Of a stretch of DNA of 64,000 nucleotides, positions 1 through 64,000 are shown one piece after another. Below the pieces are notes generated by a model. That model searched no databases. It had not been told where the DNA came from and saw nothing but the letters and a program-made list of their open reading frames with translations. Each line of letters starts with the position of its first letter. Position 1 is the stretch's first letter. The stretch is from Nakamurella flava (GTDB taxonomy: Bacteria; Actinomycetota; Actinomycetes; Mycobacteriales; Nakamurellaceae), in the NCBI RefSeq assembly GCF_005298075.1, contig NZ_SZZH01000001.1, positions 372,001 through 436,000 of the forward strand. The letters run 5' to 3'. A program made the translations under genes and the position numbers.

Positions 1-13
1 GGGGGCGATCCCG

Positions 14-1198
14 GTGGCCCAGGTGCCGACGACTCTCGTCCGGATCGCCCGTTTCGCGCCGGCCAAGCGGGCGCGGCTGGCCGGACCGGCCCTCGTCCAT
101 GCCCTCGACGAGGACGCGGCGTTCCGCGCGGTCGTGGCCGAGCGGGCCCCGGGGCCGGATGCCGTCGTCGGGGACGTCGCCGCGGCCGCGGCCCGGGCCG
201 TGCTCGTCGGGGCCCCCGACGCCGACGACCGGCTGTCCGCGGTCCGGGAACAGGCCAGTGCGGCCGGCGCCCGGCAGCAGGTGGCGGCGCTGCAGGACGA
301 GGTGGCCCGGCTGACGGAACGGATCGATCGGCTGACCGGCGAACTGCACGAGGCCCGCACCGCCCAGGCGGCGCCGGTGACGGCCGCGTCCGCCGAGGCC
401 GACAAGTTGCGCACCCGGTTGCGCGAACAGGGCACCCGGTTGCGGCGCCTGCACGACGAGACCGCGGCGCTCCGGGAGCAGACCGAGCGGGCGACGGCCG
501 ATCACGAGAGCGCGCTCGCAGCCGTCCGCGCCGAGGGGCAGCGGTGGCGCCAACGGGCGGAGGAGGCGACCGCCCGCCTGGAGGCGGCGAATCGGACCGT
601 GGCCGACCTGCGTCAGGTGGCGGCGTCCGGACGCCGCACGGTGGATGACCGTCGCGTCGAACTCCTCCTCGAGGCGGTGGAGGGGGCCGCGGCCGGTCTA
701 CGCCGGGAATGGCAGCTCACCGGGGGTGGCGTCGACCCGGCGGACCGGGTGGCGGCCCGGTGGGCGCCGGTCGCCGTCGAACCGGGGGAACGCACCGCCG
801 ACCCGGGACGGCTGGCCGCCTGGTTGGCCGTGCCGGGGGCGCACCTGCTGGTCGACGGTTACAACGTCACCAAGACCGGCTATCCGGAGCTCTCGTTGGC
901 CGAGCAGCGGGAGCGGCTGGTCCGGTTCCTGGCCAGCCTGGCCGCCCGGACGTCGGTCGATGTCACCGTGGTGTTCGACGGGGCCGCGGTGTCCGCGGCC
1001 CGTCCGGTCGGCCGGCGGGTGCGCGTGCTGTTCTCGCCGCCCGGCACCCTCGCCGACGACGTGCTGCGGCAACTCGTCGCGGCCGAACCGGCCGGCCGGG
1101 TGCTCGTCGTGGTGAGCAGCGACCGCGAGGTGGTCGAGTCGGTGGCCCGGGCGGGTGCCCGGACCGCCGCCTCGACGGTCCTGCTCGGCCTGCGCTGA
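14..1198 (+). CDS. NYN-domain (PIN-like) putative RNA-binding/nuclease protein
   Basis: The C-terminal 120 residues (about 275-394) look like a YacP-type NYN domain, a PIN-like nuclease fold: a strand with DGYNVTKTGY, then VVFDGA, then VVVSSDREV supply the conserved acidic residues. Residues about 80-205 are a long Ala/Arg/Glu-rich coiled coil. Family members are thought to act on RNA; no substrate can be inferred here. The GTG at 14 is the first start seen, but the frame is open to the left edge, so the true start may lie outside the window. The stop abuts the stop of the convergent esterase gene (TGATCA, no spacer). Confidence 0.8.
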   Translation: MAQVPTTLVRIARFAPAKRARLAGPALVHALDEDAAFRAVVAERAPGPDAVVGDVAAAAARAVLVGAPDADDRLSAVREQASAAGARQQVAALQDEVARLTERIDRLTGELHEARTAQAAPVTAASAEADKLRTRLREQGTRLRRLHDETAALREQTERATADHESALAAVRAEGQRWRQRAEEATARLEAANRTVADLRQVAASGRRTVDDRRVELLLEAVEGAAAGLRREWQLTGGGVDPADRVAARWAPVAVEPGERTADPGRLAAWLAVPGAHLLVDGYNVTKTGYPELSLAEQRERLVRFLASLAARTSVDVTVVFDGAAVSAARPVGRRVRVLFSPPGTLADDVLRQLVAAEPAGRVLVVVSSDREVVESVARAGARTAASTVLLGLR

Positions 1199-2329
1199 TC
1201 AGCCGGCCGGGCGGAGCCCGAGGAAGAAGTCGAGCATGGCCGCGCTGGCGTCTGGGCCCTGCGGGTCGGTGTAGCTGCCGACGGCCGAGCCACCGGACCA
1301 GGCGTGCCCGAGCCCGTCGACCAGCCACTGTTCGGCCACGACGGTCGCCGTCCCGTCGGCCGCCTGCCGCACCAGCCGGGTGCGGCGGTACGGACGCCCG
1401 TCGTCGGTGATCCGGTCGACCTGCCGGCGCTCGCCCCGGAGGTCGGCCTGGGCGGCGGCCAGGATGCGGTCGGCGTTGACCGGGGCGACGGTTCCGTCGG
1501 CCGTCCCGTGCACCACGAACAGCGGTACCCGGCCGGTCGAGGTGGGGGAGCCGCCGGTGCGCATCGCCCCGAACGCGGACCCGACGTCGCTGGCGACCCG
1601 GTACCCGAGCCCGGAGTGGATGCCGGCGCCGGCGATCAGGTCGGGCGCGGTCGCGGCCAGCACGGCGGTCATGGCGCCGCCCGCCGACAGGCCGGCGACG
1701 AAGACCCGGTCGCGGTCCACGCCGTACTCGCCGGCGATGTGCCGGATGAGGCCGGCCAGCAGGGCCGGTTCGCCGCTCGCCGGACCCTGGTGTTCGGGGG
1801 CGAACCAGTTCCAGTACCGCTGCGGATTGGCTGCCGGCGGCTGCTCGGGGTAGGCCACCAGCACGGTGTGCCGTTCGGCCGCCGCGTTCATCTGCGTCCC
1901 GGCGGCGAAATCGGCCGCGGTCTGGGTGCCGCCGTGCAGCATCACCACCAGCGGGACTCGGACCCCCCGGGCGACGGCCGCGGCGTGCCCGGTCGGGACG
2001 TACAGGTCGTAGCGACGTTCGCCGTGCGGGCCGGAGTGGGTCAGGTGCAGGATCCGTCCGCCCGGGGCCGTGGCCGCGGCCAGGTGGTCGGTGGCGCGGG
2101 CCATCGGCAGGCCGCCGAGCCCGGCCGATCCGAGACCGGTCGACGACCACCCGGGGGCGGTCGTGGGGGCGGCGGTCGACCCGTCGGGCCCCAGGCCGAG
2201 GCGGGCCAGGATGCCGGTGGGGTCGGGGGTGCCGGTGGGGAGATGACGACCGGTGGTCTCGGTGACCAGTTGCCGGACCCGGTCGCCGAGACCGGTGGTC
2301 GGGAGGGCGGTGGTGGGGTGATGACGCAT
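1199..2329 (-). CDS. PHB depolymerase/LpqC-type alpha/beta-hydrolase esterase
   Basis: The 376-residue protein has the poly(3-hydroxybutyrate)-depolymerase family layout: an oxyanion-side HGGTQTAADF motif, the nucleophile elbow GLSAGG near residue 213, and a C-terminal GLGHAWSGG carrying the likely catalytic His. It should hydrolyse polyester or other ester bonds. No signal peptide or lipobox is visible at MRHHPTTALP, so it is probably cytoplasmic, unlike secreted LpqC relatives. It lies 43 nt downstream of an RHH regulator gene on the same strand and is probably co-transcribed with it. AGGA sits about 8 nt before the ATG. The substrate is not proven. Confidence 0.85.
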   Translation of the reverse strand: MRHHPTTALPTTGLGDRVRQLVTETTGRHLPTGTPDPTGILARLGLGPDGSTAAPTTAPGWSSTGLGSAGLGGLPMARATDHLAAATAPGGRILHLTHSGPHGERRYDLYVPTGHAAAVARGVRVPLVVMLHGGTQTAADFAAGTQMNAAAERHTVLVAYPEQPPAANPQRYWNWFAPEHQGPASGEPALLAGLIRHIAGEYGVDRDRVFVAGLSAGGAMTAVLAATAPDLIAGAGIHSGLGYRVASDVGSAFGAMRTGGSPTSTGRVPLFVVHGTADGTVAPVNADRILAAAQADLRGERRQVDRITDDGRPYRRTRLVRQAADGTATVVAEQWLVDGLGHAWSGGSAVGSYTDPQGPDASAAMLDFFLGLRPAG

Positions 2330-2372
2330 GCGTCGGTCCTGCTTTCGCGAAGGGTGCGCGGGACGTCGCCGA

Positions 2373-2768
2373 TCAGACGGTGACGGGAGCCAGGGCGGCC
2401 TTGACCGCCCGGGAGGCGCGGAACGCGCCGAGTACTTCGACGGAGGTGATGACCGCCCGGGCGAGGTCGGGGTCGACGTCGTCGTCGATGACGCACAGCC
2501 CGAGGACGCGAACGGCCAGGGTCTGCCTGGCGGCCCGCCGGGTCTGCAGGTCGGCGGCGGTGACCCGGAGCGTGCCCAGGGACAGGGTGCGGCGGTCGAC
2601 GCTGTCCCGGACGGCGGTGGCCCGGCTGTCCAGCTGCCGCCGGATCGCCGAGCGGATGAAGTCCGTCCGGTTGGCGTAGAAGCCCTCGCTGACCAGCAGG
2701 TCGATCTCGCCGAGGTCGACCAGGCCGAGGTTGACGGTGATCTTCTCGGTCTTTTCCGGTTCTGCCAT
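2373..2768 (-). CDS. Ribbon-helix-helix (CopG-like) transcriptional regulator
   Basis: This 131-residue protein begins MAEPEKTEKITVNLG and has an RHH-type N-terminus: a beta strand (ITVNL), then helices around YANRTDFIRSAIRRQL. The C-terminal part is unassigned. The ATG at 2768 was chosen over an upstream in-frame start because a GGAGG box (2773-2777) lies just before it. It precedes the esterase gene and probably controls it. A perfect 10-bp-arm palindrome lies upstream, next to a TAGGAT hexamer, consistent with autoregulation (inference). Confidence 0.8.
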   Translation of the reverse strand: MAEPEKTEKITVNLGLVDLGEIDLLVSEGFYANRTDFIRSAIRRQLDSRATAVRDSVDRRTLSLGTLRVTAADLQTRRAARQTLAVRVLGLCVIDDDVDPDLARAVITSVEVLGAFRASRAVKAALAPVTV

Positions 2769-2794
2769 GGTGCCTCCTTCCTGTGACCATCCTA

Positions 2795-2816
2795 GCACCA
2801 TCCCCAGGGATGGTGC
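2795..2816. promoter_or_regulatory. Perfect palindrome, likely operator of the RHH gene
   Basis: GCACCATCCC, a CA spacer and GGGATGGTGC form a perfect inverted repeat. It lies immediately upstream of a TAGGAT hexamer read on the minus strand (2794-2789), a plausible -10 element for the RHH-esterase operon. RHH proteins bind palindromes over their own promoters, so autorepression is the simplest reading. Confidence 0.5.
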
Positions 2817-2860
2817 GTTCGTACTGAGTCGGTCTCGTCGTCGCCGGGTACAGGCGATCG

Positions 2861-3769
2861 GTGACGACGGACCCGCCCCGTACCCAGCACACCCCGGTCG
2901 ACCCGACGACGGCCCATCCGCGGCCGCCCCAGCCCGGGCAGCGTCAACCGGCTCCCGGTCTGGCCGGGCGGATGCAGCCGCGCCCGGACCACGGGGAGGA
3001 CAGCTACGTCGGTTCCGGCCGGTTGGCCGGACGGCGCGCGGTCGTCACCGGCGCCGATTCCGGTATCGGTCGGGCCGTCGCCATCGCGTTCGCCCGCGAG
3101 GGGGCCGACGTCGTGCTCGGCTACCTGCCCTCCGAACAGGCCGATGCCGACGAGGTGGTCGCCCTGGTCGAGCAGGCCGGACGGCGCGCGGTGCCGGTCC
3201 CCGGTGATCTGGGGACCGAGGACGGCAACACCGCCCTGGTGCGGGCGGCCGTCGAAACGCTTGGCGGTATCGACGTTCTCGTATCGGTGGCCGGGGTGCA
3301 GACCTGGGTCGATGACATCGCCGACCTGACCACCGAACAGTTCGACCGCACCTTTAAGGTCAACGTCTACGGCCTGTTCTGGCTGACGAAGGCCGCCCTG
3401 CCGCACATGGGGCCGGGCGGCAGCATCGTGGCCACGTCGTCGGTGCAGGCCTACCGGCCCTCGCCGGGTCTGCTCGACTACGCGACCACCAAGGCCTCCA
3501 TCAACACCTACGCCAAGGCGCTGGCCCAACAGGTCGCCCCCCGCGGCATCCGGGTGAACGTGGTCGCCCCGGGCCCGGTCTGGACGCCGCTGCAGGTCAC
3601 CGGCGGTCAACCACCGGAGAAGATCCCCGATTTCGGTGCGTCCGCGTGGCTCGGCCGGGCCGGCCAACCGGCCGAGGTCGCTGCCGCCTACGTCCATCTG
3701 GCCGGGGCGGAGTCCAGTTTCACCACCGGGGCGACCCTGTCGGTCACCGGCGGGAACCCGACGCCATGA
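2861..3769 (+). CDS. SDR-family oxidoreductase (general stress protein 39-like)
   Basis: This 302-residue short-chain dehydrogenase has the classical NAD(P)-binding TGADSGIG motif near residue 61 and the catalytic YATTK near residue 206. The N-terminal Pro/Gln-rich extension of about 50 residues, ending before the first Rossmann strand, is typical of the stress-protein-39/YghA subgroup. Substrate unknown. The GTG start follows a TACAGG hexamer by 6 nt with no ribosome-binding site, so the message may be leaderless. The stop overlaps the start of the following GH15 gene (ATGA), indicating translational coupling. Confidence 0.85.
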   Translation: MTTDPPRTQHTPVDPTTAHPRPPQPGQRQPAPGLAGRMQPRPDHGEDSYVGSGRLAGRRAVVTGADSGIGRAVAIAFAREGADVVLGYLPSEQADADEVVALVEQAGRRAVPVPGDLGTEDGNTALVRAAVETLGGIDVLVSVAGVQTWVDDIADLTTEQFDRTFKVNVYGLFWLTKAALPHMGPGGSIVATSSVQAYRPSPGLLDYATTKASINTYAKALAQQVAPRGIRVNVVAPGPVWTPLQVTGGQPPEKIPDFGASAWLGRAGQPAEVAAAYVHLAGAESSFTTGATLSVTGGNPTP

Positions 3770-5553
3770 GCATCCGGGACGCCGACGGCTATCTGCCGCT
3801 GCGGGAGTACGGGGCGATTGGGGACGGCCGCACCGTGGCCCTGGTCGGACCGGACGGCCGGATCGACTGGTGGCCGGTACCGGACCTCGACTGCCCGCCG
3901 GCGTTCGCCGCGATGGTCGACGAGCGCAACGGCGGGCGCCTGGAGCTGGCGCCGGATGCCCCGTTCACCACCGAACAGCGGTACCTGCCCGGGACCAACG
4001 TCCTGGAGACCGTTTTCCGCACCGCCGAGGGATCCGTCCGGGTCACGGATTCACTGAACTCGGGGGTGGCCGGTCGGCTGCCCTGGACCGAACTGGCCCG
4101 CCGGATCGACGGCCTGTCGGGGACGGTTCGCCTGCGGTGGCGGGTCGCGCCCGGGCTGCAGCTCGACGGCAGCGGGCCGTGGGTGGCCGACTCGCCGTCC
4201 GGTCCGATCCTGCGGAGCGGGCAGGCGACGCTGGGCGTCCGCGGCATCGAGCACGGCGCGGTCGCCGGCGACCGCGAGATCACCGGAGTGGTCGTCACCC
4301 GGGCCGGTCATCGCCAGCTGGTCGCCGTGGTCGCCACCGCCGGGGAACCGTTGAACCTGCCGCCGGCGACCGACATCGACCGGCGGGTCGACCTGTCGAT
4401 CGACTCGTGGACGCGCTGGACCGACAGCTGCGACTACGACGGCCGGCAGGCCGAGGTGGTGCTGCGCAGTGCGCTGGCGCTCAAGCTGCTGATCTACAGC
4501 CCCACCGGTGCCATCGCCGCGGCCGCGACCACGTCGCTGCCGGAAAGCCTCGCCGGGGGCAAGAACTGGGACTACCGGTACGCGTGGGTGCGCGACGCGG
4601 CGCACACCATCCGCGCATTGGGGGTGGTCGGCGTGAAGGAAGAGGTGCACGCCGCGGTGTCCTGGTTGCTGAACACCCTCCGGGCGCACGGGCCCCACGT
4701 CTTCACGCGGCTGTCCGGCGAGGTGAAGGACGGCCACCGGGAGACCCGGTCGCCGGGCTGGCGGGGGATCGGGCCGGTGATCGTGGGCAACCGCGCGGCC
4801 CAGCAGCTGCAGTTGGGGATGTTCGGTGACGTGTTCGACGTGCTGCGGGTGTACGTCGACGAGGGCCACGTGCTCGACCCGGCGACCGGTTCGATGCTGG
4901 CCGATCTGGCCGACCTCTGCTGCGACCAGTGGCGCAGCCGGGACGCCGGGATCTGGGAGCTGCAGGAGGAGCGGCACTACACCTCGTCGAAGATCCAGTG
5001 CTGGCAGGCCCTGGGCTGCGCGATCCACCTGGCCGACCTGGGGCAGATCCCGGACCGCCGGCAGCGGTGGCGACTCGAACAGCAGGACATCGCCGAGTTC
5101 ATCCACACCCGTTGCTGGAACCCCGATCTCGGGGCCTACACCTGGTACCAGGGCACGGACGGGCTCGACGCCTCGGTACTGCTGGCCAAGGATTTCGACG
5201 ACGGCCCGCGCATGTCGTCGACCATCGACGTGATCCGCGAGCGGCTCGGCACGGGGCCGCTGCTGCACCGCTACACCGGTGCCGACGCCGAGGAGGGGGC
5301 GTTCGTCGCCTGCTCGTTCTGGATGGTGTCGGCGCTGGCGCGGGTGGGTCGGGTGTCGGAGGCCGCGGCGTTGTTCGACGAGATCGTCGAACTCGCCAGT
5401 CCGCTCGGCCTGCTCTCCGAGATGATCGCCACCGACGACGGGCAGTTCCTCGGCAACCTGCCCCAGGGGCTGACCCACCTCGCCCTGATCCTGGCGGCCG
5501 ATGCGCTGGACCGGGCCGCCCGCGACGCCGGGGGCGCAGGACCGACGGGCTGA
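3766..5553 (+). CDS. Glycoside hydrolase family 15 protein (glucoamylase/trehalase-like)
   Basis: The 595-residue protein has the GH15 layout: an N-terminal beta-sandwich starting at LREYGAIGDGRTVALV, then an (alpha/alpha)6 barrel with KNWDYRYAWVRDA near residue 265 and a C-terminal NLPQGLTHLAL. Mycobacterial members of this subgroup act as trehalases; others are glucoamylases, so the sugar is undecided. No signal peptide is seen, which favours an intracellular alpha-glucoside. The open frame extends 40 codons upstream inside the SDR gene, but the ATG at 3766 overlapping the SDR stop gives the family-typical N-terminus. Confidence 0.85.
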   Translation: MSIRDADGYLPLREYGAIGDGRTVALVGPDGRIDWWPVPDLDCPPAFAAMVDERNGGRLELAPDAPFTTEQRYLPGTNVLETVFRTAEGSVRVTDSLNSGVAGRLPWTELARRIDGLSGTVRLRWRVAPGLQLDGSGPWVADSPSGPILRSGQATLGVRGIEHGAVAGDREITGVVVTRAGHRQLVAVVATAGEPLNLPPATDIDRRVDLSIDSWTRWTDSCDYDGRQAEVVLRSALALKLLIYSPTGAIAAAATTSLPESLAGGKNWDYRYAWVRDAAHTIRALGVVGVKEEVHAAVSWLLNTLRAHGPHVFTRLSGEVKDGHRETRSPGWRGIGPVIVGNRAAQQLQLGMFGDVFDVLRVYVDEGHVLDPATGSMLADLADLCCDQWRSRDAGIWELQEERHYTSSKIQCWQALGCAIHLADLGQIPDRRQRWRLEQQDIAEFIHTRCWNPDLGAYTWYQGTDGLDASVLLAKDFDDGPRMSSTIDVIRERLGTGPLLHRYTGADAEEGAFVACSFWMVSALARVGRVSEAAALFDEIVELASPLGLLSEMIATDDGQFLGNLPQGLTHLALILAADALDRAARDAGGAGPTG

Positions 5554-5716
5554 GTGCCCGCAGCCTGGACGTTCTCCTGACGGCTGGTCTACGTTCACCC
5601 CATCCGTGCACCGTGGGTCACACCCTGATCACCCCCAGGACCGACCAGTTCCGCCGGCCGCGCCCTGGGACCCCGATCGGGGAGTCGCCCCGCCCCAGCG
5701 ATCGGAGTGCCCCACC

Positions 5717-8038
5717 GTGAAACCCGTCCGAAGGATGACATCCCTGCTGGCCACGGTCGGCCTGGTGGCGACCGGGATCCTGGCCACCTCGACCGGGACG
5801 GCGTCGGCCGCCGACCCCGTCCAGCTGACCCTGTTGAACATCAACGACTTCCACGGCCGCATCACGAATGCAGCCGCGGACAAGGACCTGACGGTCGCCC
5901 TCGCCGGCACCATCGAGGAACAGCGGGCCGCCGCGACCGCGGCCGGGGGCGACTCCCTGCTGCTCTCCGCCGGCGACAACATCGGCGCGTCACTGTTCGC
6001 CTCGTCCTCGGCCCAGGACCAGCCCACCATCGACGTCCTGAACGCCTTGGGGCTGGCCGCGTCCGCCGTCGGCAACCACGAGTTCGACCGCGGTGAGAGC
6101 GACCTCGTCGACCGTGTGGTCAGTGACAAGACCAACGCGAAGTGGGACTACCTGGGCGCCAACGTCTACCGCAAGGGCACCCAGACCCCGGCGCTGCCCG
6201 AGTACGGGATCTACCCGGTCGGCGGCGTCCGCGTCGGCGTGATCGGCGCGGTCACCCAGGAGACGTCGACCCTGGTCAGCCCGGCCGGTATCGCCGACCT
6301 CGACTTCGGTGATCCGGTCGCCGCGGTCAACCGCGTGGCCGCCCAGCTCACCGACGGCGACGAGAGCAACGGTGAGGCCGACGTCCTCGTGGCCGAGTAC
6401 CACGAGGGAGCCCCGGCCGGGGACACGACCGTCCCGCCGGCCACCCTGGACGGCCAGCTGGCCGCCAGCCCGGTCTTCGCCTCCATCGTGAACGAGACCT
6501 CACCGCGGGTCGCCGCGATCTTCACGGCGCACACCCATCAGACGTACGCCTACCAGGCCCCGGTGCCCGGAGAGGCGGGCGTCACCCGTCCGGTCGTCCA
6601 GACCGGTTCGTACGGAGCCAATGTCGGCAAGGTCGTGCTCACCGTCGACCGGCAGACCGGGGCGGTCACCGCCACGGCCGCCACCAACGTGCCGCGCACC
6701 ACCACCGCCCCCGCCGACCTGGTGGCGACGTATCCGCGCGTCGCGCAGGTCCGCTCCATCGTCGACACCGCCGTCGCCGCCGCCGAGGTCATCGGCCGCC
6801 AGCCGGTCGGCAGTGTCACCGCCGACATCACCACCGCGTTCACCGGCGGGTCGTACTCCGGTGGTGTCTATGTCGGGTCGGCGCCGGGGACGACGACCGG
6901 CCGCGACGACCGGGGTAGTGAATCGACTCTGGGCAACCTGGTCGCCGACTCCCTGCGGGCGTCGCTGTCGTCGGCCGACCGCGGTGGGGCGCAGATCGGC
7001 GTGGTGAACCCGGGTGGGCTGCGGGCCGATCTGTTGCAGGCGCCCGACGGGGTCGTCACGTACGCCGAGGCGAACGCGGTGCTGCCGTTCGTCAACAACC
7101 TCACCACCGTCAGCCTGACCGGCGAACAGTTCCGCACGCTGCTCGAGCAGCAGTGGCAGCCGTCCACCGCGTCCCGGCCGTATCTGCAGCTCGGCCTGTC
7201 GGACAACGTCACCTACACCTTCGATCCGAGTGCCGCGGCCGGCTCCCGGATCACGTCGGTGACCGTCGACGGCCGGCCGTTGGACCCGGCTGCGTCCTAC
7301 CGGATCGGTACGTTCTCCTTCCTCGCCGCCGGTGGCGACAACTTCGCCGTCTTCACCCAGGGCACCGATCCGCGGGATTCCGGCCTCATCGACCGCGACG
7401 CCTGGATCGCCTACCTGCAGGCCAACCCCAACCTGGCGCCCGATTTCGCCCGCCGCGCGGTGCAGGTGCCGGCGGTGACCGAGCCGGTGACCGCCGGCAC
7501 CCAGGTCACCATCCCGGTGGCCGGTCTGGATCTGACCAGCCTGGGTTCGCCGGCGAACACGACGGTGACCGCCAGCTGGCGGGACCAGCAGGTGGGTCAG
7601 GCGACGGTCAGCGGCGGCCGGGCCGACGTCACGGTCACCGTCCCGGCCGACGCGCCGGCCGGGCCGACCGCGCTCGTCCTGACCGCCCAACCCAGCGGCA
7701 CCACCGTGACGGTGCCGTTCACGGTGGCGGCCGCGCCCGTGAAGGTCGCGTCGACCACGGTGCTGGTCAGCACCGCGGCGCTGCAGAAGTGCCCGTTCCT
7801 GCCTGTCCTGCTGATCTCGGCGACCGGGCTGGCCGACGGCCAGGCGGCCGTCGGCCGGGTGGGCTTCCGCGAAGGGGACCGGGTGTTCGCCGACGTCCCG
7901 GCCCAGCGCGGTCTGGCGGTCACCGTGCTGCCGCGCCTGTCCCGCGGGGAGCACGTGTTCACCTCGGCTTTCACGCCCGCCGATCCGTCCCGGGTGGCCG
8001 GTAGCACCAGCAACCCGGTGCTGGTCCGCGGCCGCTGA
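5717..8038 (+). CDS. Secreted bifunctional UDP-sugar hydrolase/5'-nucleotidase family protein
   Basis: The 773-residue protein starts with a Sec signal (MKPVRRMTSLLATVGLVA..., probable cleavage after TASA). A metallophosphatase domain follows, with DFHGR, GDNIGAS, GNHEFDRG and HTHQ supplying metal ligands. The 5'-nucleotidase C-terminal domain has GGLRADLL and AAGGDNF, and a C-terminal Ig-like region of about 170 residues closes it. It likely releases phosphate or nucleosides from extracellular nucleotides. No LPXTG or C-terminal anchor is seen. The GTG at 5717 is placed by the signal peptide; the frame is open further upstream. Confidence 0.88.
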   Translation: MKPVRRMTSLLATVGLVATGILATSTGTASAADPVQLTLLNINDFHGRITNAAADKDLTVALAGTIEEQRAAATAAGGDSLLLSAGDNIGASLFASSSAQDQPTIDVLNALGLAASAVGNHEFDRGESDLVDRVVSDKTNAKWDYLGANVYRKGTQTPALPEYGIYPVGGVRVGVIGAVTQETSTLVSPAGIADLDFGDPVAAVNRVAAQLTDGDESNGEADVLVAEYHEGAPAGDTTVPPATLDGQLAASPVFASIVNETSPRVAAIFTAHTHQTYAYQAPVPGEAGVTRPVVQTGSYGANVGKVVLTVDRQTGAVTATAATNVPRTTTAPADLVATYPRVAQVRSIVDTAVAAAEVIGRQPVGSVTADITTAFTGGSYSGGVYVGSAPGTTTGRDDRGSESTLGNLVADSLRASLSSADRGGAQIGVVNPGGLRADLLQAPDGVVTYAEANAVLPFVNNLTTVSLTGEQFRTLLEQQWQPSTASRPYLQLGLSDNVTYTFDPSAAAGSRITSVTVDGRPLDPAASYRIGTFSFLAAGGDNFAVFTQGTDPRDSGLIDRDAWIAYLQANPNLAPDFARRAVQVPAVTEPVTAGTQVTIPVAGLDLTSLGSPANTTVTASWRDQQVGQATVSGGRADVTVTVPADAPAGPTALVLTAQPSGTTVTVPFTVAAAPVKVASTTVLVSTAALQKCPFLPVLLISATGLADGQAAVGRVGFREGDRVFADVPAQRGLAVTVLPRLSRGEHVFTSAFTPADPSRVAGSTSNPVLVRGR

Positions 8039-8054
8039 CCACCCTGGCTCGGCA

Positions 8055-8086
8055 ACGCCCCCGGCTGCTCCTACGGCCGGGGGCGT
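8055..8086 (+). terminator. Hairpin after the 5'-nucleotidase gene
   Basis: An 11-bp perfect GC stem (ACGCCCCCGGC with its complement) and a 10-nt loop lie 17 nt after the stop codon. There is no U tract, so efficiency as an intrinsic terminator is uncertain. Confidence 0.5.
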
Positions 8087-8251
8087 CGCCGTCCGTGGCC
8101 CGGTGGAGCGACCCCGGCCCCCGGCAGTCACCGCGGTCGAACACCTGGTCGGAATCGACGAGGAACCCGCTGTCGGTGTCCGGTCCTACCGTCCCGGTCA
8201 GAGCCTTGGTGCTGGATCCGGGGCCAGGACGGTGGAGGGTGGCCGATCGGG

Positions 8252-8479
8252 ATGTCTGCGCACTGCCATGTGGACTGTGAGGACTGCACCGCACGCGGAC
8301 CGGCGTGCGACGACTGCATCGTGACGGCGCTGCTGGGCACGTCACCCAGTGGGGTGGCGTGGGACGACACCGAACGGGCGGCGGTCGACGTGCTGTCCCG
8401 CTCCGGTCTCATCCGGCCCTTGCGGCTGGTTCCGCGCCCCGAGCGACCCCATCCGGGTCCGGTGAGACGAGCCGGGTGA
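8252..8479 (+). CDS. Small cysteine-rich protein, putative metal-binding
   Basis: This 75-residue protein opens with a dense Cys/His cluster: HCHVDCEDC followed by PACDDC, five Cys and two His within about 20 residues, suggestive of one zinc or Fe-S site. The rest is an acidic helix (DDTERAAVDVLSRSG) and a Pro/Arg tail. I recall similar unnamed small proteins in other actinobacteria. A GGAGGGTGG stretch lies about 18 nt upstream of the ATG. It precedes the riboswitch-controlled NlpC/P60 gene, but no functional link is shown. Confidence 0.65.
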   Translation: MSAHCHVDCEDCTARGPACDDCIVTALLGTSPSGVAWDDTERAAVDVLSRSGLIRPLRLVPRPERPHPGPVRRAG

Positions 8480-8620
8480 ACGCGGCGGGCCGGTCGGTCA
8501 TGACCTGATGTCAGGTCCATCACAGCTCCCGCACAGCTGTAACGCTGAGCATCGGGTGGTCATCGTCGCAGGTCAGACGGATAGGCCAGCGGCGACTGTC
8601 TCAACATCTGAGATGGATCT

Positions 8621-8669
8621 TTGACGATTCACACACCGTCTGGACGGGAACAGAATCCTCTCGTAACCT
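8621..8669 (+). promoter_or_regulatory. Candidate promoter for the first riboswitch leader
   Basis: TGGACG at 8641-8646 and TAACCT at 8664-8669 are separated by 17 nt and would start transcription about 35-40 nt before the riboswitch. A separate TTGACG at 8621-8626 has no well-spaced partner. The rest of the 8480-8708 gap holds no recognisable gene. Confidence 0.35.
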
Positions 8670-8686
8670 ATCCGAGACCTTGAGGC

Positions 8687-8705
8687 GATCACCATTCAGG
8701 TGATC
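8687..8705. repeat. Perfect 7-bp-arm inverted repeat before the first riboswitch
   Basis: GATCACC, an ATTCA loop and GGTGATC form a perfect palindrome directly upstream of the ydaO element. It could be a protein operator just downstream of the start of transcription or a leader hairpin. The second riboswitch leader has no equivalent. Confidence 0.45.
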
Positions 8706-8709
8706 CGGG

Positions 8710-8892
8710 GGTCACCGCCGAGTCGGCTCCGCTGGGAGCCGAGCCGGGGAACCAGGTGCTTCATGGGGTGAATCCGCCCCCTGACGGGTGCCGTGTCGTC
8801 TGCGCTCTTGCGTGGATGGCCGCTGCGCGTCGGGTGGTGGTAGGGCGACTTCCGGCCCGAATCCGTCAGCTAACCCGGTAGGCGGCGAGAGG
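8710..8892 (+). ncRNA. ydaO: ydaO/yuaA (c-di-AMP) riboswitch 1
   Basis: The leader contains conserved blocks of the ydaO motif in order: GAGCCGGGGAACCA, then GGGGTGAATCC, then GTAGGG, and the signature GTCAGCTAACCCGGTAGGCG. CGCCG (8716-8720) can close P1 with CGGCG (8883-8887). ydaO RNAs bind c-di-AMP and usually switch off cell-wall hydrolase and potassium genes. The element ends about 17 nt before the GTG of an NlpC/P60 endopeptidase, which matches the known actinobacterial arrangement. Confidence 0.9.
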
Positions 8893-8908
8893 AAGGTTCC
8901 ACCGGACC

Positions 8909-10231
8909 GTGGCGTTCCCTGCCCGCAACACGACTGACGTGTTGCCGACCTGCCCGCGATCGACCCGTCGTCGGCTCGCTCGTTACCGTTCCGCGCTGCT
9001 GATCGCCGGCACGGTGAGCTCCCTGGGCCTGGGCGCGTTCGCCGCCGGCCCCGCCCTGGCGGACCCGACCACCGCAGCCGACGCCCAGCAGGCCTACCTG
9101 GACAGCGAGCAGCGCGCGGGTCAGCTCAACGAGCAGGTGCTCTCCGCTCAGGAGAACGAGCAGGCCGCCGCCGCAGCCGCCGCCGCCGCCGGTACCGCGG
9201 TCGACGCGGCCCGCCAGGCCGCCACCGACGCGCAGTCCAAGGCCACCGAGGCGGACGCCGCCGCCGGTGCCTACAAGGAGAAGGTCGACTCCTTCGCTAA
9301 CGCCAGCTTCCGCGGCGCCCGGTTCGACGGGCTGGCCGTGCTGCTGACCGCCGACTCGGCCGACGACTACCTCGACCAGGTCAGCTCCCTCGACCAGGTC
9401 GCCGACGACACCCGGCAGACGCTGGATGCCGCGCAGGCCGCCCGCGCCCAGGCCGCTCAGGCCCAGGCCGACGCCTCGGCCGCGCAGACCGCCGCCGAGC
9501 AGGCCAAGTCCGACGCCGACGCGAAGGCGGCCGCCGCCACCCAGGCCACCCAGGACGTCACCGCCCGCAAGGCCGAGCTCGACGCCGAGGCCCAGAAGTA
9601 CCGCGAGCTGTACAACAGCCTGTCCGAGCAGGAGCGGGCGGCCGCCGAGGCCGCCGCGCAGGCGGCCAATGAGGCCGCCAACCGCGCCGCCGCCGAGGCT
9701 GCGGCCGCCGCTGCTCCCGCCCCGACCACCAGCGAGGCGGCGGCTCCGGCCCAGGCGCCTGCCGCCGCCAACCGGTCCCGCACGTTGGTGTCGGACGATT
9801 CCGCCGACACCCCGTCGCGTTCCTCCAGCTCGAGCGCCGCGCCGACCTCGTCGGCCCCCGCCGCGGTGCCGGCAGGCAGCTCCAAGGGTGCCGCGGCCGT
9901 CGCCGCCGCCCTGTCGAAGGTCGGATCGCCCTACGTCTACGGCGCCGCCGGCCCGAACTCGTTCGACTGCTCGGGCCTGACCTCCTGGGCCTGGGCGCAG
10001 GCGGGCGTCACGATCCCGCGCACGTCGTCGGCCCAGGCCGGTCTGCCCAGCGTCCCGCTGGACCAGCTGCAGCCGGGTGACCTCGTCACCTACTACTCGC
10101 CGGTCAGCCACGTCGCCATGTACATCGGCAACGGCCAGGTCGTGCACGCCTCGACCGAGACCAAGCCGGTCTATGTCACCTCGGTGAACGGCGCCGGCCC
10201 GAACGCCACCGGCCACCGCGTCACCGGCTGA
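8909..10231 (+). CDS. Secreted NlpC/P60 peptidoglycan endopeptidase (RipA-like), copy 1
   Basis: The 440-residue protein has a long Sec signal (hydrophobic core SALLIAGTVSSLGLGAFAAG, probable cleavage after ALA near residue 50). An Ala-rich coiled coil spans about 55-260, an Ala/Pro/Ser linker follows, and an NlpC/P60 domain occupies about 325-440. The catalytic Cys is in FDCSGL (about 351) and the His in SPVSHVAMYIG (about 400). It should cleave D-Glu-to-meso-DAP type bonds during cell separation; the coiled coil probably autoinhibits or localises it. GAGAGGAAGG lies about 12 nt before the GTG. It is paralogous to the protein encoded at 11867. Confidence 0.92.
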   Translation: MAFPARNTTDVLPTCPRSTRRRLARYRSALLIAGTVSSLGLGAFAAGPALADPTTAADAQQAYLDSEQRAGQLNEQVLSAQENEQAAAAAAAAAGTAVDAARQAATDAQSKATEADAAAGAYKEKVDSFANASFRGARFDGLAVLLTADSADDYLDQVSSLDQVADDTRQTLDAAQAARAQAAQAQADASAAQTAAEQAKSDADAKAAAATQATQDVTARKAELDAEAQKYRELYNSLSEQERAAAEAAAQAANEAANRAAAEAAAAAAPAPTTSEAAAPAQAPAAANRSRTLVSDDSADTPSRSSSSSAAPTSSAPAAVPAGSSKGAAAVAAALSKVGSPYVYGAAGPNSFDCSGLTSWAWAQAGVTIPRTSSAQAGLPSVPLDQLQPGDLVTYYSPVSHVAMYIGNGQVVHASTETKPVYVTSVNGAGPNATGHRVTG

Positions 10232-10251
10232 CCGAGCCTCGCACGACATAT

Positions 10252-10298
10252 CCTGATCGCCGGTCCGGAACTCCGGGCCGGCGATCAGGCTTTCTCCC
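10252..10298 (+). terminator. Intrinsic terminator after NlpC/P60 copy 1
   Basis: A perfect 12-bp stem (CCTGATCGCCGG at 10252-10263 with CCGGCGATCAGG at 10278-10289) is followed by CTTTCTC. It isolates the riboswitch-controlled gene from pimB. Confidence 0.8.
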
Positions 10299-10382
10299 AG
10301 GGATCCTCCTGGGGCCGGGCGCGGCGGGCTTACTCACCGGGTGACGCCGGTTCGACACCGGAAGGGCTCGGGACGTCTCACC

Positions 10383-11507
10383 GTGCGGCGAACTCTGCTG
10401 ATCACCAACGACTTCCCGCCGCGAACCGGCGGGATCCAGTCGTACGTCATCACTCTCGCGCACCGGCTGCCCGCCGACTCTCTCGTCGTGTACGCCCCCA
10501 GCTTTCCCGGCGACGCGGAATTCGATGCCCGGCAACCGTTCCCGGTGATCCGCCACCCCGGTGGGCTGCTGCTGCCCGGCGTGGACGTGCGGAAGCGGGC
10601 CGCCGAACTCGTGCGCGAGCACCGGGTGCAGGCGCTGTGGTTCGGGGCGGCCGCGCCCCTGGCGCTGCTGGCCCCGCGGCTGCGGTCCGAGGGCATCGTG
10701 CGGACGGTCGCCAGCACCCACGGCCACGAGGTCGGGTGGGCCATGGTCCCGGGGGCGCGCCAGGCGCTGCGGGCGATCGGCCGCGGCAACGACGTCGTCA
10801 CCTACGTCAGCGAGTTCGCCCGGCGCCGCATCAGCGCCGCGCTCGGACCCCAGGCGGCCCTGGAGTATCTACCCCCGGGAGTGGTGACCGACCGCTTCCG
10901 GCCCGACCCGGACGCTGCCCGGGCGGTCCGCACCCGCTACGGGCTGGGTGAGCGGCCCGTCGTCGTCTGCGTCTCGCGGCTGGTTCCCCGCAAGGGGCAG
11001 GACGTGCTGCTGCGGGCGTTGCCCGCCGTCGCCGACCAGGTCCCGGACGTGCGTCTGCTGGTGGTGGGGGACGGCCCGGACGCGGGGCGGCTGGCCCGCC
11101 TGGCTCGGCATCATGCGGTGAGCGATCGGGTGGTGTTCGCCGGCATGGTCCCGGCCGCAGAGCTCGCGGCCCATTACGCGGCCGGTGATGCCTTCGCGAT
11201 GCCGTGCCGGACGCGGGGCGCGGGACTGGATGTCGAGGGCCTCGGCATCGTCTTCCTCGAGGCCTCGGCCACCGGCCTGCCGGTGCTGGCCGGCGACTCG
11301 GGGGGTGCCCCGGAGACGGTGCGACCCGGACGGACGGGAGTGGTCGTCGACGGACGCCGGCCGACGGAGGTGGCCCGCGAATTGGCGGGCCTGCTGAACG
11401 ACCCGGAACGTCGGCAGCGCTGGGGCCGAGCCGGCCGCGCCTGGGTCTGCGACGCGTGGAACTGGGACCGTTCCGGCCGACGACTGGCCGATCTGCTGTC
11501 GGGTTAG
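10383..11507 (+). CDS. pimB: GT4 mannosyltransferase, PimB-type (PIM biosynthesis)
   Basis: This GT-B-fold enzyme resembles mycobacterial PimB (Rv2188c), which adds the second mannose from GDP-mannose to phosphatidylinositol mannoside at the membrane. It opens VRRTLLITNDFPPRTGGIQS, as the family does, has SRLVPRKGQD for nucleotide-sugar binding, and a C-terminal E-x7-E segment DVEGLGIVFLEAS. I start it at GTG 10383, where the first Rossmann strand begins; GTG 10341 is an in-frame alternative adding 14 basic residues. It sits between two NlpC/P60 genes. In mycobacteria an NlpC/P60 gene (Rv2190c) is also nearby. Confidence 0.88.
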   Translation: MRRTLLITNDFPPRTGGIQSYVITLAHRLPADSLVVYAPSFPGDAEFDARQPFPVIRHPGGLLLPGVDVRKRAAELVREHRVQALWFGAAAPLALLAPRLRSEGIVRTVASTHGHEVGWAMVPGARQALRAIGRGNDVVTYVSEFARRRISAALGPQAALEYLPPGVVTDRFRPDPDAARAVRTRYGLGERPVVVCVSRLVPRKGQDVLLRALPAVADQVPDVRLLVVGDGPDAGRLARLARHHAVSDRVVFAGMVPAAELAAHYAAGDAFAMPCRTRGAGLDVEGLGIVFLEASATGLPVLAGDSGGAPETVRPGRTGVVVDGRRPTEVARELAGLLNDPERRQRWGRAGRAWVCDAWNWDRSGRRLADLLSG

Positions 11508-11582
11508 GGTGACTTCGTCCGGCCTCGATCGAGTGCGGTCAAGTTCCCACCGGTGAACGCCCTCACACCTGGTCACTGGACA

Positions 11583-11612
11583 TTGCCCTGGAATGTCGCC
11601 CGCTTGTAATCT
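11583..11612 (+). promoter_or_regulatory. Promoter of the second riboswitch leader
   Basis: TTGCCC at 11583-11588 and TAATCT at 11607-11612, 18 nt apart, form a good housekeeping-type promoter. The start would be near 11619, leaving a leader of about 250 nt that contains the ydaO element. Confidence 0.6.
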
Positions 11613-11710
11613 TTCTGTGATGTCGGCGTCCCGATCGCGTGGGCGATCCGTCGGCATCCCGCCGAATCGGGTCCTCCCGGGTGGTCCTCGTCGCTCTCCC
11701 GGTCGACGGC

Positions 11711-11866
11711 CCGCCTGCCGGAGCCCCGAACCGGGGAACCACGTTCCCCTGGGGTGAATCCCCGGTCGTGACCCGTTCGAGCGCGGCGCCGCCGTCCGTT
11801 CGGGCCGGGACCGGGGTAGGACACATCCTCGTCCGAACCCGTCAGCTCACCCGGTAGGCGGCAGGG
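11711..11866 (+). ncRNA. ydaO: ydaO/yuaA (c-di-AMP) riboswitch 2
   Basis: The same ordered ydaO blocks occur as in riboswitch 1: CCCCGAACCGGGGAACCA, CTGGGGTGAATCC, GGGGTAGGA and GTCAGCTCACCCGGTAGGCG. The variable stem between them differs completely, as expected for the family. CCTGCC (11714-11719) pairs with GGCAGG (11860-11865), so the closing P1 helix ends one base before the ATG at 11867 and includes the only purine-rich stretch upstream of the start. Ligand-stabilised P1 would therefore hide the ribosome-binding region. Confidence 0.9.
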
Positions 11867-13165
11867 ATGAAAGGCCGTTCGTTGTCGTTCCGCCGCACCG
11901 GGCTTCCGGCTGCCCGCGTTCAGGTCGTCGCCGCCGCGGTCGCCGCCGCCGCGCTGGCGTTGGTCGCCGTCGCTCCCGTCGCCGCCGCTGAGGACGCCGC
12001 TCCGGCCCAGCCCGCGCCGGCCGCCCAGGAGGCGGGGCCGGCTCTGCCGACCAGCGCGGACGCCGCCAAGCAGGCGTGGCTGGACGCGGCCCGCCGGTCC
12101 GAGACGTTCAACGAGCAGGTGCTGGCCGCGGATGCCGCCGTCACCGCCGCGCAGGCCGAGGCCGCGACGAAGGCCACCGCCGTGCAGTCCGCGGCGGCCG
12201 CCACCGCCGCCGCCGACCAGCAGGTCTCCGCGGCCGACGCGGTCGTGGCCCGGTACCAGGCCGAGGTCAGTGCCTTCGCCAACGCGAGCTACCGCGGCGC
12301 CCGACTGGACGAGCTCTCCGCGCTGCTGACCGCCGGTTCGCCGGAGGACTACCTGGACAAGGCGTCGTCGCTGGCCGTCATCGCCGCCGACCAGCGCGAG
12401 ACGCTCGATCAGGCCCTGGTGGCCCGACAGGCCGCCACCACCGCCCGGGCCCAGGCCCAGGCCGCCCAGGACGAGGCGCAGCGCGCCCAGGACGCCGCCG
12501 ACGCCGCGACCGCCGCCGCCGCCGCTGCCCGGGCCGATCTGGACACCCAGCAGGCCGCCCTGCATGCCGAGATCACCAGCTATCAGCTGGCCTACGCGCA
12601 GCTGTCCAGTTCCGACGTTAACGCGGCCGCCGCCGCGGCCGAGGCCGCCGCCACCGCGGCCAACGCCTCGTCCGATTCCGCCACCCGCCAGTCGCAGCAG
12701 GCCGCCCAGCGGTCCCGGGCCGGCATCGTCGGCGACGACCTGGCCGACGCGACCGCCCCGGCCGACACCGGGGCCGACTTCTCCGTCTGGGCCGCGCAGC
12801 ACGCCCCGAGCACCCAGGCCGGCATCGCCGTCACGGCCGCTCTCAGCCGGCAGGGTCTGCCCTACGTGTGGGGAGCCGTCGGGCCCGACACGTTCGACTG
12901 TTCCGGCCTCATGCTGTGGGCGTGGCAGCAGGCCGGGGTGACCATCCCGCGAAACAGCGCCGCGCAGGCCGACGGGTTGCGGCAGATCCCCCTGGAGCAA
13001 CTGCAGCCCGGTGACCTCGTCACCTTCTACTCACCGGTCAGCCACGTCGGCATGTACGTCGGCGACGGCAAGGTCCTGCACGCGTCCATGCCGGGGGTGC
13101 CGATCAAGGTCGTCCCGCTCGCCGCGGCCGGCCCGAATCCGACCGGACACGCCGTCAACCGCTGA
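11867..13165 (+). CDS. Secreted NlpC/P60 peptidoglycan endopeptidase (RipA-like), copy 2
   Basis: The 432-residue protein is a paralogue of the one encoded at 8909: signal peptide (core VVAAAVAAAALALVAVAPVA), Ala-rich coiled coil about 60-290, then NlpC/P60 domain about 320-432. The catalytic Cys is in FDCSGLML (about 343) and the His in SPVSHVGMYVG (about 391). Expected role: cleavage of peptidoglycan stem peptides during division. The ATG directly follows the riboswitch P1 helix. Copy 2 lacks the Pro-rich linker of copy 1, so the two may differ in localisation or activation. Confidence 0.92.
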   Translation: MKGRSLSFRRTGLPAARVQVVAAAVAAAALALVAVAPVAAAEDAAPAQPAPAAQEAGPALPTSADAAKQAWLDAARRSETFNEQVLAADAAVTAAQAEAATKATAVQSAAAATAAADQQVSAADAVVARYQAEVSAFANASYRGARLDELSALLTAGSPEDYLDKASSLAVIAADQRETLDQALVARQAATTARAQAQAAQDEAQRAQDAADAATAAAAAARADLDTQQAALHAEITSYQLAYAQLSSSDVNAAAAAAEAAATAANASSDSATRQSQQAAQRSRAGIVGDDLADATAPADTGADFSVWAAQHAPSTQAGIAVTAALSRQGLPYVWGAVGPDTFDCSGLMLWAWQQAGVTIPRNSAAQADGLRQIPLEQLQPGDLVTFYSPVSHVGMYVGDGKVLHASMPGVPIKVVPLAAAGPNPTGHAVNR

Positions 13166-13175
13166 TCCGCCGGGT

Positions 13176-13181
13176 TACCGT
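13176..13181 (+). promoter_or_regulatory. -10 hexamer TACCGT for a leaderless start
   Basis: TACCGT lies 6 nt before the GTG at 13188 and no ribosome-binding site is present, as expected of a leaderless actinobacterial mRNA. Confidence 0.5.
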
Positions 13182-13187
13182 GGGCCG

Positions 13188-14036
13188 GTGCGGCTCTCCT
13201 TCGTCTCGGACGTCCACGGCAACATCGACGGACTGGCCGAGGTGGCCCGCTCCGCCGAGCAGCTCGTCGTGCTCGGGGATCTCGTCGATTACGTCGACTA
13301 CCACGAACCGTCGCGGGGCATCCTCGGTCGCATCTTCGGCGCGGAGCGGGTGCTGCCGTTCGTGGAACTGCGGTCGGCGGGCCGCTTCCCGGAGCTGCGG
13401 CAGTACAACAACGACCTGTGGCTGAGCCTGGACGACCCCATCGGGGTGCTGTCCGAGACCGTCTCGGAGCTCTACCGCTCGGTGCTGGCGGCCATCGGAC
13501 CGGACGTACTGCTGACCCTGGGCAACGTCGACGTGGCCGAGGCGTGGAACGCGGTGGCCGGCGACGAGCTGCCGTACCTGGATTCCGAGGTCGTCGAGAT
13601 CGCCGGCCACCGGCTGGGTTTCGTCGCCGGCGGTGCCGGTCGGGACGTCCCTGGTGGCGGCGATGCCGCCGGGGTGCGGGAACGCGCGACGATCGCCGAC
13701 GGGTCCCCGCGGGTCTGGCGGCCGCTGGTGCGGCCGGCCGCCGAGTACCGGGCCGCGGTGGCGGCGGTGGGTGCGGTCGACATCCTCTGCTCGCATCTGC
13801 CGCCCGATCTCATACCGCTGCGCTACGACACCGTGCCCGCCCGGCTCGAGTCCAGTGGGCCGGGGCTGCTCGAAGCGATCGACGAGCACCAGCCGACCCT
13901 GTCGGTCTTCGGGCACGTCCACCAGCCCCTGGCCCGCCGGCAGCGACGCGGCCGCACGGAATGCGTCAACGTCGGGCATTTCCAGCGCTTCCCCCGCGCC
14001 TTCGAGGTGGACCTCACCCGGCTGCCGCGGCGTTGA
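13188..14036 (+). CDS. Metallophosphoesterase (calcineurin-like)
   Basis: The 282-residue protein carries the full dinuclear-metal motif set of calcineurin-like phosphoesterases: SDVHGN (D-x-H), LGDLVDY (GD-x-x-D), LGNVD (GN-D), CSHLPP (His) and FGHVHQP (GH-x-H). Substrate unknown; phosphodiesters or phosphoproteins are possible. The GTG at 13188 begins right at the first strand of the fold (RLSFVSDVHG), and the frame upstream is an overlap with the NlpC/P60 gene. The start appears leaderless. Confidence 0.85.
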   Translation: MRLSFVSDVHGNIDGLAEVARSAEQLVVLGDLVDYVDYHEPSRGILGRIFGAERVLPFVELRSAGRFPELRQYNNDLWLSLDDPIGVLSETVSELYRSVLAAIGPDVLLTLGNVDVAEAWNAVAGDELPYLDSEVVEIAGHRLGFVAGGAGRDVPGGGDAAGVRERATIADGSPRVWRPLVRPAAEYRAAVAAVGAVDILCSHLPPDLIPLRYDTVPARLESSGPGLLEAIDEHQPTLSVFGHVHQPLARRQRRGRTECVNVGHFQRFPRAFEVDLTRLPRR

Positions 14037-14131
14037 CGACACTGCCGCGGTCGTCATCGGCCGGGGCGAGAAATGCGTCACGACCGGCCCTCCGGGCTCC
14101 GGCCGGGGCAGCCGACCGGTCCCGACCTGGG

Positions 14132-14137
14132 TAGCCT
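14132..14137 (+). promoter_or_regulatory. -10 hexamer TAGCCT for a leaderless start
   Basis: TAGCCT ends 8 nt before the ATG at 14146; no Shine-Dalgarno sequence lies between. This would start a leaderless SRPBCC-ArsA-Zn-ribbon transcript. Confidence 0.5.
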
Positions 14138-14145
14138 TTCCGGTC

Positions 14146-14583
14146 ATGGGCACACCCTCGACGCAGTCGTTGACGATGGACGCCGCCCCCGACGCGATCA
14201 TGGACGTGATCGCCGACTTCGAGGCGTACCCGGAGTGGGTGGGGTCGATCAAGCGGGTCGAGATCACCGACCCCGGGGAGGGCGGCCGCGCCAGGCGCGT
14301 GAAGTTCAGCGTCGACGCCGGGATGCTCAAGGACACCTACGAACTGGCGTACCAGTGGGCGGCGGACGGCCGCACCGTGGCCTGGGACCTCGTGTCCGGT
14401 CAGATGCAGAAGGCGCAGCACGGCTCCTACGTGCTCACGCCCGTGCCGGACGGGACCGAGGTCGCCTACTCGCTCGAGGTCGACCTGCTCGTCCCGATGA
14501 TCGGCATGCTCCGCCGCAAGGCCGAGCGGGTCATCATGGACACCGCGCTCAAGGAGCTGCGGAAGCGGGTCGAGAAGGGGTGA
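14146..14583 (+). CDS. SRPBCC (START/polyketide-cyclase-like) protein, Rv2185c-like
   Basis: The 145-residue protein has the SRPBCC helix-grip pattern: an N-terminal strand, DFEAYPEWVGSIKRVEI, central strands around VKFSVDAGMLKDTYEL, and a long C-terminal helix (ERVIMDTALKELRKRV). Members bind hydrophobic ligands. It resembles mycobacterial Rv2185c in sequence and position, being followed by the ArsA-like ATPase. Its stop overlaps the ATPase start (GTGA), so the two are translationally coupled. Confidence 0.85.
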   Translation: MGTPSTQSLTMDAAPDAIMDVIADFEAYPEWVGSIKRVEITDPGEGGRARRVKFSVDAGMLKDTYELAYQWAADGRTVAWDLVSGQMQKAQHGSYVLTPVPDGTEVAYSLEVDLLVPMIGMLRRKAERVIMDTALKELRKRVEKG

Positions 14584-15884
14584 GCGGCCTGCGGGTCGTC
14601 CTGCACACCGGCAAGGGTGGAGTGGGCAAGACGACCGTGTCCTGCGCCACCGCGGTGGCCTGTGCCCGTCGGGGCCTGCGCACCCTGCTGCTGTCGACCG
14701 ATCCCGCGCACTCGGTGGCCGACGTCCTCGACGTGCCCGTCAGTGGCGACCCGGAGCCGGTGCCCGGTCAACCGGACCTGTGGGCCGCCCAGGTCGACAC
14801 CCGCCACCGGTTCGAGGAGAGCTGGGCGCAGATCCGCGCGTACCTGGTCGGCGTGCTCGCCGCCCGGGGGATGGCCGAGGTGCAGGCCGAGGAACTGACG
14901 GTGCTGCCGGGGGCCGAGGAGGTCGTCGCCCTGCTCGAACTGCGGCGGCTGGCCGCGTCCGGCCGGTTCGACGTGATCGTGGTCGACTGCGCCCCGACCG
15001 GCGAGACCCTGCGGCTGCTGGCCCTGCCGGAGACCATCGGCTTCTATGCCGGGCGTCTGCTCGGTGCGCCGCAGCGGATGCTGCGCAGCCTGGCGGCCAC
15101 GTTCACCGGGGTCCCGGGATCCGCGCCCAGCGCCGCCGTCCGGGACGCGGTGGGGGAACTGCTCACCGAGCTGATGGCCGCTCGCGCCCTGCTGGCCGAC
15201 CCGCAGGTCACCGGCATCCGGCTGGTGCTCACCCCGGAACGGGTCGTCATCGCCGAGGCGCGGCGCCTGTTCACCGCGTTGTCGCTGCACGGCTTCACCG
15301 TCGAGGGCGCGACCATCAACCGGGTGCTCCCCCCGAAGGCCGGCGGCGAGTTCCTCCGGGGCCAGCGGGCCGCGCAGCGGGAGGCGCTGGTGCACGTCCG
15401 GGAGTCGTTCGCCGGTCTGACGGTGCGCCGGGTGCCGATGGTGGCCCGGGAGCCCGTCGGCGTGGCCGCGCTGGCCGAACTGGCCGACGAGATCTTCGCC
15501 GCCGACGACCCGCTGGCCCGCACGACCGAGCCCACCCACATCCAGGTCGAGGGCGCGGACGGCCGGTACCAGCTCGCCCTGCCCCTGCCGTTGGTCGACA
15601 AGGGCGATCTCGCGCTGTCCCGGTCCGGTGACGATCTGGTCGTCACCGTGGGGGACGTGCGGCGCCGGATGGCGCTCCCGTCGGTGCTGCGGCGTTGCAC
15701 CGTGGGTGGGGCTCGCTTCGACGGCGGCCGACTGCTGGTCGAGTTCGTCGCCGACCCCGACCTGTGGCCGGCAACCCTGCGGGCGCGGGTCCTGTCGGAG
15801 ACCGACGGCGGGTCGCCGTCGGGTCTGGTCAGCCAGACCCGGTCGGACGACGACCGCCCGGCGGACCGTCTGGTCGGCGCGTGA
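14580..15884 (+). CDS. ArsA-like ATPase (TRC40/GET3 superfamily), Rv2184c-like
   Basis: The 434-residue protein begins with a P-loop GKGGVGKTT (residues about 10-18), followed by STDPAHS (switch I-like) and VVDCAPTGETLRLL (the A-loop DxAPTG of the ArsA family). The C-terminal 100 residues resemble the HSP20-like beta domain found fused to such ATPases. No arsenite-binding cysteines or other ars genes are seen, so arsenic export is unlikely; a membrane-protein targeting or assembly role is inferred. It overlaps its neighbours by 4 nt at both ends. Confidence 0.87.
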   Translation: MSGLRVVLHTGKGGVGKTTVSCATAVACARRGLRTLLLSTDPAHSVADVLDVPVSGDPEPVPGQPDLWAAQVDTRHRFEESWAQIRAYLVGVLAARGMAEVQAEELTVLPGAEEVVALLELRRLAASGRFDVIVVDCAPTGETLRLLALPETIGFYAGRLLGAPQRMLRSLAATFTGVPGSAPSAAVRDAVGELLTELMAARALLADPQVTGIRLVLTPERVVIAEARRLFTALSLHGFTVEGATINRVLPPKAGGEFLRGQRAAQREALVHVRESFAGLTVRRVPMVAREPVGVAALAELADEIFAADDPLARTTEPTHIQVEGADGRYQLALPLPLVDKGDLALSRSGDDLVVTVGDVRRRMALPSVLRRCTVGGARFDGGRLLVEFVADPDLWPATLRARVLSETDGGSPSGLVSQTRSDDDRPADRLVGA

Positions 15885-16405
15885 CCGGAGCGACCCCGCC
15901 GGCCGGTGACCGGTCACAGGTGCACGCCTCCGTGGGACCGCTGGTCGAGGAGGCCGCTCTGCTGCTGGGCGCGGTGGAGGACAAGCTGCAGGCCTGGCAG
16001 TCGGAGCAGGCCCGCACCCAGGACCGGCTGGCCGACGGGGATGCCGGGCGCCGACCGGTGCCCGGCAGCGGCACCGCCCGGGCCTGCCCCGAATGCGGCG
16101 CCGTCCCCGGGGCCCCCTGTACCGGATGCCCGGTGTGCCGGCTGCTGGCCGCGGTGCGGGGCGAGCACCCCGAGGTGACCGCCCGGGTGGTCGACGGGGC
16201 GCTGACGGTGATCCGGGCCCTCCGCACGCTGCTGCCCGCCGACGGGTCCGCCCCCTCGCCGGCCGCGGAGGGCGGGGCGCGCTCCGGCGGGCCCGACGAG
16301 CGGCCCGGACCGGCGTCCGCCGACACCACCGGATCCCGGGAGAACCGGGTCCCCGGCGATCGCCCCGCCCGTCCGACCGGATTGCAACGCATCGACATCT
16401 CGTGA
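15881..16405 (+). CDS. Rv2183c-like protein with Cys-rich zinc-ribbon-like motif
   Basis: This 174-residue protein starts at the GTG overlapping the ATPase stop. Residues about 70-85 contain CPECGAVPGAPCTGCPVC, a five-Cys cluster that could bind zinc, within an otherwise helical acidic region (LVEEAALLLGAVEDKLQAW). The C-terminal third is low-complexity and likely disordered. Its position after the ArsA-like ATPase matches mycobacterial Rv2183c, whose function is unknown. It may be an accessory factor of the SRPBCC-ATPase pair. Confidence 0.75.
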   Translation: MTGATPPAGDRSQVHASVGPLVEEAALLLGAVEDKLQAWQSEQARTQDRLADGDAGRRPVPGSGTARACPECGAVPGAPCTGCPVCRLLAAVRGEHPEVTARVVDGALTVIRALRTLLPADGSAPSPAAEGGARSGGPDERPGPASADTTGSRENRVPGDRPARPTGLQRIDIS

Positions 16406-16622
16406 CCCGGCGACCGGTCACCGCCGGTTCCGCCGCCCACCGGGGTGCCCCGTGGGGTGGATGGCAGGCCGGGGCGGGTTCGTCCCGCACACTGATCGGA
16501 GCGTTTCGCCCCACCGGTGACGCTCGCACCGCCGCCCCACCCCGACCGAGCTCCACCTCGACCGGTGTCCATCGGCCGCCAGGCCGGCCGACCGGCACCG
16601 CACCCGCGTCACCAGGAGACCC

Positions 16623-17561
16623 ATGGCCACGATCGGCATCGACATCGGCGGGACCTCGGTCCGCGCCGCGATCGTCTCGTCGGACGGTGAGGTCCTGACC
16701 TCCCTGCGCGACCGCACGCCGCGGACCGAGCGGGAGACCGAGGACCTCCTGGTGACACTCATCGGCAAGTTGTCGGCGACCATGCCGATCAGCGCGGCCG
16801 GGCTGGCCGTGGCCGGGTTCATCTCGGCCGATCGGCAGCGGGTCATGTTCGCCCCGCACCTGGCCTGGCGGGACGCCGACGTACCCCGCCGGATCAGCGA
16901 GCGGGTCGGCCTGCCCGTCGTCATGGAGCACGACGTCAACGCCGCGGCCTGGGCCGAGTACCGGCTGGGCGCCGCCGCGGGATCGCCGATCGCGCTGCTC
17001 ATCGCGCTCGGCACCGGCATCGGCGCGGGGCTGATCATCGACGGGCGCCTCTACCGTGGTGCTTTCGGGGTCGCCCCGGAACTCGGCCATCTGACGGTGG
17101 TGCCGGGGGGCCGGCCGTGCCCGTGCGGCAAGAAGGGCTGCTGGGAGCGGTACTGCTCGGGCACCGCGTTGGCCGACACCGCCCGCGAGTTCATGGCCAC
17201 GGGTGAGGCGCCGGTGCTGTGGCGCCTGTGCGAGGGCGACCCGGCGGCGCTCACCGGCACCATGGTCGCGATCGCCGCCACCGAGCAGGACCCGGCCGCG
17301 TTGGCCGCGATGGACGACCTGGGCCGGTGGCTGGCCACCGGGTTGTCCCTGGTGACCGACGTGCTCGACCCCGAGGCCATCGTCATCGGCGGCGGCGTGT
17401 CGAGCGCGGCGGGGATGTTCCTGCCGCTGGCGGTCTCCCAGTTCGGGACACTCATCACCGGGGCCGGGCACCGCCCGCTGCCGCGGATCGAGCTGGCCCG
17501 CTTCGGCGATCGGGCGGCCGTCATCGGCGCCGCCCTGCAGGCGGCCGCGGTCACCGGCTAG
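16623..17561 (+). CDS. glkA: ROK-family glucokinase
   Basis: The 312-residue protein is a ROK kinase: ATP-binding DIGGT at residues 6-10, EHDVNAAAWAEYRLG with the catalytic Asp, GTGIGAGLI, a glycine-rich ELGHLTV, and the zinc-binding CPCGKKGCWE motif. It phosphorylates glucose with ATP; in Streptomyces the orthologous glkA also mediates carbon repression. AGGAG lies 5-9 nt before the ATG. The 217-nt gap upstream holds no recognised gene. It is convergent with the next gene, with a 3-nt gap. Confidence 0.9.
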   Translation: MATIGIDIGGTSVRAAIVSSDGEVLTSLRDRTPRTERETEDLLVTLIGKLSATMPISAAGLAVAGFISADRQRVMFAPHLAWRDADVPRRISERVGLPVVMEHDVNAAAWAEYRLGAAAGSPIALLIALGTGIGAGLIIDGRLYRGAFGVAPELGHLTVVPGGRPCPCGKKGCWERYCSGTALADTAREFMATGEAPVLWRLCEGDPAALTGTMVAIAATEQDPAALAAMDDLGRWLATGLSLVTDVLDPEAIVIGGGVSSAAGMFLPLAVSQFGTLITGAGHRPLPRIELARFGDRAAVIGAALQAAAVTG

Positions 17562-17564
17562 CGG

Positions 17565-18338
17565 TCAGACGATCGCGCCGTCGTCCGGATCGTCGCCGCC
17601 GTCACGGCGGGAGCGCAGCCCCCACACCAGGAGCCCGGCCCCGCCGAAGAGCAGCAGGACGGACAGCACCAGCGCCGCGTCGGACGCCAGGGTCAGCAGG
17701 CCGGGGCGCACCAGCAGGACGACGCCGGCGACCAGGCAGAGCAGCGCGGCCACGGTGCGGCCGCGGGGGCGGGGGACCGGCGGCGGCTCCGGTGGCTCGA
17801 AATGTTCCTGATCGGCGTCGCGGGCCGCCTTGACCTCGGCCTCGTGGGCCTCGAACGCGGCCAGCTCGGCCTCCCGCTCGACCCGCCGGAACTCGCGCCG
17901 CTGGGCCCGTTCGTGAGCCCGCCGCTCCCGTTCCCGTCGGGTGAGCTCCCGTTCCAGGGCCTCGCGGTCGGCCCGCCGGTCCCGTTCGTGCGCCGCCGTC
18001 GTCTGGGGGTCGGCGGCGTCCGCGTCGCCGGCTGCCCCGGGGGTGACCGTCGGGCCGGGGGCGCCGTGGTCCTGGGCCGCCCCGCCGGTCGCCGGGTCGG
18101 GGTCGTCGGGCACCGCGTCGGACCGGCGCAGCCCCCAGCGCATCGACGGCTCCAGACCGGCGACGATGCCGCCGAACAGGGCGTCGACGTCGTCATCGGA
18201 CAGCGAACGCGCCGCACCCGACCGTCCGTCGCCGGGGGCGTCGGCGCCCGGTGTCGGGTCGGCGTCGTCCGGGCCGTCGGGCCGGTTCGGCTCCCGCGGG
18301 TCCTCGGGGGGTTCGGGGGGTTCGGGGGCGACGGTCAC
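17565..18338 (-). CDS. Hypothetical protein with charged coiled coil and two C-terminal membrane segments
   Basis: I do not recognise this 257-residue protein. The N-terminus is Pro/Asp-rich and probably disordered. DDDVDALFGGIVAGLEPSM near residue 60 may be a short helix. Residues about 130-190 form a highly charged Arg/Glu/Ala helix. Two hydrophobic segments (TVAALLCLVAGVVLLV and ALVLSVLLLFGGAGLLVW) end the protein. The GTG at 18338 overlaps the stop of the upstream hydrolase gene (GTGA), so the two are coupled. An upstream extension of the frame is antisense overlap with the hydrolase and was not used. Confidence 0.65.
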   Translation of the reverse strand: MTVAPEPPEPPEDPREPNRPDGPDDADPTPGADAPGDGRSGAARSLSDDDVDALFGGIVAGLEPSMRWGLRRSDAVPDDPDPATGGAAQDHGAPGPTVTPGAAGDADAADPQTTAAHERDRRADREALERELTRRERERRAHERAQRREFRRVEREAELAAFEAHEAEVKAARDADQEHFEPPEPPPVPRPRGRTVAALLCLVAGVVLLVRPGLLTLASDAALVLSVLLLFGGAGLLVWGLRSRRDGGDDPDDGAIV

Positions 18339-19099
18339 GATCGCACCGCCGTGACCCGGGCGATGAATTCGTCGGCCGTGGCGAAGATCAGGTCGGCGTC
18401 GAAGTCCATGGTGGCCACGTGCAGGCTGTTCTCCAGGACCACGGTCGTGACGTCGGCGGACCCGACGCCGTCCCGGACCACCTCGGCGTTCTCGGGTTCG
18501 ACGATCGGATCGACCCGGGAGTGCAGCAGCAGGGTCGGCGCGACGACCCGCGGCAGGTCGGCCCGGACGACCGGCCAGGCCCGGGACAGCGAGTACATGG
18601 CCCGCACGGGGATGACCCGGTACCCGGGCTCGGTGACCCCCGGTTTGGCGATGCTGCCGACGATGCCCGGGTAGGCCGGCAGCACCCAGCGCAGCAGGGG
18701 GAGCAGGGCGGCGTCCTTGCGCAGCGTCATCACCGACGGGTTGACCAGCACGATGCCGGCCATCGCCGTCGGGTACAGCTCGGCCAGCCGGAGGGTGAGC
18801 GTGCCGCCCATGGACAGGCCGACGACGACGACGGCCCGGCAGCGGGTGGTCAGGTCCTGCAGCTCGGCGGTGACCGTGGCCAGCCAGTCGTCGAACCCGG
18901 TGCGGTTGGCGTCCTGCCAGCGGGTGCCGTGTCCGGGCAGCAACGGCAGGCGGACCTGGTAGCCGGCGGCGGCCAGGTGGTCGGCCCAGGCGCGCAGCGA
19001 ACCGGGGGTGCCGGGGAACCCGTGACAGAGCAGGACGCCGACGTCGGCGTGCTCGCCGTGGCCGGGAGCCGAGAACGGCTCCGACGACGGACCTGACAT
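18335..19099 (-). CDS. Alpha/beta-hydrolase, carboxylesterase/monoacylglycerol-lipase-like
   Basis: The 254-residue protein has all landmarks of Est30-type carboxylesterases: CHGFPGTPGSL (oxyanion), GLSMGG with the nucleophile Ser, HSRVDPIVEP with the acid Asp, and NSLHVATMDFD with the catalytic His. It probably hydrolyses short acyl esters or monoacylglycerols. No signal peptide. It lies divergently from the acyltransferase gene, which may reflect a shared lipid context. Confidence 0.87.
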   Translation of the reverse strand: MSGPSSEPFSAPGHGEHADVGVLLCHGFPGTPGSLRAWADHLAAAGYQVRLPLLPGHGTRWQDANRTGFDDWLATVTAELQDLTTRCRAVVVVGLSMGGTLTLRLAELYPTAMAGIVLVNPSVMTLRKDAALLPLLRWVLPAYPGIVGSIAKPGVTEPGYRVIPVRAMYSLSRAWPVVRADLPRVVAPTLLLHSRVDPIVEPENAEVVRDGVGSADVTTVVLENSLHVATMDFDADLIFATADEFIARVTAVRS

Positions 19100-19340
19100 G
19101 CGGGCTCCCTGGGCGGCGGCGCGGGGTGGACCGGACGGTGGGACGAGCGGCGGGACGGCGCCCCGGCGGGGTGGACGACGGTCCCGACCGGACCATCGAT
19201 CCTGACCTCATCGTCCCACGTGCCCGCGGGGTGCCGGTGTCGCAGGCGGCGGCAGTCGCCCCACCGGCGTACGGTTACCGCAAACACCGGCCGCGAGTGC
19301 CCTCCGCCCGGCCGGGATCGCCGACGGAAGGCGCGCCAGC

Positions 19341-20218
19341 GTGCTCTACAACCTCTACAAATACGTGCTGCTCGGACCGCTGCTCCGGCTGTTCTTCCCG
19401 TGCAAGGTGGTGGGCGCCGAGTACGTGCCCGCCTCCGGCGGAGCGGTGCTGGTCGGCAATCACGTGTCGGTGGCGGACTCCTTCTTCACCCCGCTGTACA
19501 TCAAGCGTCGCGTGTACTACCTGGCCAAGGCCGAGTACTTCACCGAAAAGGGCGTCAAGGGCTTCCTGAAGAAGATGTTCTTCAGTGGCGCGGGTCAGGT
19601 GCCGATCGACCGCAGCGGGGCCAACGCGGCCCGCGACGCCCTGGACACCGGCAGCCGGTTGCTCAACCGGGGCGAGTTGCTCGGCATCTACCCCGAGGGC
19701 ACCCGTTCCCCGGACGGTCGGCTCTACAAGGGCAAGACCGGCGTGGCCCGGATGGTGCTGGAGACCGGGGTGCCGGTCGTCCCGATCGCCATGATCGGCA
19801 CCGACCGGGTCGCCCCGATCGGTGCCAAGATGTGGCGGCCGGGGAAGATCCAGATGATCGTCGGCCGGCCGCTGGACTTCTCGCGGTACGAGGGGATGGC
19901 CGGGGACCGGTTCGTCGAACGGTCGATGACCGACGAGATCATGTACCGCCTGATGGAGCTGTCCGGTCAGGAGTACGTCGACGTGTACGCGGCCAAGGTG
20001 AAGGCCGATCTGGAGGAGGCCAAGAAGAGCGGTCGCCCCGCCGGTCACGCCGCGGTGGCGCCGATCAAGCCCACCGGCCGGGCCGCGCGCAAGGCGCGTC
20101 GCGCCGCGAAGAAGGCGGCCCGGGCGGGCCGGACTGCGTCGGACACCTCGCCGACCACCTCCCGTTTCGAGGGTCGGGGCCCGGGCACCGTGACCCGTCT
20201 GCCGGGGACCAAGGCCGG

Positions 20219-20222
<4 letters not shown>
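19341..20222 (+). CDS. 1-acyl-glycerol-3-phosphate acyltransferase (PlsC-like), Rv2182c-like
   Basis: The 293-residue protein shows the glycerolipid acyltransferase motifs: NHVSVAD (HX4D), YFTEKGVKGFLKK, then YPEGTRSPDGRLYKGK and VPVVPIAMIG. It probably transfers acyl chains to lysophosphatidic acid or a related lipid at the inner membrane face. The C-terminal Lys/Arg/Ala tail of about 60 residues is basic and may bind membrane or nucleic acid. GGAAGG precedes the GTG. The stop overlaps the next gene (GTGA). The position matches mycobacterial Rv2182c near RNase AS and the DAHP synthase. Confidence 0.88.
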
Positions 20223-22178
<1,956 letters not shown>

Positions 22179-22197
22179 GCGGTTCTCGACCGGTGGG

Positions 22198-22845
22198 TCA
22201 GGGCGGGCCGGGGTAGCGCGCCCCGTCCGGGCCCACCGGTGGCTCGTCGTCCCGATCGGCCAGTTCGACGCCGGCCACCAGCCGGGCGTGGACGGCCATC
22301 GGGTGCTCGGCGCCGGGCCGCCAGTGGCAGAACAGCCGACCCAGCGGGTACCTCACGGTGCCGAACCACGGTTCGACGTGCCGGCCGAGGTCGGTCAGCC
22401 CGATCCGCCGCGCCACCGCGGCCGATGCGGTGTTGTGCGGCCACATGACCGCCCACACCCGAGGCTCGCCGGCCGCGAGGGCGTGGGCCAGCAGCGCGGC
22501 CGCTGCCTCGCTGACCCACCCGTGGCCCTGGGCATCGGGGTGCAGGTACCAGCCCAGATGGACGTCCCCCGTCTCGTCCAGCAGCGGCGGGAACCGCTCG
22601 ATCATCGCCGAGCCGACCGGCTGTCCGACCTCGTCGGGCACGATCGCCCAGCGCCGTTCGAGTCCGGTGTCCCGGGCGTCGGCGGCGATGCCCTCGAGGA
22701 CGCGCTCCCGCGTCCAGCTGCGCTGGGAGGATCCCAGCCAGCCGTTCACCTCCGGCCGCCGCACGATGTCGAACAGCAGATCGGCGTCGTCCGGCCGCCA
22801 GGGCCGTAACAGCAGCCGTGCGGTGCGCAGTTCGGCGGGCTTCAT
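22198..22845 (-). CDS. GNAT-family N-acetyltransferase (RimJ/RimL-like)
   Basis: The 215-residue protein begins TARLLLRPWRPDDADLLFDI, the typical RimJ/RimL-type opening, and has the acetyl-CoA-binding stretch QGHGWVSEAAAALLAHAL near the middle and HNTASAAVARRIGL afterwards. The acceptor is unknown. GAGGTGG lies before the ATG at 22845. It is convergent with aroG, with a 19-nt gap, and downstream of the kinase gene on the same strand. Confidence 0.82.
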   Translation of the reverse strand: MKPAELRTARLLLRPWRPDDADLLFDIVRRPEVNGWLGSSQRSWTRERVLEGIAADARDTGLERRWAIVPDEVGQPVGSAMIERFPPLLDETGDVHLGWYLHPDAQGHGWVSEAAAALLAHALAAGEPRVWAVMWPHNTASAAVARRIGLTDLGRHVEPWFGTVRYPLGRLFCHWRPGAEHPMAVHARLVAGVELADRDDEPPVGPDGARYPGPP

Positions 22846-22885
22846 CGGCCCACCTCATCACGTCCCGGCCCGACCGGACCTGAAT

Positions 22886-25054
22886 TCAGGTCGCGGCGAC
22901 CGACACCGTCCCACCGGGCGGCACGCGTCCCCCGGCGTTCGGGGACTGGCTGAACACGGTCGCGCCCTCGCCGCCGAAGAACGTGGTGTCCTCGAACTGC
23001 AGGCCGAGTTGCTGGACGATGCGGCGGGCGTCGGCGACCGATCGGCCGTCGAGGTCGGGAACCTGGACGGCGTTGGACGGCACCAGGAAGATGGCGGCGG
23101 CCTGCGGGTCGACCCGGGTGCCCGCCGGGAGGTCGGAGCGGACCACGCTGCCGCCGTTCACACCGGCGTCGAAGACCGGCGTGCCCACCGTGACCGTCCA
23201 GCCGTCCCGTTCCAGGGCGGTCCGGGCCGTGTCGACCGCGGTGCCGCGGAGGGTGGGCACGGTGAGGGACTGGGCGACGACGAGATCGACCGCCGACCCC
23301 CGCGGCGCGCGGTCGCCGGGCGCCGGGGTGGAGTCGAGCACCGTGCCGGCCTCGACGTCGGCGTCGAAGCGCCGGGTGACGGTGCCGGTCCGCAGACCCG
23401 CCGAGACAAGGGTGGCGGCCGCGTCGGTCTCGCTGTCGCCGGCGATCTCGGGGACGTCGACCGGCGCCGGGCCGGCCGACAGCACGAGGGTCACGTCGGC
23501 GCCGACGGTCAGCGTGGTGCCGGATGTCGGGTCGGTCCGCAATACCGTGCCGGCCGGGGCGGTGTCGTCGAAGGCCGGACTGCCGGTCCGCGGCGTCAGA
23601 TCCGCGCCGGACACGGCGGCGGTGGCGATGTCGACCGGGGTACCGGCGGCGACGTCGGGGACCACCGGCCGCCCGAGGGAAACGTCCAGCTCCACCTCGG
23701 AACCGGTGAGCACCCGGTCGCCGGCGGTCGGCGCGCTGGCCGCGATCTGACCGGAGGGCACGGCGTCGTCGTGCCGGTTGACCACCCGGGGGGTGAGACC
23801 CGCGTCCCGGACGGCGTTCTCGGCCGCCGACTGGGTCAGCCCGACGACCGTGGGCGCCGCTGACCAGCGACCGCTGAACCACCAGCCGCCGGCCGCGGCG
23901 ATCATCCCGAGCACCAGGGCGGCGATCAGCGCGATCGCCCAGACGCGGCGCCGGCGGGACACGGGGAGCGGGCTGTCGTCGGCACCGGTCTCGTCGACCG
24001 GGTCGGGCAGCGATCGGTCGGGCGCGCCGACCACCGTGGCGTGGCCCGGGCGGGTCGCTCCGGCGGGCGGGGTCGGACGGGGGCCGTGGAGGACACGGGT
24101 GCCGTCGTCGGCGGACGTCGCCGGGTCGGGCGTGCCGGCATCGGAGGGCGCCGGGGCCGGGGGCGGGGCCGATCGTCGGGGCGCCGGAACGACGACGGTG
24201 GGCAGTCCGTCGGCGTCGGCGGCCGCGATCAGCTGACGCAGGAACGCGGCAGCGTCCCGGGGGCGCGCCGCGGGGTCGCGTCGGGTCGCGGCGACGATCA
24301 GCCGGTCCAGCGTGGCCGGCACCTGCGTGCCGGCCGGCTCGGTCGAGGGGGGCGGCACGTCCCGGTGGACGTGGGCGTAGGCGACGGCCATCGGGGTGTC
24401 GCCCCCGTACGGCGGGTGCCCGGTCAGCATCTCCCAGGCCACGATCCCGGCGGCGTACACGTCGGTGCGGGGGTCGGCGGCGCCGGTCTCCACCTGTTCG
24501 GGCGCGAGGTAGGCGACCGTGCCGAGGATGACGTCGCCGGTGGCCAGGGTGGCCGAGTGCAGCGGCCGGACGAGCCCGAAGTCGGCGATCTTGACCGTGC
24601 CGGTCGAGGAGATCAGGACGTTCTCAGGTTTGACGTCGCGGTGCACCAGTCCGGCCGCGTGCGCGGCGGCGAGGGCGGCGAGCAGCGGCCGTAGCACGGC
24701 CACCGTGGTCGCCGGGTCCAGCGGCGCCCGCTGCCGCAGCAGGTCGCGCAGGGTGCCGCCGTCGACGAGTTCCATCACCAGGTAGACCCGGTCGCCGTCC
24801 CGGCCGAAGTCGTGGACGCCGACCACCCCGGGGTGGGCCAGCCCGGCGGACAGCCGCGCCTCCCGCTCGAACCGGGCCAGGAACGCGGGGTCGGCCGCGT
24901 AGGCCGGGCTCATCACCTTGATGGCGACCGCCCGGTCCAGCCGGAGGTCCAGGCCGCGGTAGACGGTCGACATGCCCCCGCGGGCGATCGGGGAACCGAC
25001 CCGGTACCGGCCGTCGAGCAGGGTGCCGCTCGCCAGACCGGTCTCGTTCCCCAC
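22886..25054 (-). CDS. pknL: PASTA-domain serine/threonine protein kinase in the pknL position
   Basis: The 722-residue protein has an N-terminal Hanks kinase domain (about 15-275) with AIKVM lysine, HRDVKPEN catalytic loop, DFG and TVAYLAPEQ. A disordered linker follows, then one membrane segment (WAIALIAALVLGMIAAAGGWW, about 375-397), then five extracellular PASTA repeats to the C-terminus (first residues such as VVGLTQS, VPDVAAG, VPEIAGD, VPTLRGT, VPDLDGR). PASTA repeats sense peptidoglycan fragments. It is divergent from an Rv2175c-like gene, as pknL is in mycobacteria, where Rv2175c is a PknL substrate. Mycobacterial PknL lacks PASTA repeats; corynebacterial PknL has them. Confidence 0.9.
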   Translation of the reverse strand: MGNETGLASGTLLDGRYRVGSPIARGGMSTVYRGLDLRLDRAVAIKVMSPAYAADPAFLARFEREARLSAGLAHPGVVGVHDFGRDGDRVYLVMELVDGGTLRDLLRQRAPLDPATTVAVLRPLLAALAAAHAAGLVHRDVKPENVLISSTGTVKIADFGLVRPLHSATLATGDVILGTVAYLAPEQVETGAADPRTDVYAAGIVAWEMLTGHPPYGGDTPMAVAYAHVHRDVPPPSTEPAGTQVPATLDRLIVAATRRDPAARPRDAAAFLRQLIAAADADGLPTVVVPAPRRSAPPPAPAPSDAGTPDPATSADDGTRVLHGPRPTPPAGATRPGHATVVGAPDRSLPDPVDETGADDSPLPVSRRRRVWAIALIAALVLGMIAAAGGWWFSGRWSAAPTVVGLTQSAAENAVRDAGLTPRVVNRHDDAVPSGQIAASAPTAGDRVLTGSEVELDVSLGRPVVPDVAAGTPVDIATAAVSGADLTPRTGSPAFDDTAPAGTVLRTDPTSGTTLTVGADVTLVLSAGPAPVDVPEIAGDSETDAAATLVSAGLRTGTVTRRFDADVEAGTVLDSTPAPGDRAPRGSAVDLVVAQSLTVPTLRGTAVDTARTALERDGWTVTVGTPVFDAGVNGGSVVRSDLPAGTRVDPQAAAIFLVPSNAVQVPDLDGRSVADARRIVQQLGLQFEDTTFFGGEGATVFSQSPNAGGRVPPGGTVSVAAT

Positions 25055-25060
25055 GTGCGC

Positions 25061-25066
25061 AGTCTA
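25061..25066 (-). promoter_or_regulatory. -10 hexamer TAGACT for leaderless kinase mRNA
   Basis: On the minus strand TAGACT is followed by 6 nt and the kinase GTG at 25054, with no ribosome-binding site. Confidence 0.5.
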
Positions 25067-25185
25067 GGTGGGGGGTGCGGTCACAGGCGGGGATCCCGGC
25101 AGGTCACCGGCCCGATCGGTGATCTCCGCGCCAGCGCGGTGGGTGGTGGGTGCGAACGACCGGAGGTCCGTGACAGGCTGGTCGG

Positions 25186-25569
25186 GTGAGCGAGCATTCC
25201 CCCCACGGTTCCGATCTGACCCCCGTCCCCGGCCAGCCCCGGTACCTGCCGTTGCCGAAGGTCGCCGAGCAGCTCGGCATCATCGTCACCAAGGTCCATC
25301 AGTTGGTGCGGGACCGCAGTCTGCTGGCCGTCCGCCGGGACGGCATCCTGGTGATCCCGGGCGAGTTCGTCGACCCGGAGAACCCCGTCGGGGCGGTCAA
25401 GGGCCTGCCCGGGACGATCACCGTGCTGACCGACGCCGGTTACTCCGACCAGGAGATCATCGACTGGCTGTTCGAGGCTGACGAGAGCCTGCCCGGCACC
25501 CCCATCCAGGCCCTGCGGGAGAACCGCGGCCGTGAGGTGCACCGTCGGGCCCAGACCGCCGGTTTCTGA
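25186..25569 (+). CDS. Rv2175c-family DNA-binding helix-turn-helix protein
   Basis: The 127-residue protein has a central winged HTH: YLPLPKVAEQLGIIVTKVHQLVRD and LLAVRRDGILVIPGEF. The C-terminal helix region (YSDQEIIDWLFEADESLPG) is typical of Rv2175c. In M. tuberculosis, Rv2175c is phosphorylated by PknL, which abolishes DNA binding; the divergent arrangement here suggests the same pairing. A CAGGCT hexamer ends 6 nt before the GTG at 25186; the GGAGG at 25162 is too far away to be its ribosome-binding site. Confidence 0.88.
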   Translation: MSEHSPHGSDLTPVPGQPRYLPLPKVAEQLGIIVTKVHQLVRDRSLLAVRRDGILVIPGEFVDPENPVGAVKGLPGTITVLTDAGYSDQEIIDWLFEADESLPGTPIQALRENRGREVHRRAQTAGF

Positions 25570-25593
25570 CCGGCGTACCCCAGGGAGAGAGCC

Positions 25594-26610
25594 ATGTACG
25601 GAGCCGTCATCCACGGCGCGGGGGACGTGCGCTTCGAGGAGCGCCCCGACCCGGTCGTCGTCGAGCCGACCGACGCGGTCGTCCGCACGGTCGCGGCCTG
25701 CGTGTGCGGGTCGGACCTGTGGCGCTACCGCGGGATCGCCCCGGTGCCGAAGCCCACGCCGATCGGTCACGAGTACGTGGGGGTCGTCGAATCCGTCGGC
25801 CGCGAGGTCACCTCGGTCCGGCCCGGCCAGTTCGTCGTCGGCGGCTTCCGGACCAGCGACAACACGTGCGAGTTGTGCCGGGCCGGGTTCCAGGCGAACT
25901 GCCTGCACGGCACGGGGTACGAGGGATGTCAGGCCGAGTACATCCGGGTGCCGAACGCCGACGGCACCCTCGTCGCCACCCCGGACGTCCCGGACGCCGA
26001 CCGCGTCCCGGATCTGCTGGCGTTGTCCGACGTGATGGCCACCGGCTGGCACGCCGCCGTCTCGGCCGGCGTGACGCCCGGCTGCACCGCCGTCGTCGTC
26101 GGAGACGGTGCGGTGGGCCTGAGCGGGGTGCTGGCGGCCGCCCAGCTGGGCGCCGAGCGGGTCATCGCGATGAGCCGGCACGCCGACCGGCAGGGGCTGG
26201 CCCGGCGGTTCGGCGCGACCGACGTGGTGGCCGAGCGGGGCACCGACGGCGCCGACCACGTCAAGGAGCTGACCGACGGCCTGGGGGCGCACGCCGTCCT
26301 GGAATGCGTGGGCACGCAGGACTCCGTCGATCAGGCCTTCGCCTGCGCCCGGGCCGGCGGCACCGTCGGCTGGGTCGGCGTGCCGCACGCCGGGACCCTG
26401 CCGCTGGAGGACATGTTCTGGCGCAACGTGGGCCTGCGCGGAGGGCTGGCCCCGGTCCGGGCCTACCTGGACGACCTGCTCGAGCGGGTGTGGTCCGGGG
26501 CGATCTGCCCGGGTCTGGTCTTCGACCTGACGCTCCCGCTGTCCGAGGTGGGCGAGGGCTACGCCGCGATGGACGAACGCCGGGCGATCAAGACCCTGCT
26601 GCAGCCCTGA
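25594..26610 (+). CDS. Zinc-dependent alcohol dehydrogenase family protein (338 aa)
   Basis: A GroES-like N-terminal half carries the catalytic-zinc Cys in CVCGSDLWRYRG and His-Glu in GHEYVG. The Rossmann half has GDGAVGLSGVLAA. In the structural-zinc loop the usual first Cys is Asp (SDNTCELCRAGFQANC), a pattern I associate with this subfamily. It should oxidise an alcohol or aldehyde with NAD(P); the substrate is unknown. GGGAGAGAG precedes the ATG. The gene lies 24 nt after the Rv2175c-like gene, on the same strand. Confidence 0.85.
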   Translation: MYGAVIHGAGDVRFEERPDPVVVEPTDAVVRTVAACVCGSDLWRYRGIAPVPKPTPIGHEYVGVVESVGREVTSVRPGQFVVGGFRTSDNTCELCRAGFQANCLHGTGYEGCQAEYIRVPNADGTLVATPDVPDADRVPDLLALSDVMATGWHAAVSAGVTPGCTAVVVGDGAVGLSGVLAAAQLGAERVIAMSRHADRQGLARRFGATDVVAERGTDGADHVKELTDGLGAHAVLECVGTQDSVDQAFACARAGGTVGWVGVPHAGTLPLEDMFWRNVGLRGGLAPVRAYLDDLLERVWSGAICPGLVFDLTLPLSEVGEGYAAMDERRAIKTLLQP

Positions 26611-26688
26611 CGGTCTGAGGCGTCCGCGGCACCCGTCAGGTGTGGGTGACCGGACTCTTCCTCAGTGATCTCGGCTCCCCAGGGACGT

Positions 26689-26740
26689 ACGGAACTCCCT
26701 GTCGACCGGGAGTCAGGATCTCCCGACAGGAGTTGTGTCC
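26689..26740. repeat. 52-bp palindromic repeat, copy A
   Basis: The element contains an imperfect hairpin at 26693-26734: outer arms AACTCC-CTGTCG and CGACAG-GAGTT, with an inner CGGGAG / CTCCCG pair around TCAGGAT. A second copy lies at 27810-27861 in the same orientation with 7 differences over 52 bp. The pair flanks a frameshifted gene. Confidence 0.75.
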
Positions 26741-26763
26741 TCGAGCGTGCCATCCGATGACCG

Positions 26764-27692
26764 TCACCCCCCACGAGTGCGTCCCCGGTCCAGCGTCCGT
26801 CTGATCCGGGCGGCCAGCGTCCTCGGGTCATCCAGGTCGGACCAGGTCCAGCGGACGACCTGCAACCCCAGGTCCCTGATCCGGTCCTCCCGTACCTTCT
26901 CCGCGAAGACCGCGTCTGCCTCGTTCCGTCCACCCGAGAGAACCCGGCTGTACTTCGCCTTGCCGTCGAACTCGCCGACCGTGCTGAACTCCGGCCACCA
27001 GAAATCGGTACGGGCCAGGACGCCGCCCTGCCGGTCGCGGACCCGGTACTGCAGTTCCGGACGAGGGAGTCCGGCCCGGTCGATGACGATGCGGCTGCGA
27101 GATTCACCGACGCTCTCGGCGCCGGGATCGGCGAAGGCGACAACCTGGTGGGCGGTCCGGACACCGCTGCGTCGGGTTGCCCGCGCTGCGGAGTCCGAGA
27201 GCTGGCCACGCGCGACGAGGCCACGGCGGAGAGCGTGATCCGCCGTGACCACCCCCGCGTCAAACCCGAAGACACGGGCGATGTCGACGACCGTCCGGGC
27301 TACCGTGGTGATGGGAATCCTGTTCAGCGTAGTGATCTCGTCGGGATCGAGGGCGGCGCAAAAGTGCGCAGGGTCCGTCGCCGGTGCCCGGAGTGAGTGG
27401 CGGGGTTGGTGACCTGGACGACCTCACCTGGCGGTCGGAGCAGATCGAGGCCGTGCAGGCAGGCTGCCGACAGATGACTGACCACGTGCTGGCCGCCGAG
27501 TTGGTCGACGGTCGCGGACACTCGGAGCCGGTGGATCTCCTCCGGTGAGAATCCGGCGACCGACGCCGAGCGGACGTAGAGCCCGCGGCGAACGACGCGC
27601 CATTCACCCCGGGCGACGCGACGCCGGATGTCGTCGCCGTTCAGTCCCCGCGCGAACGCGGCCGGCCGGGTGATCAACAGGTCGTCGGGCAT
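26764..27692 (-). pseudogene. Frameshifted AbiEi-antitoxin/DUF559-type protein gene
   Basis: Two same-strand frames make one actinobacterial AbiEi/DUF559-like protein of about 309 residues. Frame 1 (start 27692) gives the N-terminal wing-helix part MPDDLLITRPAAFARGL... to RTLRTFA, then runs to a stop at 27324. Frame 2 resumes with ALDPDEITTLNRIPITTVAR directly opposite and ends at 26764 with an endonuclease-like part (ARTDFWWPEFSTVGEFDGKAKY, then RDLGLQVVRWTW). The total span of 929 nt is one short of a multiple of three. The break is near 27355-27362, beside a run of four A. It is either a real deletion or a sequence error. Family role: putative restriction-like or toxin-antitoxin-related protein, function unproven. 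Confidence 0.8.
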
Positions 27693-27809
27693 TGGCCCAC
27701 CCTGCCGTCGGACATCGCGGCGGCTCCATCACCCGACCGACGATGTGGACCGCGCGGGGCTGATGGGGACAGGGCGACGAAATGGACCCACTGCACTCCG
27801 GGTCGGTGA

Positions 27810-27861
27810 ACGGAACTCCCCGTCGCCGGGGAGTCAGGACCTCCCGACGGGAGTTCGGTCC
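27810..27861. repeat. 52-bp palindromic repeat, copy B
   Basis: This is the second copy of the element at 26689-26740. Its hairpin (27814-27855) has outer arms ending CCGTCG and CGACGG where copy A has CTGTCG and CGACAG, a compensatory T-A to C-G change. The MFS gene stop codon (27834-27836) lies inside the element. Confidence 0.75.
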
Positions 27862-29117
27862 GTCGGACCATTCGTGACGGTGCCGGCGGGGCCACTCCGT
27901 CGCGACCAGAACACCACCGGGACGAGCAGCAGGGACAGCGCGCCACCGGCCAGGGCGAGTGTGGCGAAGCCGCCGCCGGCCATCACGACGCCGGAGGCCA
28001 CCCCGGCCCCCGCTCCGGAGAGGGCGATGAGCACGTCGATGGACCCCTGGGTGCGGGCCCGGTTGGCCGGCACGGTGGCGTCGACGACCAGCGCGGTGCC
28101 GGCGATCAGCCCGATGTTCCAGCCCAGGCCGAGCAGCACCAGGGACAGCACCAGCAGGCCGAGCGAGTCGCCCGGGGCGACCGCGCCGACCACCCCGGCC
28201 AGCAGCAGGACGACACCGGCGGTGACCGCCATGGGGGTCCGTCCGAGGCGGTCGACCAGCACTCCGGTCACCGGCGACGGCAGGAACATGGCGGCGATGT
28301 GCAGGCTGATCACCAGGCCGATCTCACCGAGTCCGTGGTGATGATCGCGCATGTACACCGGGGTCATCGTCATGATGGCGACCATCGACACCTGGGTCAG
28401 CACCATGACGGTCGCACCCACCGCCGCCCCCACACCCGGGCGGGGGATCGTGTCCGCGATCCCGCCCGCCGGCCGGTCCGCCGGCTCCAGCGAGCGGGCC
28501 AGCAGCAGCGGGTCGGGCCGCAGCAGAGTGAACAGGACCAGACCGGCGGCCAGGTAGGCGACCGCGCCGAGCAGGAACGGCCCGGCCAGGGCCGGGATCC
28601 CGAACGCCGCGGCCAACTCGCCCAGGGGTTCGACCAGGTTGGGTCCGGCGACGGCGCCCAGCGTCGTCGACACCAGCGCGACGCTGATCGCGGTGGCCCG
28701 CCGGGCCGGTACGGCCAGATCGGTGGCCGCGTACCGCGCCTGCAGGTTGGTGGCGGTACCCGCCCCGTAGACGAACAACGAGATCAGCAGCAGCGGAACG
28801 GATTCCAGGACGGCGCCGACGACCGTCCCGACCGCGCCGAGACCCCCGACCGCGAATCCGGTGGCCAGACCGATCCGTCGGCTCCGCCGCTGCGACAACC
28901 GGCCGACGAGGTACGCGGTCGCCGCCGACCCCAGGGTGAACAGGGCGCTGGGGAGACCGGCGAGTCCGTCCGAACCCAACACCTGTTCGGCCAGCAGCGC
29001 GCCGACCGTGACCCCGGCGGCCAGTCCGGCGCCGCCCAGGATCTGGCTGGCCACCACGATCCACAGGGTGCGCCGCTGGATCCGGGCGATGTCGGCGGGG
29101 GACAGCGTCCCGGTCAT
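27834..29117 (-). CDS. Major facilitator superfamily transporter
   Basis: The 427-residue protein has about 12 hydrophobic segments in two halves, with an A-motif-like loop GRLSQRRSRRIGLATG after the second helix and a central cytoplasmic loop around RPDPLLLARSLEPADRP. A drug or metabolite efflux role is typical for such carriers but not demonstrable. The ATG overlaps the stop of the upstream GntR gene (ATGA), so the two are translationally coupled and the regulator probably controls the pump. The last codons are encoded by repeat copy B. Confidence 0.87.
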   Translation of the reverse strand: MTGTLSPADIARIQRRTLWIVVASQILGGAGLAAGVTVGALLAEQVLGSDGLAGLPSALFTLGSAATAYLVGRLSQRRSRRIGLATGFAVGGLGAVGTVVGAVLESVPLLLISLFVYGAGTATNLQARYAATDLAVPARRATAISVALVSTTLGAVAGPNLVEPLGELAAAFGIPALAGPFLLGAVAYLAAGLVLFTLLRPDPLLLARSLEPADRPAGGIADTIPRPGVGAAVGATVMVLTQVSMVAIMTMTPVYMRDHHHGLGEIGLVISLHIAAMFLPSPVTGVLVDRLGRTPMAVTAGVVLLLAGVVGAVAPGDSLGLLVLSLVLLGLGWNIGLIAGTALVVDATVPANRARTQGSIDVLIALSGAGAGVASGVVMAGGGFATLALAGGALSLLLVPVVFWSRRSGPAGTVTNGPTDRTPVGRS

Positions 29118-29767
29118 GGGTACACCGTGCTCTCGTCGTCCCAGCGCACCTGATGGGACTGCAGGTGGTCGGCGAAAGCCGCCCAGTCGCCGGCGGCCAG
29201 GTGTCGCAGCAGGGTCCGGTGGTCGTCGAGGACGCCGACCGGATCCCGCTGGATGCGGGTTCGGCTGCGGATGATCGACAGGGCCTGACGGTCCTGTAAG
29301 CGGTCGTACAGCGAGAGCATCAGCTCGTTCCCGGCGGCGGCGGCGAACGTCCGGTGGAACGCGGTGCCCAGCCCGACGAACCGGGTGAAGTCGCGGTCAG
29401 CCAGCGCGTCGGCCTGTTCGTCCAGGGCCGCGCGCAGCCGGTCGACCAGTGCGGAGCGGTCGGCCGGGTCGACGGCGCGGACGCCCGCGCATTCCAACGC
29501 GTGTCGCACCTGGGCCGCCTCGCGGAGATCGGTCTCGGAGAGGGCGCGGACCAGGGCGCCCCGCTGGGGCAGGACGGTGATCCAGCCCTCGTCCCGCAGC
29601 CGGGCCAGAGCGGCGCGCACTGGGGTGCGGCTGACCGAGAGCGAGGCGGCGAGCTCGTTCTCGCTGAGCAGGGTGCCCGGCGGCAGTTCGCCGTCGGCGA
29701 TCCGGCGGCGGATCTCGACATGGGCCCGGTCGGCGGCCGAGACCGGGCCGGGTGCGGGAACGGGCAA
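29114..29767 (-). CDS. GntR-family (FCD) transcriptional regulator
   Basis: The 217-residue protein has an N-terminal winged HTH (AHVEIRRRIADGELPPGTLL, then ELAASLSVSRTPVRAALARL) and an all-helical FCD effector domain (LRAALDEQADALADRDFTRF, then FHRTFAAAAGNELM), where a carboxylate effector and metal usually bind. I chose the TTG at 29767 because GGAGGA lies 7 nt upstream; the open frame continues 139 codons further but into the LuxR gene. It sits between luxR-type and MFS genes on the same strand. Confidence 0.82.
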   Translation of the reverse strand: MPVPAPGPVSAADRAHVEIRRRIADGELPPGTLLSENELAASLSVSRTPVRAALARLRDEGWITVLPQRGALVRALSETDLREAAQVRHALECAGVRAVDPADRSALVDRLRAALDEQADALADRDFTRFVGLGTAFHRTFAAAAGNELMLSLYDRLQDRQALSIIRSRTRIQRDPVGVLDDHRTLLRHLAAGDWAAFADHLQSHQVRWDDESTVYP

Positions 29768-29780
29768 CGGACGATCCTCC

Positions 29781-29812
29781 GGTCGGCACGCCCGGGGGAC
29801 CCCGGGCCGACC
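29781..29812 (-). other. Intercistronic hairpin between the LuxR and GntR genes
   Basis: GGTCGGC (29781-29787) pairs with GCCGACC (29806-29812), with an inner CCCGGG-type pairing. It starts at the last base of the LuxR stop codon and ends just before the GGAGGA of the GntR gene, so it may set the ratio of the two products or act as a partial terminator. Confidence 0.5.
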
Positions 29813-30990
29813 TAGGATACAACTCGGATCCCAGTTGACCCCTGCCGGTTCGGCGGCTGTCGATCCGGCTTGGCGGCGGGCGGGACGTAGAGCCCGTCCC
29901 GCTCCGCCCGGACCGCGGCCAGGGTGCGGCAGGAAGCGCCGAGCTTGGCCAGGATGTGCTCGAGGTGGGTGGCCACCGTCCGCGGGGTCACGACGAGCCG
30001 CTGGGCGATCTGCTGGTTGGACCACCCCTCGATCAACAGTCCCAACACCTCGAGCTCGCGGGGGGACAGACCGTGCCGGTCGGGTGCGGGGGAGAGCAGG
30101 ACGATGCCGGTCAGACTGGGCGGCCCGTCCCGCGGGGCGCGGAGCACGGTGACGCGGACATGATCGGCCGACGGCCCGGAGCACCCGGTCGGCGACAGGA
30201 ACGCCGAGCAGACCGCGCCCTCGCGGATCCGCCGGTCGGCGGCGGCCAGCAGCAGGCTGGACGGGGCGAGCAACCCTCCCGTCGGCAGTCCCGGCAACGA
30301 CTGGCGCCCACCGTCCACCAGTAGGACCGCACCGGCGACGGCGTCCCGTACCAGCCCGGCGGCCGCGAGCAGCGGACGCAGCGGATCCACCGCCTGCGCG
30401 AGGGCCGGGGCCAGCCGTTCGAGACGTCGACGGTTCATCGTCGACGGGCGTTGCCGGCTGCCGAACAGCACGGCGAGATGGCCGACGTGTCGCCCATCCG
30501 CGGCGAAAAGACCGATCCCGAGGCCCTCATGGATCCCGGCCGGGATGAGGTGGTCGGCCCAGGTGGGCAGGTCCGCAGCCGGGAACGGCAGGTCGGAGGG
30601 GCTGACCGGCGGCACGTCGTGGTCGGCCCCGGTGACCTCGAGGTCCCGGGCGAACTGCGAGGTGGACAGGAACTCCACGGTGCTCGAGTCCAGGTCGAGC
30701 CCGGTCACCGAGAAGTACCCGTGGGTCGGGGGATCGGCGATGGCCAGGAACGCACCGTCGAACGGGATCTCCCGGCGGACCACCTCCAGCAACGCCGTGC
30801 CCCGTTCGGACGTGGTCCCCGTCTCCGCGGCGGGCTCGGCGAACAACAGTGCGGCATCGTCCTGCACGCGCATGACCAACTCCGACAGTCCTGGCGACGT
30901 GAGTGCGGGTCGAGCCGAAGCCGTTGTTCGGTCGGCCGGACCGGTCACCACTGACCTGGTACCGCAGATCGACCGGTCCAAGCACGACAT
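29812..30990 (-). CDS. LuxR-type HTH regulator with GAF-like sensor region
   Basis: The 392-residue protein ends in a LuxR HTH (LSPRELEVLGLLIEGWSNQQ, then VVTPRTVATHLEHILAKLG). The N-terminal 250 residues resemble a GAF-type sensor (FDGAFLAIADPPTHGYFSVTG; IGLFAADGRHVGHLAVLFG). No receiver domain is present, so it is not a classical response regulator. The ATG at 30990 is the longest start; a GTG at 30948 preceded by TACCAG and 7 nt is an alternative. It is divergent from the ADH operon at 31118, which is a candidate target, and leads the LuxR-GntR-MFS operon. Confidence 0.8.
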   Translation of the reverse strand: MSCLDRSICGTRSVVTGPADRTTASARPALTSPGLSELVMRVQDDAALLFAEPAAETGTTSERGTALLEVVRREIPFDGAFLAIADPPTHGYFSVTGLDLDSSTVEFLSTSQFARDLEVTGADHDVPPVSPSDLPFPAADLPTWADHLIPAGIHEGLGIGLFAADGRHVGHLAVLFGSRQRPSTMNRRRLERLAPALAQAVDPLRPLLAAAGLVRDAVAGAVLLVDGGRQSLPGLPTGGLLAPSSLLLAAADRRIREGAVCSAFLSPTGCSGPSADHVRVTVLRAPRDGPPSLTGIVLLSPAPDRHGLSPRELEVLGLLIEGWSNQQIAQRLVVTPRTVATHLEHILAKLGASCRTLAAVRAERDGLYVPPAAKPDRQPPNRQGSTGIRVVS

Positions 30991-31053
30991 CGCGGTGTTC
31001 CGATGACGTCGTGAATCGGCAGGACTGCCGATACCGCCGGGCGGGGCCGGCCG

Positions 31054-31066
31054 ACTCCAATGGAGT
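31054..31066. promoter_or_regulatory. ACTCC-N3-GGAGT palindrome in the divergent LuxR/ADH region
   Basis: ACTCC, AAT and GGAGT form a perfect short palindrome about 50 nt upstream of the ADH ATG and between two divergent operons. LuxR-type regulators bind comparable dyads. No other structure was seen in this 127-nt gap. Confidence 0.35.
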
Positions 31067-31117
31067 GCCTCCGGATGAGCCGTTCACGGCCCGTCCAGCC
31101 AGCGACGAGGAGGAACC

Positions 31118-32272
31118 ATGAAGGCGGTCGTCTACGAGGGTCCCCGGAAGGTCAGCGTGTCCGACGTACCGGACGCACGCATCGAACGGCCCACCGATGT
31201 GCTGGTGCGCATCACCTCGGCCAACATCTGCGGCTCGGACCTGCACATGTACGAGGGGCGGACCGATTTCGAGCCCGGTCGCTGGTTCGGGCACGAAAAC
31301 CTCGGTGAGGTCATCGAAGTCGGGGGCGGCGTCGACAAGGTCAAGGTCGGGGAATACGTCGTCCTGCCCTTCAACATCGCCTGCGGGCACTGCAAGAACT
31401 GCGAGCGGCAAATGACCAACTACTGCCTGACCGCGCAGCCGGATCCTCAGATGGCCGGCGCAGCCTACGGTTTCGCCGACATGGGCCCGTACGGCGGGGG
31501 GCAGGCCGAGTTGCTGCGGGTGCCGTGGGGGGACTTCAACTGCCTGCGCCTGGGCGAGGACGCGCAGGAGCGGCAGACCGACTACGTCATGCTCGCCGAT
31601 ATCTTCCCGACCGGCTACCACGCCACCGAGATGGCGGGGGTGCAGCCCGGCGACCAGACGGTCATCTACGGCGCCGGGCCCGTCGGCCTGATGGCCGCAC
31701 TGTCGGCGACCATCCGCGGTGCCGGCAAGGTGATGGTGGTCGACCGGCACCCGGACCGGCTGCGGTTGGCCGAGTCGATCGGGGCCATCGCCATCGACGA
31801 CTCGAAGGTCGATCCCGTCCAGGCCGTGCTGGACGAGACGATGGGCCTCGGGGCCGACAACGGGTGCGAATGCGTCGGGTACCAGGCCCACGAGCCGGAC
31901 GGCCAGGAGCAGGCCAACCTGACCATGAACCGGCTGGTGGCCTCCGTCCGGTTCACCGGCCGCATCGGCAACGTCGGCGTCTTCGTCCCCGAGGACCCGG
32001 GGGCCAGTGACGAGCTGGCCAAGCAGGGGCGGCTGGCATTCGACTACGGCCTGTTCTGGTTCAAGGGCCAGCACATCGGCAGCGGCCAGGCCCCGGTGAA
32101 GAAGTACAACCGTCAGCTGCGGGACCTCATCGCCGGCGGCAAGGCCGAGCCGTCCTTCATCGTCAGTCACGAGCTGCCGCTCGACCAGGCACCCGAGGCC
32201 TACGAGCATTTCGACAACCGGGACGACGGCTGGACCAAGGTCGTCCTGCACCCCACGACGGCGGGCGCATGA
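31118..32272 (+). CDS. Zinc-dependent (formaldehyde dehydrogenase-like) alcohol dehydrogenase
   Basis: The 384-residue MDR enzyme has the catalytic zinc Cys in NICGSDLHMYEG, GHENLGEV, a complete structural-zinc loop CGHCKNCERQMTNYC and a Rossmann motif GAGPVGLMAA. The long insert in the second half (ECVGYQAHEPDGQEQ) resembles glutathione-independent formaldehyde dehydrogenases. AGGAGG lies 4-5 nt upstream of the ATG. The stop overlaps the next gene start (ATGA), the first of two such overlaps in a three-gene operon. Confidence 0.87.
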   Translation: MKAVVYEGPRKVSVSDVPDARIERPTDVLVRITSANICGSDLHMYEGRTDFEPGRWFGHENLGEVIEVGGGVDKVKVGEYVVLPFNIACGHCKNCERQMTNYCLTAQPDPQMAGAAYGFADMGPYGGGQAELLRVPWGDFNCLRLGEDAQERQTDYVMLADIFPTGYHATEMAGVQPGDQTVIYGAGPVGLMAALSATIRGAGKVMVVDRHPDRLRLAESIGAIAIDDSKVDPVQAVLDETMGLGADNGCECVGYQAHEPDGQEQANLTMNRLVASVRFTGRIGNVGVFVPEDPGASDELAKQGRLAFDYGLFWFKGQHIGSGQAPVKKYNRQLRDLIAGGKAEPSFIVSHELPLDQAPEAYEHFDNRDDGWTKVVLHPTTAGA

Positions 32273-32673
32273 CCAGCCCCCGCACCAGTACCGGCCGCCG
32301 ACCAGGATCGGGGTGGCTGGCGGTGACGGTGCTGTGCGAACCGTCGGACATCGACACGGCCGACCTCCCTGCGCCGCTGGCCGAGTTCCGGGAGCGGATC
32401 GAGGTCCGCAGCAGCCTGGCACCCGCCGACAAGGGCACCGAGTTGGCGGTCCGGTTCCGGGACCGGCCGGCCACGGGGTCAGCGCTCAGCCGGTTGACCG
32501 GCTCGGACCCGCAGGCCGACCTGCGGTCCGCGCTGCGGAAGGCCAAGCAGCTCATCGAAGTGGGTGAGGTGCTGGTCGTCGACCCGGCCCCGCACGGCCA
32601 CCGGAAGAAGACGCCCGGCGGACTGCTGCTGCAGGCCTGGACGCGGGTCGCCGGGAAGGCCGGTGTGCGATGA
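32269..32673 (+). CDS. Small conserved-looking protein between two dehydrogenases
   Basis: I do not recognise this 134-residue protein. It has an N-terminal Ser/Arg/Pro tail, a strand-rich section (WLAVTVLCEPSDID; RIEVRSSLAPADKGTELAVRF) and then helical AALRKAKQLIEVGEVLVVD. The alternation of strands and helices is reminiscent of small SRPBCC or cyclase folds, but that is a guess. It overlaps both flanking dehydrogenase genes by 4 nt (ATGA at each junction), so all three are made in step; an accessory role is inferred. Confidence 0.7.
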   Translation: MTSPRTSTGRRPGSGWLAVTVLCEPSDIDTADLPAPLAEFRERIEVRSSLAPADKGTELAVRFRDRPATGSALSRLTGSDPQADLRSALRKAKQLIEVGEVLVVDPAPHGHRKKTPGGLLLQAWTRVAGKAGVR

Positions 32674-33845
32674 AGGCGGTCACCTGGCAGGGCGTCAACA
32701 AGATCGGGGTCGAGGACGTCCCGGAGCCGACGATCCTCAACGACCACGACGTCATCCTGCAGATCGGATTGAGTGCGACCTGCGGCTCGGACCTGCACCT
32801 GGTCGGCGGGTACATCCCCGCCATGCGCTCCGGTGACGTGCTCGGCCACGAGTTCATGGGCACGGTGGTCGAGGTCGGCCCGGCCGTGACCAAGCACCAG
32901 GTCGGCGACCGCGTGGTGGCGGTCTCGTTCAGCAGCTGCGGACAGTGCTGGTACTGCCGGCAGGGCCTGTGGTCGCTCTGCGACAACGGCAAGCCCAACC
33001 CGGGGATCACCGAGGCACTGTGGGGCCAGTCGATCGGCGGGTGCTACGGCTACTCGCACGCCATGGGCGGCTGGGCCGGCAGCCACGCCACCTACATGCG
33101 CGTCCCGTACGCCGACCAGGGTGTCTTCGCGATCCCGGACGACGTCTCCGACGAGCGGGCCCTCTTCGCCTCCGACGCGGCCCCCACCGGCTGGACCGGA
33201 GCCCACCAGGCCGGGGTGCAGGCCGGCGACGTGGTCGCCGTCTGGGGTGCCGGCGGAGTGGGTCAGATGGCCGCCCGCGCGGCCATGCTGATGGGGGCGG
33301 AACGGGTGGTCGTCATCGACCGGTTCGACAACCGCCTGGAGCAGGTGCGCCGACACATCGGGGCCGACACCCTGGACTACCAGAGCAGCGACATCCCCGC
33401 CGAGCTGCGGGAGATGACCGGCGGTCGGGGACCGGACGTCTGCATCGAGGCCGTAGGCATGGAGGCGCACTCGTCCGGCCCGCAACACCTCTACGACCAG
33501 ATCAAACAGCAGTTGCGGCTGGAGACCGACCGGCCGCCGGCGGTGCGGCAGGCGATCTACGCCTGCCGCAAGGGCGGAACCGTCTTCACCCTCGGTGTCT
33601 TCGCCGGGATCGTCGACAAGTTCCCGCTCGGTGCGGTGATGAACAAGGCCCTGACCCTGCGCGGCGCCCAGCAGCACGGGCACCGCTACATCCCGGAGAT
33701 CCTCGACCGGATGAGCCGGGACGAGGTCACCACCGAGCACCTGGCCACCCACGTGATGGGACTCGACGACGGGCCGACGGGTTACCGCATGTTCAAGGAG
33801 AAGGAGGACGGCTGCGTCCGGGCGGTGTTCCGGCCGGGTCGCTGA
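32670..33845 (+). CDS. Zinc-dependent alcohol dehydrogenase (391 aa)
   Basis: This second MDR dehydrogenase of the operon has SATCGSDLHLVGG, GHEFMGTV, a complete structural-zinc loop CGQCWYCRQGLWSLC and the Rossmann motif GAGGVGQMAA. An insert of about 30 residues (HSSGPQHLYDQIKQQLRLE) follows CIEAVGMEA, as in the formaldehyde-dehydrogenase-like subgroup. It is similar in layout to the 384-residue enzyme upstream but clearly divergent. Its start overlaps the stop of the 134-residue gene. Substrate unknown. Confidence 0.87.
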   Translation: MKAVTWQGVNKIGVEDVPEPTILNDHDVILQIGLSATCGSDLHLVGGYIPAMRSGDVLGHEFMGTVVEVGPAVTKHQVGDRVVAVSFSSCGQCWYCRQGLWSLCDNGKPNPGITEALWGQSIGGCYGYSHAMGGWAGSHATYMRVPYADQGVFAIPDDVSDERALFASDAAPTGWTGAHQAGVQAGDVVAVWGAGGVGQMAARAAMLMGAERVVVIDRFDNRLEQVRRHIGADTLDYQSSDIPAELREMTGGRGPDVCIEAVGMEAHSSGPQHLYDQIKQQLRLETDRPPAVRQAIYACRKGGTVFTLGVFAGIVDKFPLGAVMNKALTLRGAQQHGHRYIPEILDRMSRDEVTTEHLATHVMGLDDGPTGYRMFKEKEDGCVRAVFRPGR

Positions 33846-33848
33846 CCT

Positions 33849-33892
33849 GGGCCCGCCGCACGTCGGGTCCTATGCCCGGCGTGCGGTGGCCC
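33849..33892. terminator. Bidirectional hairpin between ADH and prenyl synthase genes
   Basis: GGGCCCGCCGCACG (33849-33862) pairs with CGTGCGGTGGCCC (33880-33892), with a further inner GGG/CCC pairing. It lies just after the ADH stop and overlaps the last 23 nt of the convergent prenyl synthase gene. There is no U tract. Confidence 0.5.
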
Positions 33893-34982
33893 GGCGGGCC
33901 AGCTGCTCCAGCTCGGACCGCACCCCGACCGTCACGACCGGACGGCCGTCCGGCGTCGTCCGGTCGAGCGCGCCGAGCCCCGAGGCGACCAGGGCGGAGA
34001 TGCGCCGCTCGACCTGGGCCGGGCCCGACGTCGCGGTGAGGATCGCGGTCAGCCGCTCCACGTCGGCGGCCGGTGAACCGACCCCGCGATCGAGGTCTTC
34101 CAGCTCGGCGGCCCGGTCGGGGCTGGCGGCCAGTTCCGCCCGGGCCACCGCCAGGAGCACGGTGCGCTTGCCCTCGACCAGGTCGTCACCGGCCGGCTTC
34201 CCGGTCACCGCCGGGTCGCCGAACACCCCCAACTCATCGTCCCGCAGCTGGAACGCCACCCCGATATCGGAGCCGAAATCCAGCAGGGCGTGGACGGTCT
34301 CGGCCGGGGCGCCGGCCGCGACCGCCCCCAGGTGCAGCGGCCGCTGCACCGTGTAGGCCGCCGTCTTGTACCGGTTGACCAGCATCGCGTCCGCCTCCTG
34401 TTCGGCCGGGTCGGTGGTGGCCGCGGTGGAGGTGAACAGGTCGAGCAGTTGCCCGGCGGTCACCTCCGTCCGCATCGCCGCCCACACCGGGGCCGCCTGC
34501 GGCACGACGCCCAGGGCGAGCGCGCCCGCGGTGAAGAGGTCGTCGGCCCACATCAGCGCGAGGTCGCCCAGCAGGATCGCGGCCGACACCCCGAAGTGGT
34601 CGGCGTCGCCGACCCAGCCCGCGTCGGCGTGATCGGCGGCCAAGGCCCGGTGGGTGGCCGGCGCACCCCGCCGGCGGTCCGAGCGGTCGATGACGTCGTC
34701 GTGGATCAGGGCGCTGGCCTGCAGCAGCTCCAGGGCCGCGCCGAGCAGCAGCACCCCGGATCCGTCGGTGCCGCCGGTGTCGGCATCGGCCTGTCCGGCC
34801 CGCCAGCCGAGCCACAGGAACCGTGGCCGGATCCGCTTCCCGCCGTCGAGCACGAAGGCCACCAGCCGATCGGCCGGGGCGCCCAGACGCGGGTCGATCG
34901 CGACGAGTTCCTGCCGGCGAGCGGCCAGTTCCCGGACGAGAACGTCCTGCAGGGCGGTGGTGTCCAGTCCGGCCTCGGTCAT
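33870..34982 (-). CDS. Polyprenyl (geranylgeranyl-type) diphosphate synthase, IdsA-like
   Basis: The 370-residue protein has both aspartate-rich motifs of trans-prenyl transferases: HDDVIDRSDRRRG (first, DDxxD) and LRDDELGVFGDP (second, DDxxG-like), with GGKRIRPRFLW before them. It should elongate allylic diphosphates for isoprenoid lipids or carotenoids; product length cannot be read safely. I start it at the ATG at 34982, which lies 6 nt behind a CAGACT hexamer; an upstream GTG at 35021 would add 13 residues. It is divergent from metF, as idsA2 is from Rv2172c in mycobacteria. Confidence 0.87.
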   Translation of the reverse strand: MTEAGLDTTALQDVLVRELAARRQELVAIDPRLGAPADRLVAFVLDGGKRIRPRFLWLGWRAGQADADTGGTDGSGVLLLGAALELLQASALIHDDVIDRSDRRRGAPATHRALAADHADAGWVGDADHFGVSAAILLGDLALMWADDLFTAGALALGVVPQAAPVWAAMRTEVTAGQLLDLFTSTAATTDPAEQEADAMLVNRYKTAAYTVQRPLHLGAVAAGAPAETVHALLDFGSDIGVAFQLRDDELGVFGDPAVTGKPAGDDLVEGKRTVLLAVARAELAASPDRAAELEDLDRGVGSPAADVERLTAILTATSGPAQVERRISALVASGLGALDRTTPDGRPVVTVGVRSELEQLARRATARRA

Positions 34983-35067
34983 CCCTTCAGTCTGCCGCCC
35001 GACACCGCGGACATTCGTCACCGGGCCGTGCCAGGCGAGCCGGTGCCTCGCGGTCGTTCGCGCACAT

Positions 35068-35073
35068 TAAGGT
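35068..35073 (+). promoter_or_regulatory. -10 hexamer TAAGGT for leaderless metF mRNA
   Basis: TAAGGT ends 7 nt before the metF ATG at 35081. No ribosome-binding site is present. Confidence 0.5.
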
Positions 35074-35080
35074 TCTTCCC

Positions 35081-35971
35081 ATGGTGTCCGTCCGCGAACG
35101 ACTCTCCGCGCCCGGGCCCAAGTTCTCGGTCGAGTTCATGCCGCCCCGCAACGACGGGGAGGAGAACGTGCTGTGGAATGCGGTCCGCCGGCTGGAATCC
35201 CTGCACCCTGCCTTCGTCTCGGTGACCTACGGCGCCGGGGGTTCGCACCGCGGCCGCACCATCCGGGTCACCGAGCGGATCGCCACCGAGACGACGCTGC
35301 TGCCGGTGGCCCACCTCACCGCGGTCGGCCACTCGGTCGCCGAACTCCGTCAGGTCATCGGTTCCTACGCCGCGGTCGGCGTCACCAACATCCTGGCCCT
35401 GCGCGGCGATCCCCCCGGGGACGATCCGACGGCGGAGTGGGTGGCCCACCCGGAGGGTCTGACCTACGCCAGCGAACTCGTCCGGTTGACCCGGTCCCTC
35501 GGTGACTTCTCGGTCGGCGTCGCGGCGTACCCCGACACGCACCCCCGCTCGCCCGACGTCGACACCGACACCCGCTTCCTGGTCGACAAGGTCCGGGCGG
35601 GTGCGGACTACGCGATCACCCAGATGCTGTTCTCGGCGGCCGACTACACCGGTCTGCGCGACCGGATGCTGGCCGCCGGGGCCGACGTCCCCGTCATCCC
35701 CGGCATCATGCCGGTCACCTCGTACCAGCGGCTGATGCGGATCCACGAGCTGTCCGGGCAGAGCATCCCGGCCGATCTGGCCGAGGAGCTGTACGCCGTC
35801 CGGGACGACCCGGCCGCGGGTCGGGCCATCGGCATGGACCACGCCATCCGGATGAGCGCGGACCTGCTCTCTGAGGGCGCGCCGTGCCTGCACTTCTACA
35901 CGTTCAACCGGTCGAAGGCGACCATCGAGGTACTGACCGCGCTCGGTCTGACCCCCGCTCTGCGTCGCTGA
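35081..35971 (+). CDS. metF: Methylenetetrahydrofolate reductase
   Basis: The 296-residue TIM-barrel flavoprotein reduces 5,10-methylene-THF to 5-methyl-THF for methionine synthesis. Typical segments are FSVEFMPPRNDGEE with the catalytic Glu, VSVTYGAGGSHRGRT, HLTAVGHS, NILALRGDPPGDD, and ADYAITQMLFSAADY. The length fits the bacterial single-domain MetF, here closest to the actinobacterial type. The frame is open upstream, but the ATG at 35081 behind TAAGGT gives a normal N-terminus. Confidence 0.92.
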   Translation: MVSVRERLSAPGPKFSVEFMPPRNDGEENVLWNAVRRLESLHPAFVSVTYGAGGSHRGRTIRVTERIATETTLLPVAHLTAVGHSVAELRQVIGSYAAVGVTNILALRGDPPGDDPTAEWVAHPEGLTYASELVRLTRSLGDFSVGVAAYPDTHPRSPDVDTDTRFLVDKVRAGADYAITQMLFSAADYTGLRDRMLAAGADVPVIPGIMPVTSYQRLMRIHELSGQSIPADLAEELYAVRDDPAAGRAIGMDHAIRMSADLLSEGAPCLHFYTFNRSKATIEVLTALGLTPALRR

Positions 35972-35986
35972 CGGCCGGGCGGCCCG

Positions 35987-37480
35987 ATGGATCTCGAAAC
36001 CGTCCAGTTCTCCTTCGGCCTCGCCGCGCTCGTCCTGCTGCTCGCCCTGGTGGCGATCCGGCTGTCCCGACGGCTGGGCACGCCGTCGCTGCTGCTCTAC
36101 CTGGGGATCGGCCTGGCCCTGGGCAACGGCGGCATCGGCATCGACTTCTCCGACACGATCGTCGCCGAACAGGTCGGCCTGGCCGCCCTGGTGTTCATCC
36201 TGGCCGAGGGTGGCCTGACCACCCGGTGGTCCAACGTCCGGCCCGCGCTGGGCCTGGGCATCTCCCTGTCGACCGTGGCCGTCGCCGTCTCCGTGGTGGT
36301 GGCCGGCCTGGGTGTCCACCTGGTGATGGGCTTCGACTGGCGCACGTCGTTGCTGTGGGGGGCGGTGCTGTCCAGTACCGATGCGGCGGCGGTGTTCTCG
36401 GTGCTCCGCGGCGTCGGCGTGAAGTCCCGGTTGTCGGCCGCCCTGGAACTGGAGTCCGGCCTGAACGACGCGCCCGTCGTCATCGCCGTGCTGCTGCTCA
36501 CCAGCACCGCGCCGATCACCTGGACCGCGCCGTTCCTGGTGGTCTACGAACTGGCCGCCGGGGCGGTCATCGGTGCCGCGCTCGGGTTCGGCGGCGCCTG
36601 GGTGCTCCGCCGGGCGGCGCTGCCGGCCGCCGGCCTGTACCCGCTGGCGGCGCTCGGGCTGGCCGGCGGCGCGTACGCGGTCGGCGCCTACGCGCACGCC
36701 TCCGGGTTCCTGGCCACCTACGTCTGCGCGCTGATCCTCGGCAACTCCCGGCTCCCGCACCGCGCCTCGACGATCTCCTTCGCCGAGGGCTTCGGCTGGA
36801 TCGCCCAGATCGGCCTGTTCGTCATGCTCGGCCTGTACGTCGATCCGTTCGGGCTACCGGACGCGATCATCCCGGGCATCGTCATCGGGCTCATCGTGCT
36901 GCTGCTGTCCCGCCCGCTGTCGATCGTGGCCGCGGCCACCCCGTTCCGGATGACCTGGAAGGAACAGGCGTTCCTGTCGTGGTCGGGTCTGCGGGGGGCG
37001 GTGCCCATCGTGCTGGCCATGATCCCGTTGACCGCCGGCCAGCCGACCGCGGCGCTGCTGCTCGACGTCATCGTGGTGGTCGTCGTCATCTACACCCTCC
37101 TGCAGGGCACGACCCTGCCCTGGGTGGCCCGCCGGCTCGGGGTGGTCGACGTCGGCAAGGCCGAGGAGGTGCAGGTCGACGCGGCGCCGCTGGAGGAGAT
37201 GGACGCGCACGTGCTGCAGGTGACGGTGCCGCCGGGGTCCAAACTCCATGGCGTCTACGTCGCCCAGCTCCGGCTGCCCCAGTCGGCCACCATCGGCCTG
37301 CTGCTGCGGAACGGCGAGCCGATGGACATCCTGCCCACCCTGCGCATCCAGTCCGGCGACCAGCTGCTGGTGCTGGCCCCCGAACGGGTGCGCAGCGCCA
37401 CCGAGGAACGCCTGCGCGAGGTGAGCTCCGGCGGCGCCCTCGCCCGCTGGTTCCGGACCGGTCCGGGCGGATCGAACTGA
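35987..37480 (+). CDS. Potassium(cation)/proton antiporter, CPA1/NhaP2-like with TrkA-C domain
   Basis: The 497-residue protein has about 13 hydrophobic segments starting with FGLAALVLLLALVAI. Segments GAVLSSTDAAAVFSVL and ESGLNDAPVVIAV carry the conserved acidic residues of cation/proton antiporters. The last 100 residues form a TrkA-C (RCK-C) domain (VTVPPGSKLHGVYVAQLRLP; SGDQLLVLAP), the usual cytoplasmic ligand-binding gate. It likely exports K+ or Na+ in exchange for H+. Some TrkA-C/RCK-C domains bind c-di-AMP, which makes the ydaO riboswitches elsewhere in the window relevant, but no riboswitch precedes this gene. Confidence 0.87.
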   Translation: MDLETVQFSFGLAALVLLLALVAIRLSRRLGTPSLLLYLGIGLALGNGGIGIDFSDTIVAEQVGLAALVFILAEGGLTTRWSNVRPALGLGISLSTVAVAVSVVVAGLGVHLVMGFDWRTSLLWGAVLSSTDAAAVFSVLRGVGVKSRLSAALELESGLNDAPVVIAVLLLTSTAPITWTAPFLVVYELAAGAVIGAALGFGGAWVLRRAALPAAGLYPLAALGLAGGAYAVGAYAHASGFLATYVCALILGNSRLPHRASTISFAEGFGWIAQIGLFVMLGLYVDPFGLPDAIIPGIVIGLIVLLLSRPLSIVAAATPFRMTWKEQAFLSWSGLRGAVPIVLAMIPLTAGQPTAALLLDVIVVVVVIYTLLQGTTLPWVARRLGVVDVGKAEEVQVDAAPLEEMDAHVLQVTVPPGSKLHGVYVAQLRLPQSATIGLLLRNGEPMDILPTLRIQSGDQLLVLAPERVRSATEERLREVSSGGALARWFRTGPGGSN

Positions 37481-37520
37481 CGGGGCCCGAACGGGTGGGA
37501 CGGTTTGGGACACTGGTCGG

Positions 37521-38165
37521 GTGAGTGTGCCCGCCGAACGTCCCGACCCACCCGACAGCGACACCGACAGCGCCCCGGTCGCGGACCCGCAACCCTCGGC
37601 GGCGCCGGTCGTCGCACCGCCGCAGCGCTTCCTGCTGCTGCTGACCATCGCGGCGGTCATCCTGGTCCTCGACCTGATCACCAAGATCATCGCGGTGGCC
37701 GTGCTGACCCCGGGGGAGTCGCCCCGCATCCTCGGCGGGCTCGTCTACTTCTCGCTGATCCGCAACCCCGGCGCGGCGTTCTCGCTGGCCACCGGGATGA
37801 CCTGGGTGCTGGCGCTGATCGCCCTGGCCGTCGCCGTCTTCATCATCCGCATCGCCTCCCGGCTGCGGTCGCTGCCCTGGGCGATCGGGCTCGGCCTCGT
37901 CCTCGGCGGGGCGGTGGGCAACCTCATCGACCGGATCTTCCGGGCCCCCGGCTTCCTGCAGGGCCACGTGGTCGACTTCGTCTCCGTCTTCGGTCCGAAC
38001 GCCGAGTACTTCCCGGTCTTCAACGTCGCCGATTCGGCCATCACCATCGGCGGCATCACCGTGGTGATCACGGCCCTGCTGGGCTACGACTTCGACAACA
38101 CCCGCAGCAGCGGCCGCAAGGCCGACGCCGACGGCGCCACCGACCAGGAGGCCGACCGTGGCTGA
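37521..38165 (+). CDS. lspA: Lipoprotein signal peptidase (signal peptidase II)
   Basis: The 214-residue protein is an integral membrane aspartyl protease that removes the signal peptide from diacylglyceryl-prolipoproteins. Four membrane segments are visible, with [11 protein letters not shown], the catalytic Asp in GNLIDRIF (about 138) and the second Asp in FNVADSAIT (about 171). N- and C-terminal tails are long and acidic, as is usual in actinobacteria. It overlaps rluD by 8 nt, the common lspA-rluD arrangement. GACACT ends 6 nt before the GTG. Confidence 0.93.
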
Positions 38166-39087
38166 CGTCCGACACTTCCCCGTCCCCGACGGGCTCGCCG
38201 GGATGCGCCTGGACGCCGGGCTGGCCCGCCTGCTGGGGATGAGCCGCACCACCGTGGCCGGCCTCATCGACCAGGGCGACGTGCTGGTCGACGGCGTGGT
38301 CGCCGCCCGCTCCGAGCGGCTGGTCGCCGACACCTGGCTGGAGATCACGCTGCCCGAGCCGGAGCGGCCGGTGACCGTGGAACCCGAGCACGTCCCCGGG
38401 TTCACCCTGCTCTACCGGGACGCCGACATCGCGGTCGTCGACAAGCCGGTCGGGGTGGCCGCCCACCCCAGCCCGGGCTGGAACGGACCGACCGTGGTCG
38501 GCGCACTGGCCGGCATGGGCATCCAGCCGGCCACCTCCGGCGCGGCCGAACGGCAGGGCGTGGTGCATCGGCTCGACGTCGGCACCACCGGGGTGATGGT
38601 GGTGGCGCTGTCCGAGCACGCGTACACGGTGCTCAAGGACGCGTTCAAGCAGCGCACGGTCGAGAAGATCTACCACGCGATCGTCCAGGGCCACCCGGAC
38701 CCGAGCTCGGGCACCATCGACGCGCCGATCGGCCGCCACCCGTCGTCGGACTGGAAGTTCGCCGTCGTCACCGGCGGCCGCGACAGCGTCACGCACTACT
38801 CGACGATCGAGGCGTTCCGGGCGGCCAGCCTGCTCGAGGTGCACCTGGAGACCGGGCGCACCCACCAGATCCGGGTGCACTTCTCCGCGCTCAAGCACCC
38901 GTGCGTCGGGGACCTCACCTACGGGGCGGACCCGACGCTGGCCCAACGGCTGGGGCTGACCCGGCAGTGGCTGCACGCCCGGACGCTGGCCTTCGCCCAC
39001 CCGGAGGACGGGCGGCGGGTCGAGTTCACCAGCCCCTACCCGGAGGACCTGCAGCACGCCCTCGAGGTGCTGGAAGCCAGTTCCTGA
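38158..39087 (+). CDS. rluD: RluA-family 23S rRNA pseudouridine synthase
   Basis: The 309-residue protein has an N-terminal S4 RNA-binding domain ([20 protein letters not shown]), then the RluA catalytic core with [14 protein letters not shown] containing the catalytic Asp (about 139) and [18 protein letters not shown]. It isomerises uridines in helix 69 of 23S rRNA if it is a true RluD. GTG start overlaps lspA by 8 nt. Confidence 0.9.
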
Positions 39088-39114
39088 GCCGTCGACCCCA
39101 CCGCGCCGAACGGC

Positions 39115-39151
39115 GGAAGGGCCGGTCACCCCGTGGGTGACCGGCCCTTCC
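39115..39151. terminator. Strong bidirectional terminator hairpin
   Basis: A perfect 17-bp stem (39115-39131 with 39135-39151) and a 3-nt CGT loop lie between the convergent rluD and GMC oxidoreductase genes, 17 nt before the GMC stop side. It is the strongest hairpin noticed in the window. Confidence 0.85.
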
Positions 39152-39168
39152 TGCCGGGCGAGGACGAT

Positions 39169-40815
39169 CTACAGCACGCCGGACTTCAGCTGCTGGCCGA
39201 TGTACTCGGCCTGCCGGATGGCCAGCGCGACGATGGTCAGCGTCGGGTTGGCGGCGGCGCCGGTGGTCATCTGCGAACCGTCGGAGATGAACAGACCGGG
39301 CACGTCGTGCGCCTGGCCCCAGCCGTCGGCCACGCCGTCCTCGGGACGGTCGGACAGCCGGCAGGTACCCAGGTTGTGGGTGGCCGGGTACGGCGGGGTG
39401 CAGTGCACGCCGGTCGCGCCGACGGCCTCGTAGATCGCGGTGCCCTGCTTCCACCCGTGGTTGCGGACGGCGACGTCGTTCGGGTGGTCCTCGAACCACA
39501 CGTCGGCGGCCGGCAGACCCCACTGGTCGGTGATCCGGGAGCTGAGGCTGACCCGGTTGGACTCCTGCGGCATGTCCTCGCCGACCACCCACATACCGGC
39601 GGTGTGCTCGTAGGCGGCCATGATCTCGGTGAACTCCGGGCCCCAGCTGCCGGGCTCGGCGAACGCGGCGAGGAACGGCACACCCAGGGACAGGGTCTCC
39701 ATGTAGTAACCACCGACGAAGCCGCGCGAGGTGTCGAGCTTGGCCTCGTCGGCGATGATGCCGGCCATCGTCTCGCCGCGGTACATGTGCACCGGCTTGT
39801 CGAAGCGGGCGTACACCGAGCCGGTCGTGTGCCGCATGTAGTTGCGACCCACCTGGCCGGAGGAGTTGGCCAGGCCGTTCGGGTGCAGCGCGCTGGCCGA
39901 CAGCAGCAGCAGGCGCGGCGTCTCGATGGAGTTGCCGGCGACGCAGACGATCTTGGCGGCCTGCCGGTGCAGGTTGCCTTCCTTGTCGACGTAGACGACG
40001 CCGTTGGCCTTGCCGGTGGAGTCGTGGGTGATCTGCACGGCGTGCGACTCGGGTCGCAGATCGCACAGACCGGTGGCCAGCGCCCGCGGGATCTCCCGGA
40101 CGGCGGTGCTCCACTTCGCGGTCGACTTGTCGCCCTGGAAGTTGAAGCCGTCCTGGACGGACGCCGGGCGGCCGTCGTACGGCTCGGCGTTCGTGCCGTA
40201 GGGGCCGGTGGCGTAGAAGTTGTAGCCGACCTTCTGGGCCCCGTTGGCCATCACCTTGTAGTTGTTGTTGGCCGGCAGCGCGGGACGCCCGTGCCGGTGG
40301 GTCGAGCCGATGGCCTTCTCGGCCCGGTCGTAGTACGGGGCGAGATCGTCCAGGGTGATGGGCCAGTCGAGCAGGTTGGCCCCGTCGACCTGGCCGTAGT
40401 AGGTCTTGGCCGCGAACTCGTGGGCCATGAATCGCGGGGTCGCACCCGACCAGTGCGTGGTGGTGCCGCCGACGGCCTTGACGATCCAGGCCGGCAGGTT
40501 CGGGAAGTCGCGGGCGACCCGGAACGGACCGGAGGCGGTGCGGGCGTCCAGCCAGGCCATCTGGCCGAAGGCGCCCCACTCGTCGTTCTCGTAGTCGTCG
40601 GGCTTGAGGAACGGCCCGGCCTCGAGGACGACACAGGGGATGCCCTGCGCGGTCAGCTCGTAGGCCAGGGTGCCGCCGCCGGCACCGGAGCCGACGATGA
40701 CGACGACCTCCTCGTCCTCGGCGATGCGCCGGCCGAGCTGGGTGCCGTTCTCGGCGAGGCCTTCGGCGGCGCCGAACTGCCAGTCGGTGGCCGCGGGATT
40801 GGCGGGAGTGGTCAT
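39169..40815 (-). CDS. GMC-family FAD-dependent dehydrogenase (gluconate/choline dehydrogenase-like)
   Basis: The 548-residue protein has the FAD-binding VVIVGSGAGGGTLAYEL near residue 40, THWSGATPRF, and the C-terminal TCRLSDRPEDGVADGW and SDGSQMTTGAAANPTL motifs of the GMC large subunit with the usual His and Asn. It should oxidise a sugar or polyol. The ATG at 40815 overlaps the stop of the small-subunit gene (ATGA). Neither subunit has a Sec or Tat signal, and no cytochrome subunit is adjacent, so the complex is probably cytoplasmic or uses another acceptor. Confidence 0.87.
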   Translation of the reverse strand: MTTPANPAATDWQFGAAEGLAENGTQLGRRIAEDEEVVVIVGSGAGGGTLAYELTAQGIPCVVLEAGPFLKPDDYENDEWGAFGQMAWLDARTASGPFRVARDFPNLPAWIVKAVGGTTTHWSGATPRFMAHEFAAKTYYGQVDGANLLDWPITLDDLAPYYDRAEKAIGSTHRHGRPALPANNNYKVMANGAQKVGYNFYATGPYGTNAEPYDGRPASVQDGFNFQGDKSTAKWSTAVREIPRALATGLCDLRPESHAVQITHDSTGKANGVVYVDKEGNLHRQAAKIVCVAGNSIETPRLLLLSASALHPNGLANSSGQVGRNYMRHTTGSVYARFDKPVHMYRGETMAGIIADEAKLDTSRGFVGGYYMETLSLGVPFLAAFAEPGSWGPEFTEIMAAYEHTAGMWVVGEDMPQESNRVSLSSRITDQWGLPAADVWFEDHPNDVAVRNHGWKQGTAIYEAVGATGVHCTPPYPATHNLGTCRLSDRPEDGVADGWGQAHDVPGLFISDGSQMTTGAAANPTLTIVALAIRQAEYIGQQLKSGVL

Positions 40816-41315
40816 CGGGTGGCTCCAGACGCAGCGGCGGGGATGTCGGACTCGGCGACCTCGACGAACGAGATCGGGCCGTCGTACTCCTCGATGCGCG
40901 GCTCGGGCAGCCAGTCGAGGTCGTTGAAACCGCGGTTGATGTAGCCGCCCTTGTCGTAGGAGGCGCCTTCGTAGCCGAGCAGCTCCCACACCTCGTGGTC
41001 GTTGTAGAGCGCGACCACGGCGACGGCCCGGATGACCTTGAAGAACGGGGCGTCCTCGGCGTCGCGCAGCACCTGCAGGGCGGCCTCGTCGGAGAGGTCG
41101 GTGAACGCGCCCTGGCCGGTGGCGTCCAGCGATTCCAGGCCGGTCAGCAGTCCGACCTTCTCACCGATGGAGGCGCCGACGCGCTCGAGCACGGCGTCGG
41201 CCGTGCGCTCGTACGGGCCGTCGGGGAAGTTCTGGTGGGGGTAGGCCACGCGGAGCAGACGAACCAGGGTGCTGCGTTGGTTCGTGGTCAGACGCTGGGC
41301 CACGGTGTCGGTCAT
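40812..41315 (-). CDS. Gluconate 2-dehydrogenase subunit 3-family protein
   Basis: The 167-residue protein matches the small subunit family of three-component sugar dehydrogenases: LVRLLRVAYPHQNFPDGPYE, then FFKVIRAVAVVALYNDHEVWELLGYEG and GGYINRGFNDLDWLPEP. The family subunit helps mature or export the GMC subunit; relatives in proteobacteria carry a Tat signal, absent here. The ATG at 41315 has AGGAG about 8 nt upstream and was preferred to one 29 codons earlier. It is co-translated with the GMC gene. Confidence 0.83.
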   Translation of the reverse strand: MTDTVAQRLTTNQRSTLVRLLRVAYPHQNFPDGPYERTADAVLERVGASIGEKVGLLTGLESLDATGQGAFTDLSDEAALQVLRDAEDAPFFKVIRAVAVVALYNDHEVWELLGYEGASYDKGGYINRGFNDLDWLPEPRIEEYDGPISFVEVAESDIPAAASGATR

Positions 41316-41404
41316 TCGTGCACTCCTGTGTGCGTGAGAGCCGCCGGCGCGGGGGTGATGATCGTCGAGCGTGATCGGGGTCACCGTAGCCACGTCGGAC
41401 ATGT

Positions 41405-41430
41405 ATGGCCCAGAGCGGTTCTCGGGCCAT
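41405..41430. repeat. Inverted repeat upstream of the dehydrogenase operon
   Basis: ATGGCCC at 41405-41411 pairs with GGGCCAT at 41424-41430, extended by GAG/CTC with one bulged A. It lies 90 nt upstream of the small-subunit gene and 32 nt beyond the IclR gene stop, so it is either an operator or a hairpin ending the IclR transcript. Confidence 0.45.
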
Positions 41431-41461
41431 GAGAAAACTCAGGCGGCTCCCACGTCGCGCG

Positions 41462-42295
41462 TCAGCCGGTTGTTACGCACTTCGGACAGCCGCCGGTCGG
41501 GCGACCCGGGGCGTGCAGACAGGCCTCGCTGCCGTTCGCCGTGTAGAAGCGGGCGACCCGCACGGCCGTCGCCCGCAACGCCCCCTCAACGACCACCCGC
41601 GCCCGCCCGATCCGGGCGTCCGGTCCGGAGACCGCGACGGAGCCGATGAGGGCGCCGGACGGGCCACGGACGGCGGCCGCCGCGCAACTGGAACCGGCCT
41701 GCCACTCGCCCCGTTCCCAGGCCACCCCGGTACGGGCGATCGTCGCGTACTGCGGCCGGGCCGGGTGCCGGTCGGCCAGGAAGATCTTGCCCAGAGCGGT
41801 GGCGTGCGGAGCCTCGTGGAACCCGAACTTGATGTCGTTCAGCCGCGGGCAGTTCGGGCCGTCGGAGGTGTAGACGACGACGATCTCCGAGCCGCGGTGG
41901 ATGGCGAAGTACGCGGCCAGATCGAGTTGCCGGCGGAGCGCGGCCACCTCGGCCTGGACCGGGCGGGGCACCCCGATCTGCTCGTGCAGCGAGACGGCCA
42001 GCTGGTGCAGCTTGTAGCCCAGCTCGAACCGATTGTCCTGCCGGATGTGCACCAGGTAGTCCGAGTCGATCAGCTCGCGGGCCAGCCGGTACACCGTCGG
42101 CAGCGGCAGGCCGGTGTTGTACGCGATCTCCTTGGCCGTTGCCCCACCCCGGGAGGCGACGGCCTCCAGGATCGCCAGCGTCCGGTGGACGGACCCGCTC
42201 CGCGACTCCGATGCGGGGGTGTGTTCCCCGGGGACCGGGCCGGCGGGATCATCGGCGGGGGGCACGGAAGCAGGGTGCGGAGCAACGGTGGTCAC
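41462..42295 (-). CDS. IclR-family transcriptional regulator
   Basis: The 277-residue protein has an N-terminal winged HTH (RTLAILEAVASRGGATAKEI, then LPLPTVYRLARELIDSDYLV) and an IclR effector domain (HEAPHATALGKIFLA; GVAWERGEWQAGSSCAAAAV). A C-terminal CxxC pair (GGCPKC) is unusual and could bind a metal. It probably controls the adjacent dehydrogenase operon downstream or the divergent ABM monooxygenase. The GTG at 42295 follows TACGGT by 6 nt, a leaderless-type start. Confidence 0.85.
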   Translation of the reverse strand: MTTVAPHPASVPPADDPAGPVPGEHTPASESRSGSVHRTLAILEAVASRGGATAKEIAYNTGLPLPTVYRLARELIDSDYLVHIRQDNRFELGYKLHQLAVSLHEQIGVPRPVQAEVAALRRQLDLAAYFAIHRGSEIVVVYTSDGPNCPRLNDIKFGFHEAPHATALGKIFLADRHPARPQYATIARTGVAWERGEWQAGSSCAAAAVRGPSGALIGSVAVSGPDARIGRARVVVEGALRATAVRVARFYTANGSEACLHAPGRPTGGCPKCVTTG

Positions 42296-42301
42296 CCCAC
42301 C

Positions 42302-42307
42302 ACCGTA
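42302..42307 (-). promoter_or_regulatory. -10 hexamer TACGGT for leaderless IclR mRNA
   Basis: On the minus strand TACGGT is followed by 6 nt and the GTG at 42295; no ribosome-binding site. Confidence 0.5.
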
Positions 42308-42467
42308 GCCAGCGTCTTCTCACCCCGCGAGAGACCACCCGGCGAACGGTCGCCGGGGATCGGGGGCCGTGGCAGCATCGGCACTCCCGTGTGGGCCGTC
42401 GCCGGCCCGTCCGGCGCAGGATTCCCCGTCCGAAGAATGCCGTCGAGAAAGGCAGCGACGAAGCGCC

Positions 42468-42788
42468 ATGATTTTCATCTGCGTGAAGTGGAAGATCAAG
42501 CCGGAATACGCCGACCAGTGGATCGAACTGAGCCGGGAGTTCACCGAGGGGACCCGTGCGGAGCCGGGCAACATTTTCTACGACTGGTCGCGGAGCGTCG
42601 AGGATCCCACCGAGTACGTGCTGATCGAGGCGTTCAAGGAGGACGCCGCCGAGGCGCACGTCAAGAGCGATCATTTCGTCAAGGCGCAGCAGGAATTGCC
42701 GCAGTACCTGGTCGAGACCCCGAAGATCCGCAACATCGTCATGCCGGGTGACCACTGGGATTCGCTGGGCGAGTTCGAGGTCAAGTAG
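42468..42788 (+). CDS. Antibiotic biosynthesis monooxygenase-domain (ABM/YgiN-like) protein
   Basis: The 106-residue protein has the single dimeric alpha/beta-barrel ABM domain: MIFICVKWKIKPEYADQW, then EPGNIFYDWSRSVEDPTEYV and EAHVKSDHFVKAQQEL. Family members are quinol or small-aromatic monooxygenases without cofactors, or stress proteins. Substrate unknown. The ATG at 42468 gives the family-typical N-terminus; the upstream 33 codons of open frame look non-coding. It is divergent from the IclR gene. Confidence 0.85.
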   Translation: MIFICVKWKIKPEYADQWIELSREFTEGTRAEPGNIFYDWSRSVEDPTEYVLIEAFKEDAAEAHVKSDHFVKAQQELPQYLVETPKIRNIVMPGDHWDSLGEFEVK

Positions 42789-42824
42789 ACCCGCGGCCGG
42801 CCCGTCCGGCCGCCCTTCGTCGAG

Positions 42825-42866
42825 AGCCATCCGCCCCGGGGGGATTCACCCGGGCGGGTGGCTTTC
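42825..42866 (+). terminator. Intrinsic terminator after the ABM gene
   Basis: AGCCATCCGCCC (42825-42836) pairs with GGGCGGGTGGCT (42852-42863) with one G-U pair, followed by TTTC. It lies 37 nt after the ABM stop. Confidence 0.75.
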
Positions 42867-42912
42867 GTCGTCGGCAGGGCCGACGACGGACGGACCGCGC
42901 CAGCATCCGGTG

Positions 42913-44001
42913 GTGCACGCCTTCACCTGCCCGCTCTGCGGCCAGATCGCCTACGTCGAGTCGCTGTCCTGTCCGTTCTGCGGCGGCGAGATCGGCATCC
43001 ATCCCGCGTCCCACACGATGCTCCCGGTGTCGTCGGCGGGGGCGGCGTTCGCCAGCGCGCACTGGGTGCCCTGCAGCAATCGGGACTGGCGCTGCAACTG
43101 GCTGGTCGACCGCTCGGCCGAGGACTCGCGCTGCCTGTCGTGTCGCATCACCCGGCGCCGCCCGGACGCCGACGACACGATCGCCCGGGAGAAGGTCGCC
43201 GATGTCGACGTGGACAAGCGCCGACTGCTGCTGCGGCTGGCCGATCTGGGCCTGCCCGTCGTCCCCTGGTACGAGCAGGAGGGCGGACTGGGATTCGACC
43301 TGCTGTCCTCCCGGTCCGGTCAGGGGCCGGTGACGATCGGGCACGCCGACGGCATCATCACGATCGACGTGGCCGAGACCCTGGACGACCACCGCGAACG
43401 GCTGCGGGTCAGCCTCGGCGAGCCGTACCGGACGATGCTCGGACACCTGCGGCACGAGGTCGGCCACTACTACCAGTGGGTGCTCGTGGAGGAACCGGCC
43501 GCCGCCGACCGGCCCGGGGCGCAGGCGCGGCTGGAGGAGTGCCGCGCCCTGTTCGGCGACGAGCGGGCGTCCTACACCGACGCGATCGCGCGGCACTACC
43601 GGACCGGCGCCCCGCGCGGCTGGCAGCGCCGATATCTCTCCGAGTACGCGACGATGCATCCGTGGGAGGACTTCGCCGAGACCTGGGCCCACTACCTGCA
43701 TCTCACCGACACGCTGACGACTCTCGCCTCGGCCGGGGTCGACCTGGACCACGAAAAGTTCCCCGGCATCCTGCACCGCGACATCGTGCCGCGGCTGGAC
43801 TACCACGGAGTGCCGACGGCCGAGCTGCTGGAGGACTGGTACTGGTGCTCCAAGCTGCTCAACCGGGCCAACCGGGCGATGGGCAAGGGCGACCTGTACC
43901 CGTTCACGATCACCCCGGCGGTGGGCGACAAGATCGACTTCGTGCACCGGTTGGTGCAGCAGGTGGCGGCTGACTCGGGCAGGTCGGCGGAAGTTCGATA
44001 G
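42913..44001 (+). CDS. Putative zinc metallopeptidase with N-terminal zinc ribbon
   Basis: The 362-residue protein begins with a zinc ribbon (FTCPLCGQ, then LSCPFCGGE) and a further CSNRDWRCNW and CLSCR cluster. HEVGH in LRHEVGHYYQWVL (about residue 180) is a gluzincin-like HExxH metal site, and HPWEDFAETWAHYLH downstream offers the third ligand. I recall this architecture as 'putative zinc-binding metallopeptidase' in actinobacteria and proteobacteria; the substrate is unknown. GTG codons at 42910 and 42913 are both possible. The frame upstream overlaps the ABM gene and was not used. Confidence 0.82.
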   Translation: MHAFTCPLCGQIAYVESLSCPFCGGEIGIHPASHTMLPVSSAGAAFASAHWVPCSNRDWRCNWLVDRSAEDSRCLSCRITRRRPDADDTIAREKVADVDVDKRRLLLRLADLGLPVVPWYEQEGGLGFDLLSSRSGQGPVTIGHADGIITIDVAETLDDHRERLRVSLGEPYRTMLGHLRHEVGHYYQWVLVEEPAAADRPGAQARLEECRALFGDERASYTDAIARHYRTGAPRGWQRRYLSEYATMHPWEDFAETWAHYLHLTDTLTTLASAGVDLDHEKFPGILHRDIVPRLDYHGVPTAELLEDWYWCSKLLNRANRAMGKGDLYPFTITPAVGDKIDFVHRLVQQVAADSGRSAEVR

Positions 44002-44073
44002 GTTCGGCGCGAGCCTTTTCGCTTGCAGCGGTTCCGCCCCAGCCTTGTTGTCCCCGGCGCACCAGGAGTCTCC

Positions 44074-45723
44074 ATGACGGGTTCGAGCTTCATCACCACC
44101 ACGCCGCTGCGGGAGCGCCCGGCGTTCGCCGCGCTGGCCGAGCACTTCGCGTCGCTGCGGGACGAGCACCTGCGGGACCTGTTCGCCGCCGACGCCGACC
44201 GTGGCACCAGCCTCACCGCCGAGGCCGAGGGCATCTACCTGGACTACTCCAAGCACCGGGTGACGGCGGAAACCATCGAGCTGCTCGCCCAGCTGGCCGA
44301 CGAGTCCGGCCTGGCCGCCCTGCGCGACGCCATGTTCGCCGGCGAGCACATCAACATCACCGAGGACCGCGCCGTCCTGCACGTCGCGCTGCGGGCGCCG
44401 AAGGGCCAGACGATCACCACCGACGGCGCCGACGTCGTCCCCGACGTGCACGAGGTCCTCGACCGGATGGCCGATTTCGCGAATCGGGTGCGGTCGGGGG
44501 AGTGGAAGGGCCACACCGGAAAGCCGATCCGCACCATCGTCAACATCGGCATCGGCGGGTCCGACCTCGGCCCGGTGATGGCCCACGAGGCGCTGCGGCA
44601 CTACTCCCAGCGGGAACTGACCCTGCGGTTCGTCTCCAACGTCGACGGCACCGACTTCGCCGAGAAGACCCACGACCTCGACCCGGCCGAGACCCTGTTC
44701 ATCGTCTCGTCCAAGACGTTCACCACCCTCGAGACCATGACCAACGCGCACACCGCGCGCGAGTGGGCGCTGGCCACACTGGGCGACGACGCCGCCGTGG
44801 CCAAGCATTTCGTGGCCGTCTCCACCAACGCCGACGCGGTCGCCGAGTTCGGCATCGACACCGCCAACATGTTCGGGTTCTGGAACTGGGTCGGCGGCCG
44901 CTACTCGATGGAGTCGGCCATCGGCCTGTCGACCATGATCGCGATCGGCCCGGACAACTTCGCCGATCTGCTGGCCGGCTCGCACTCGATCGACGAGCAC
45001 TTCCGCACCGCCCCGCTGACCGAGAACCTTCCGGTTCTCATGGGTCTGCTGACGTTCTGGTACGTCGAGTTCTTCGGCGCGCAGACCCAGGCGGTGCTGC
45101 CGTACGACCAGTACCTGCTGCGCTTCCCGGCGTACCTGCAGCAGTTGACGATGGAGTCCAACGGCAAGTCGGTCACCCTGGCCGGCGTCAAGGTCGACTA
45201 CAACACCTGCCCGGTCTACTGGGGCGAGCCGGGCACCAACGGCCAGCACTCCTTCTACCAGTTGATCCACCAGGGCACGTTGGTCATCCCGTGCGACTTC
45301 ATCGCCTTCCTGCATACCCTGAACCCGCTGGGTGACCACCACGACTACCTGACCGCCAACGTCTTCGCCCAGGGCGAGGCGCTGGCCTTCGGCAAGACCG
45401 CCGACCAGGTGCGGGCCGAGGGGGTGGCCGAGGAGCTGGTGCCGTTCAAGGTGTTCGACGGCAACCACCCGTCCTCGACGCTGGTGATCGACAAGCTCAC
45501 CCCGTACGTCCTGGGGCAGCTGGTTGCGCTCTACGAGCACAGCGTGTTCACCCAGGGCGCCCTGTGGTCGGTCGGCTCGTTCGACCAGTGGGGGGTCGAG
45601 CTGGGCAAGCAGCTGGCCCAGAAGGTCATCCCCGAGCTGCAGTCCGAGAGCACCCCGGAGCTCGCCCACGACAGCTCGACCAACGAGCTGATCCGTCGCT
45701 ACCGGGCCGCCCGCGAACGGTAG
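44074..45723 (+). CDS. pgi: Glucose-6-phosphate isomerase
   Basis: The 549-residue enzyme interconverts glucose 6-phosphate and fructose 6-phosphate. Both family signatures are present: [32 protein letters not shown] for sugar-phosphate binding, and [15 protein letters not shown] near the C-terminus, with the catalytic Glu and His in [19 protein letters not shown] lies before the ATG at 44074; an ATG 17 codons upstream has no such site. Confidence 0.95.
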
Positions 45724-45760
45724 AGGTATCACCGGGGCCCCGCCGGCCATCGGGAACACC

Positions 45761-46903
45761 GTGCGCAAACGACTGGTGGTGTGCTGTGACGGCACCTGGC
45801 TGACCTCGGACAGCCTGCGGGTGTCCAACGTCGAGAAGTTCGCCCGGTGCGTGAAGAACGAGCCCGACATCGACGACGCGGGCGAGTGGGTGCAGATCGT
45901 GCATTACGTGGCCGGGATCGGTACGGCCACCGGCGGGGTCGGGCGGCTGTGGAGCGCGGCGTTCGGCACCGGGTTGCTGGCCAACCTGGTGTCGGCCTAC
46001 CGATTCCTGGCCTTGAACTACGACCCGGGCGACGAGATCTACATCGTCGGGTTCAGTCGCGGCGCCTACACCGCCCGGTCGCTCGCCGGCATGATCGAAC
46101 AGGTCGGGTTGCTGACCCCCGAGGCGGTGGTGGGTAACCAGTTGCGCCGCGCCCTGATCCTCTACCGCAGCCGCGGAGTGGTGCGGCGCCGGCGGACCAG
46201 CACCATCGCGACGTTCCGGCGCCGGTACTGCCACCCCGGGGTCGATATCGCCTTCCTCGGCGTCTTCGACACCGTCGGCGGTCTCGGGGTGCCGTTCCCC
46301 AGCGTCGTCCAGCGCCGGTACCGCTTCCACGACGTCTCACTGGGGGAGGCGGTACTGGTCGCCCGCCAGGCGCTGGCGCTGGACGAGGGCCGGTACCGGT
46401 TCCGGCCCTGCCTGTGGGAGGCGCCGCCGGGGTCGCCACCGATCTCCCCGGACCGGGTCCGGCAGGTCTGGTTCCGCGGCGACCACAGCGACATCGGCGG
46501 CGGGCACGCGGAGACCAGGTTGTCGAACACCACGCTGCGCTGGATGGTCGCCGAGGCCGAGCGGGTCGGCCTGGCCTTCAATCCGCGCCTGCTCGACATG
46601 TCGTTGCAGGACACCGAAACCGTCGTTCCGTTGCGCACTCTCGGCCGGACCTACCGGCTGATCAACGCCGTCGTCCGCTGGTCGACCCGGTTGGCCGGGC
46701 GGCGGAACGACCGCTTCGACGGTGACCGGCGGGTGCTGGAGGTGCGGCCCCGGGACGTCAACGTGTACCTGGCCCGGTCGGCGCAGGAGTTCTGGACGAC
46801 GGACCGGCGCTACCGGTCGGTCGCGGCCAATGTCCAGCGCTGGTGGGCCGAGTTCCCGGACGAAACGAGCCGGGCATTACGCATCGAGGTGGTGCCCGAC
46901 TGA
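45761..46903 (+). CDS. DUF2235 (Tle1-like) putative phospholipase/hydrolase
   Basis: The 380-residue protein has the DUF2235 pattern: RLVVCCDGTW at the N-terminus, the nucleophile elbow VGFSRGAYTARSLAG (about residue 95-110), FLGVFDTVGGLG, and VWFRGDHSDIGGG with the likely acid and His. In proteobacteria this fold includes Tle1 type VI lipase effectors, but many soil actinobacteria carry stand-alone intracellular versions. There is no signal peptide and no T6SS gene nearby. Role unknown. The GTG start lies 38 nt after pgi. Confidence 0.82.
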   Translation: MRKRLVVCCDGTWLTSDSLRVSNVEKFARCVKNEPDIDDAGEWVQIVHYVAGIGTATGGVGRLWSAAFGTGLLANLVSAYRFLALNYDPGDEIYIVGFSRGAYTARSLAGMIEQVGLLTPEAVVGNQLRRALILYRSRGVVRRRRTSTIATFRRRYCHPGVDIAFLGVFDTVGGLGVPFPSVVQRRYRFHDVSLGEAVLVARQALALDEGRYRFRPCLWEAPPGSPPISPDRVRQVWFRGDHSDIGGGHAETRLSNTTLRWMVAEAERVGLAFNPRLLDMSLQDTETVVPLRTLGRTYRLINAVVRWSTRLAGRRNDRFDGDRRVLEVRPRDVNVYLARSAQEFWTTDRRYRSVAANVQRWWAEFPDETSRALRIEVVPD

Positions 46904-46932
46904 CCCCCCGGTGGGGCGGGTACAGACCCGGC

Positions 46933-47364
46933 ATGGCCATCATCGACAGCTCCGGCTACGCCCACGTCCGTCTGACCGTCACCGACATCGCCCGTTCCAA
47001 GGCGTTCTACGACCAGATCTTCGGCTGGCCGGTGGCCATCGACCACTCGGCGGAGGCCGGGCAGCCAGGGGTCTCGGAGTCGCAGGAGAAGTTCTACGGC
47101 GGCTGCGTCTACCAGCTGCCCTCCGGTTCGCTCTTCGGTCTGCGGCCGGTCGGCGACGACCGGTTCTCGCCCGATCGGACCGGTTTGGACCACCTCAGCT
47201 TCCTGGTGAACAGCCGCGACGACCTGGTGGCCGCGGCCACCGCGTTCGACGAGGCCGGCGTCGTGCACGGCGAGATCGTCGACCTGACCGATGCGGGCAT
47301 CGCGTTCCTGTCGTTCCAGGATCCGGACGACATCAACGTCGAGCTGACCGCCCCGCTGAGCTGA
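46933..47364 (+). CDS. VOC-family (glyoxalase/bleomycin-resistance-like) protein
   Basis: The 143-residue protein has the paired beta-alpha-beta-beta-beta modules of the vicinal oxygen chelate fold: YAHVRLTVTDIARSKAFYDQ, then GLDHLSFLVNSRDDLVAA and FQDPDDINVELTAP, with His and Glu in metal-ligand positions. It may be a lyase, dioxygenase or resistance protein. A TACAGA hexamer ends 6 nt before the ATG. Confidence 0.83.
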   Translation: MAIIDSSGYAHVRLTVTDIARSKAFYDQIFGWPVAIDHSAEAGQPGVSESQEKFYGGCVYQLPSGSLFGLRPVGDDRFSPDRTGLDHLSFLVNSRDDLVAAATAFDEAGVVHGEIVDLTDAGIAFLSFQDPDDINVELTAPLS

Positions 47365-47373
47365 GGCCGGACC

Positions 47374-48159
47374 ATGGATCTGGGTATCGCCGGCCGCCGC
47401 GCCCTGGTCACCGGAGCCGATTCCGGCATCGGTCACGCGACCGCGGAACTCCTGCTGGCCGAGGGGGTTCGGGTCGCCGTCACCGACCAGGACGCCGACC
47501 GGCTGGCCGACGCCTGGTCAGGTCGTGACGTGGTGACGGTGGCCGCCGACCTGACCTCGAATGCCGCCGTCGACGAGCTGCGGCGGGAGGTGGCGGCGCG
47601 GCTGGGTCCGATCGACATCTGCGTGCAGTCGGCCGGGATCACCGGCGCCCAGGGTCTGTTCCACGAGATCGACCAGGACGGCTGGGAACAGGCCATCGCC
47701 GTCGACCTGCTGGCCCCGGTCCGGCTGGTCCGCGCGTTCCTGCCGGACCTGCGGGCGTCCGGGCACGGCCGGCTGGTGCTGCTCGCCTCGGAGGACGCCG
47801 TCCAGCCGTACGACGACGAGCTGCCCTACTGCGCGGCGAAAGCCGGCATCCTGGCCCTGGCCAAGGGGTTGTCGCGGTCGTACGCGACGGAGGGTCTGCT
47901 GGTGAATGCGGTGTCACCGGCGTTCGTCCGGACGCCGATGACCGACGCCATGATGGACAAGCGCGCGAAGGAGAACGGCACCGACCGGGACGAGGCGATC
48001 GCCTCGTTCCTGGACGAGGAGCGGCCCTACCTGGAACTGAAACGGCGCGGTGAGGTGGCGGAGGTCGCCGCGGTCATCGCGTTCCTGTGCTCGGACCGGG
48101 CGTCCTTCGTCAACGGCTCCAACTACCGGGTCGACGGCGGCTCGGTCGCGACCATCTGA
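47374..48159 (+). CDS. SDR-family oxidoreductase (261 aa)
   Basis: This short-chain dehydrogenase has TGADSGIGHATAEL, VQSAGITGAQG (NAG-like), LLASEDAVQPYDDELPYCAAK with the catalytic YxxxK, and SFVNGSNYRVDGG at the C-terminus. NAD(P)-dependent reduction of an unknown carbonyl or sugar is expected. It follows the VOC gene by 9 nt and is probably co-transcribed. Its last 37 nt overlap the convergent sigma-like gene. Confidence 0.87.
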   Translation: MDLGIAGRRALVTGADSGIGHATAELLLAEGVRVAVTDQDADRLADAWSGRDVVTVAADLTSNAAVDELRREVAARLGPIDICVQSAGITGAQGLFHEIDQDGWEQAIAVDLLAPVRLVRAFLPDLRASGHGRLVLLASEDAVQPYDDELPYCAAKAGILALAKGLSRSYATEGLLVNAVSPAFVRTPMTDAMMDKRAKENGTDRDEAIASFLDEERPYLELKRRGEVAEVAAVIAFLCSDRASFVNGSNYRVDGGSVATI

Positions 48160-48464
48160 TCCAGCTGCTCGCCGATGCGGGCGGCGGCCCAGGGGGTGAA
48201 GGCCTCGTCCCGGCCGGGCGACCAGCGCAGGATGGCCCGGCTCAACGCGATCTCCGCGGCGTCGAGGGTCCGGCGCTGGCTCGCCCCCGGGCGGCCGGCG
48301 TAGCGGTCGACCAGCTTCCGGGCCATCGGCAGGTGGTGGCGGAAGAGCGCGTCCTCGACGTGGGCGGCGGTGAGCCGCCGGCCGTCCCGACGGGCCTCCA
48401 GCAGGGCCCGCCAGAGGTGGCCGTCGGTCCGTGGGTGGACGGTCGCACGGATGCTGACGCTCAT
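48123..48464 (-). CDS. Truncated sigma-70 region 2-like protein
   Basis: This 113-residue protein aligns by eye to sigma-70 regions 2.1-2.2: LFRHHLPMARKLVDRYAGRP corresponds to the first helix, and AAEIALSRAILRWSPGRDEAFTPWAAARI to the core-binding DLVQVGxxGLxxAxxRFDP-AFSTYA segment. Regions 2.4, 3 and 4, which bind the promoter, are missing; the protein ends soon after. It may bind core RNA polymerase without DNA recognition, or be a relic. GAGGGGA precedes the ATG at 48464. The SDR gene overlaps its 3' end antisense. An upstream extension to 48629 is unsupported. Confidence 0.6.
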   Translation of the reverse strand: MSVSIRATVHPRTDGHLWRALLEARRDGRRLTAAHVEDALFRHHLPMARKLVDRYAGRPGASQRRTLDAAEIALSRAILRWSPGRDEAFTPWAAARIGEQLDQMVATEPPSTR

Positions 48465-48832
48465 CGTGTGTCCCCTCGCGCGACCCGACGGCCGGCAGCT
48501 GCTCTGCCGGCCGTGGCCGGACGTGTCCCCGCCCACCGGTCCGGGCGGGCTGACCCCGATCGTGGGGCACGGGAACGGTGGTACCCGCCGGACGCGGTGG
48601 TGATCGCCGGTTCGTCGACCGTCTTTCATCCGCGCTTCACCGCGAGTCCACCCCGCGGTGCGATCTCGACCTCGACCTGAGGGTGAGACACGCCGCCAGG
48701 CCTGCGACCTGGGGTGCTGCCGGCGGTGGTTTCGACTCGCCCGTCACTGTCGGGCCCCCGTGCTAGAACGGACTCTGCTCGACCGTGCCCGCCGGGGCTG
48801 CGGGGCATTGGCTGTGGGAAGTGGGGCGCTGC
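48465..48832. other. 368-nt gap before dnaE with one perfect palindrome
   Basis: ACGGCCGGCA (48488-48497) pairs perfectly with TGCCGGCCGT (48505-48514) around a 7-nt loop, 24 nt from the sigma-like start; it may be a leader hairpin or operator of that gene. The remaining part contains no gene I can support and no clear dnaE promoter; GGGAAG and GTGGGG just before 48833 may serve as ribosome-binding site. Confidence 0.5.
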
Positions 48833-51800
48833 GTGACGTCGGCCGGTTCGGGGAGCGACTCCTTCGTCCACCTGCATGTGCACACCGAGTACTCGATGCT
48901 CGACGGAGCCGCGCGGCTGGGTCAGCTGTTCTCCCGCACCGCCGAAATGGGCATGCCGGCCCTGGCGATGACCGACCACGGCAACGTGTTCGGCGCACAC
49001 GACTTCTACCGCCAGGCCAAGGCGCACGGCATCAACCCGATCATCGGGCTCGAGGCGTACGTCACCCCGGGCACCTCCCGGCACGAGCGCACCCGGGTGC
49101 GCTGGGCCAACGGCGGCGAGGACGACGTCTCGGGCGCCGGCGCCTACACCCACATGACGCTGTGGGCCGAGAACACCGCCGGGATGCACAACCTCTTCCG
49201 GCTGTCGTCGCGCTCGTCGCTGGAGGGTTTCTTCTACAAGCCGCGGGCCGACCGCGAGTTGCTGGAGACCTACGCCAAGGGGCTCATCGCCACCACCGGC
49301 TGCCCGTCCGGCGAGATCCAGACCTGGCTGCGGATCGGCAACTACGAGAAGGCGCGGGCCAGCGCCGCCGAGTTTCGCGACATCTTCGGCAAGGACAACT
49401 ACTTCCTCGAGCTCATGGACCACGGCCTGGGCATCGAGACCCGGGTCCGGGATGGCCTGCTGCGGCTGGCCAAGGACCTCGAGCTGCCGATGGTCGCCAC
49501 CAACGACCTGCACTACACCGACGCCGCCGATGCCGACGCCCACGAGGCGCTGCTGTGCGTGCAGTCCGGCAAGACGCTGGACGACCCGAACCGGTTCAAG
49601 TTCGACGCGCGCGACTTCTACCTCAAGTCCCCGGCCGAGATGCGAGCCCTCTGGCAGGACAAGTACTCGCTGCGCGAGGCGTGCGACAACACCCTGCTGA
49701 TCGCCGAGCGCTGCGCGGTCGAGTTCGACGAATCCTCGTCCTACATGCCCCGGTTCCCGGTGCCCGAGGGGGAGAGCGAGCAGAGCTGGTTCGTCGCCGA
49801 GGTCGACCGTGGCCTCGCCCGCCGGTTCCCGGACGGGATTCCGCCCGAGGTGCGCAAGCAGGCCGACTTCGAGGTCGACGTCATCCTGCAGATGAACTTC
49901 CCCGGCTACTTCCTCGTCGTCGCCGACTTCATCAACTGGGCCAAGAACAACGGCATCCGGGTGGGCCCGGGGCGTGGGTCCGGCGCCGGCTCGATGGTCG
50001 CGTACGCCATGCGGATCACCGACCTGAACCCGCTGCAGCACGGCCTGATCTTCGAGCGGTTCCTCAACCCCGACCGCGTCTCGATGCCCGACTTCGACGT
50101 CGACTTCGACGAGCGCCGGCGCGGCGACGTCATCCGGTACGTGACCGAGAAGTACGGCGACGACCGGGTCGCGCAGATCGTCACCTACGGCACCATCAAG
50201 GCCAAGCAGGCGGTCAAGGACGCGGCCCGCGTGCTCGGCATGCCGTTCTCGGTCGGCGACCGGATCACCAAGGTCATGCCCCCGCCCGTCATGGGCAAGG
50301 ACGTGCCGCTGTCGAAGATCTTCGACCCCTCGCACGCCCGGTACTCCGAGGGCGGCGAATTCCGCACCCTGGTGCAGACCGACCCCGAGGTCAACAAGGT
50401 CGTCGAGATGGCCAAGGGCCTCGAGGGCCTGAAGCGGCAGTGGGGTGTGCACGCCGCGGGCGTCATCATGTCGTCCGACCCGCTGCTCGACCTGATCCCG
50501 ATCATGAAGCGGGAGCAGGACGGCGCGATCATCACGCAGTTCGACTACCCGACCTGCGAGAAGCTCGGCCTGATCAAGATGGACTTCCTGGGGTTGCGCA
50601 ACCTCACGGTCCTGGACGACGCGCTGATCAATATCAAGGCCAACCGGGACGAGACCGTCGTCCTGGAGGACCTGACCCTCGACGACCCGAAGACGTTCGA
50701 CCTGCTGGCCCGCGGTGACACCCTCGGGGTGTTCCAGCTCGACGGCGGGCCCATGCGGGCGCTGCTGCGCTCGATGAAACCCGACAACTTCGAAGACATC
50801 TCGGCCGTTGGCGCGCTGTACCGGCCGGGCCCGATGGGCGCCAACTCGCACAACGAGTACGCCGACCGGAAGAACGGCCGCAAGCCGGTCGTCCCGATCC
50901 ATCCCGAGCTGGCCGAGGTGCTGGCCGACCTGCTGGGCGACACCTACGGGCTGATCGTCTACCAGGAGCAGGTCATGGCCATCGCCCAGCATGTGGCCGG
51001 CTACTCCCTGGGCGCCGCCGACCTGCTCCGCCGGGCCATGGGCAAGAAGAAGAAGGCCGAGCTGGACGCCCAGTTCGAGACCTTCTCGTCGGGGATGAAC
51101 AGCCGCGGGTATTCCAAGGCCGCGGTCAAGACACTGTGGGACATCCTGCTGCCGTTCTCCGACTACGCGTTCAACAAGGCGCACTCGGCGGCGTACGGCC
51201 TGGTCTCCTACTGGACGGCCTATCTCAAGGCCAACTACCCGGCCGAGTACATGGCCGCGCTGCTGACCTCGGTCGGCGACGACAAGGACAAGATGGCCGT
51301 CTACCTGGCCGAGTGCCGGTCGATGGGCATCACCGTGCTGCCGCCCGATGTCAACGCCTCGGTGCGGAACTTCGCGCCGGTCGGCACCGACATCCGGTTC
51401 GGTCTGTCCGCGGTCCGCAACGTCGGCAGCGGCGTCGTCGACTCGATCATCGCCGCGCGCAAGGAGAAGGGCGACTTCACCGACTTCGGCGACTACCTCT
51501 CCAAGGGTGATGCGGCGGCCTGCAACAAGAAGGTCGTCGAGTCGCTCATCAAGGCCGGCGCCTACGACTCGCTCGGGCACCCCCGCAAGGGCCTGCTGAT
51601 GAAGCACGTCGAGGCCATCGACGCCGTGCTGTCGTTGAAGAAGGCCGAGGCCGCCGGCCAGTTCGACCTGTTCGGTGAGATGAGCGCCGAGGACGTCGGC
51701 GGGGCGCTGACCGTCGAGATCCCGGACACCGAGTGGGACACCAAGCTGCGGCTCGGTTTCGAGCGGGAGATGCTCGGGCTGTACGTGTCCGGGCACCCGC

Positions 51801-52369
51801 TGGCCGGCGTGGAACACATCCTCTCGTCCCAGTCGGACACGTCGGTGCCCGATCTGCTGGACGGCACCGCGCCGGACCGGGCCATGATCACGGTCGGCGG
51901 CATCCTGACCAACTTGCAGCGGCGGCTCACCAAGAAGGGCGACCCGTGGGCGTCGGCCCAGCTCGAGGACCTGGCCGGCGGCGTCGAGGTGGCGTTCTTC
52001 CCGAAGGTCTATCAGGAGTGTGCGCTGCTGCTGGCCGAGGACGCGATCGTGCTGATCAAGGGCCGGGTGTCCCGGTCGGACGACCGGCTGTCGCTGCACG
52101 CGCAGCAGGTGATCGTCCCCGACCTGACCGACACCGCCGGCAAGGGGCCGGTGCAGGTCACCATCGCCGCGGCCCGCTGCACGCCGCCGGTGGTCACCCG
52201 GCTCTGCGAGGTGCTGCAGGCCCACCCCGGGCCGACCGCCGTACACCTGCGGTTGACTGGTGGGGCGGGGGAGAAGCGCTTCCAGATCGCCGACCAGTTC
52301 CGGGTCACGCCGTCGTCCGGGTTGATGGGTGACCTGAAGGCGCTGCTGGGCGCCGACTGCCTCAGCTGA
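48833..52369 (+). CDS. dnaE: DNA polymerase III alpha subunit
   Basis: The 1178-residue replicative polymerase has an N-terminal PHP domain ([20 protein letters not shown]), the C-family polymerase core with catalytic acids in [12 protein letters not shown] (about 418), [14 protein letters not shown], the thumb/fingers with [11 protein letters not shown], HhH-type segment, and a C-terminal OB fold ([19 protein letters not shown]). The length fits DnaE1 of actinobacteria. GTG 48833 was chosen because it gives the usual short N-terminus before the PHP domain; an upstream frame to 48785 adds 16 residues. It overlaps the convergent CGNR gene by 8 nt. Confidence 0.95.
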
Positions 52370-52934
52370 CCGGGATCGCCCCGTTGCTGTCTGCCCCGGC
52401 TCGACCGGTGCGGGCTCGGTGACGCCGGACCGCGGCCCGGTTGGCGCAGCGGACCGAGCAGTACTGCTGCCGGCCGTTTCTGGTGACGTCGACGACGACG
52501 GCGGTGCACGGATCGCCCGGCTCGCGGCCGGCGGCGCAGCGACCCAGGCGGTGCATCCCGCGGGTCGTCAGGTGCAGGGCGGTGCCGACGCTGATCACCG
52601 CGGCCAGCACGGCGGGAAGCGGACGCCCGTCGTCGCGGTAGTGCAGGTGCCAGCCCTCGCCGTCGTGATCGGTCAGCCGGGGATAGGCGGCCACTGCGGC
52701 CATCTGGGCGTTCAGCAGCCGGGCGCGGGACTGTTCATCCGGAGCATCGACGACGGTCAGCCAGTCGTCGATGACGGCCCGGGTCTGCGCATGGTCGTCC
52801 GGGGCGGTCGGGAACTGCATCGTCATCCCGTGGTCGCGGGCCCGGGCCTCGATGCCGGCCCGGTCGGCCGGCCAGTCGTTGGCCAGATCCGCGGCCAGCA
52901 GGACGGCGTACTCGCCGTAAGGGTTGAGATGCAT
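52362..52934 (-). CDS. CGNR zinc-finger (ABATE-domain) putative regulator
   Basis: The 190-residue protein has the N-terminal ABATE-type domain ([20 protein letters not shown]) and a C-terminal CGNR zinc finger: [11 protein letters not shown] followed by [20 protein letters not shown], where the signature CGNR is CANR. These proteins are regarded as stress-response transcription factors. The ATG at 52934 begins just before the conserved domain. The stop overlaps dnaE by 8 nt. It is divergent from the 67-residue gene with only 25 nt between starts. Confidence 0.85.
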
Positions 52935-52942
52935 AAGACCAT

Positions 52943-52956
52943 GACAGCAGGCTGTC
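52943..52956. promoter_or_regulatory. Perfect GACAGC-AG-GCTGTC palindrome between divergent starts
   Basis: The 14-bp inverted repeat fills most of the 25-nt gap between the CGNR gene and the divergent 67-residue gene, and overlaps CAGGCT (52948-52953), which ends 6 nt before the latter's ATG. A dimeric regulator bound here would block both genes. The CGNR protein itself is the natural candidate. Confidence 0.5.
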
Positions 52957-52959
52957 GGC

Positions 52960-53163
52960 ATGACGACAACAGCAGCGGCGACGGTCCCCGTCGGCGGTCC
53001 GATCGAGTTGGGCCACGAGCACGGCTGGATGATCGAATCCCGACACTCCACTTCCCAGGGATGGGTGGTGTACGTGCGATGCGCGGGGTGTGGCGCGCGG
53101 CGGGTTGACGTGCAGGAAAGTGCGGGTGCGATCCCGGTGCCGTACTCCGGCATCGTCCTCTGA
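52960..53163 (+). CDS. Small conserved-looking protein with CxxC (67 aa)
   Basis: The 67-residue protein contains LGHEHGWMIESRHSTSQGW and VYVRCAGCGARRVDV. The CAGC pair, with His residues earlier, could bind zinc. I recall similar short actinobacterial proteins of unknown function. It is divergent from the CGNR gene across 25 nt. It seems too short for the usual gene length cut-offs but its codon use matches its neighbours. Confidence 0.65.
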   Translation: MTTTAAATVPVGGPIELGHEHGWMIESRHSTSQGWVVYVRCAGCGARRVDVQESAGAIPVPYSGIVL

Positions 53164-53292
53164 CCGGTGCCGGTCCGGCGCTCGCCCCGACCAGCGACCT
53201 CCCAGCCTCGGGTGATCGATGCCGACGACTGCGATGGCCGGGGCCGTCATCCACCCGTCCCGGTCGGCGCGCTACGGTCCGTGCGGCGGGGG

Positions 53293-53859
53293 TCAGCGGA
53301 ACTGCGGTGGCCGCTCGCCCCGGCCCGCGTGCTCGGCGATCGCCGCGATCCGCCGGGCCCGGGTGTCCGGCTTTTTCGCCTCCACCAACCAGACGAGCAT
53401 CGCCCGGCGGGCCGACCGGCTGCCGGCGTCCCAGAAGGCGCGACCTCCCGAGGCGTCGAGTGCGACCGCGAGATCGTCCGGCACGACGAGGTTCTCGACG
53501 TCGTCGAGCAGGGTCCAACTGCCGTCGGCCCGGGCCGCGGCGACCACGGCCGCGCCCCGCGCGTGGAGATCCCCGGCCGCTTCCAGGGCGGCGATCCGCG
53601 CCTTGTTCGTCCGCGCCCAGCCACTGCACCGGCGGCGGGGCACGAAGTACAGCGCCGAGAAGTCGGCGTCGATACTGCGTTTCGTGCTGTCCACCCAGCC
53701 GACCGCCAGTGCCTCCACGACCGCCGCCTCGTAGTCCGGGTCCGGCGACGTGCGGCGGGTGACCAACCAGACCGCGGTGGCGTCCTCGCAGTGCTCGCGC
53801 AACCAGGCCCGCCATTGTGCGCGGGTCTCGCAGACCACTTCGGGAACGTCGGCCCGCAT
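53293..53859 (-). CDS. YdeI/OmpD-associated-family protein
   Basis: The 188-residue protein has the YdeI pattern: VVCETRAQWRAWLREH, VEALAVGWVDSTKRSID, YFVPRRRCSGWARTNKARIA, and a C-terminal W-LVEAKKPDTRARRIA. The family function is unsettled; members may bind lipids or antimicrobial compounds. It is the last of four overlapping genes (PadR, membrane protein, lipoprotein, YdeI): its start overlaps the lipoprotein stop by 1 nt. Confidence 0.82.
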   Translation of the reverse strand: MRADVPEVVCETRAQWRAWLREHCEDATAVWLVTRRTSPDPDYEAAVVEALAVGWVDSTKRSIDADFSALYFVPRRRCSGWARTNKARIAALEAAGDLHARGAAVVAAARADGSWTLLDDVENLVVPDDLAVALDASGGRAFWDAGSRSARRAMLVWLVEAKKPDTRARRIAAIAEHAGRGERPPQFR

Positions 53860-54413
53860 CAGGAACCGTTCGGGATCGGGCCGGACGCCGATGGTTGCGC
53901 CACCGCCAAACCCTTGGCGCCACAGATGCTCTCGTCGCCCGGAGCCACCGCGATGCGGCCGTCGGGCAGTACGCAGGCGGCCAGCGGTGCGTCCCCGGGG
54001 TCGTGACCATTCCTCGTCAGCGACTGCCGACAGGCGTCGAGGTAGCTCTCGGTGGTGAGGGTGTTGTCGTAGGGCTCACCGTCGGCCTGGGTGCCCTCCT
54101 TGAAGCCGAAGCCCACTCCGATGCCGTTGTCCATCCCCACGGGATCACCCAAGGATTCGGCGGCGAAGTAGCACTCCGCCGAACCGAAGTCCGTCGGCAC
54201 GACAGTCGTCGGCGCGATGGACGGCACCGCCGATGAGCTCACCGGGGACGGGGTGGTCGGCGCCGCCGGCGAGGGCGTCGTCGCCGCGGCCGGAGTGGAC
54301 GAGCTGCTGGCCGGGGCAGGCGAAGAAGTGGCCGCCGGCCGGGTCGGCGCGGCACACGCCGTCAGCCCGACCGCCGCGACCATCACGACTGCCGCACAGG
54401 TGCCGATCTTCAT
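53859..54413 (-). CDS. Putative lipoprotein
   Basis: The 184-residue protein starts with a lipoprotein signal peptide (MKIGTCAAVVMVAAVGLTAC, lipobox LTAC with Cys-20). A Ser/Pro/Thr-rich linker of about 50 residues follows. The remaining part (SAECYFAAESLGDPVGMDNG; ACVLPDGRIAVAPGDESICG) has no fold I recognise but has four Cys that could form disulfides. It should be anchored to the outer face of the membrane after LspA processing. The ATG overlaps the stop of the membrane-protein gene (ATGA). Confidence 0.75.
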   Translation of the reverse strand: MKIGTCAAVVMVAAVGLTACAAPTRPAATSSPAPASSSSTPAAATTPSPAAPTTPSPVSSSAVPSIAPTTVVPTDFGSAECYFAAESLGDPVGMDNGIGVGFGFKEGTQADGEPYDNTLTTESYLDACRQSLTRNGHDPGDAPLAACVLPDGRIAVAPGDESICGAKGLAVAQPSASGPIPNGS

Positions 54414-55378
54414 GTCGTCCTCCGGTCGCGCTGGGCCAGCAGGCCGCCGAGCGTGCGGACAGCCAACCAGGTGCCGACCGGGAGCACGAGCAGCCAGACC
54501 ATCTCGGCCCATCCCGGGACGTTGGTGAACGGGGAGAAGAAGTCGACACCGCTGATGCCCATCCACCAGCCGTGGCCGGCGACGAATGCGGCGAACAGCG
54601 GGAGCCCGGCGGTCACCAGAGCCCGGCCGGTCGGGTAGCCGAGTCCGACGACGGTCAGGGTCACCAGCGACAGGGTGAGCAGAAGCGGGGACAAGGTGAC
54701 CGGCCCGATCGTCCCGACCGCGAACGGCAGGGCGAACAGCACGAACACCCCGGTCAGCAGGCCGGCCACCCAGACCAGGTGTGTGCGCAGCAGGGCTCGC
54801 CCGGCCCGCAGGCGGTCCGGGTCCCACAGCAGCCCGCTGGCCGCCAGTTGCACGAGCAGGTAGGCGAAGCCGGTCGACACGAACCCGGTTCGCCCGTCGA
54901 CCATCGCCAGCCCCGTCAGGACGGCGAACCATCCGGTCCCGGCCAGCGCCAACCACCGCGGCAACCACGCCGGACCCACCACGGTGGCCAGCGCAGCGAG
55001 TCCCCACCCCGCCCAGACCCCGAGATCGTCCCGGTTGAAGACGAGGAACGACCAGGGCTCGGAGGCCACGGAGACGGCGGTCCGGGCCACCGGGAACAGC
55101 AGGGTCAGCGGTAGGAGGACGGTGAGCAGGGCGGCGGCTCGCCGATTGGCCGCCGGGTCGGGGGACAGGCCCCGCTCGCCGACGGCTCGCAGCCACGTTC
55201 GACCGACATAGCCGAAGAGTGCGAACGTCTCGGCCGGGCCCGAACGGCGGCGGTCCTCGTGGGCGGCGAGCAGCACCGCGATCACCTCGTCGGCCCGGCC
55301 CGCCGGCCCACCGCGGGGCAGCAGGCGCAGGATGCGGCGGTAGCGCAGCTCCCTCGCGTCGCTGACGGGCGCGGTCAT
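54410..55378 (-). CDS. Multi-pass membrane protein in padR operon
   Basis: The 322-residue protein has an N-terminal cytoplasmic part typical of genes next to PadR regulators (RYRRILRLLPRGGPAGRADE) and then about eight hydrophobic segments, for example ALLTVLLPLTLLFPVA and HLVWVAGLLTGVFVLFALP. I recall such proteins as unannotated PadR-linked permease-like proteins. Function unknown. It overlaps the PadR gene and the lipoprotein gene by 4 nt each. Confidence 0.75.
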   Translation of the reverse strand: MTAPVSDARELRYRRILRLLPRGGPAGRADEVIAVLLAAHEDRRRSGPAETFALFGYVGRTWLRAVGERGLSPDPAANRRAAALLTVLLPLTLLFPVARTAVSVASEPWSFLVFNRDDLGVWAGWGLAALATVVGPAWLPRWLALAGTGWFAVLTGLAMVDGRTGFVSTGFAYLLVQLAASGLLWDPDRLRAGRALLRTHLVWVAGLLTGVFVLFALPFAVGTIGPVTLSPLLLTLSLVTLTVVGLGYPTGRALVTAGLPLFAAFVAGHGWWMGISGVDFFSPFTNVPGWAEMVWLLVLPVGTWLAVRTLGGLLAQRDRRTT

Positions 55379-55707
55379 GCCGGGGCCTGACCGGCACGCA
55401 ATCGTTGCAGCGCCGCAGCTGCCTGCCGGCTCAGTCGTTCGGCCTCCTGCGTGAGGACCTCGACCCCGCGCGGCGTGAGCCGGTAGTAGCGGCGGAGCCG
55501 CGACTCGACGACTTCCTCGCGGTCCACCACCAACAGGCCCTGAGCAGCCAGCCGGTCGAGTGCCCCGTAGAGCGAGCCGACCTTGAGGGTCACCGCGCCC
55601 CCGGACAGCAGCGACACCTGCTCGAGCAGCGCGTACCCGTGGCGCGGCTCGTCGGCCAGCGCGCTGAGAATGAGGAAGGACGGCTCCTGCAGCCGCGGTG
55701 TACCCAT
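55375..55707 (-). CDS. PadR-family transcriptional regulator
   Basis: The 110-residue winged-HTH protein has the PadR signature: LILSALADEPRHGYALLEQV, then VTLKVGSLYGALDRLAAQGLLV and RRYYRLTPRGVEVL. It probably represses its own operon, which encodes a membrane protein, a lipoprotein and a YdeI-like protein. The ATG follows TATCAT by 6 nt, a leaderless-type start, within an AT-rich stretch carrying three GATA repeats that could be its operator. Confidence 0.88.
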   Translation of the reverse strand: MGTPRLQEPSFLILSALADEPRHGYALLEQVSLLSGGAVTLKVGSLYGALDRLAAQGLLVVDREEVVESRLRRYYRLTPRGVEVLTQEAERLSRQAAAALQRLRAGQAPA

Positions 55708-55713
55708 GTTGCG

Positions 55714-55740
55714 ATGATAGTCAGATAACGAAGATATTAG
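55714..55740 (-). promoter_or_regulatory. AT-rich promoter of the padR operon
   Basis: TATCAT (minus strand, 55719-55714) ends 6 nt before the PadR ATG. GATA occurs at 55716, 55724 and 55733 on the plus strand, spaced 8 and 9 nt, in a locally AT-rich island of a 72% GC genome. This is a candidate PadR operator overlapping the -10 element. Confidence 0.45.
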
Positions 55741-55809
55741 GAAGAAGTAGGCATCGCCGGTGCGCCGTCATTACCCACCCCGACCCGTCGGACCTGCCAT
55801 CCTGAGGCC

Positions 55810-56010
55810 GTGTCGGAAGCAGCAGGTGTCGGGGGAGGGACTGCGGTGACGGTGAGCGGCCGGAGCGCGATGACGATGACGGCTCTCGGCGCCGCCGCCA
55901 CGGTGCTGAGCCTGCTGTCCGCCCACTGGTTGCTGGCCCTCCTCGGCGCGGCCACGACCGCCGCCGGCCTCTACTGGTGGCAACGCCGCCCGGACCGGTC
56001 GTCCCGGTAA
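55810..56010 (+). CDS. Small membrane protein (66 aa)
   Basis: The 66-residue protein has a short polar N-terminus and two hydrophobic segments (MTALGAAATVLSLLSAHWLL and LALLGAATTAAGLYWW) ending in RRPDRSSR. CATCCT ends 6 nt before the GTG at 55810, with no ribosome-binding site. It is not a family I recognise. The next membrane-protein gene begins 11 nt downstream. Confidence 0.55.
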   Translation: MSEAAGVGGGTAVTVSGRSAMTMTALGAAATVLSLLSAHWLLALLGAATTAAGLYWWQRRPDRSSR

Positions 56011-56021
56011 CCGGCCGCATC

Positions 56022-56594
56022 GTGTCGAGTGAAAACGGCGGGCGACCGCCGGTGCGAGCCGCTGTCATGCTGGCCACTGGTCTGCTGGCCGCGGCGCTGC
56101 TCCAGGGCGTGCTGTGGGCGCGCCTGGCGCCAGGAACGCCGTACCAGGTCAGCGCCAACGGCTTCGGTGCCCTGCCCACCACGACGAACAACCGTTTCGT
56201 CGCCGCCGGCCTCTTCGCGTTGTCCGGCATCGCCATCGGGGCGACCGCGGCGGTGGCCGCCTGGTCGGCCCGACGCACCCGTGGCATCGCCATGCTCGTC
56301 GTCCTGGTCGCCGGGAGTGGGGTCGGTGCGGCACTGGCGTGGGGGATCGGCGCCTGGTTGGCCCCGGGCACCGACCCGGCCGCGCTGGTCGGCGCCGATC
56401 CGGCCATCATCGTCACCGGCCACCCGACCACCGGGACCTGGCTCGTCCTGCTCGCCCAACCCACCGTCGCGGCCGGGCTCTACACCGCGCTCGCCGCCTG
56501 GAACGGGCTCGGCGATCTCGGGTCCGGGCGGGCGGGGGTCACCGGGGACGGAACGCCGCAAACGGATCCGTCACTCGGTATTCACGCAGAGTGA
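56022..56594 (+). CDS. Integral membrane protein, DUF2567-like (tentative)
   Basis: The 190-residue protein has about four hydrophobic segments (VMLATGLLAAALLQGVLW, FVAAGLFALSGIAIGATAAV, MLVVLVAGSGVGAALAWG, WLVLLAQPTVAAGLYTALA) separated by short polar loops. The first loop, with NGFGALPTTTNNRFVAAG, resembles mycobacterial DUF2567 proteins, which is tentative. GTG at 56022 is one of three possible starts (55977 and 56052 are others). It overlaps the convergent NrtR-like gene by 56 nt. Confidence 0.6.
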   Translation: MSSENGGRPPVRAAVMLATGLLAAALLQGVLWARLAPGTPYQVSANGFGALPTTTNNRFVAAGLFALSGIAIGATAAVAAWSARRTRGIAMLVVLVAGSGVGAALAWGIGAWLAPGTDPAALVGADPAIIVTGHPTTGTWLVLLAQPTVAAGLYTALAAWNGLGDLGSGRAGVTGDGTPQTDPSLGIHAE

Positions 56595-57282
56595 ACCGAT
56601 ACATCGCGGCCGGCCGCCCTCCGCTCGGTCCCGGGGGGGCGGTGGTGCCGGTGGCCTCGAGCATGCCGCGCCGGGTCAGGATCCGTTGCAGGTTGGTCGG
56701 GTCGACATCGTGCCCGAGGGCACAGGTGTAGATCCGTCGCAGCTCAGCGACGGTGAAGCTGGCCGGGGCCAGGGCGAAGGCCAGGTTGGTGTACGAGAGC
56801 TTGGCCTGCAGGCGCTGATGGGCGCGCTCGGTGATGACCCGGTGGTCGAACGCCATCTCCGGTAGGCGGTCGACCGGGTGCCAGGCGGTGTCGGCGGGGA
56901 TCTGCGGGTCATGATCACCCTGGGTGATCAGCGGGACCAGCCCGAGGAAGCCGGTCGCGACGGTCCGCACGCCGGGTACTCGATCGGGCGCGGAGAAGAC
57001 GCCGATCTGTTCAAGATGACTCACTCGGGTGAGATCCACCTTCTCCGCCAACTGTCGGCTCGCCGATGCGTCAACATCTTCGGAAGGCAGCACGATGCCG
57101 CCGGGGAGCGCCCACCGTCCGAGGTCGGGTTCCTGGGCCCGCTGCCACAGCAGGACATGAAGACCCGGTGGTGTTCCGGTGTGTGGGGTACCTCCCGGGC
57201 GCACGGTGAACACCGCGGCGAGGACCTCCAGTGAGGTATCCGCCACATGACGAGAAGATGACGAGCTGCTACGATGAGCCAC
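56539..57282 (-). CDS. nrtR: NrtR/NdnR-type Nudix-domain transcriptional regulator
   Basis: The 247-residue protein has an N-terminal Nudix-like domain and a C-terminal winged HTH (SFTVAELRRIYTCALGHDVD). The Nudix box is degenerate: RQLAEKVDL replaces the catalytic REUxEExGU, so it should bind but not hydrolyse its ligand, as in NrtR regulators that sense ADP-ribose. It is divergent from nadABC, and a perfect palindrome lies between. It should repress NAD synthesis genes; in Corynebacterium NdnR does this. GTG 57282 starts 7 nt behind TACAAT. Confidence 0.85.
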   Translation of the reverse strand: MAHRSSSSSSRHVADTSLEVLAAVFTVRPGGTPHTGTPPGLHVLLWQRAQEPDLGRWALPGGIVLPSEDVDASASRQLAEKVDLTRVSHLEQIGVFSAPDRVPGVRTVATGFLGLVPLITQGDHDPQIPADTAWHPVDRLPEMAFDHRVITERAHQRLQAKLSYTNLAFALAPASFTVAELRRIYTCALGHDVDPTNLQRILTRRGMLEATGTTAPPGPSGGRPAAMYRFTLREYRVTDPFAAFRPR

Positions 57283-57305
57283 GTTTTCGATTGTAAGTCG
57301 AAAAC
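57283..57305. promoter_or_regulatory. Perfect palindromic operator GTTTTCGA-N7-TCGAAAAC
   Basis: Two 8-bp arms around TTGTAAG fill the space between the divergent nrtR and nadA genes. On the minus strand the spacer contains TACAAT (57295-57290), the probable -10 of nrtR, and the arms reach to one base before its GTG. A repressor bound here would block nrtR and the nadA promoter together. It lies 25 nt before the nadA ATG. Confidence 0.75.
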
Positions 57306-57329
57306 CAGGCAGAGGCCAGGAGGCTTGCG

Positions 57330-58343
57330 ATGACCGTCGTTGATATCCCCGCCGTCCCGTCCGCACCGGCCAGCCCGGTGTCCGGTGCCCAGTGGGCGGC
57401 CGAGGTGCGCGCCCTCGCCGAGGAGCGCAACGCGGTGATCCTGGCGCACAACTACCAGCTGCCGGAGATCCAGGACGTGGCCCACCACGTCGGCGATTCG
57501 CTGTACCTGTCGCGCATCGCGGCGACCGCCCCCGAGTCGACCATCGTCTTCTGCGGCGTGCATTTCATGGCCGAGACGGCCAAGATCCTCTCGCCCGAGA
57601 AGACCGTGCTGATCCCGGACGCCGCGGCCGGGTGCTCGCTGGCCGATTCGCTGACCGCGGACCAGTTGCGGGCCTGGAAGGCCGAGAACCCCGGTGCGGT
57701 GGTGGTGTCCTACGTCAACACCACGGCGGAGGTGAAGGCCGAGACCGACATCTGCTGCACGTCGTCCAATGCGGTCGACGTCGTCGCCTCCATCCCGGCC
57801 GACACCCCCGTCCTCTTCGGCCCCGACCAGTTCCTCGGTGCCCACGTCCGCCGCGTCCTGCAGCGCGACAACATCCAGGTCTGGGGCGGGGAGTGCCACG
57901 TGCACGCCGGCATCAATGGCGCCCAGCTCGCCGCCACCGCCGAGGCCGACCCCGAGGCCGACCTCTACATCCACCCGGAATGCGGCTGCGCCACCAGTGC
58001 CCTGTATCTGGCCACCGCCGGAGCCGTCGCGCCGGAACGCATCAAGATCCTGTCGACCGGCGACATGGTCACGGCAGCCAAGCAGTCGACCTCGCGCAGT
58101 GTCCTGGTGGCCACCGAGATCGGCATGATCCACCAGCTCCGCCGGGCCGCCCCCGGCATCGATTTCCGTCCGGTCAACGACCGGGCGTCCTGCTCGTACA
58201 TGAAGATGATCACCCCCGAGAAGGTGCTCCGCAGCCTGCGGGAACTGCGCGACGAGGTCGTCGTCGACCCGCAGATCGCCGCGCGGGCCCGTGGTGCCGT
58301 CGAGCGGATGATCGCCATCGGGAACAGTGGAGGTGGGGAATGA
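57330..58343 (+). CDS. nadA: Quinolinate synthase
   Basis: The 337-residue protein condenses iminoaspartate with dihydroxyacetone phosphate to quinolinate, using a [4Fe-4S] cluster. The three cluster Cys are visible: one in [10 protein letters not shown], one in HPECGC, one in [32 protein letters not shown] at the N-terminus is the family signature. GGAGG lies 6 nt upstream of the ATG. The stop overlaps nadB (ATGA). It is the first gene of nadABC. Confidence 0.95.
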
Positions 58344-60064
58344 TCCCCGGTCTGCCCGATTTCACCGCCAGCGCTGACGTCGTGGTGGTCGGGTCCGGCG
58401 TCGCCGGACTCACCGTCGCCCTCGACGCCGCCGCGGCCGGCCGGTCCGTCGTCCTGGTCACCAAGGGCGCCCCGGCCGACGCCAACACCACCTGGGCGCA
58501 GGGCGGTGTCGCGGTCGTCCAGCCCGATCCGGCCGACCGCGACCCCGGCGACACCGTCGCCGCCCACGTTCACGACACCGTCGTCGCCGGCGCCGGTCTG
58601 ACCGACCCGGCCGCCACGGCGGTCATCCTCGGCCAGGGTCCGGCCGCCGTCGAACGACTCCGCGCCCGCGGCGCCGTCTTCGACGCCGGCCCGGCCGGTC
58701 TGCTGCGCACCCGGGAAGGCGGCCACCACGCCAACCGCGTGGTGCACGCCGGCGGAGACGCGACCGGTGCCGAGATCGAGCGGGCCCTGCTGGCCGCCCC
58801 CGGCCTGCCCACCGTGCTGGCCGACCATCAGGCCCTCGACGTGCTGCTCGACGACGACGGACACGCCGTCGGCATCAGCGTGCTGGCCGCCGCCGGCGCC
58901 GCGCTGGCCGACCCCGAGCTCGACGGTCTGGACGGCGTCCCGCGGATCGCCGACGCCGCCGACCGGCGCCCGGTCGTCGGACACATCCTGGCCCGGTCCG
59001 TCGTACTGGCCACCGGGGGAGCCGGTCACCTGTACGCCGTCACCACCAACCCGTCGGTGGCCACCGGTGACGGCCTGGCCATGGCCCTGCGCGCCGGGGC
59101 TGCGGTGTCCGATGTCGAGTTCATGCAGTTCCACCCGACGGCGCTGTGGACCGGCCCCTTCGAACGCGGTTCGCGGCCGCTGGTCACCGAGGCCGTCCGC
59201 GGCGAAGGCGCCGTCCTGGTCGACGTCGCCGGGCACCGGATCATGCCCGGGGTGCATCCGCTGGCCGATCTCGCCCCGCGCGACGTGGTCGCCCTGGCGA
59301 TCTCCCGATCGATGGCCGGCTCCGGCGGGACACCCGCCGACCACGTGCTGCTCGACGCCACCGGCATTGCCGCCGAGAAGTTCCGTCGTCGGTTCCCCAC
59401 GGTCACCGCGGCCTGCCGGGCCGCCGGGATCGACCCCTCCGTCGACCCCATCCCGGTCGCCCCGGCCGCCCACTACCACTGCGGCGGGGTGCTCACCGAT
59501 CTGTCCGGGCGGACCACCGTCCCCGGCCTGTACGCGGTCGGCGAGGTCGCCCGCACCGGACTGCACGGCGCCAACCGGCTCGCCTCCAACTCGCTGCTCG
59601 AAGGGCTGGTCATGGGCGAGCGCGTCGCCGCCGACCTACCCGTGGCCGGACCTGCCGCGGTCGGCCGGGCCATCGGCGTGGCCCCCGGCACCGGTATCGG
59701 CGCCACCGGTCAGCTCCCGCTGGCCGACCCCCGGGAACGGCTCGGACTGCAGCTGGCGATGAGCGCCTCCGTCGGCATCGGCCGGGACGCGGCCGGGCTG
59801 GCCCAGGCGTCCGCCGTGGCCCAGGCGGCGGCGCTGGGTGGACGCGCGCCGCTGACCCCGGTCCGGGAAGCCGTCGAGGCCGCCAACCTGTCCCTGGTGG
59901 CCGGGGCGGTCATCGCCGCCGCGGCCGATCGCACCGAGTCCCGCGGTTGCCACGTCCGCGTCGACCACCCCGGGACCGACATCACCGCCCGGTCCACCGT
60001 GGTGCGCTGGCGGGACGGCGAGTTCGTCGTGCACCCGCTCGAACTGGCCCAGGTGTCGGCATGA
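58340..60064 (+). CDS. nadB: L-aspartate oxidase
   Basis: The 574-residue flavoprotein oxidises L-aspartate to iminoaspartate, the substrate of NadA. It has the FAD dinucleotide motif [55 protein letters not shown] and [18 protein letters not shown]. The ATG overlaps the nadA stop. The frame is open far upstream inside nadA but those codons are out-of-frame nadA sequence. Confidence 0.95.
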
Positions 60065-60975
60065 CGGTCACCGGGGAACGTTTCGTCGGCGACCGGACCG
60101 CGGGGGAGCTGACACCCCCGTCGGCGGCCGCGGTCCAGACGGTGATCGCCACCGCCCTGGCCGAGGATCTGCAGGACGGTCCGGACGTCACCACCACTGC
60201 GACGGTGCCCGCCGACCAGCGGCGTACCGCGCTCGTCGTCCCGCGGGCCGACGGTGTGCTGGCCGGCGTGCAGGTGGCGGCCGAGGTTTTCCGGCAGGTG
60301 CTGGAAGACCCGCAGATCGAGGTCCTGGTGGAGGACGGAACGGCGATCCGGGCCGGGCAGCCGGTGCTGGCGGTCACCGGGGCGACCCGCGGGCTGCTCA
60401 CCGCCGAACGCACCGCGCTGAACCTGTTGACCCACCTGTCCGGGATCGCCACCGCCACCCGCGCCTGGGTCGACGCGGTCGACGGGACCGGCGCCCGCAT
60501 CCGTGACACCCGCAAGACGTTGGCGGGTCTGCGCATCCTGGAGAAGTACGCGGTCCGGTGCGGCGGCGGGGTCAATCACCGGATGTCGCTGGGCGACGCC
60601 GCGTTGATCAAGGACAACCACGTGGCCGCGGCCGGCTCGGTGACCGCCGCGATCACTGCGGTCCGGGCGGCCGACCCCGACATCGCGCTGGAGGTGGAGG
60701 TCGACTCCCTCGTCCAACTCGACGAGGCGATCGCCGCGGGCGCGGAACTCGTCCTGCTGGACAACTTCTCGCTCGCCGACACCCTCACCGCGGTCGACCG
60801 GGTCCGGCAGGCGGTCGCGGCCGGTGCGTCCCGGGTTCTGTTGGAGGCTTCCGGTGGTCTGACCCTGGAGCGGGCCGCCGAGGTCGCGGCCACCGGTGTC
60901 GACTACATCGCCGTCGGGGCCATCACGCATTCCGCGCCGGCCCTGGACCTCGGGTTGGACCTGGACCCCGCCTGA
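60061..60975 (+). CDS. nadC: Nicotinate-nucleotide pyrophosphorylase (carboxylating)
   Basis: The 304-residue enzyme converts quinolinate and PRPP to nicotinate mononucleotide. Signatures: EDLQDGPDVTT, the substrate-binding RKTLAGLRILEKYAVRCGGG and HRMSLGDAALIKDNH, ALEVEVDSLVQLDEAI, LLDNFSLADTL and LEASGGL-ERAAEVAATGVDYI. It overlaps nadB by 4 nt. A hairpin overlapping its stop codon ends the operon. Confidence 0.95.
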   Translation: MTVTGERFVGDRTAGELTPPSAAAVQTVIATALAEDLQDGPDVTTTATVPADQRRTALVVPRADGVLAGVQVAAEVFRQVLEDPQIEVLVEDGTAIRAGQPVLAVTGATRGLLTAERTALNLLTHLSGIATATRAWVDAVDGTGARIRDTRKTLAGLRILEKYAVRCGGGVNHRMSLGDAALIKDNHVAAAGSVTAAITAVRAADPDIALEVEVDSLVQLDEAIAAGAELVLLDNFSLADTLTAVDRVRQAVAAGASRVLLEASGGLTLERAAEVAATGVDYIAVGAITHSAPALDLGLDLDPA

Positions 60976-60999
60976 CCCGCGGTATCGCGGCGGGTCAGG
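60971..60999. terminator. Bidirectional terminator hairpin after nadC
   Basis: CCTGACCCGC (60971-60980) pairs with GCGGGTCAGG (60990-60999), 10 perfect base pairs. It overlaps the nadC stop codon and the last codons of the convergent lipoprotein gene. There is no U tract. Confidence 0.6.
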
Positions 61000-61552
61000 T
61001 CACGTTCCACAGCAGGACGGCCCCGTTCTCCGGGGTGTAGCGCACCGAGGCGACCTGCGCATCGGCCGGGACGTCCACGACGATCCACCCGCGCAGGCAC
61101 TGGTCGACCTTCAGTGCGGTCAGCCGCGTCGGGTACACCGGGACGATCGGGGCGTCGTCACCGCGGACGGGGGTGTACTCGTTGCCGTCGGCGCTGATGA
61201 CCGTCCAGGTCGAACTGCTGATGCCGGAAATCGGAGCGTCGGCGCACACCTCGACGTCGATCGCGGTCCGCGGGGCCGTCGACCCGGCCGCCGGGGTGAC
61301 GTCCCGTTGCACGGCGAACAAGGTGGCCCGGGCCTCGACCCGGGCCCGCTGCTGGTAACCCAGCGGGGCCGGCTCGCCCGGGGCGACGGTGACCAGGGTC
61401 GGCAGGCTGGTGGTGCCCTCCGGAAGAGGTGTCGCGGTGACCGGGGTGGTGGGGGCCGTGGCCGACTCGGACGTGCACCCGATCAGCAGGAGCGACAGGG
61501 TGCTCACCGCCGCCAGCGCTCCGGCCAGTCCGCGGCTGCGTGCTACCTGCAT
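60995..61552 (-). CDS. Putative lipoprotein (185 aa)
   Basis: The protein begins with a lipoprotein signal (VARSRGLAGALAAVSTLSLL, lipobox LIGC at about residue 26). A Thr/Pro linker follows, then a beta-rich domain (RVEARATLFAVQRDVTP, ISSSTWTVISADGNEYTP, QCLRGWIVVDVPADAQV) that resembles telokin-like extracellular domains of the DUF4352 type; this is tentative. GGAGGA precedes the ATG at 61552. Function unknown; it should sit on the outer face of the membrane. Confidence 0.78.
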   Translation of the reverse strand: MQVARSRGLAGALAAVSTLSLLLIGCTSESATAPTTPVTATPLPEGTTSLPTLVTVAPGEPAPLGYQQRARVEARATLFAVQRDVTPAAGSTAPRTAIDVEVCADAPISGISSSTWTVISADGNEYTPVRGDDAPIVPVYPTRLTALKVDQCLRGWIVVDVPADAQVASVRYTPENGAVLLWNVT

Positions 61553-61666
61553 TCGTCCTCCATCGCCCGTGCCCCTGATGAGAGCGAAAGGAGTATGGCC
61601 GGTCACCCACTGGTGTCGCCAACTTCGCAACGACGACCGCAACCCGGTCGTGACCAACCCCATCGG

Positions 61667-61701
61667 GGTCGGGGTGGCGCCGGAGCGGCGTCACCCCGAC
61701 C
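61667..61701 (-). terminator. Hairpin just downstream of htpG
   Basis: GGTCGGGGTG (61667-61676) pairs perfectly with CACCCCGACC (61692-61701), with a further GCGCC/GGCGT inner pairing. It lies 8 nt after the htpG stop on its own strand; no U tract. Confidence 0.6.
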
Positions 61702-61708
61702 ACGACGG

Positions 61709-63673
61709 TCACCGCAGACCGGAGGCCAGCCGGTCGGACAGTGCGGAGACGAACGCGGCCGGCTCGGCCAGCTCGCCGCCCTCGGCCAGCAGGGCCATGC
61801 CGTAGAGCAGTCGGGCCGTCTCGCCCACGGCCGGGTCGTCCGGCCGGGCGTCGTGGGCAGACCGCAGACCGGCGACCAGCGGATGGTCGGGGTTGAGTTC
61901 CAGCGTCCGCTTGACCGGCGGCGGCGTCTGCCCCATCGCCCGGAACATCTTCTCCAGGGTCGGGGTCATGTCCCCGGGCTCGCCCACCAGGCAGACCGCG
62001 GAAGAGGTCAACCGATGCGACAGACGCACCGCCTTGACCTCCTCGGACAGTTCGGTCGTCATCCAGCCCAGGAGGCTCTCGAAGTCCTGCTTGACGTCCT
62101 CGGCGACGTCCTCACCACCGAGGTCGACCTCGCCGCGGGTGATCGACGTGAACGGCTTGTCCTCGAACGCGGGGACCGCGTCCACCCAGAGTTCGTCGAT
62201 CTGGTCGGTGAGCAGCAGGACCTCGTAGCCCTTGGCCCGGAACGCCTCCATGTGCGGGGAATGCTCCAGCGCGGAACGCGAGTCGCCGGTGGCGTAATAG
62301 ATCGCGTCCTGACCGTCGGGCATCCGCGCCAGGTAATCGGCCAGCGTGGTCGGCTTCTCGGTGTCGTGGGTCGAGGGGAACGAGCAGATCTGCAGGATCG
62401 CCTCCTGGTTGTCCTGGTCGGACAGCAGGCCCTCCTTGACCGCGCGACCCAGTTCGGACCAGAACGTCGCGTACTTCTCCGGCTCGTTCTCCTGCATCGA
62501 CTTGACCGTCGACAGCACCTTCTTCACCAGGCGCTTACGGATGAGCTGGATCTGCCGGTCCTGCTGCAGGATCTCCCGGGAGATGTTCAGCGACAGGTCA
62601 TGGGCGTCGACCACGCCCTTGACGAACCGCAGGTACTCGGGGACCAGGGCCTCGCAGTCGTCCATGATGAAGACGCGCTTGACGTAGAGCTGCACACCCC
62701 GCGAGGCATCCCGGTAGAAGAGGTCCATCGGGGCCTGGCTGGGCAGGAACAGCAGCGCCTGGTACTCGAAGGTGCCCTCGGCCGCGAGCCGGATGGTCTC
62801 CAACGGCTCCCGCCAGTCGTGGCTGACATGCCGGTAGAACTCGGCGTACTCCTCGTCGGACACCTCGCTCTGGGGTCGGGCCCACAGCGCCTGGCGGGAG
62901 TTGATCGTCTCCGGTTCGTTCGGGGTCTCGTCGGCGGACTCGGCGGTGGCCGTCTCCTCGGCCGGCGGCGTGAGCAGCCGGATGGGCCAGGTGATGAAGT
63001 CGGAGTAGCGCTTGACGGTGCGCCGGATGGTGGCCGGGTCGGCGAAGTCGTGCAGGGAGTCCTCGGCGTCCGCCGGCTTGAGGTGCAGGGTCACCGCCGT
63101 GCCCTGGGGGGCGTCCTCGACATCGATGACCGTGTAGGTGCCCTCCCCGGTCGATTCCCAGCGGACGCCGGTGGCGGACCCGGCCTTGCGGGTGACCATG
63201 CTCACCCGGTCGGCGACCATGAAGCTCGAGTAGAAGCCGACGCCGAATTGACCGATGAGTTCGGCGCTGGCCTCCTCCGAACCGGCGCCGGCGGCCCGGG
63301 CGTCCCGCAGCTTGGCCAGCAGCTCGCCGGTCCCGGACTTGGCGATCGTGCCGATGAGAGAGACGACCTCCTCGCGGGACATGCCGATGCCGTTATCAGC
63401 CACCGTCAGCGTGCGGGCGGCCGGGTCGATGCCGAGGTCGATGTGCAGGTCGGAGGTGTCGACCTGCAGGTCCTTGTCCTGGTAGGACGCCAGACGGAGC
63501 TTGTCCAGCGCATCGGAGGCGTTGGAGATCAGCTCGCGCAGGAACACGTCCTTGGTCGAGTAGATCGAGTGGATCATCAGCTGCAGCAGCTGACGGGCCT
63601 CGGCCTGGAACTCGATGGTCTCGGCGTGGGGGTCGACCGGGGCGTCGGCGGTCGCGGCCGCATCGCTGGACAT
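61709..63673 (-). CDS. htpG: HSP90-family molecular chaperone HtpG
   Basis: The 654-residue ATP-driven chaperone has the GHKL ATPase domain with the Asn of ELISNASDALDKLR, DNGIGMSREE, GTIAKSGT and GQFGVGFYSSFMVADRV. The middle domain has MDLFYRDASRGVQLYVKRVF and SLNISREILQQDR. The C-terminal dimerisation domain carries no MEEVD tail, as in bacteria. GGAGG lies before the ATG at 63673; an ATG 14 codons upstream in the same frame has no such site. No HrcA or CIRCE element is seen. Confidence 0.95.
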   Translation of the reverse strand: MSSDAAATADAPVDPHAETIEFQAEARQLLQLMIHSIYSTKDVFLRELISNASDALDKLRLASYQDKDLQVDTSDLHIDLGIDPAARTLTVADNGIGMSREEVVSLIGTIAKSGTGELLAKLRDARAAGAGSEEASAELIGQFGVGFYSSFMVADRVSMVTRKAGSATGVRWESTGEGTYTVIDVEDAPQGTAVTLHLKPADAEDSLHDFADPATIRRTVKRYSDFITWPIRLLTPPAEETATAESADETPNEPETINSRQALWARPQSEVSDEEYAEFYRHVSHDWREPLETIRLAAEGTFEYQALLFLPSQAPMDLFYRDASRGVQLYVKRVFIMDDCEALVPEYLRFVKGVVDAHDLSLNISREILQQDRQIQLIRKRLVKKVLSTVKSMQENEPEKYATFWSELGRAVKEGLLSDQDNQEAILQICSFPSTHDTEKPTTLADYLARMPDGQDAIYYATGDSRSALEHSPHMEAFRAKGYEVLLLTDQIDELWVDAVPAFEDKPFTSITRGEVDLGGEDVAEDVKQDFESLLGWMTTELSEEVKAVRLSHRLTSSAVCLVGEPGDMTPTLEKMFRAMGQTPPPVKRTLELNPDHPLVAGLRSAHDARPDDPAVGETARLLYGMALLAEGGELAEPAAFVSALSDRLASGLR

Positions 63674-63802
63674 GAGGGATCCTCCGGGGTTCGGTGCTCG
63701 GTTCGTGCAGGGCACACCTTAGGACGCGGGTCCGACAGCAGGCCGCCGGGACCGCCGGCCCGGCCGGCGTCCACACGAACCGGGGCTGTCGGTGCCGCCC
63801 AC

Positions 63803-63808
63803 TACCCT
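63803..63808 (+). promoter_or_regulatory. -10 hexamer TACCCT for leaderless hisD mRNA
   Basis: TACCCT ends 7 nt before the ATG at 63816; no ribosome-binding site. Confidence 0.5.
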
Positions 63809-63815
63809 GATGGGC

Positions 63816-64000
63816 ATGCTGCGAAGGATTGACCTGTGTGCCGGGTGGGATGCCGCCGGCCGGGTCGACGGTGTACCGCTGACCCGACTGCTGCCCCGGG
63901 CCGAAACGGACACCCATGCCGCGACCGATGCCGCCGCGGCCCTCATCGCCGACGTCCGCGAGCGGGGCGTCACCGCCGTGCTCGAGGCGTCCCAGCGCTT
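63816..64000 (+). CDS. hisD: Histidinol dehydrogenase, N-terminal fragment
   Basis: The first 61 codons run off the right edge. MLRRIDLCAGWDAAGRVDGV, with LTRLLPR, then AAAALIADVRERGVTAVLEA, matches the N-terminus of actinobacterial HisD, which oxidises histidinol to histidine in two steps. ATG 63816 gives the family start; an in-frame ATG at 63810 is too close to the -10 hexamer. In mycobacteria nadABC also lies shortly upstream of hisD. Confidence 0.75.
   Translation, partial: MLRRIDLCAGWDAAGRVDGVPLTRLLPRAETDTHAATDAAAALIADVRERGVTAVLEASQR

Follow-up and report, generated by a model that had tools for sequence, protein, structure and literature searches.

In the genome of Nakamurella flava, two RipC-like hydrolase genes flank the gene of a PimB-type mannosyltransferase, and each hydrolase is preceded by its own c-di-AMP riboswitch leader (family RF00379). 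The order on the forward strand of the window, by which we mean the entire 64-kb stretch of DNA analysed, is hydrolase A, pimB, hydrolase B, and all features given below lie on this strand. Of the 80 loci examined, 56 named ones gave a match, and among these the Nakamurella locus alone has two riboswitches. The novelty of this doubled switch-hydrolase arrangement around pimB is modest, given that its individual parts are known; a description of the locus was not found in the open-access library searched, as judged by title and start of abstract.

The Rfam search recovered copy A at 8706-8899 (64.4 bits, E 1.3e-12) and copy B at 11702-11875 (56.4 bits, E 2.1e-10). Both exceed the gathering score of 38 bits, and nothing else in the window reaches an Rfam threshold; an earlier note on this DNA, which had reported a full ydaO motif in both leaders and proposed this very search, is borne out in this respect. 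Aptamer A extends over 8715-8885, with the P1 strands CCGCC (8715-8719) and GGCGG (8881-8885). The 5' boundary of copy B is misplaced by Rfam: with filters off, the family model spans 11650-11875, and the core motif CGCCGA[AG]TC occurs in the window at 8716 and 11660 only. Both observations place the 5' P1 strand of B at 11659-11663 (CCGCC, opposite GGCGG at 11857-11861), so that aptamer B, as delimited by Rfam and the unfiltered search, is read as 11659-11861 and begins about 43 bases upstream of the Rfam boundary. Its P2 carries a long insert (UCGGG 11667-11671 with CCCGA 11725-11729). In an alignment of related aptamers (A1, 35 rows) the 5' end of B is likewise misplaced, and both window copies are themselves among the rows, so that they carry the invariant columns by construction. 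As far as can be read from their sequences, A and B appear to be two intact c-di-AMP riboswitch aptamers, which would bind this ligand. The same genome possesses a third riboswitch copy ahead of an rpf-like gene, and one gene for a c-di-AMP synthase (DAC).

Hydrolase A (8909-10231, 440 aa, GTG start) and hydrolase B (11882-13165) both look secreted and both contain an NlpC/P60 domain (Pfam PF00877: 78.7 bits, E 3.7e-22 for A; 80.9 bits, E 7.7e-23 for B; cut-off 23), in agreement with the earlier proposal that each switch precedes a paralogous hydrolase of this type. The open reading frame of B can be counted from an ATG at 11867 (432 aa), but there are relatives without an ATG at the corresponding place, and B therefore probably starts at the TTG at 11882. 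The designation "RipA-like", under which the two enzymes had first been noted, has to be replaced: RipA (NCBIfam NF033741) scores only 39.5 bits (A) and 57.6 bits (B) against a cut-off of 625, and matches only the region of the C-terminal catalytic domain, whereas RipC (NF038345) is the best-scoring family for both, with 165.8 and 197.8 bits. These values lie below the curated cut-off of 425, and for this reason we speak of RipC-like enzymes rather than of RipC. The nearest solved structure for A (PDB 8idc chain E) and for B is likewise RipC, over nearly the full length. The gene between them (10341-11507) belongs to the GT4 glycosyltransferases according to its Pfam families, and its best solved relative is the phosphatidylinositol-monomannoside mannosyltransferase 3oka (residues 16-386, E 1.7e-102). 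This full-length relation supports the mannosyltransferase suggested earlier for this position, and a PimB-type activity is predicted for its product.

Our protein tree indicates that hydrolases A and B are paralogues produced in Nakamurella by a single old duplication around pimB, as had been supposed. Copy B forms a single clade (support 100/96), sister to every other hydrolase copy of the genus, which points to a single origin of B early in Nakamurella. The leader DNA tree did not recover the B leaders as one clade, and the one-clade topology was not rejected (AU p 0.098). The further supposition that both switches are maintained holds in part: both riboswitches, the one ahead of B included, are present in five of the seven genomes in which B adjoins pimB, but B is not beside pimB in 10 of the 17 Nakamurella genomes, and no aptamer was detected ahead of B in the other two of the seven (G012 and G014). 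One might argue from these gaps that copy A alone functions as a switch and that B is a decaying duplicate in the course of losing its aptamer, the more so because window B scores lowest among the threshold-passing pimB-linked aptamers of the genus. We regard this as improbable. The low score is in part a consequence of the misplaced 5' end, the end branches of window A and window B in the protein tree are alike (0.19 each), a promoter is kept in all five B leaders, and the changes in the pseudoknot of B (see below) and in the stem adjacent to it (AGGAC with GUCC) are compensated.

The promoter of copy A lies at 8641-8669 (TGGACG, 17 bases, TAACCT) and that of copy B at 11583-11612 (TTGCCC, 18 bases, TAATCT, or alternatively TGCCCT with a spacing of 17). 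The motif GTAAYCT is found upstream of all 21 Nakamurella hydrolase leaders, compared to 0.14 expected in shuffles. Because B has its own conserved promoter with a -35 box different from that of A, we consider it a separate transcription unit. Hydrolase A is followed by a perfect 17-bp hairpin (10252-10289) that resembles a terminator with a weak T tract, in a region of pronounced folding (z -5.66 over 10232-10320); despite this hairpin, the pattern scan found no terminator after hydrolase A. Stems of at least 13 bp are present at this place in only 5/17 genomes, and a terminator after A is thus not a general feature. With a promoter of its own for B, and the hairpin after A in this genome, we found no support for placing pimB under either switch.

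A predicted pseudoknot links a loop of each aptamer with the tail beyond P1. In A, the loop CUUCC (8849-8853) is complementary to GGAAG (8891-8895), which forms part of the ribosome-binding site (RBS); in B, the loop CAUCC (11824-11828) is complementary to GGAUG (11865-11869), which overlaps the ATG at 11867. The prediction derives from complementarity alone, with the topology taken from the ydaO sequence in PMC5393176, which has the same loop-tail complementarity. Relative to the usual CUUCC/GGAAG, the pair in window B is compensated, and only 2 of 71 other loops would pair equally well with its tail. Pairing of a leader's own loop with its own tail surpasses that of swapped loops (p 0.006 for 38 leaders, p 0.007 for the Nakamurella subset), and loop and tail co-vary among the 21 Nakamurella leaders (p 0.003; reversed-loop control p 0.70), also after dereplication to 20 leaders (p 0.004-0.008), with p rising to 0.048 when the leaders G000B and G010A are left out. 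In leaders from outside Nakamurella, co-variation did not reach significance (17 leaders, p 0.34; 52 leaders, p 0.71), and the whole set of 72 distinct leaders likewise gave no significant signal (p 0.10 for Watson-Crick pairs, 0.16 with G-U); a control in which the loop alone was shuffled gave a Fisher p of 0.39. Loop and tail pair poorly in the leaders G015A and G007A, and many leaders outside Nakamurella have a second GGAG nearer to the start, beyond the reach of the pseudoknot. The pair counts do not draw on a MAFFT alignment of loop and tail, in which both strands were misaligned.

We favour, with somewhat more confidence than doubt, an explanation in which the locus consists of two independent promoter-switch-hydrolase units, each with a pseudoknot over the RBS and each turned OFF by c-di-AMP. 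At high c-di-AMP, bound ligand would lock P1 as well as the pseudoknot of the aptamer itself. With the purine tract at the RBS as the 3' strand of this pseudoknot (in A it overlaps the RBS, in B it is adjacent to the RBS or lies over the ATG), translation of the hydrolase would stop; when c-di-AMP drops, the purine tract would be freed and the hydrolase made. The basis of this explanation is what the sequences provide, i.e. aptamers, promoters, duplication and a loop-tail complementarity with co-variation in Nakamurella, and from it we infer that the ligand binds, that it turns the genes OFF and that it does so at translation, as well as whatever quantitative difference there may be between the two copies. 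It has a parallel in the cg2402/nlpC riboswitch of Corynebacterium glutamicum, an OFF switch that is most likely translational and for which Reich et al. (2023, PMC9960051) proposed a CTCC-GGAG pseudoknot.

Alternatively, c-di-AMP might act on transcription, through early termination in or just past the aptamer by Rho or an unusual terminator. Premature termination upon c-di-AMP binding is described for rpfA of Streptomyces coelicolor in parts of a review (PMC10117811), and the C. glutamicum riboswitch sequence lowers transcript levels independently of c-di-AMP (PMC9960051). On the other hand, the reporter transcript of the riboswitch at the corresponding C. glutamicum locus was equal at low and high c-di-AMP (PMC9960051). 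Moreover, in each of the 38 leaders measured the start codon follows P1 at a distance of 20-31 bases, too short for a usual terminator, and the pattern scan of the leaders found none. We therefore hold transcriptional action to be rather unlikely. A hairpin at the start codon that competes with P1 (CGCC/GGCG after the start; CCAC/GTGG in window A) could also serve as expression platform, and many leaders do have a CGCC-type element ahead of TTGGCG or GTGGCG. Striking as it is by eye, in 38 leaders this hairpin did not stand out against dinucleotide shuffles (Fisher p 0.07 for energy, 0.51 for stems) or against swapped leaders (p 0.28 and 0.33), and we give it very little credence. An anti-P1 helix between the CGCC element and the 3' P1 strand was judged by eye only and set aside, because leaders with a GGCAG strand (G007B, f13_G028) have no matching change.

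The translational OFF switch that we prefer would operate in a setting known in part from other Actinobacteria. Gordonia, Tsukamurella, Williamsia, Rhodococcus and Corynebacterium share the neighbourhood with a riboswitch (nlpC1-nlpC2-pimB), but these loci have a single riboswitch, before the short first hydrolase. In C. glutamicum, where a pimB-linked hydrolase is likewise under a c-di-AMP riboswitch, this one switch precedes the first of two hydrolases in one operon, in contrast to the two separate units that flank pimB in Nakamurella. The tandem hydrolases of Corynebacterium and its relatives also belong to clades other than Nakamurella A and B in our tree. Streptomyces resembles Nakamurella in having several hydrolase genes with a ydaO-type riboswitch per genome (seven in S. 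coelicolor); in those parts of the review (PMC10117811), binding and effect are reported for rpfA only, and as transcription termination. The closest solved relative of both hydrolases is RipC of Mycobacterium tuberculosis (PDB 8idc and others, the name following NCBIfam and paper titles), although A and B stay under the strict NCBIfam cut-off for this family.

It is conceivable, if tentative, that these actinobacterial c-di-AMP riboswitches may manage without a separate expression platform, the pseudoknot itself hiding the RBS, and that the Nakamurella pair, with its differing promoters and RBS-pseudoknot geometry, would give each of the two RipC-like hydrolases a c-di-AMP set-point of its own. 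The graded or sequential control of A and B proposed in the earlier note is a guess, at which only the -35 boxes, the start codons and the geometry of RBS and pseudoknot hint. The idea of a pseudoknot over the RBS had already been put forward for C. glutamicum, and the compensated pair in B adds comparative support within Nakamurella. Two paralogous switches within one cell form a natural pair, which allows testing the aptamer pseudoknot as a translational expression platform, and the locus connects c-di-AMP with RipC-like enzymes of cell separation in a genus that has been little studied.

Both leaders flanking the PimB-like gene, A ahead of the upstream NlpC/P60 hydrolase and B ahead of the downstream one, score above the cut-off of 38 in RF00379, the Rfam model of the c-di-AMP (ydaO-type) riboswitch, as the earlier note had claimed: copy A lies at 8706-8899 on the plus strand (64.4 bits) and copy B, by Rfam, at 11702-11875 on the same strand (56.4 bits). 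No other family reached threshold in the Rfam search of the 64-kb window. With filters off, our own model, derived from 35 related aptamers, extends copy B to 11650-11875, and the core CGCCGA[AG]TC occurs on the plus strand of the whole window solely at 8716 and 11660, which sets helix P1 of B at 11659-11663 paired with 11857-11861 (plus strand), with a long insert within P2. With this corrected 5' end, 45 bases separate the -10 box from aptamer B; the other leaders have 36-42, apart from the A leader of genome G013 (71 bases), in which the 5' end was misplaced likewise and was corrected by the same model. An inverted repeat, GATCACC ATTCA GGTGATC (8688-8706), lies directly ahead of aptamer A. 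The genome has one diadenylate cyclase domain and a third RF00379 match, which precedes an rpf-like gene (domain names read by eye). Immediately ahead of the ATG of this gene (locus L053, about 3084-3102), GGGGAAGATTCTTC forms a self-complementary stretch over the ribosome-binding site (RBS), so this leader may use another expression platform than the hydrolase leaders do.

Hydrolase A is found near pimB in all 17 genomes of the genus, preceded by an RF00379 match in 15. In G003 (L036) its aptamer is degenerate, with 32 bits to the model of 35 aptamers, and in G011 (L044) RF00379 finds no aptamer ahead of it; in both genomes the switch is lost while the hydrolase is retained. Hydrolase B stands across pimB from A in seven genomes (G000, G002, G007, G009, G012, G014 and G015). 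Because all seven B proteins group as a single clade in the protein tree (support 100/96), sister to all other copies of the genus (99/93), the simplest reading would be a single duplication older than the sampled species, with later loss of B beside pimB in many lineages; this agrees with the old duplication proposed previously. The accompanying claim that both switches are maintained holds for five of the seven genomes with B beside pimB; in two, B has no riboswitch match. The leader tree does not separate A and B leaders. In G005 (L038), pimB is preceded by two hydrolases that have a single switch.

Two RF00379 matches within 5 kb were seen by eye in 6 of 61 genomes (our own and 60 relatives), namely five Nakamurella and G046. 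The latter has two tandem NlpC/P60 hydrolases with one c-di-AMP aptamer each (L147, G046:C18, 1696-1851 and 3042-3198, minus strand; RF00379 and the model of 35 aptamers); the two proteins stand near one another in the tree, a second case of doubled switches, outside Nakamurella. Among the named loci, 56 of 80 match the model of 35 aptamers, with two matches in a Nakamurella locus only, and the Corynebacterium locus L096 has no match to it. In contrast to the doubled Nakamurella arrangement, the loci of Gordonia, Tsukamurella, Williamsia, Rhodococcus and Corynebacterium carry a single switch, followed by two tandem hydrolases and pimB, and the short first hydrolase of these loci belongs to a separate clade.

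The products of A and B carry a C-terminal NlpC/P60 domain and look secreted (signal peptide by eye). They had been described as RipA-like, which does not fit: among solved structures both match best the RipC-type protein of PDB 8idc (residues 36-433 and 76-423 aligned) and RipC is the top NCBIfam model for both, yet under its strict cut-off, whereas matches to RipA models are confined to the C-terminal part, where the catalytic domain lies. The PIM mannosyltransferase proposed between them is borne out by a PimB-like gene (3oka, E 1.7e-102). At the site of ATG 11867 of B, relatives have a ribosome-binding tract (GGAAGAAAGG, GGAAGAAGGG or GGATGAAGGG), and their frame opens further on, which makes TTG 11882 the likelier start codon. 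Upstream of promoter A lies a short ORF (8252-8479, about 75 aa) that is rich in cysteine and has no NCBIfam match. Downstream of B (13206-15884) follow a metallophosphoesterase-like gene, a small ORF without Pfam match, which we tentatively take to be SRPBCC-like, and a Get3/ArsA-type ATPase; these three may be co-transcribed from promoter B.

A GTAAYCT box precedes all 21 Nakamurella hydrolase leaders examined (0.14 expected in shuffles). Upstream of it, at 17-18 bases, 15 A leaders have a TGG box (TGGAC in 12) and five B leaders a TGC box; the unlinked G013 leader has TAGACA in its place. By these sequence matches, its own GTAAYCT box and TGC against TGG, B would be a separate transcription unit whose predicted promoter has diverged consistently. 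In most A leaders (8660-8680 in the window, and other Nakamurella leaders) the -10 box falls within a partial palindrome, TCTCG-N9-CGAGA, which may be a regulator-binding site. Hydrolase A is followed in Nakamurella flava by a perfect 17-bp hairpin (z -5.66), but the pattern scan for terminators reported none, and long stems occur at this place in only five of 17 genomes.

For C. glutamicum, Reich et al. 2023 (PMC9960051) showed in E. coli as well as in the native host that the riboswitch of cg2402/nlpC acts as an OFF switch for c-di-AMP, reporter transcript levels being unchanged, and they proposed that its CTCC pairs with GGAG of the RBS. On this precedent, binding of c-di-AMP in A and B would let the aptamer's own pseudoknot engage the purine tract of the RBS and so turn translation off. 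The chief rival is transcriptional control, as in S. coelicolor, where, according to a Streptomyces review (PMC10117811), seven hydrolase genes have the riboswitch and rpfA undergoes premature transcription termination; against it, the 38 leaders measured all have P1 ending 20-31 bases ahead of the start codon, too short a stretch for a usual terminator. GTG or TTG is the start in 36 of the 38. A start-codon hairpin as platform looked good by eye and failed controls.

The putative pseudoknot that would act translationally joins a hairpin loop flanked by AGGGC and GCCCGA, CUUCC-like in most leaders, to a GGAAG-like tail after P1. Since the ydaO sequence printed in PMC5393176, an RNA-Puzzles paper that mentions a pseudoknot, has by our own reading a like complementarity (ACUCCUUCG and CGAAGGAG), we regard the loop-tail pairing as the known pseudoknot. 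The tail strand of A (8891-8895) belongs to the sole purine tract ahead of the start; in B, the pair is altered on both sides (CAUCC and GGAUG), and of 71 other loops just 2 would pair equally well with the tail. In Nakamurella, own loops pair better than swapped ones (p 0.007, and 0.003 in a further run; 0.004-0.008 for 20 distinct leaders; 0.043 for the A leaders and 0.033 for the B leaders taken by themselves; 0.70 for the reversed-loop control), as in all 38 leaders (0.006). Fisher p was 1e-8 for tail shuffles and 0.39 for loop shuffles. Because the rows are related, all these values fall short of strict probabilities. Read likewise, the Nakamurella signal weakens without the B leader of G000 and the A leader of G010 (p 0.048), and there is none outside Nakamurella (0.34 and 0.71), where loop and tail are less variable, nor in all 72 distinct leaders (0.10 to 0.16).

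As a whole, the observation of the earlier note is real and was rightly read in outline. Graded or sequential control of A and B is at most a possibility, raised by differences in their predicted -35 boxes, their start codons and the places of their pseudoknots. The riboswitch class, the target type and the neighbourhood are already known; new are the doubling in Nakamurella, each copy with a predicted promoter of its own, and the comparative hint of a pseudoknot that may sequester the RBS.
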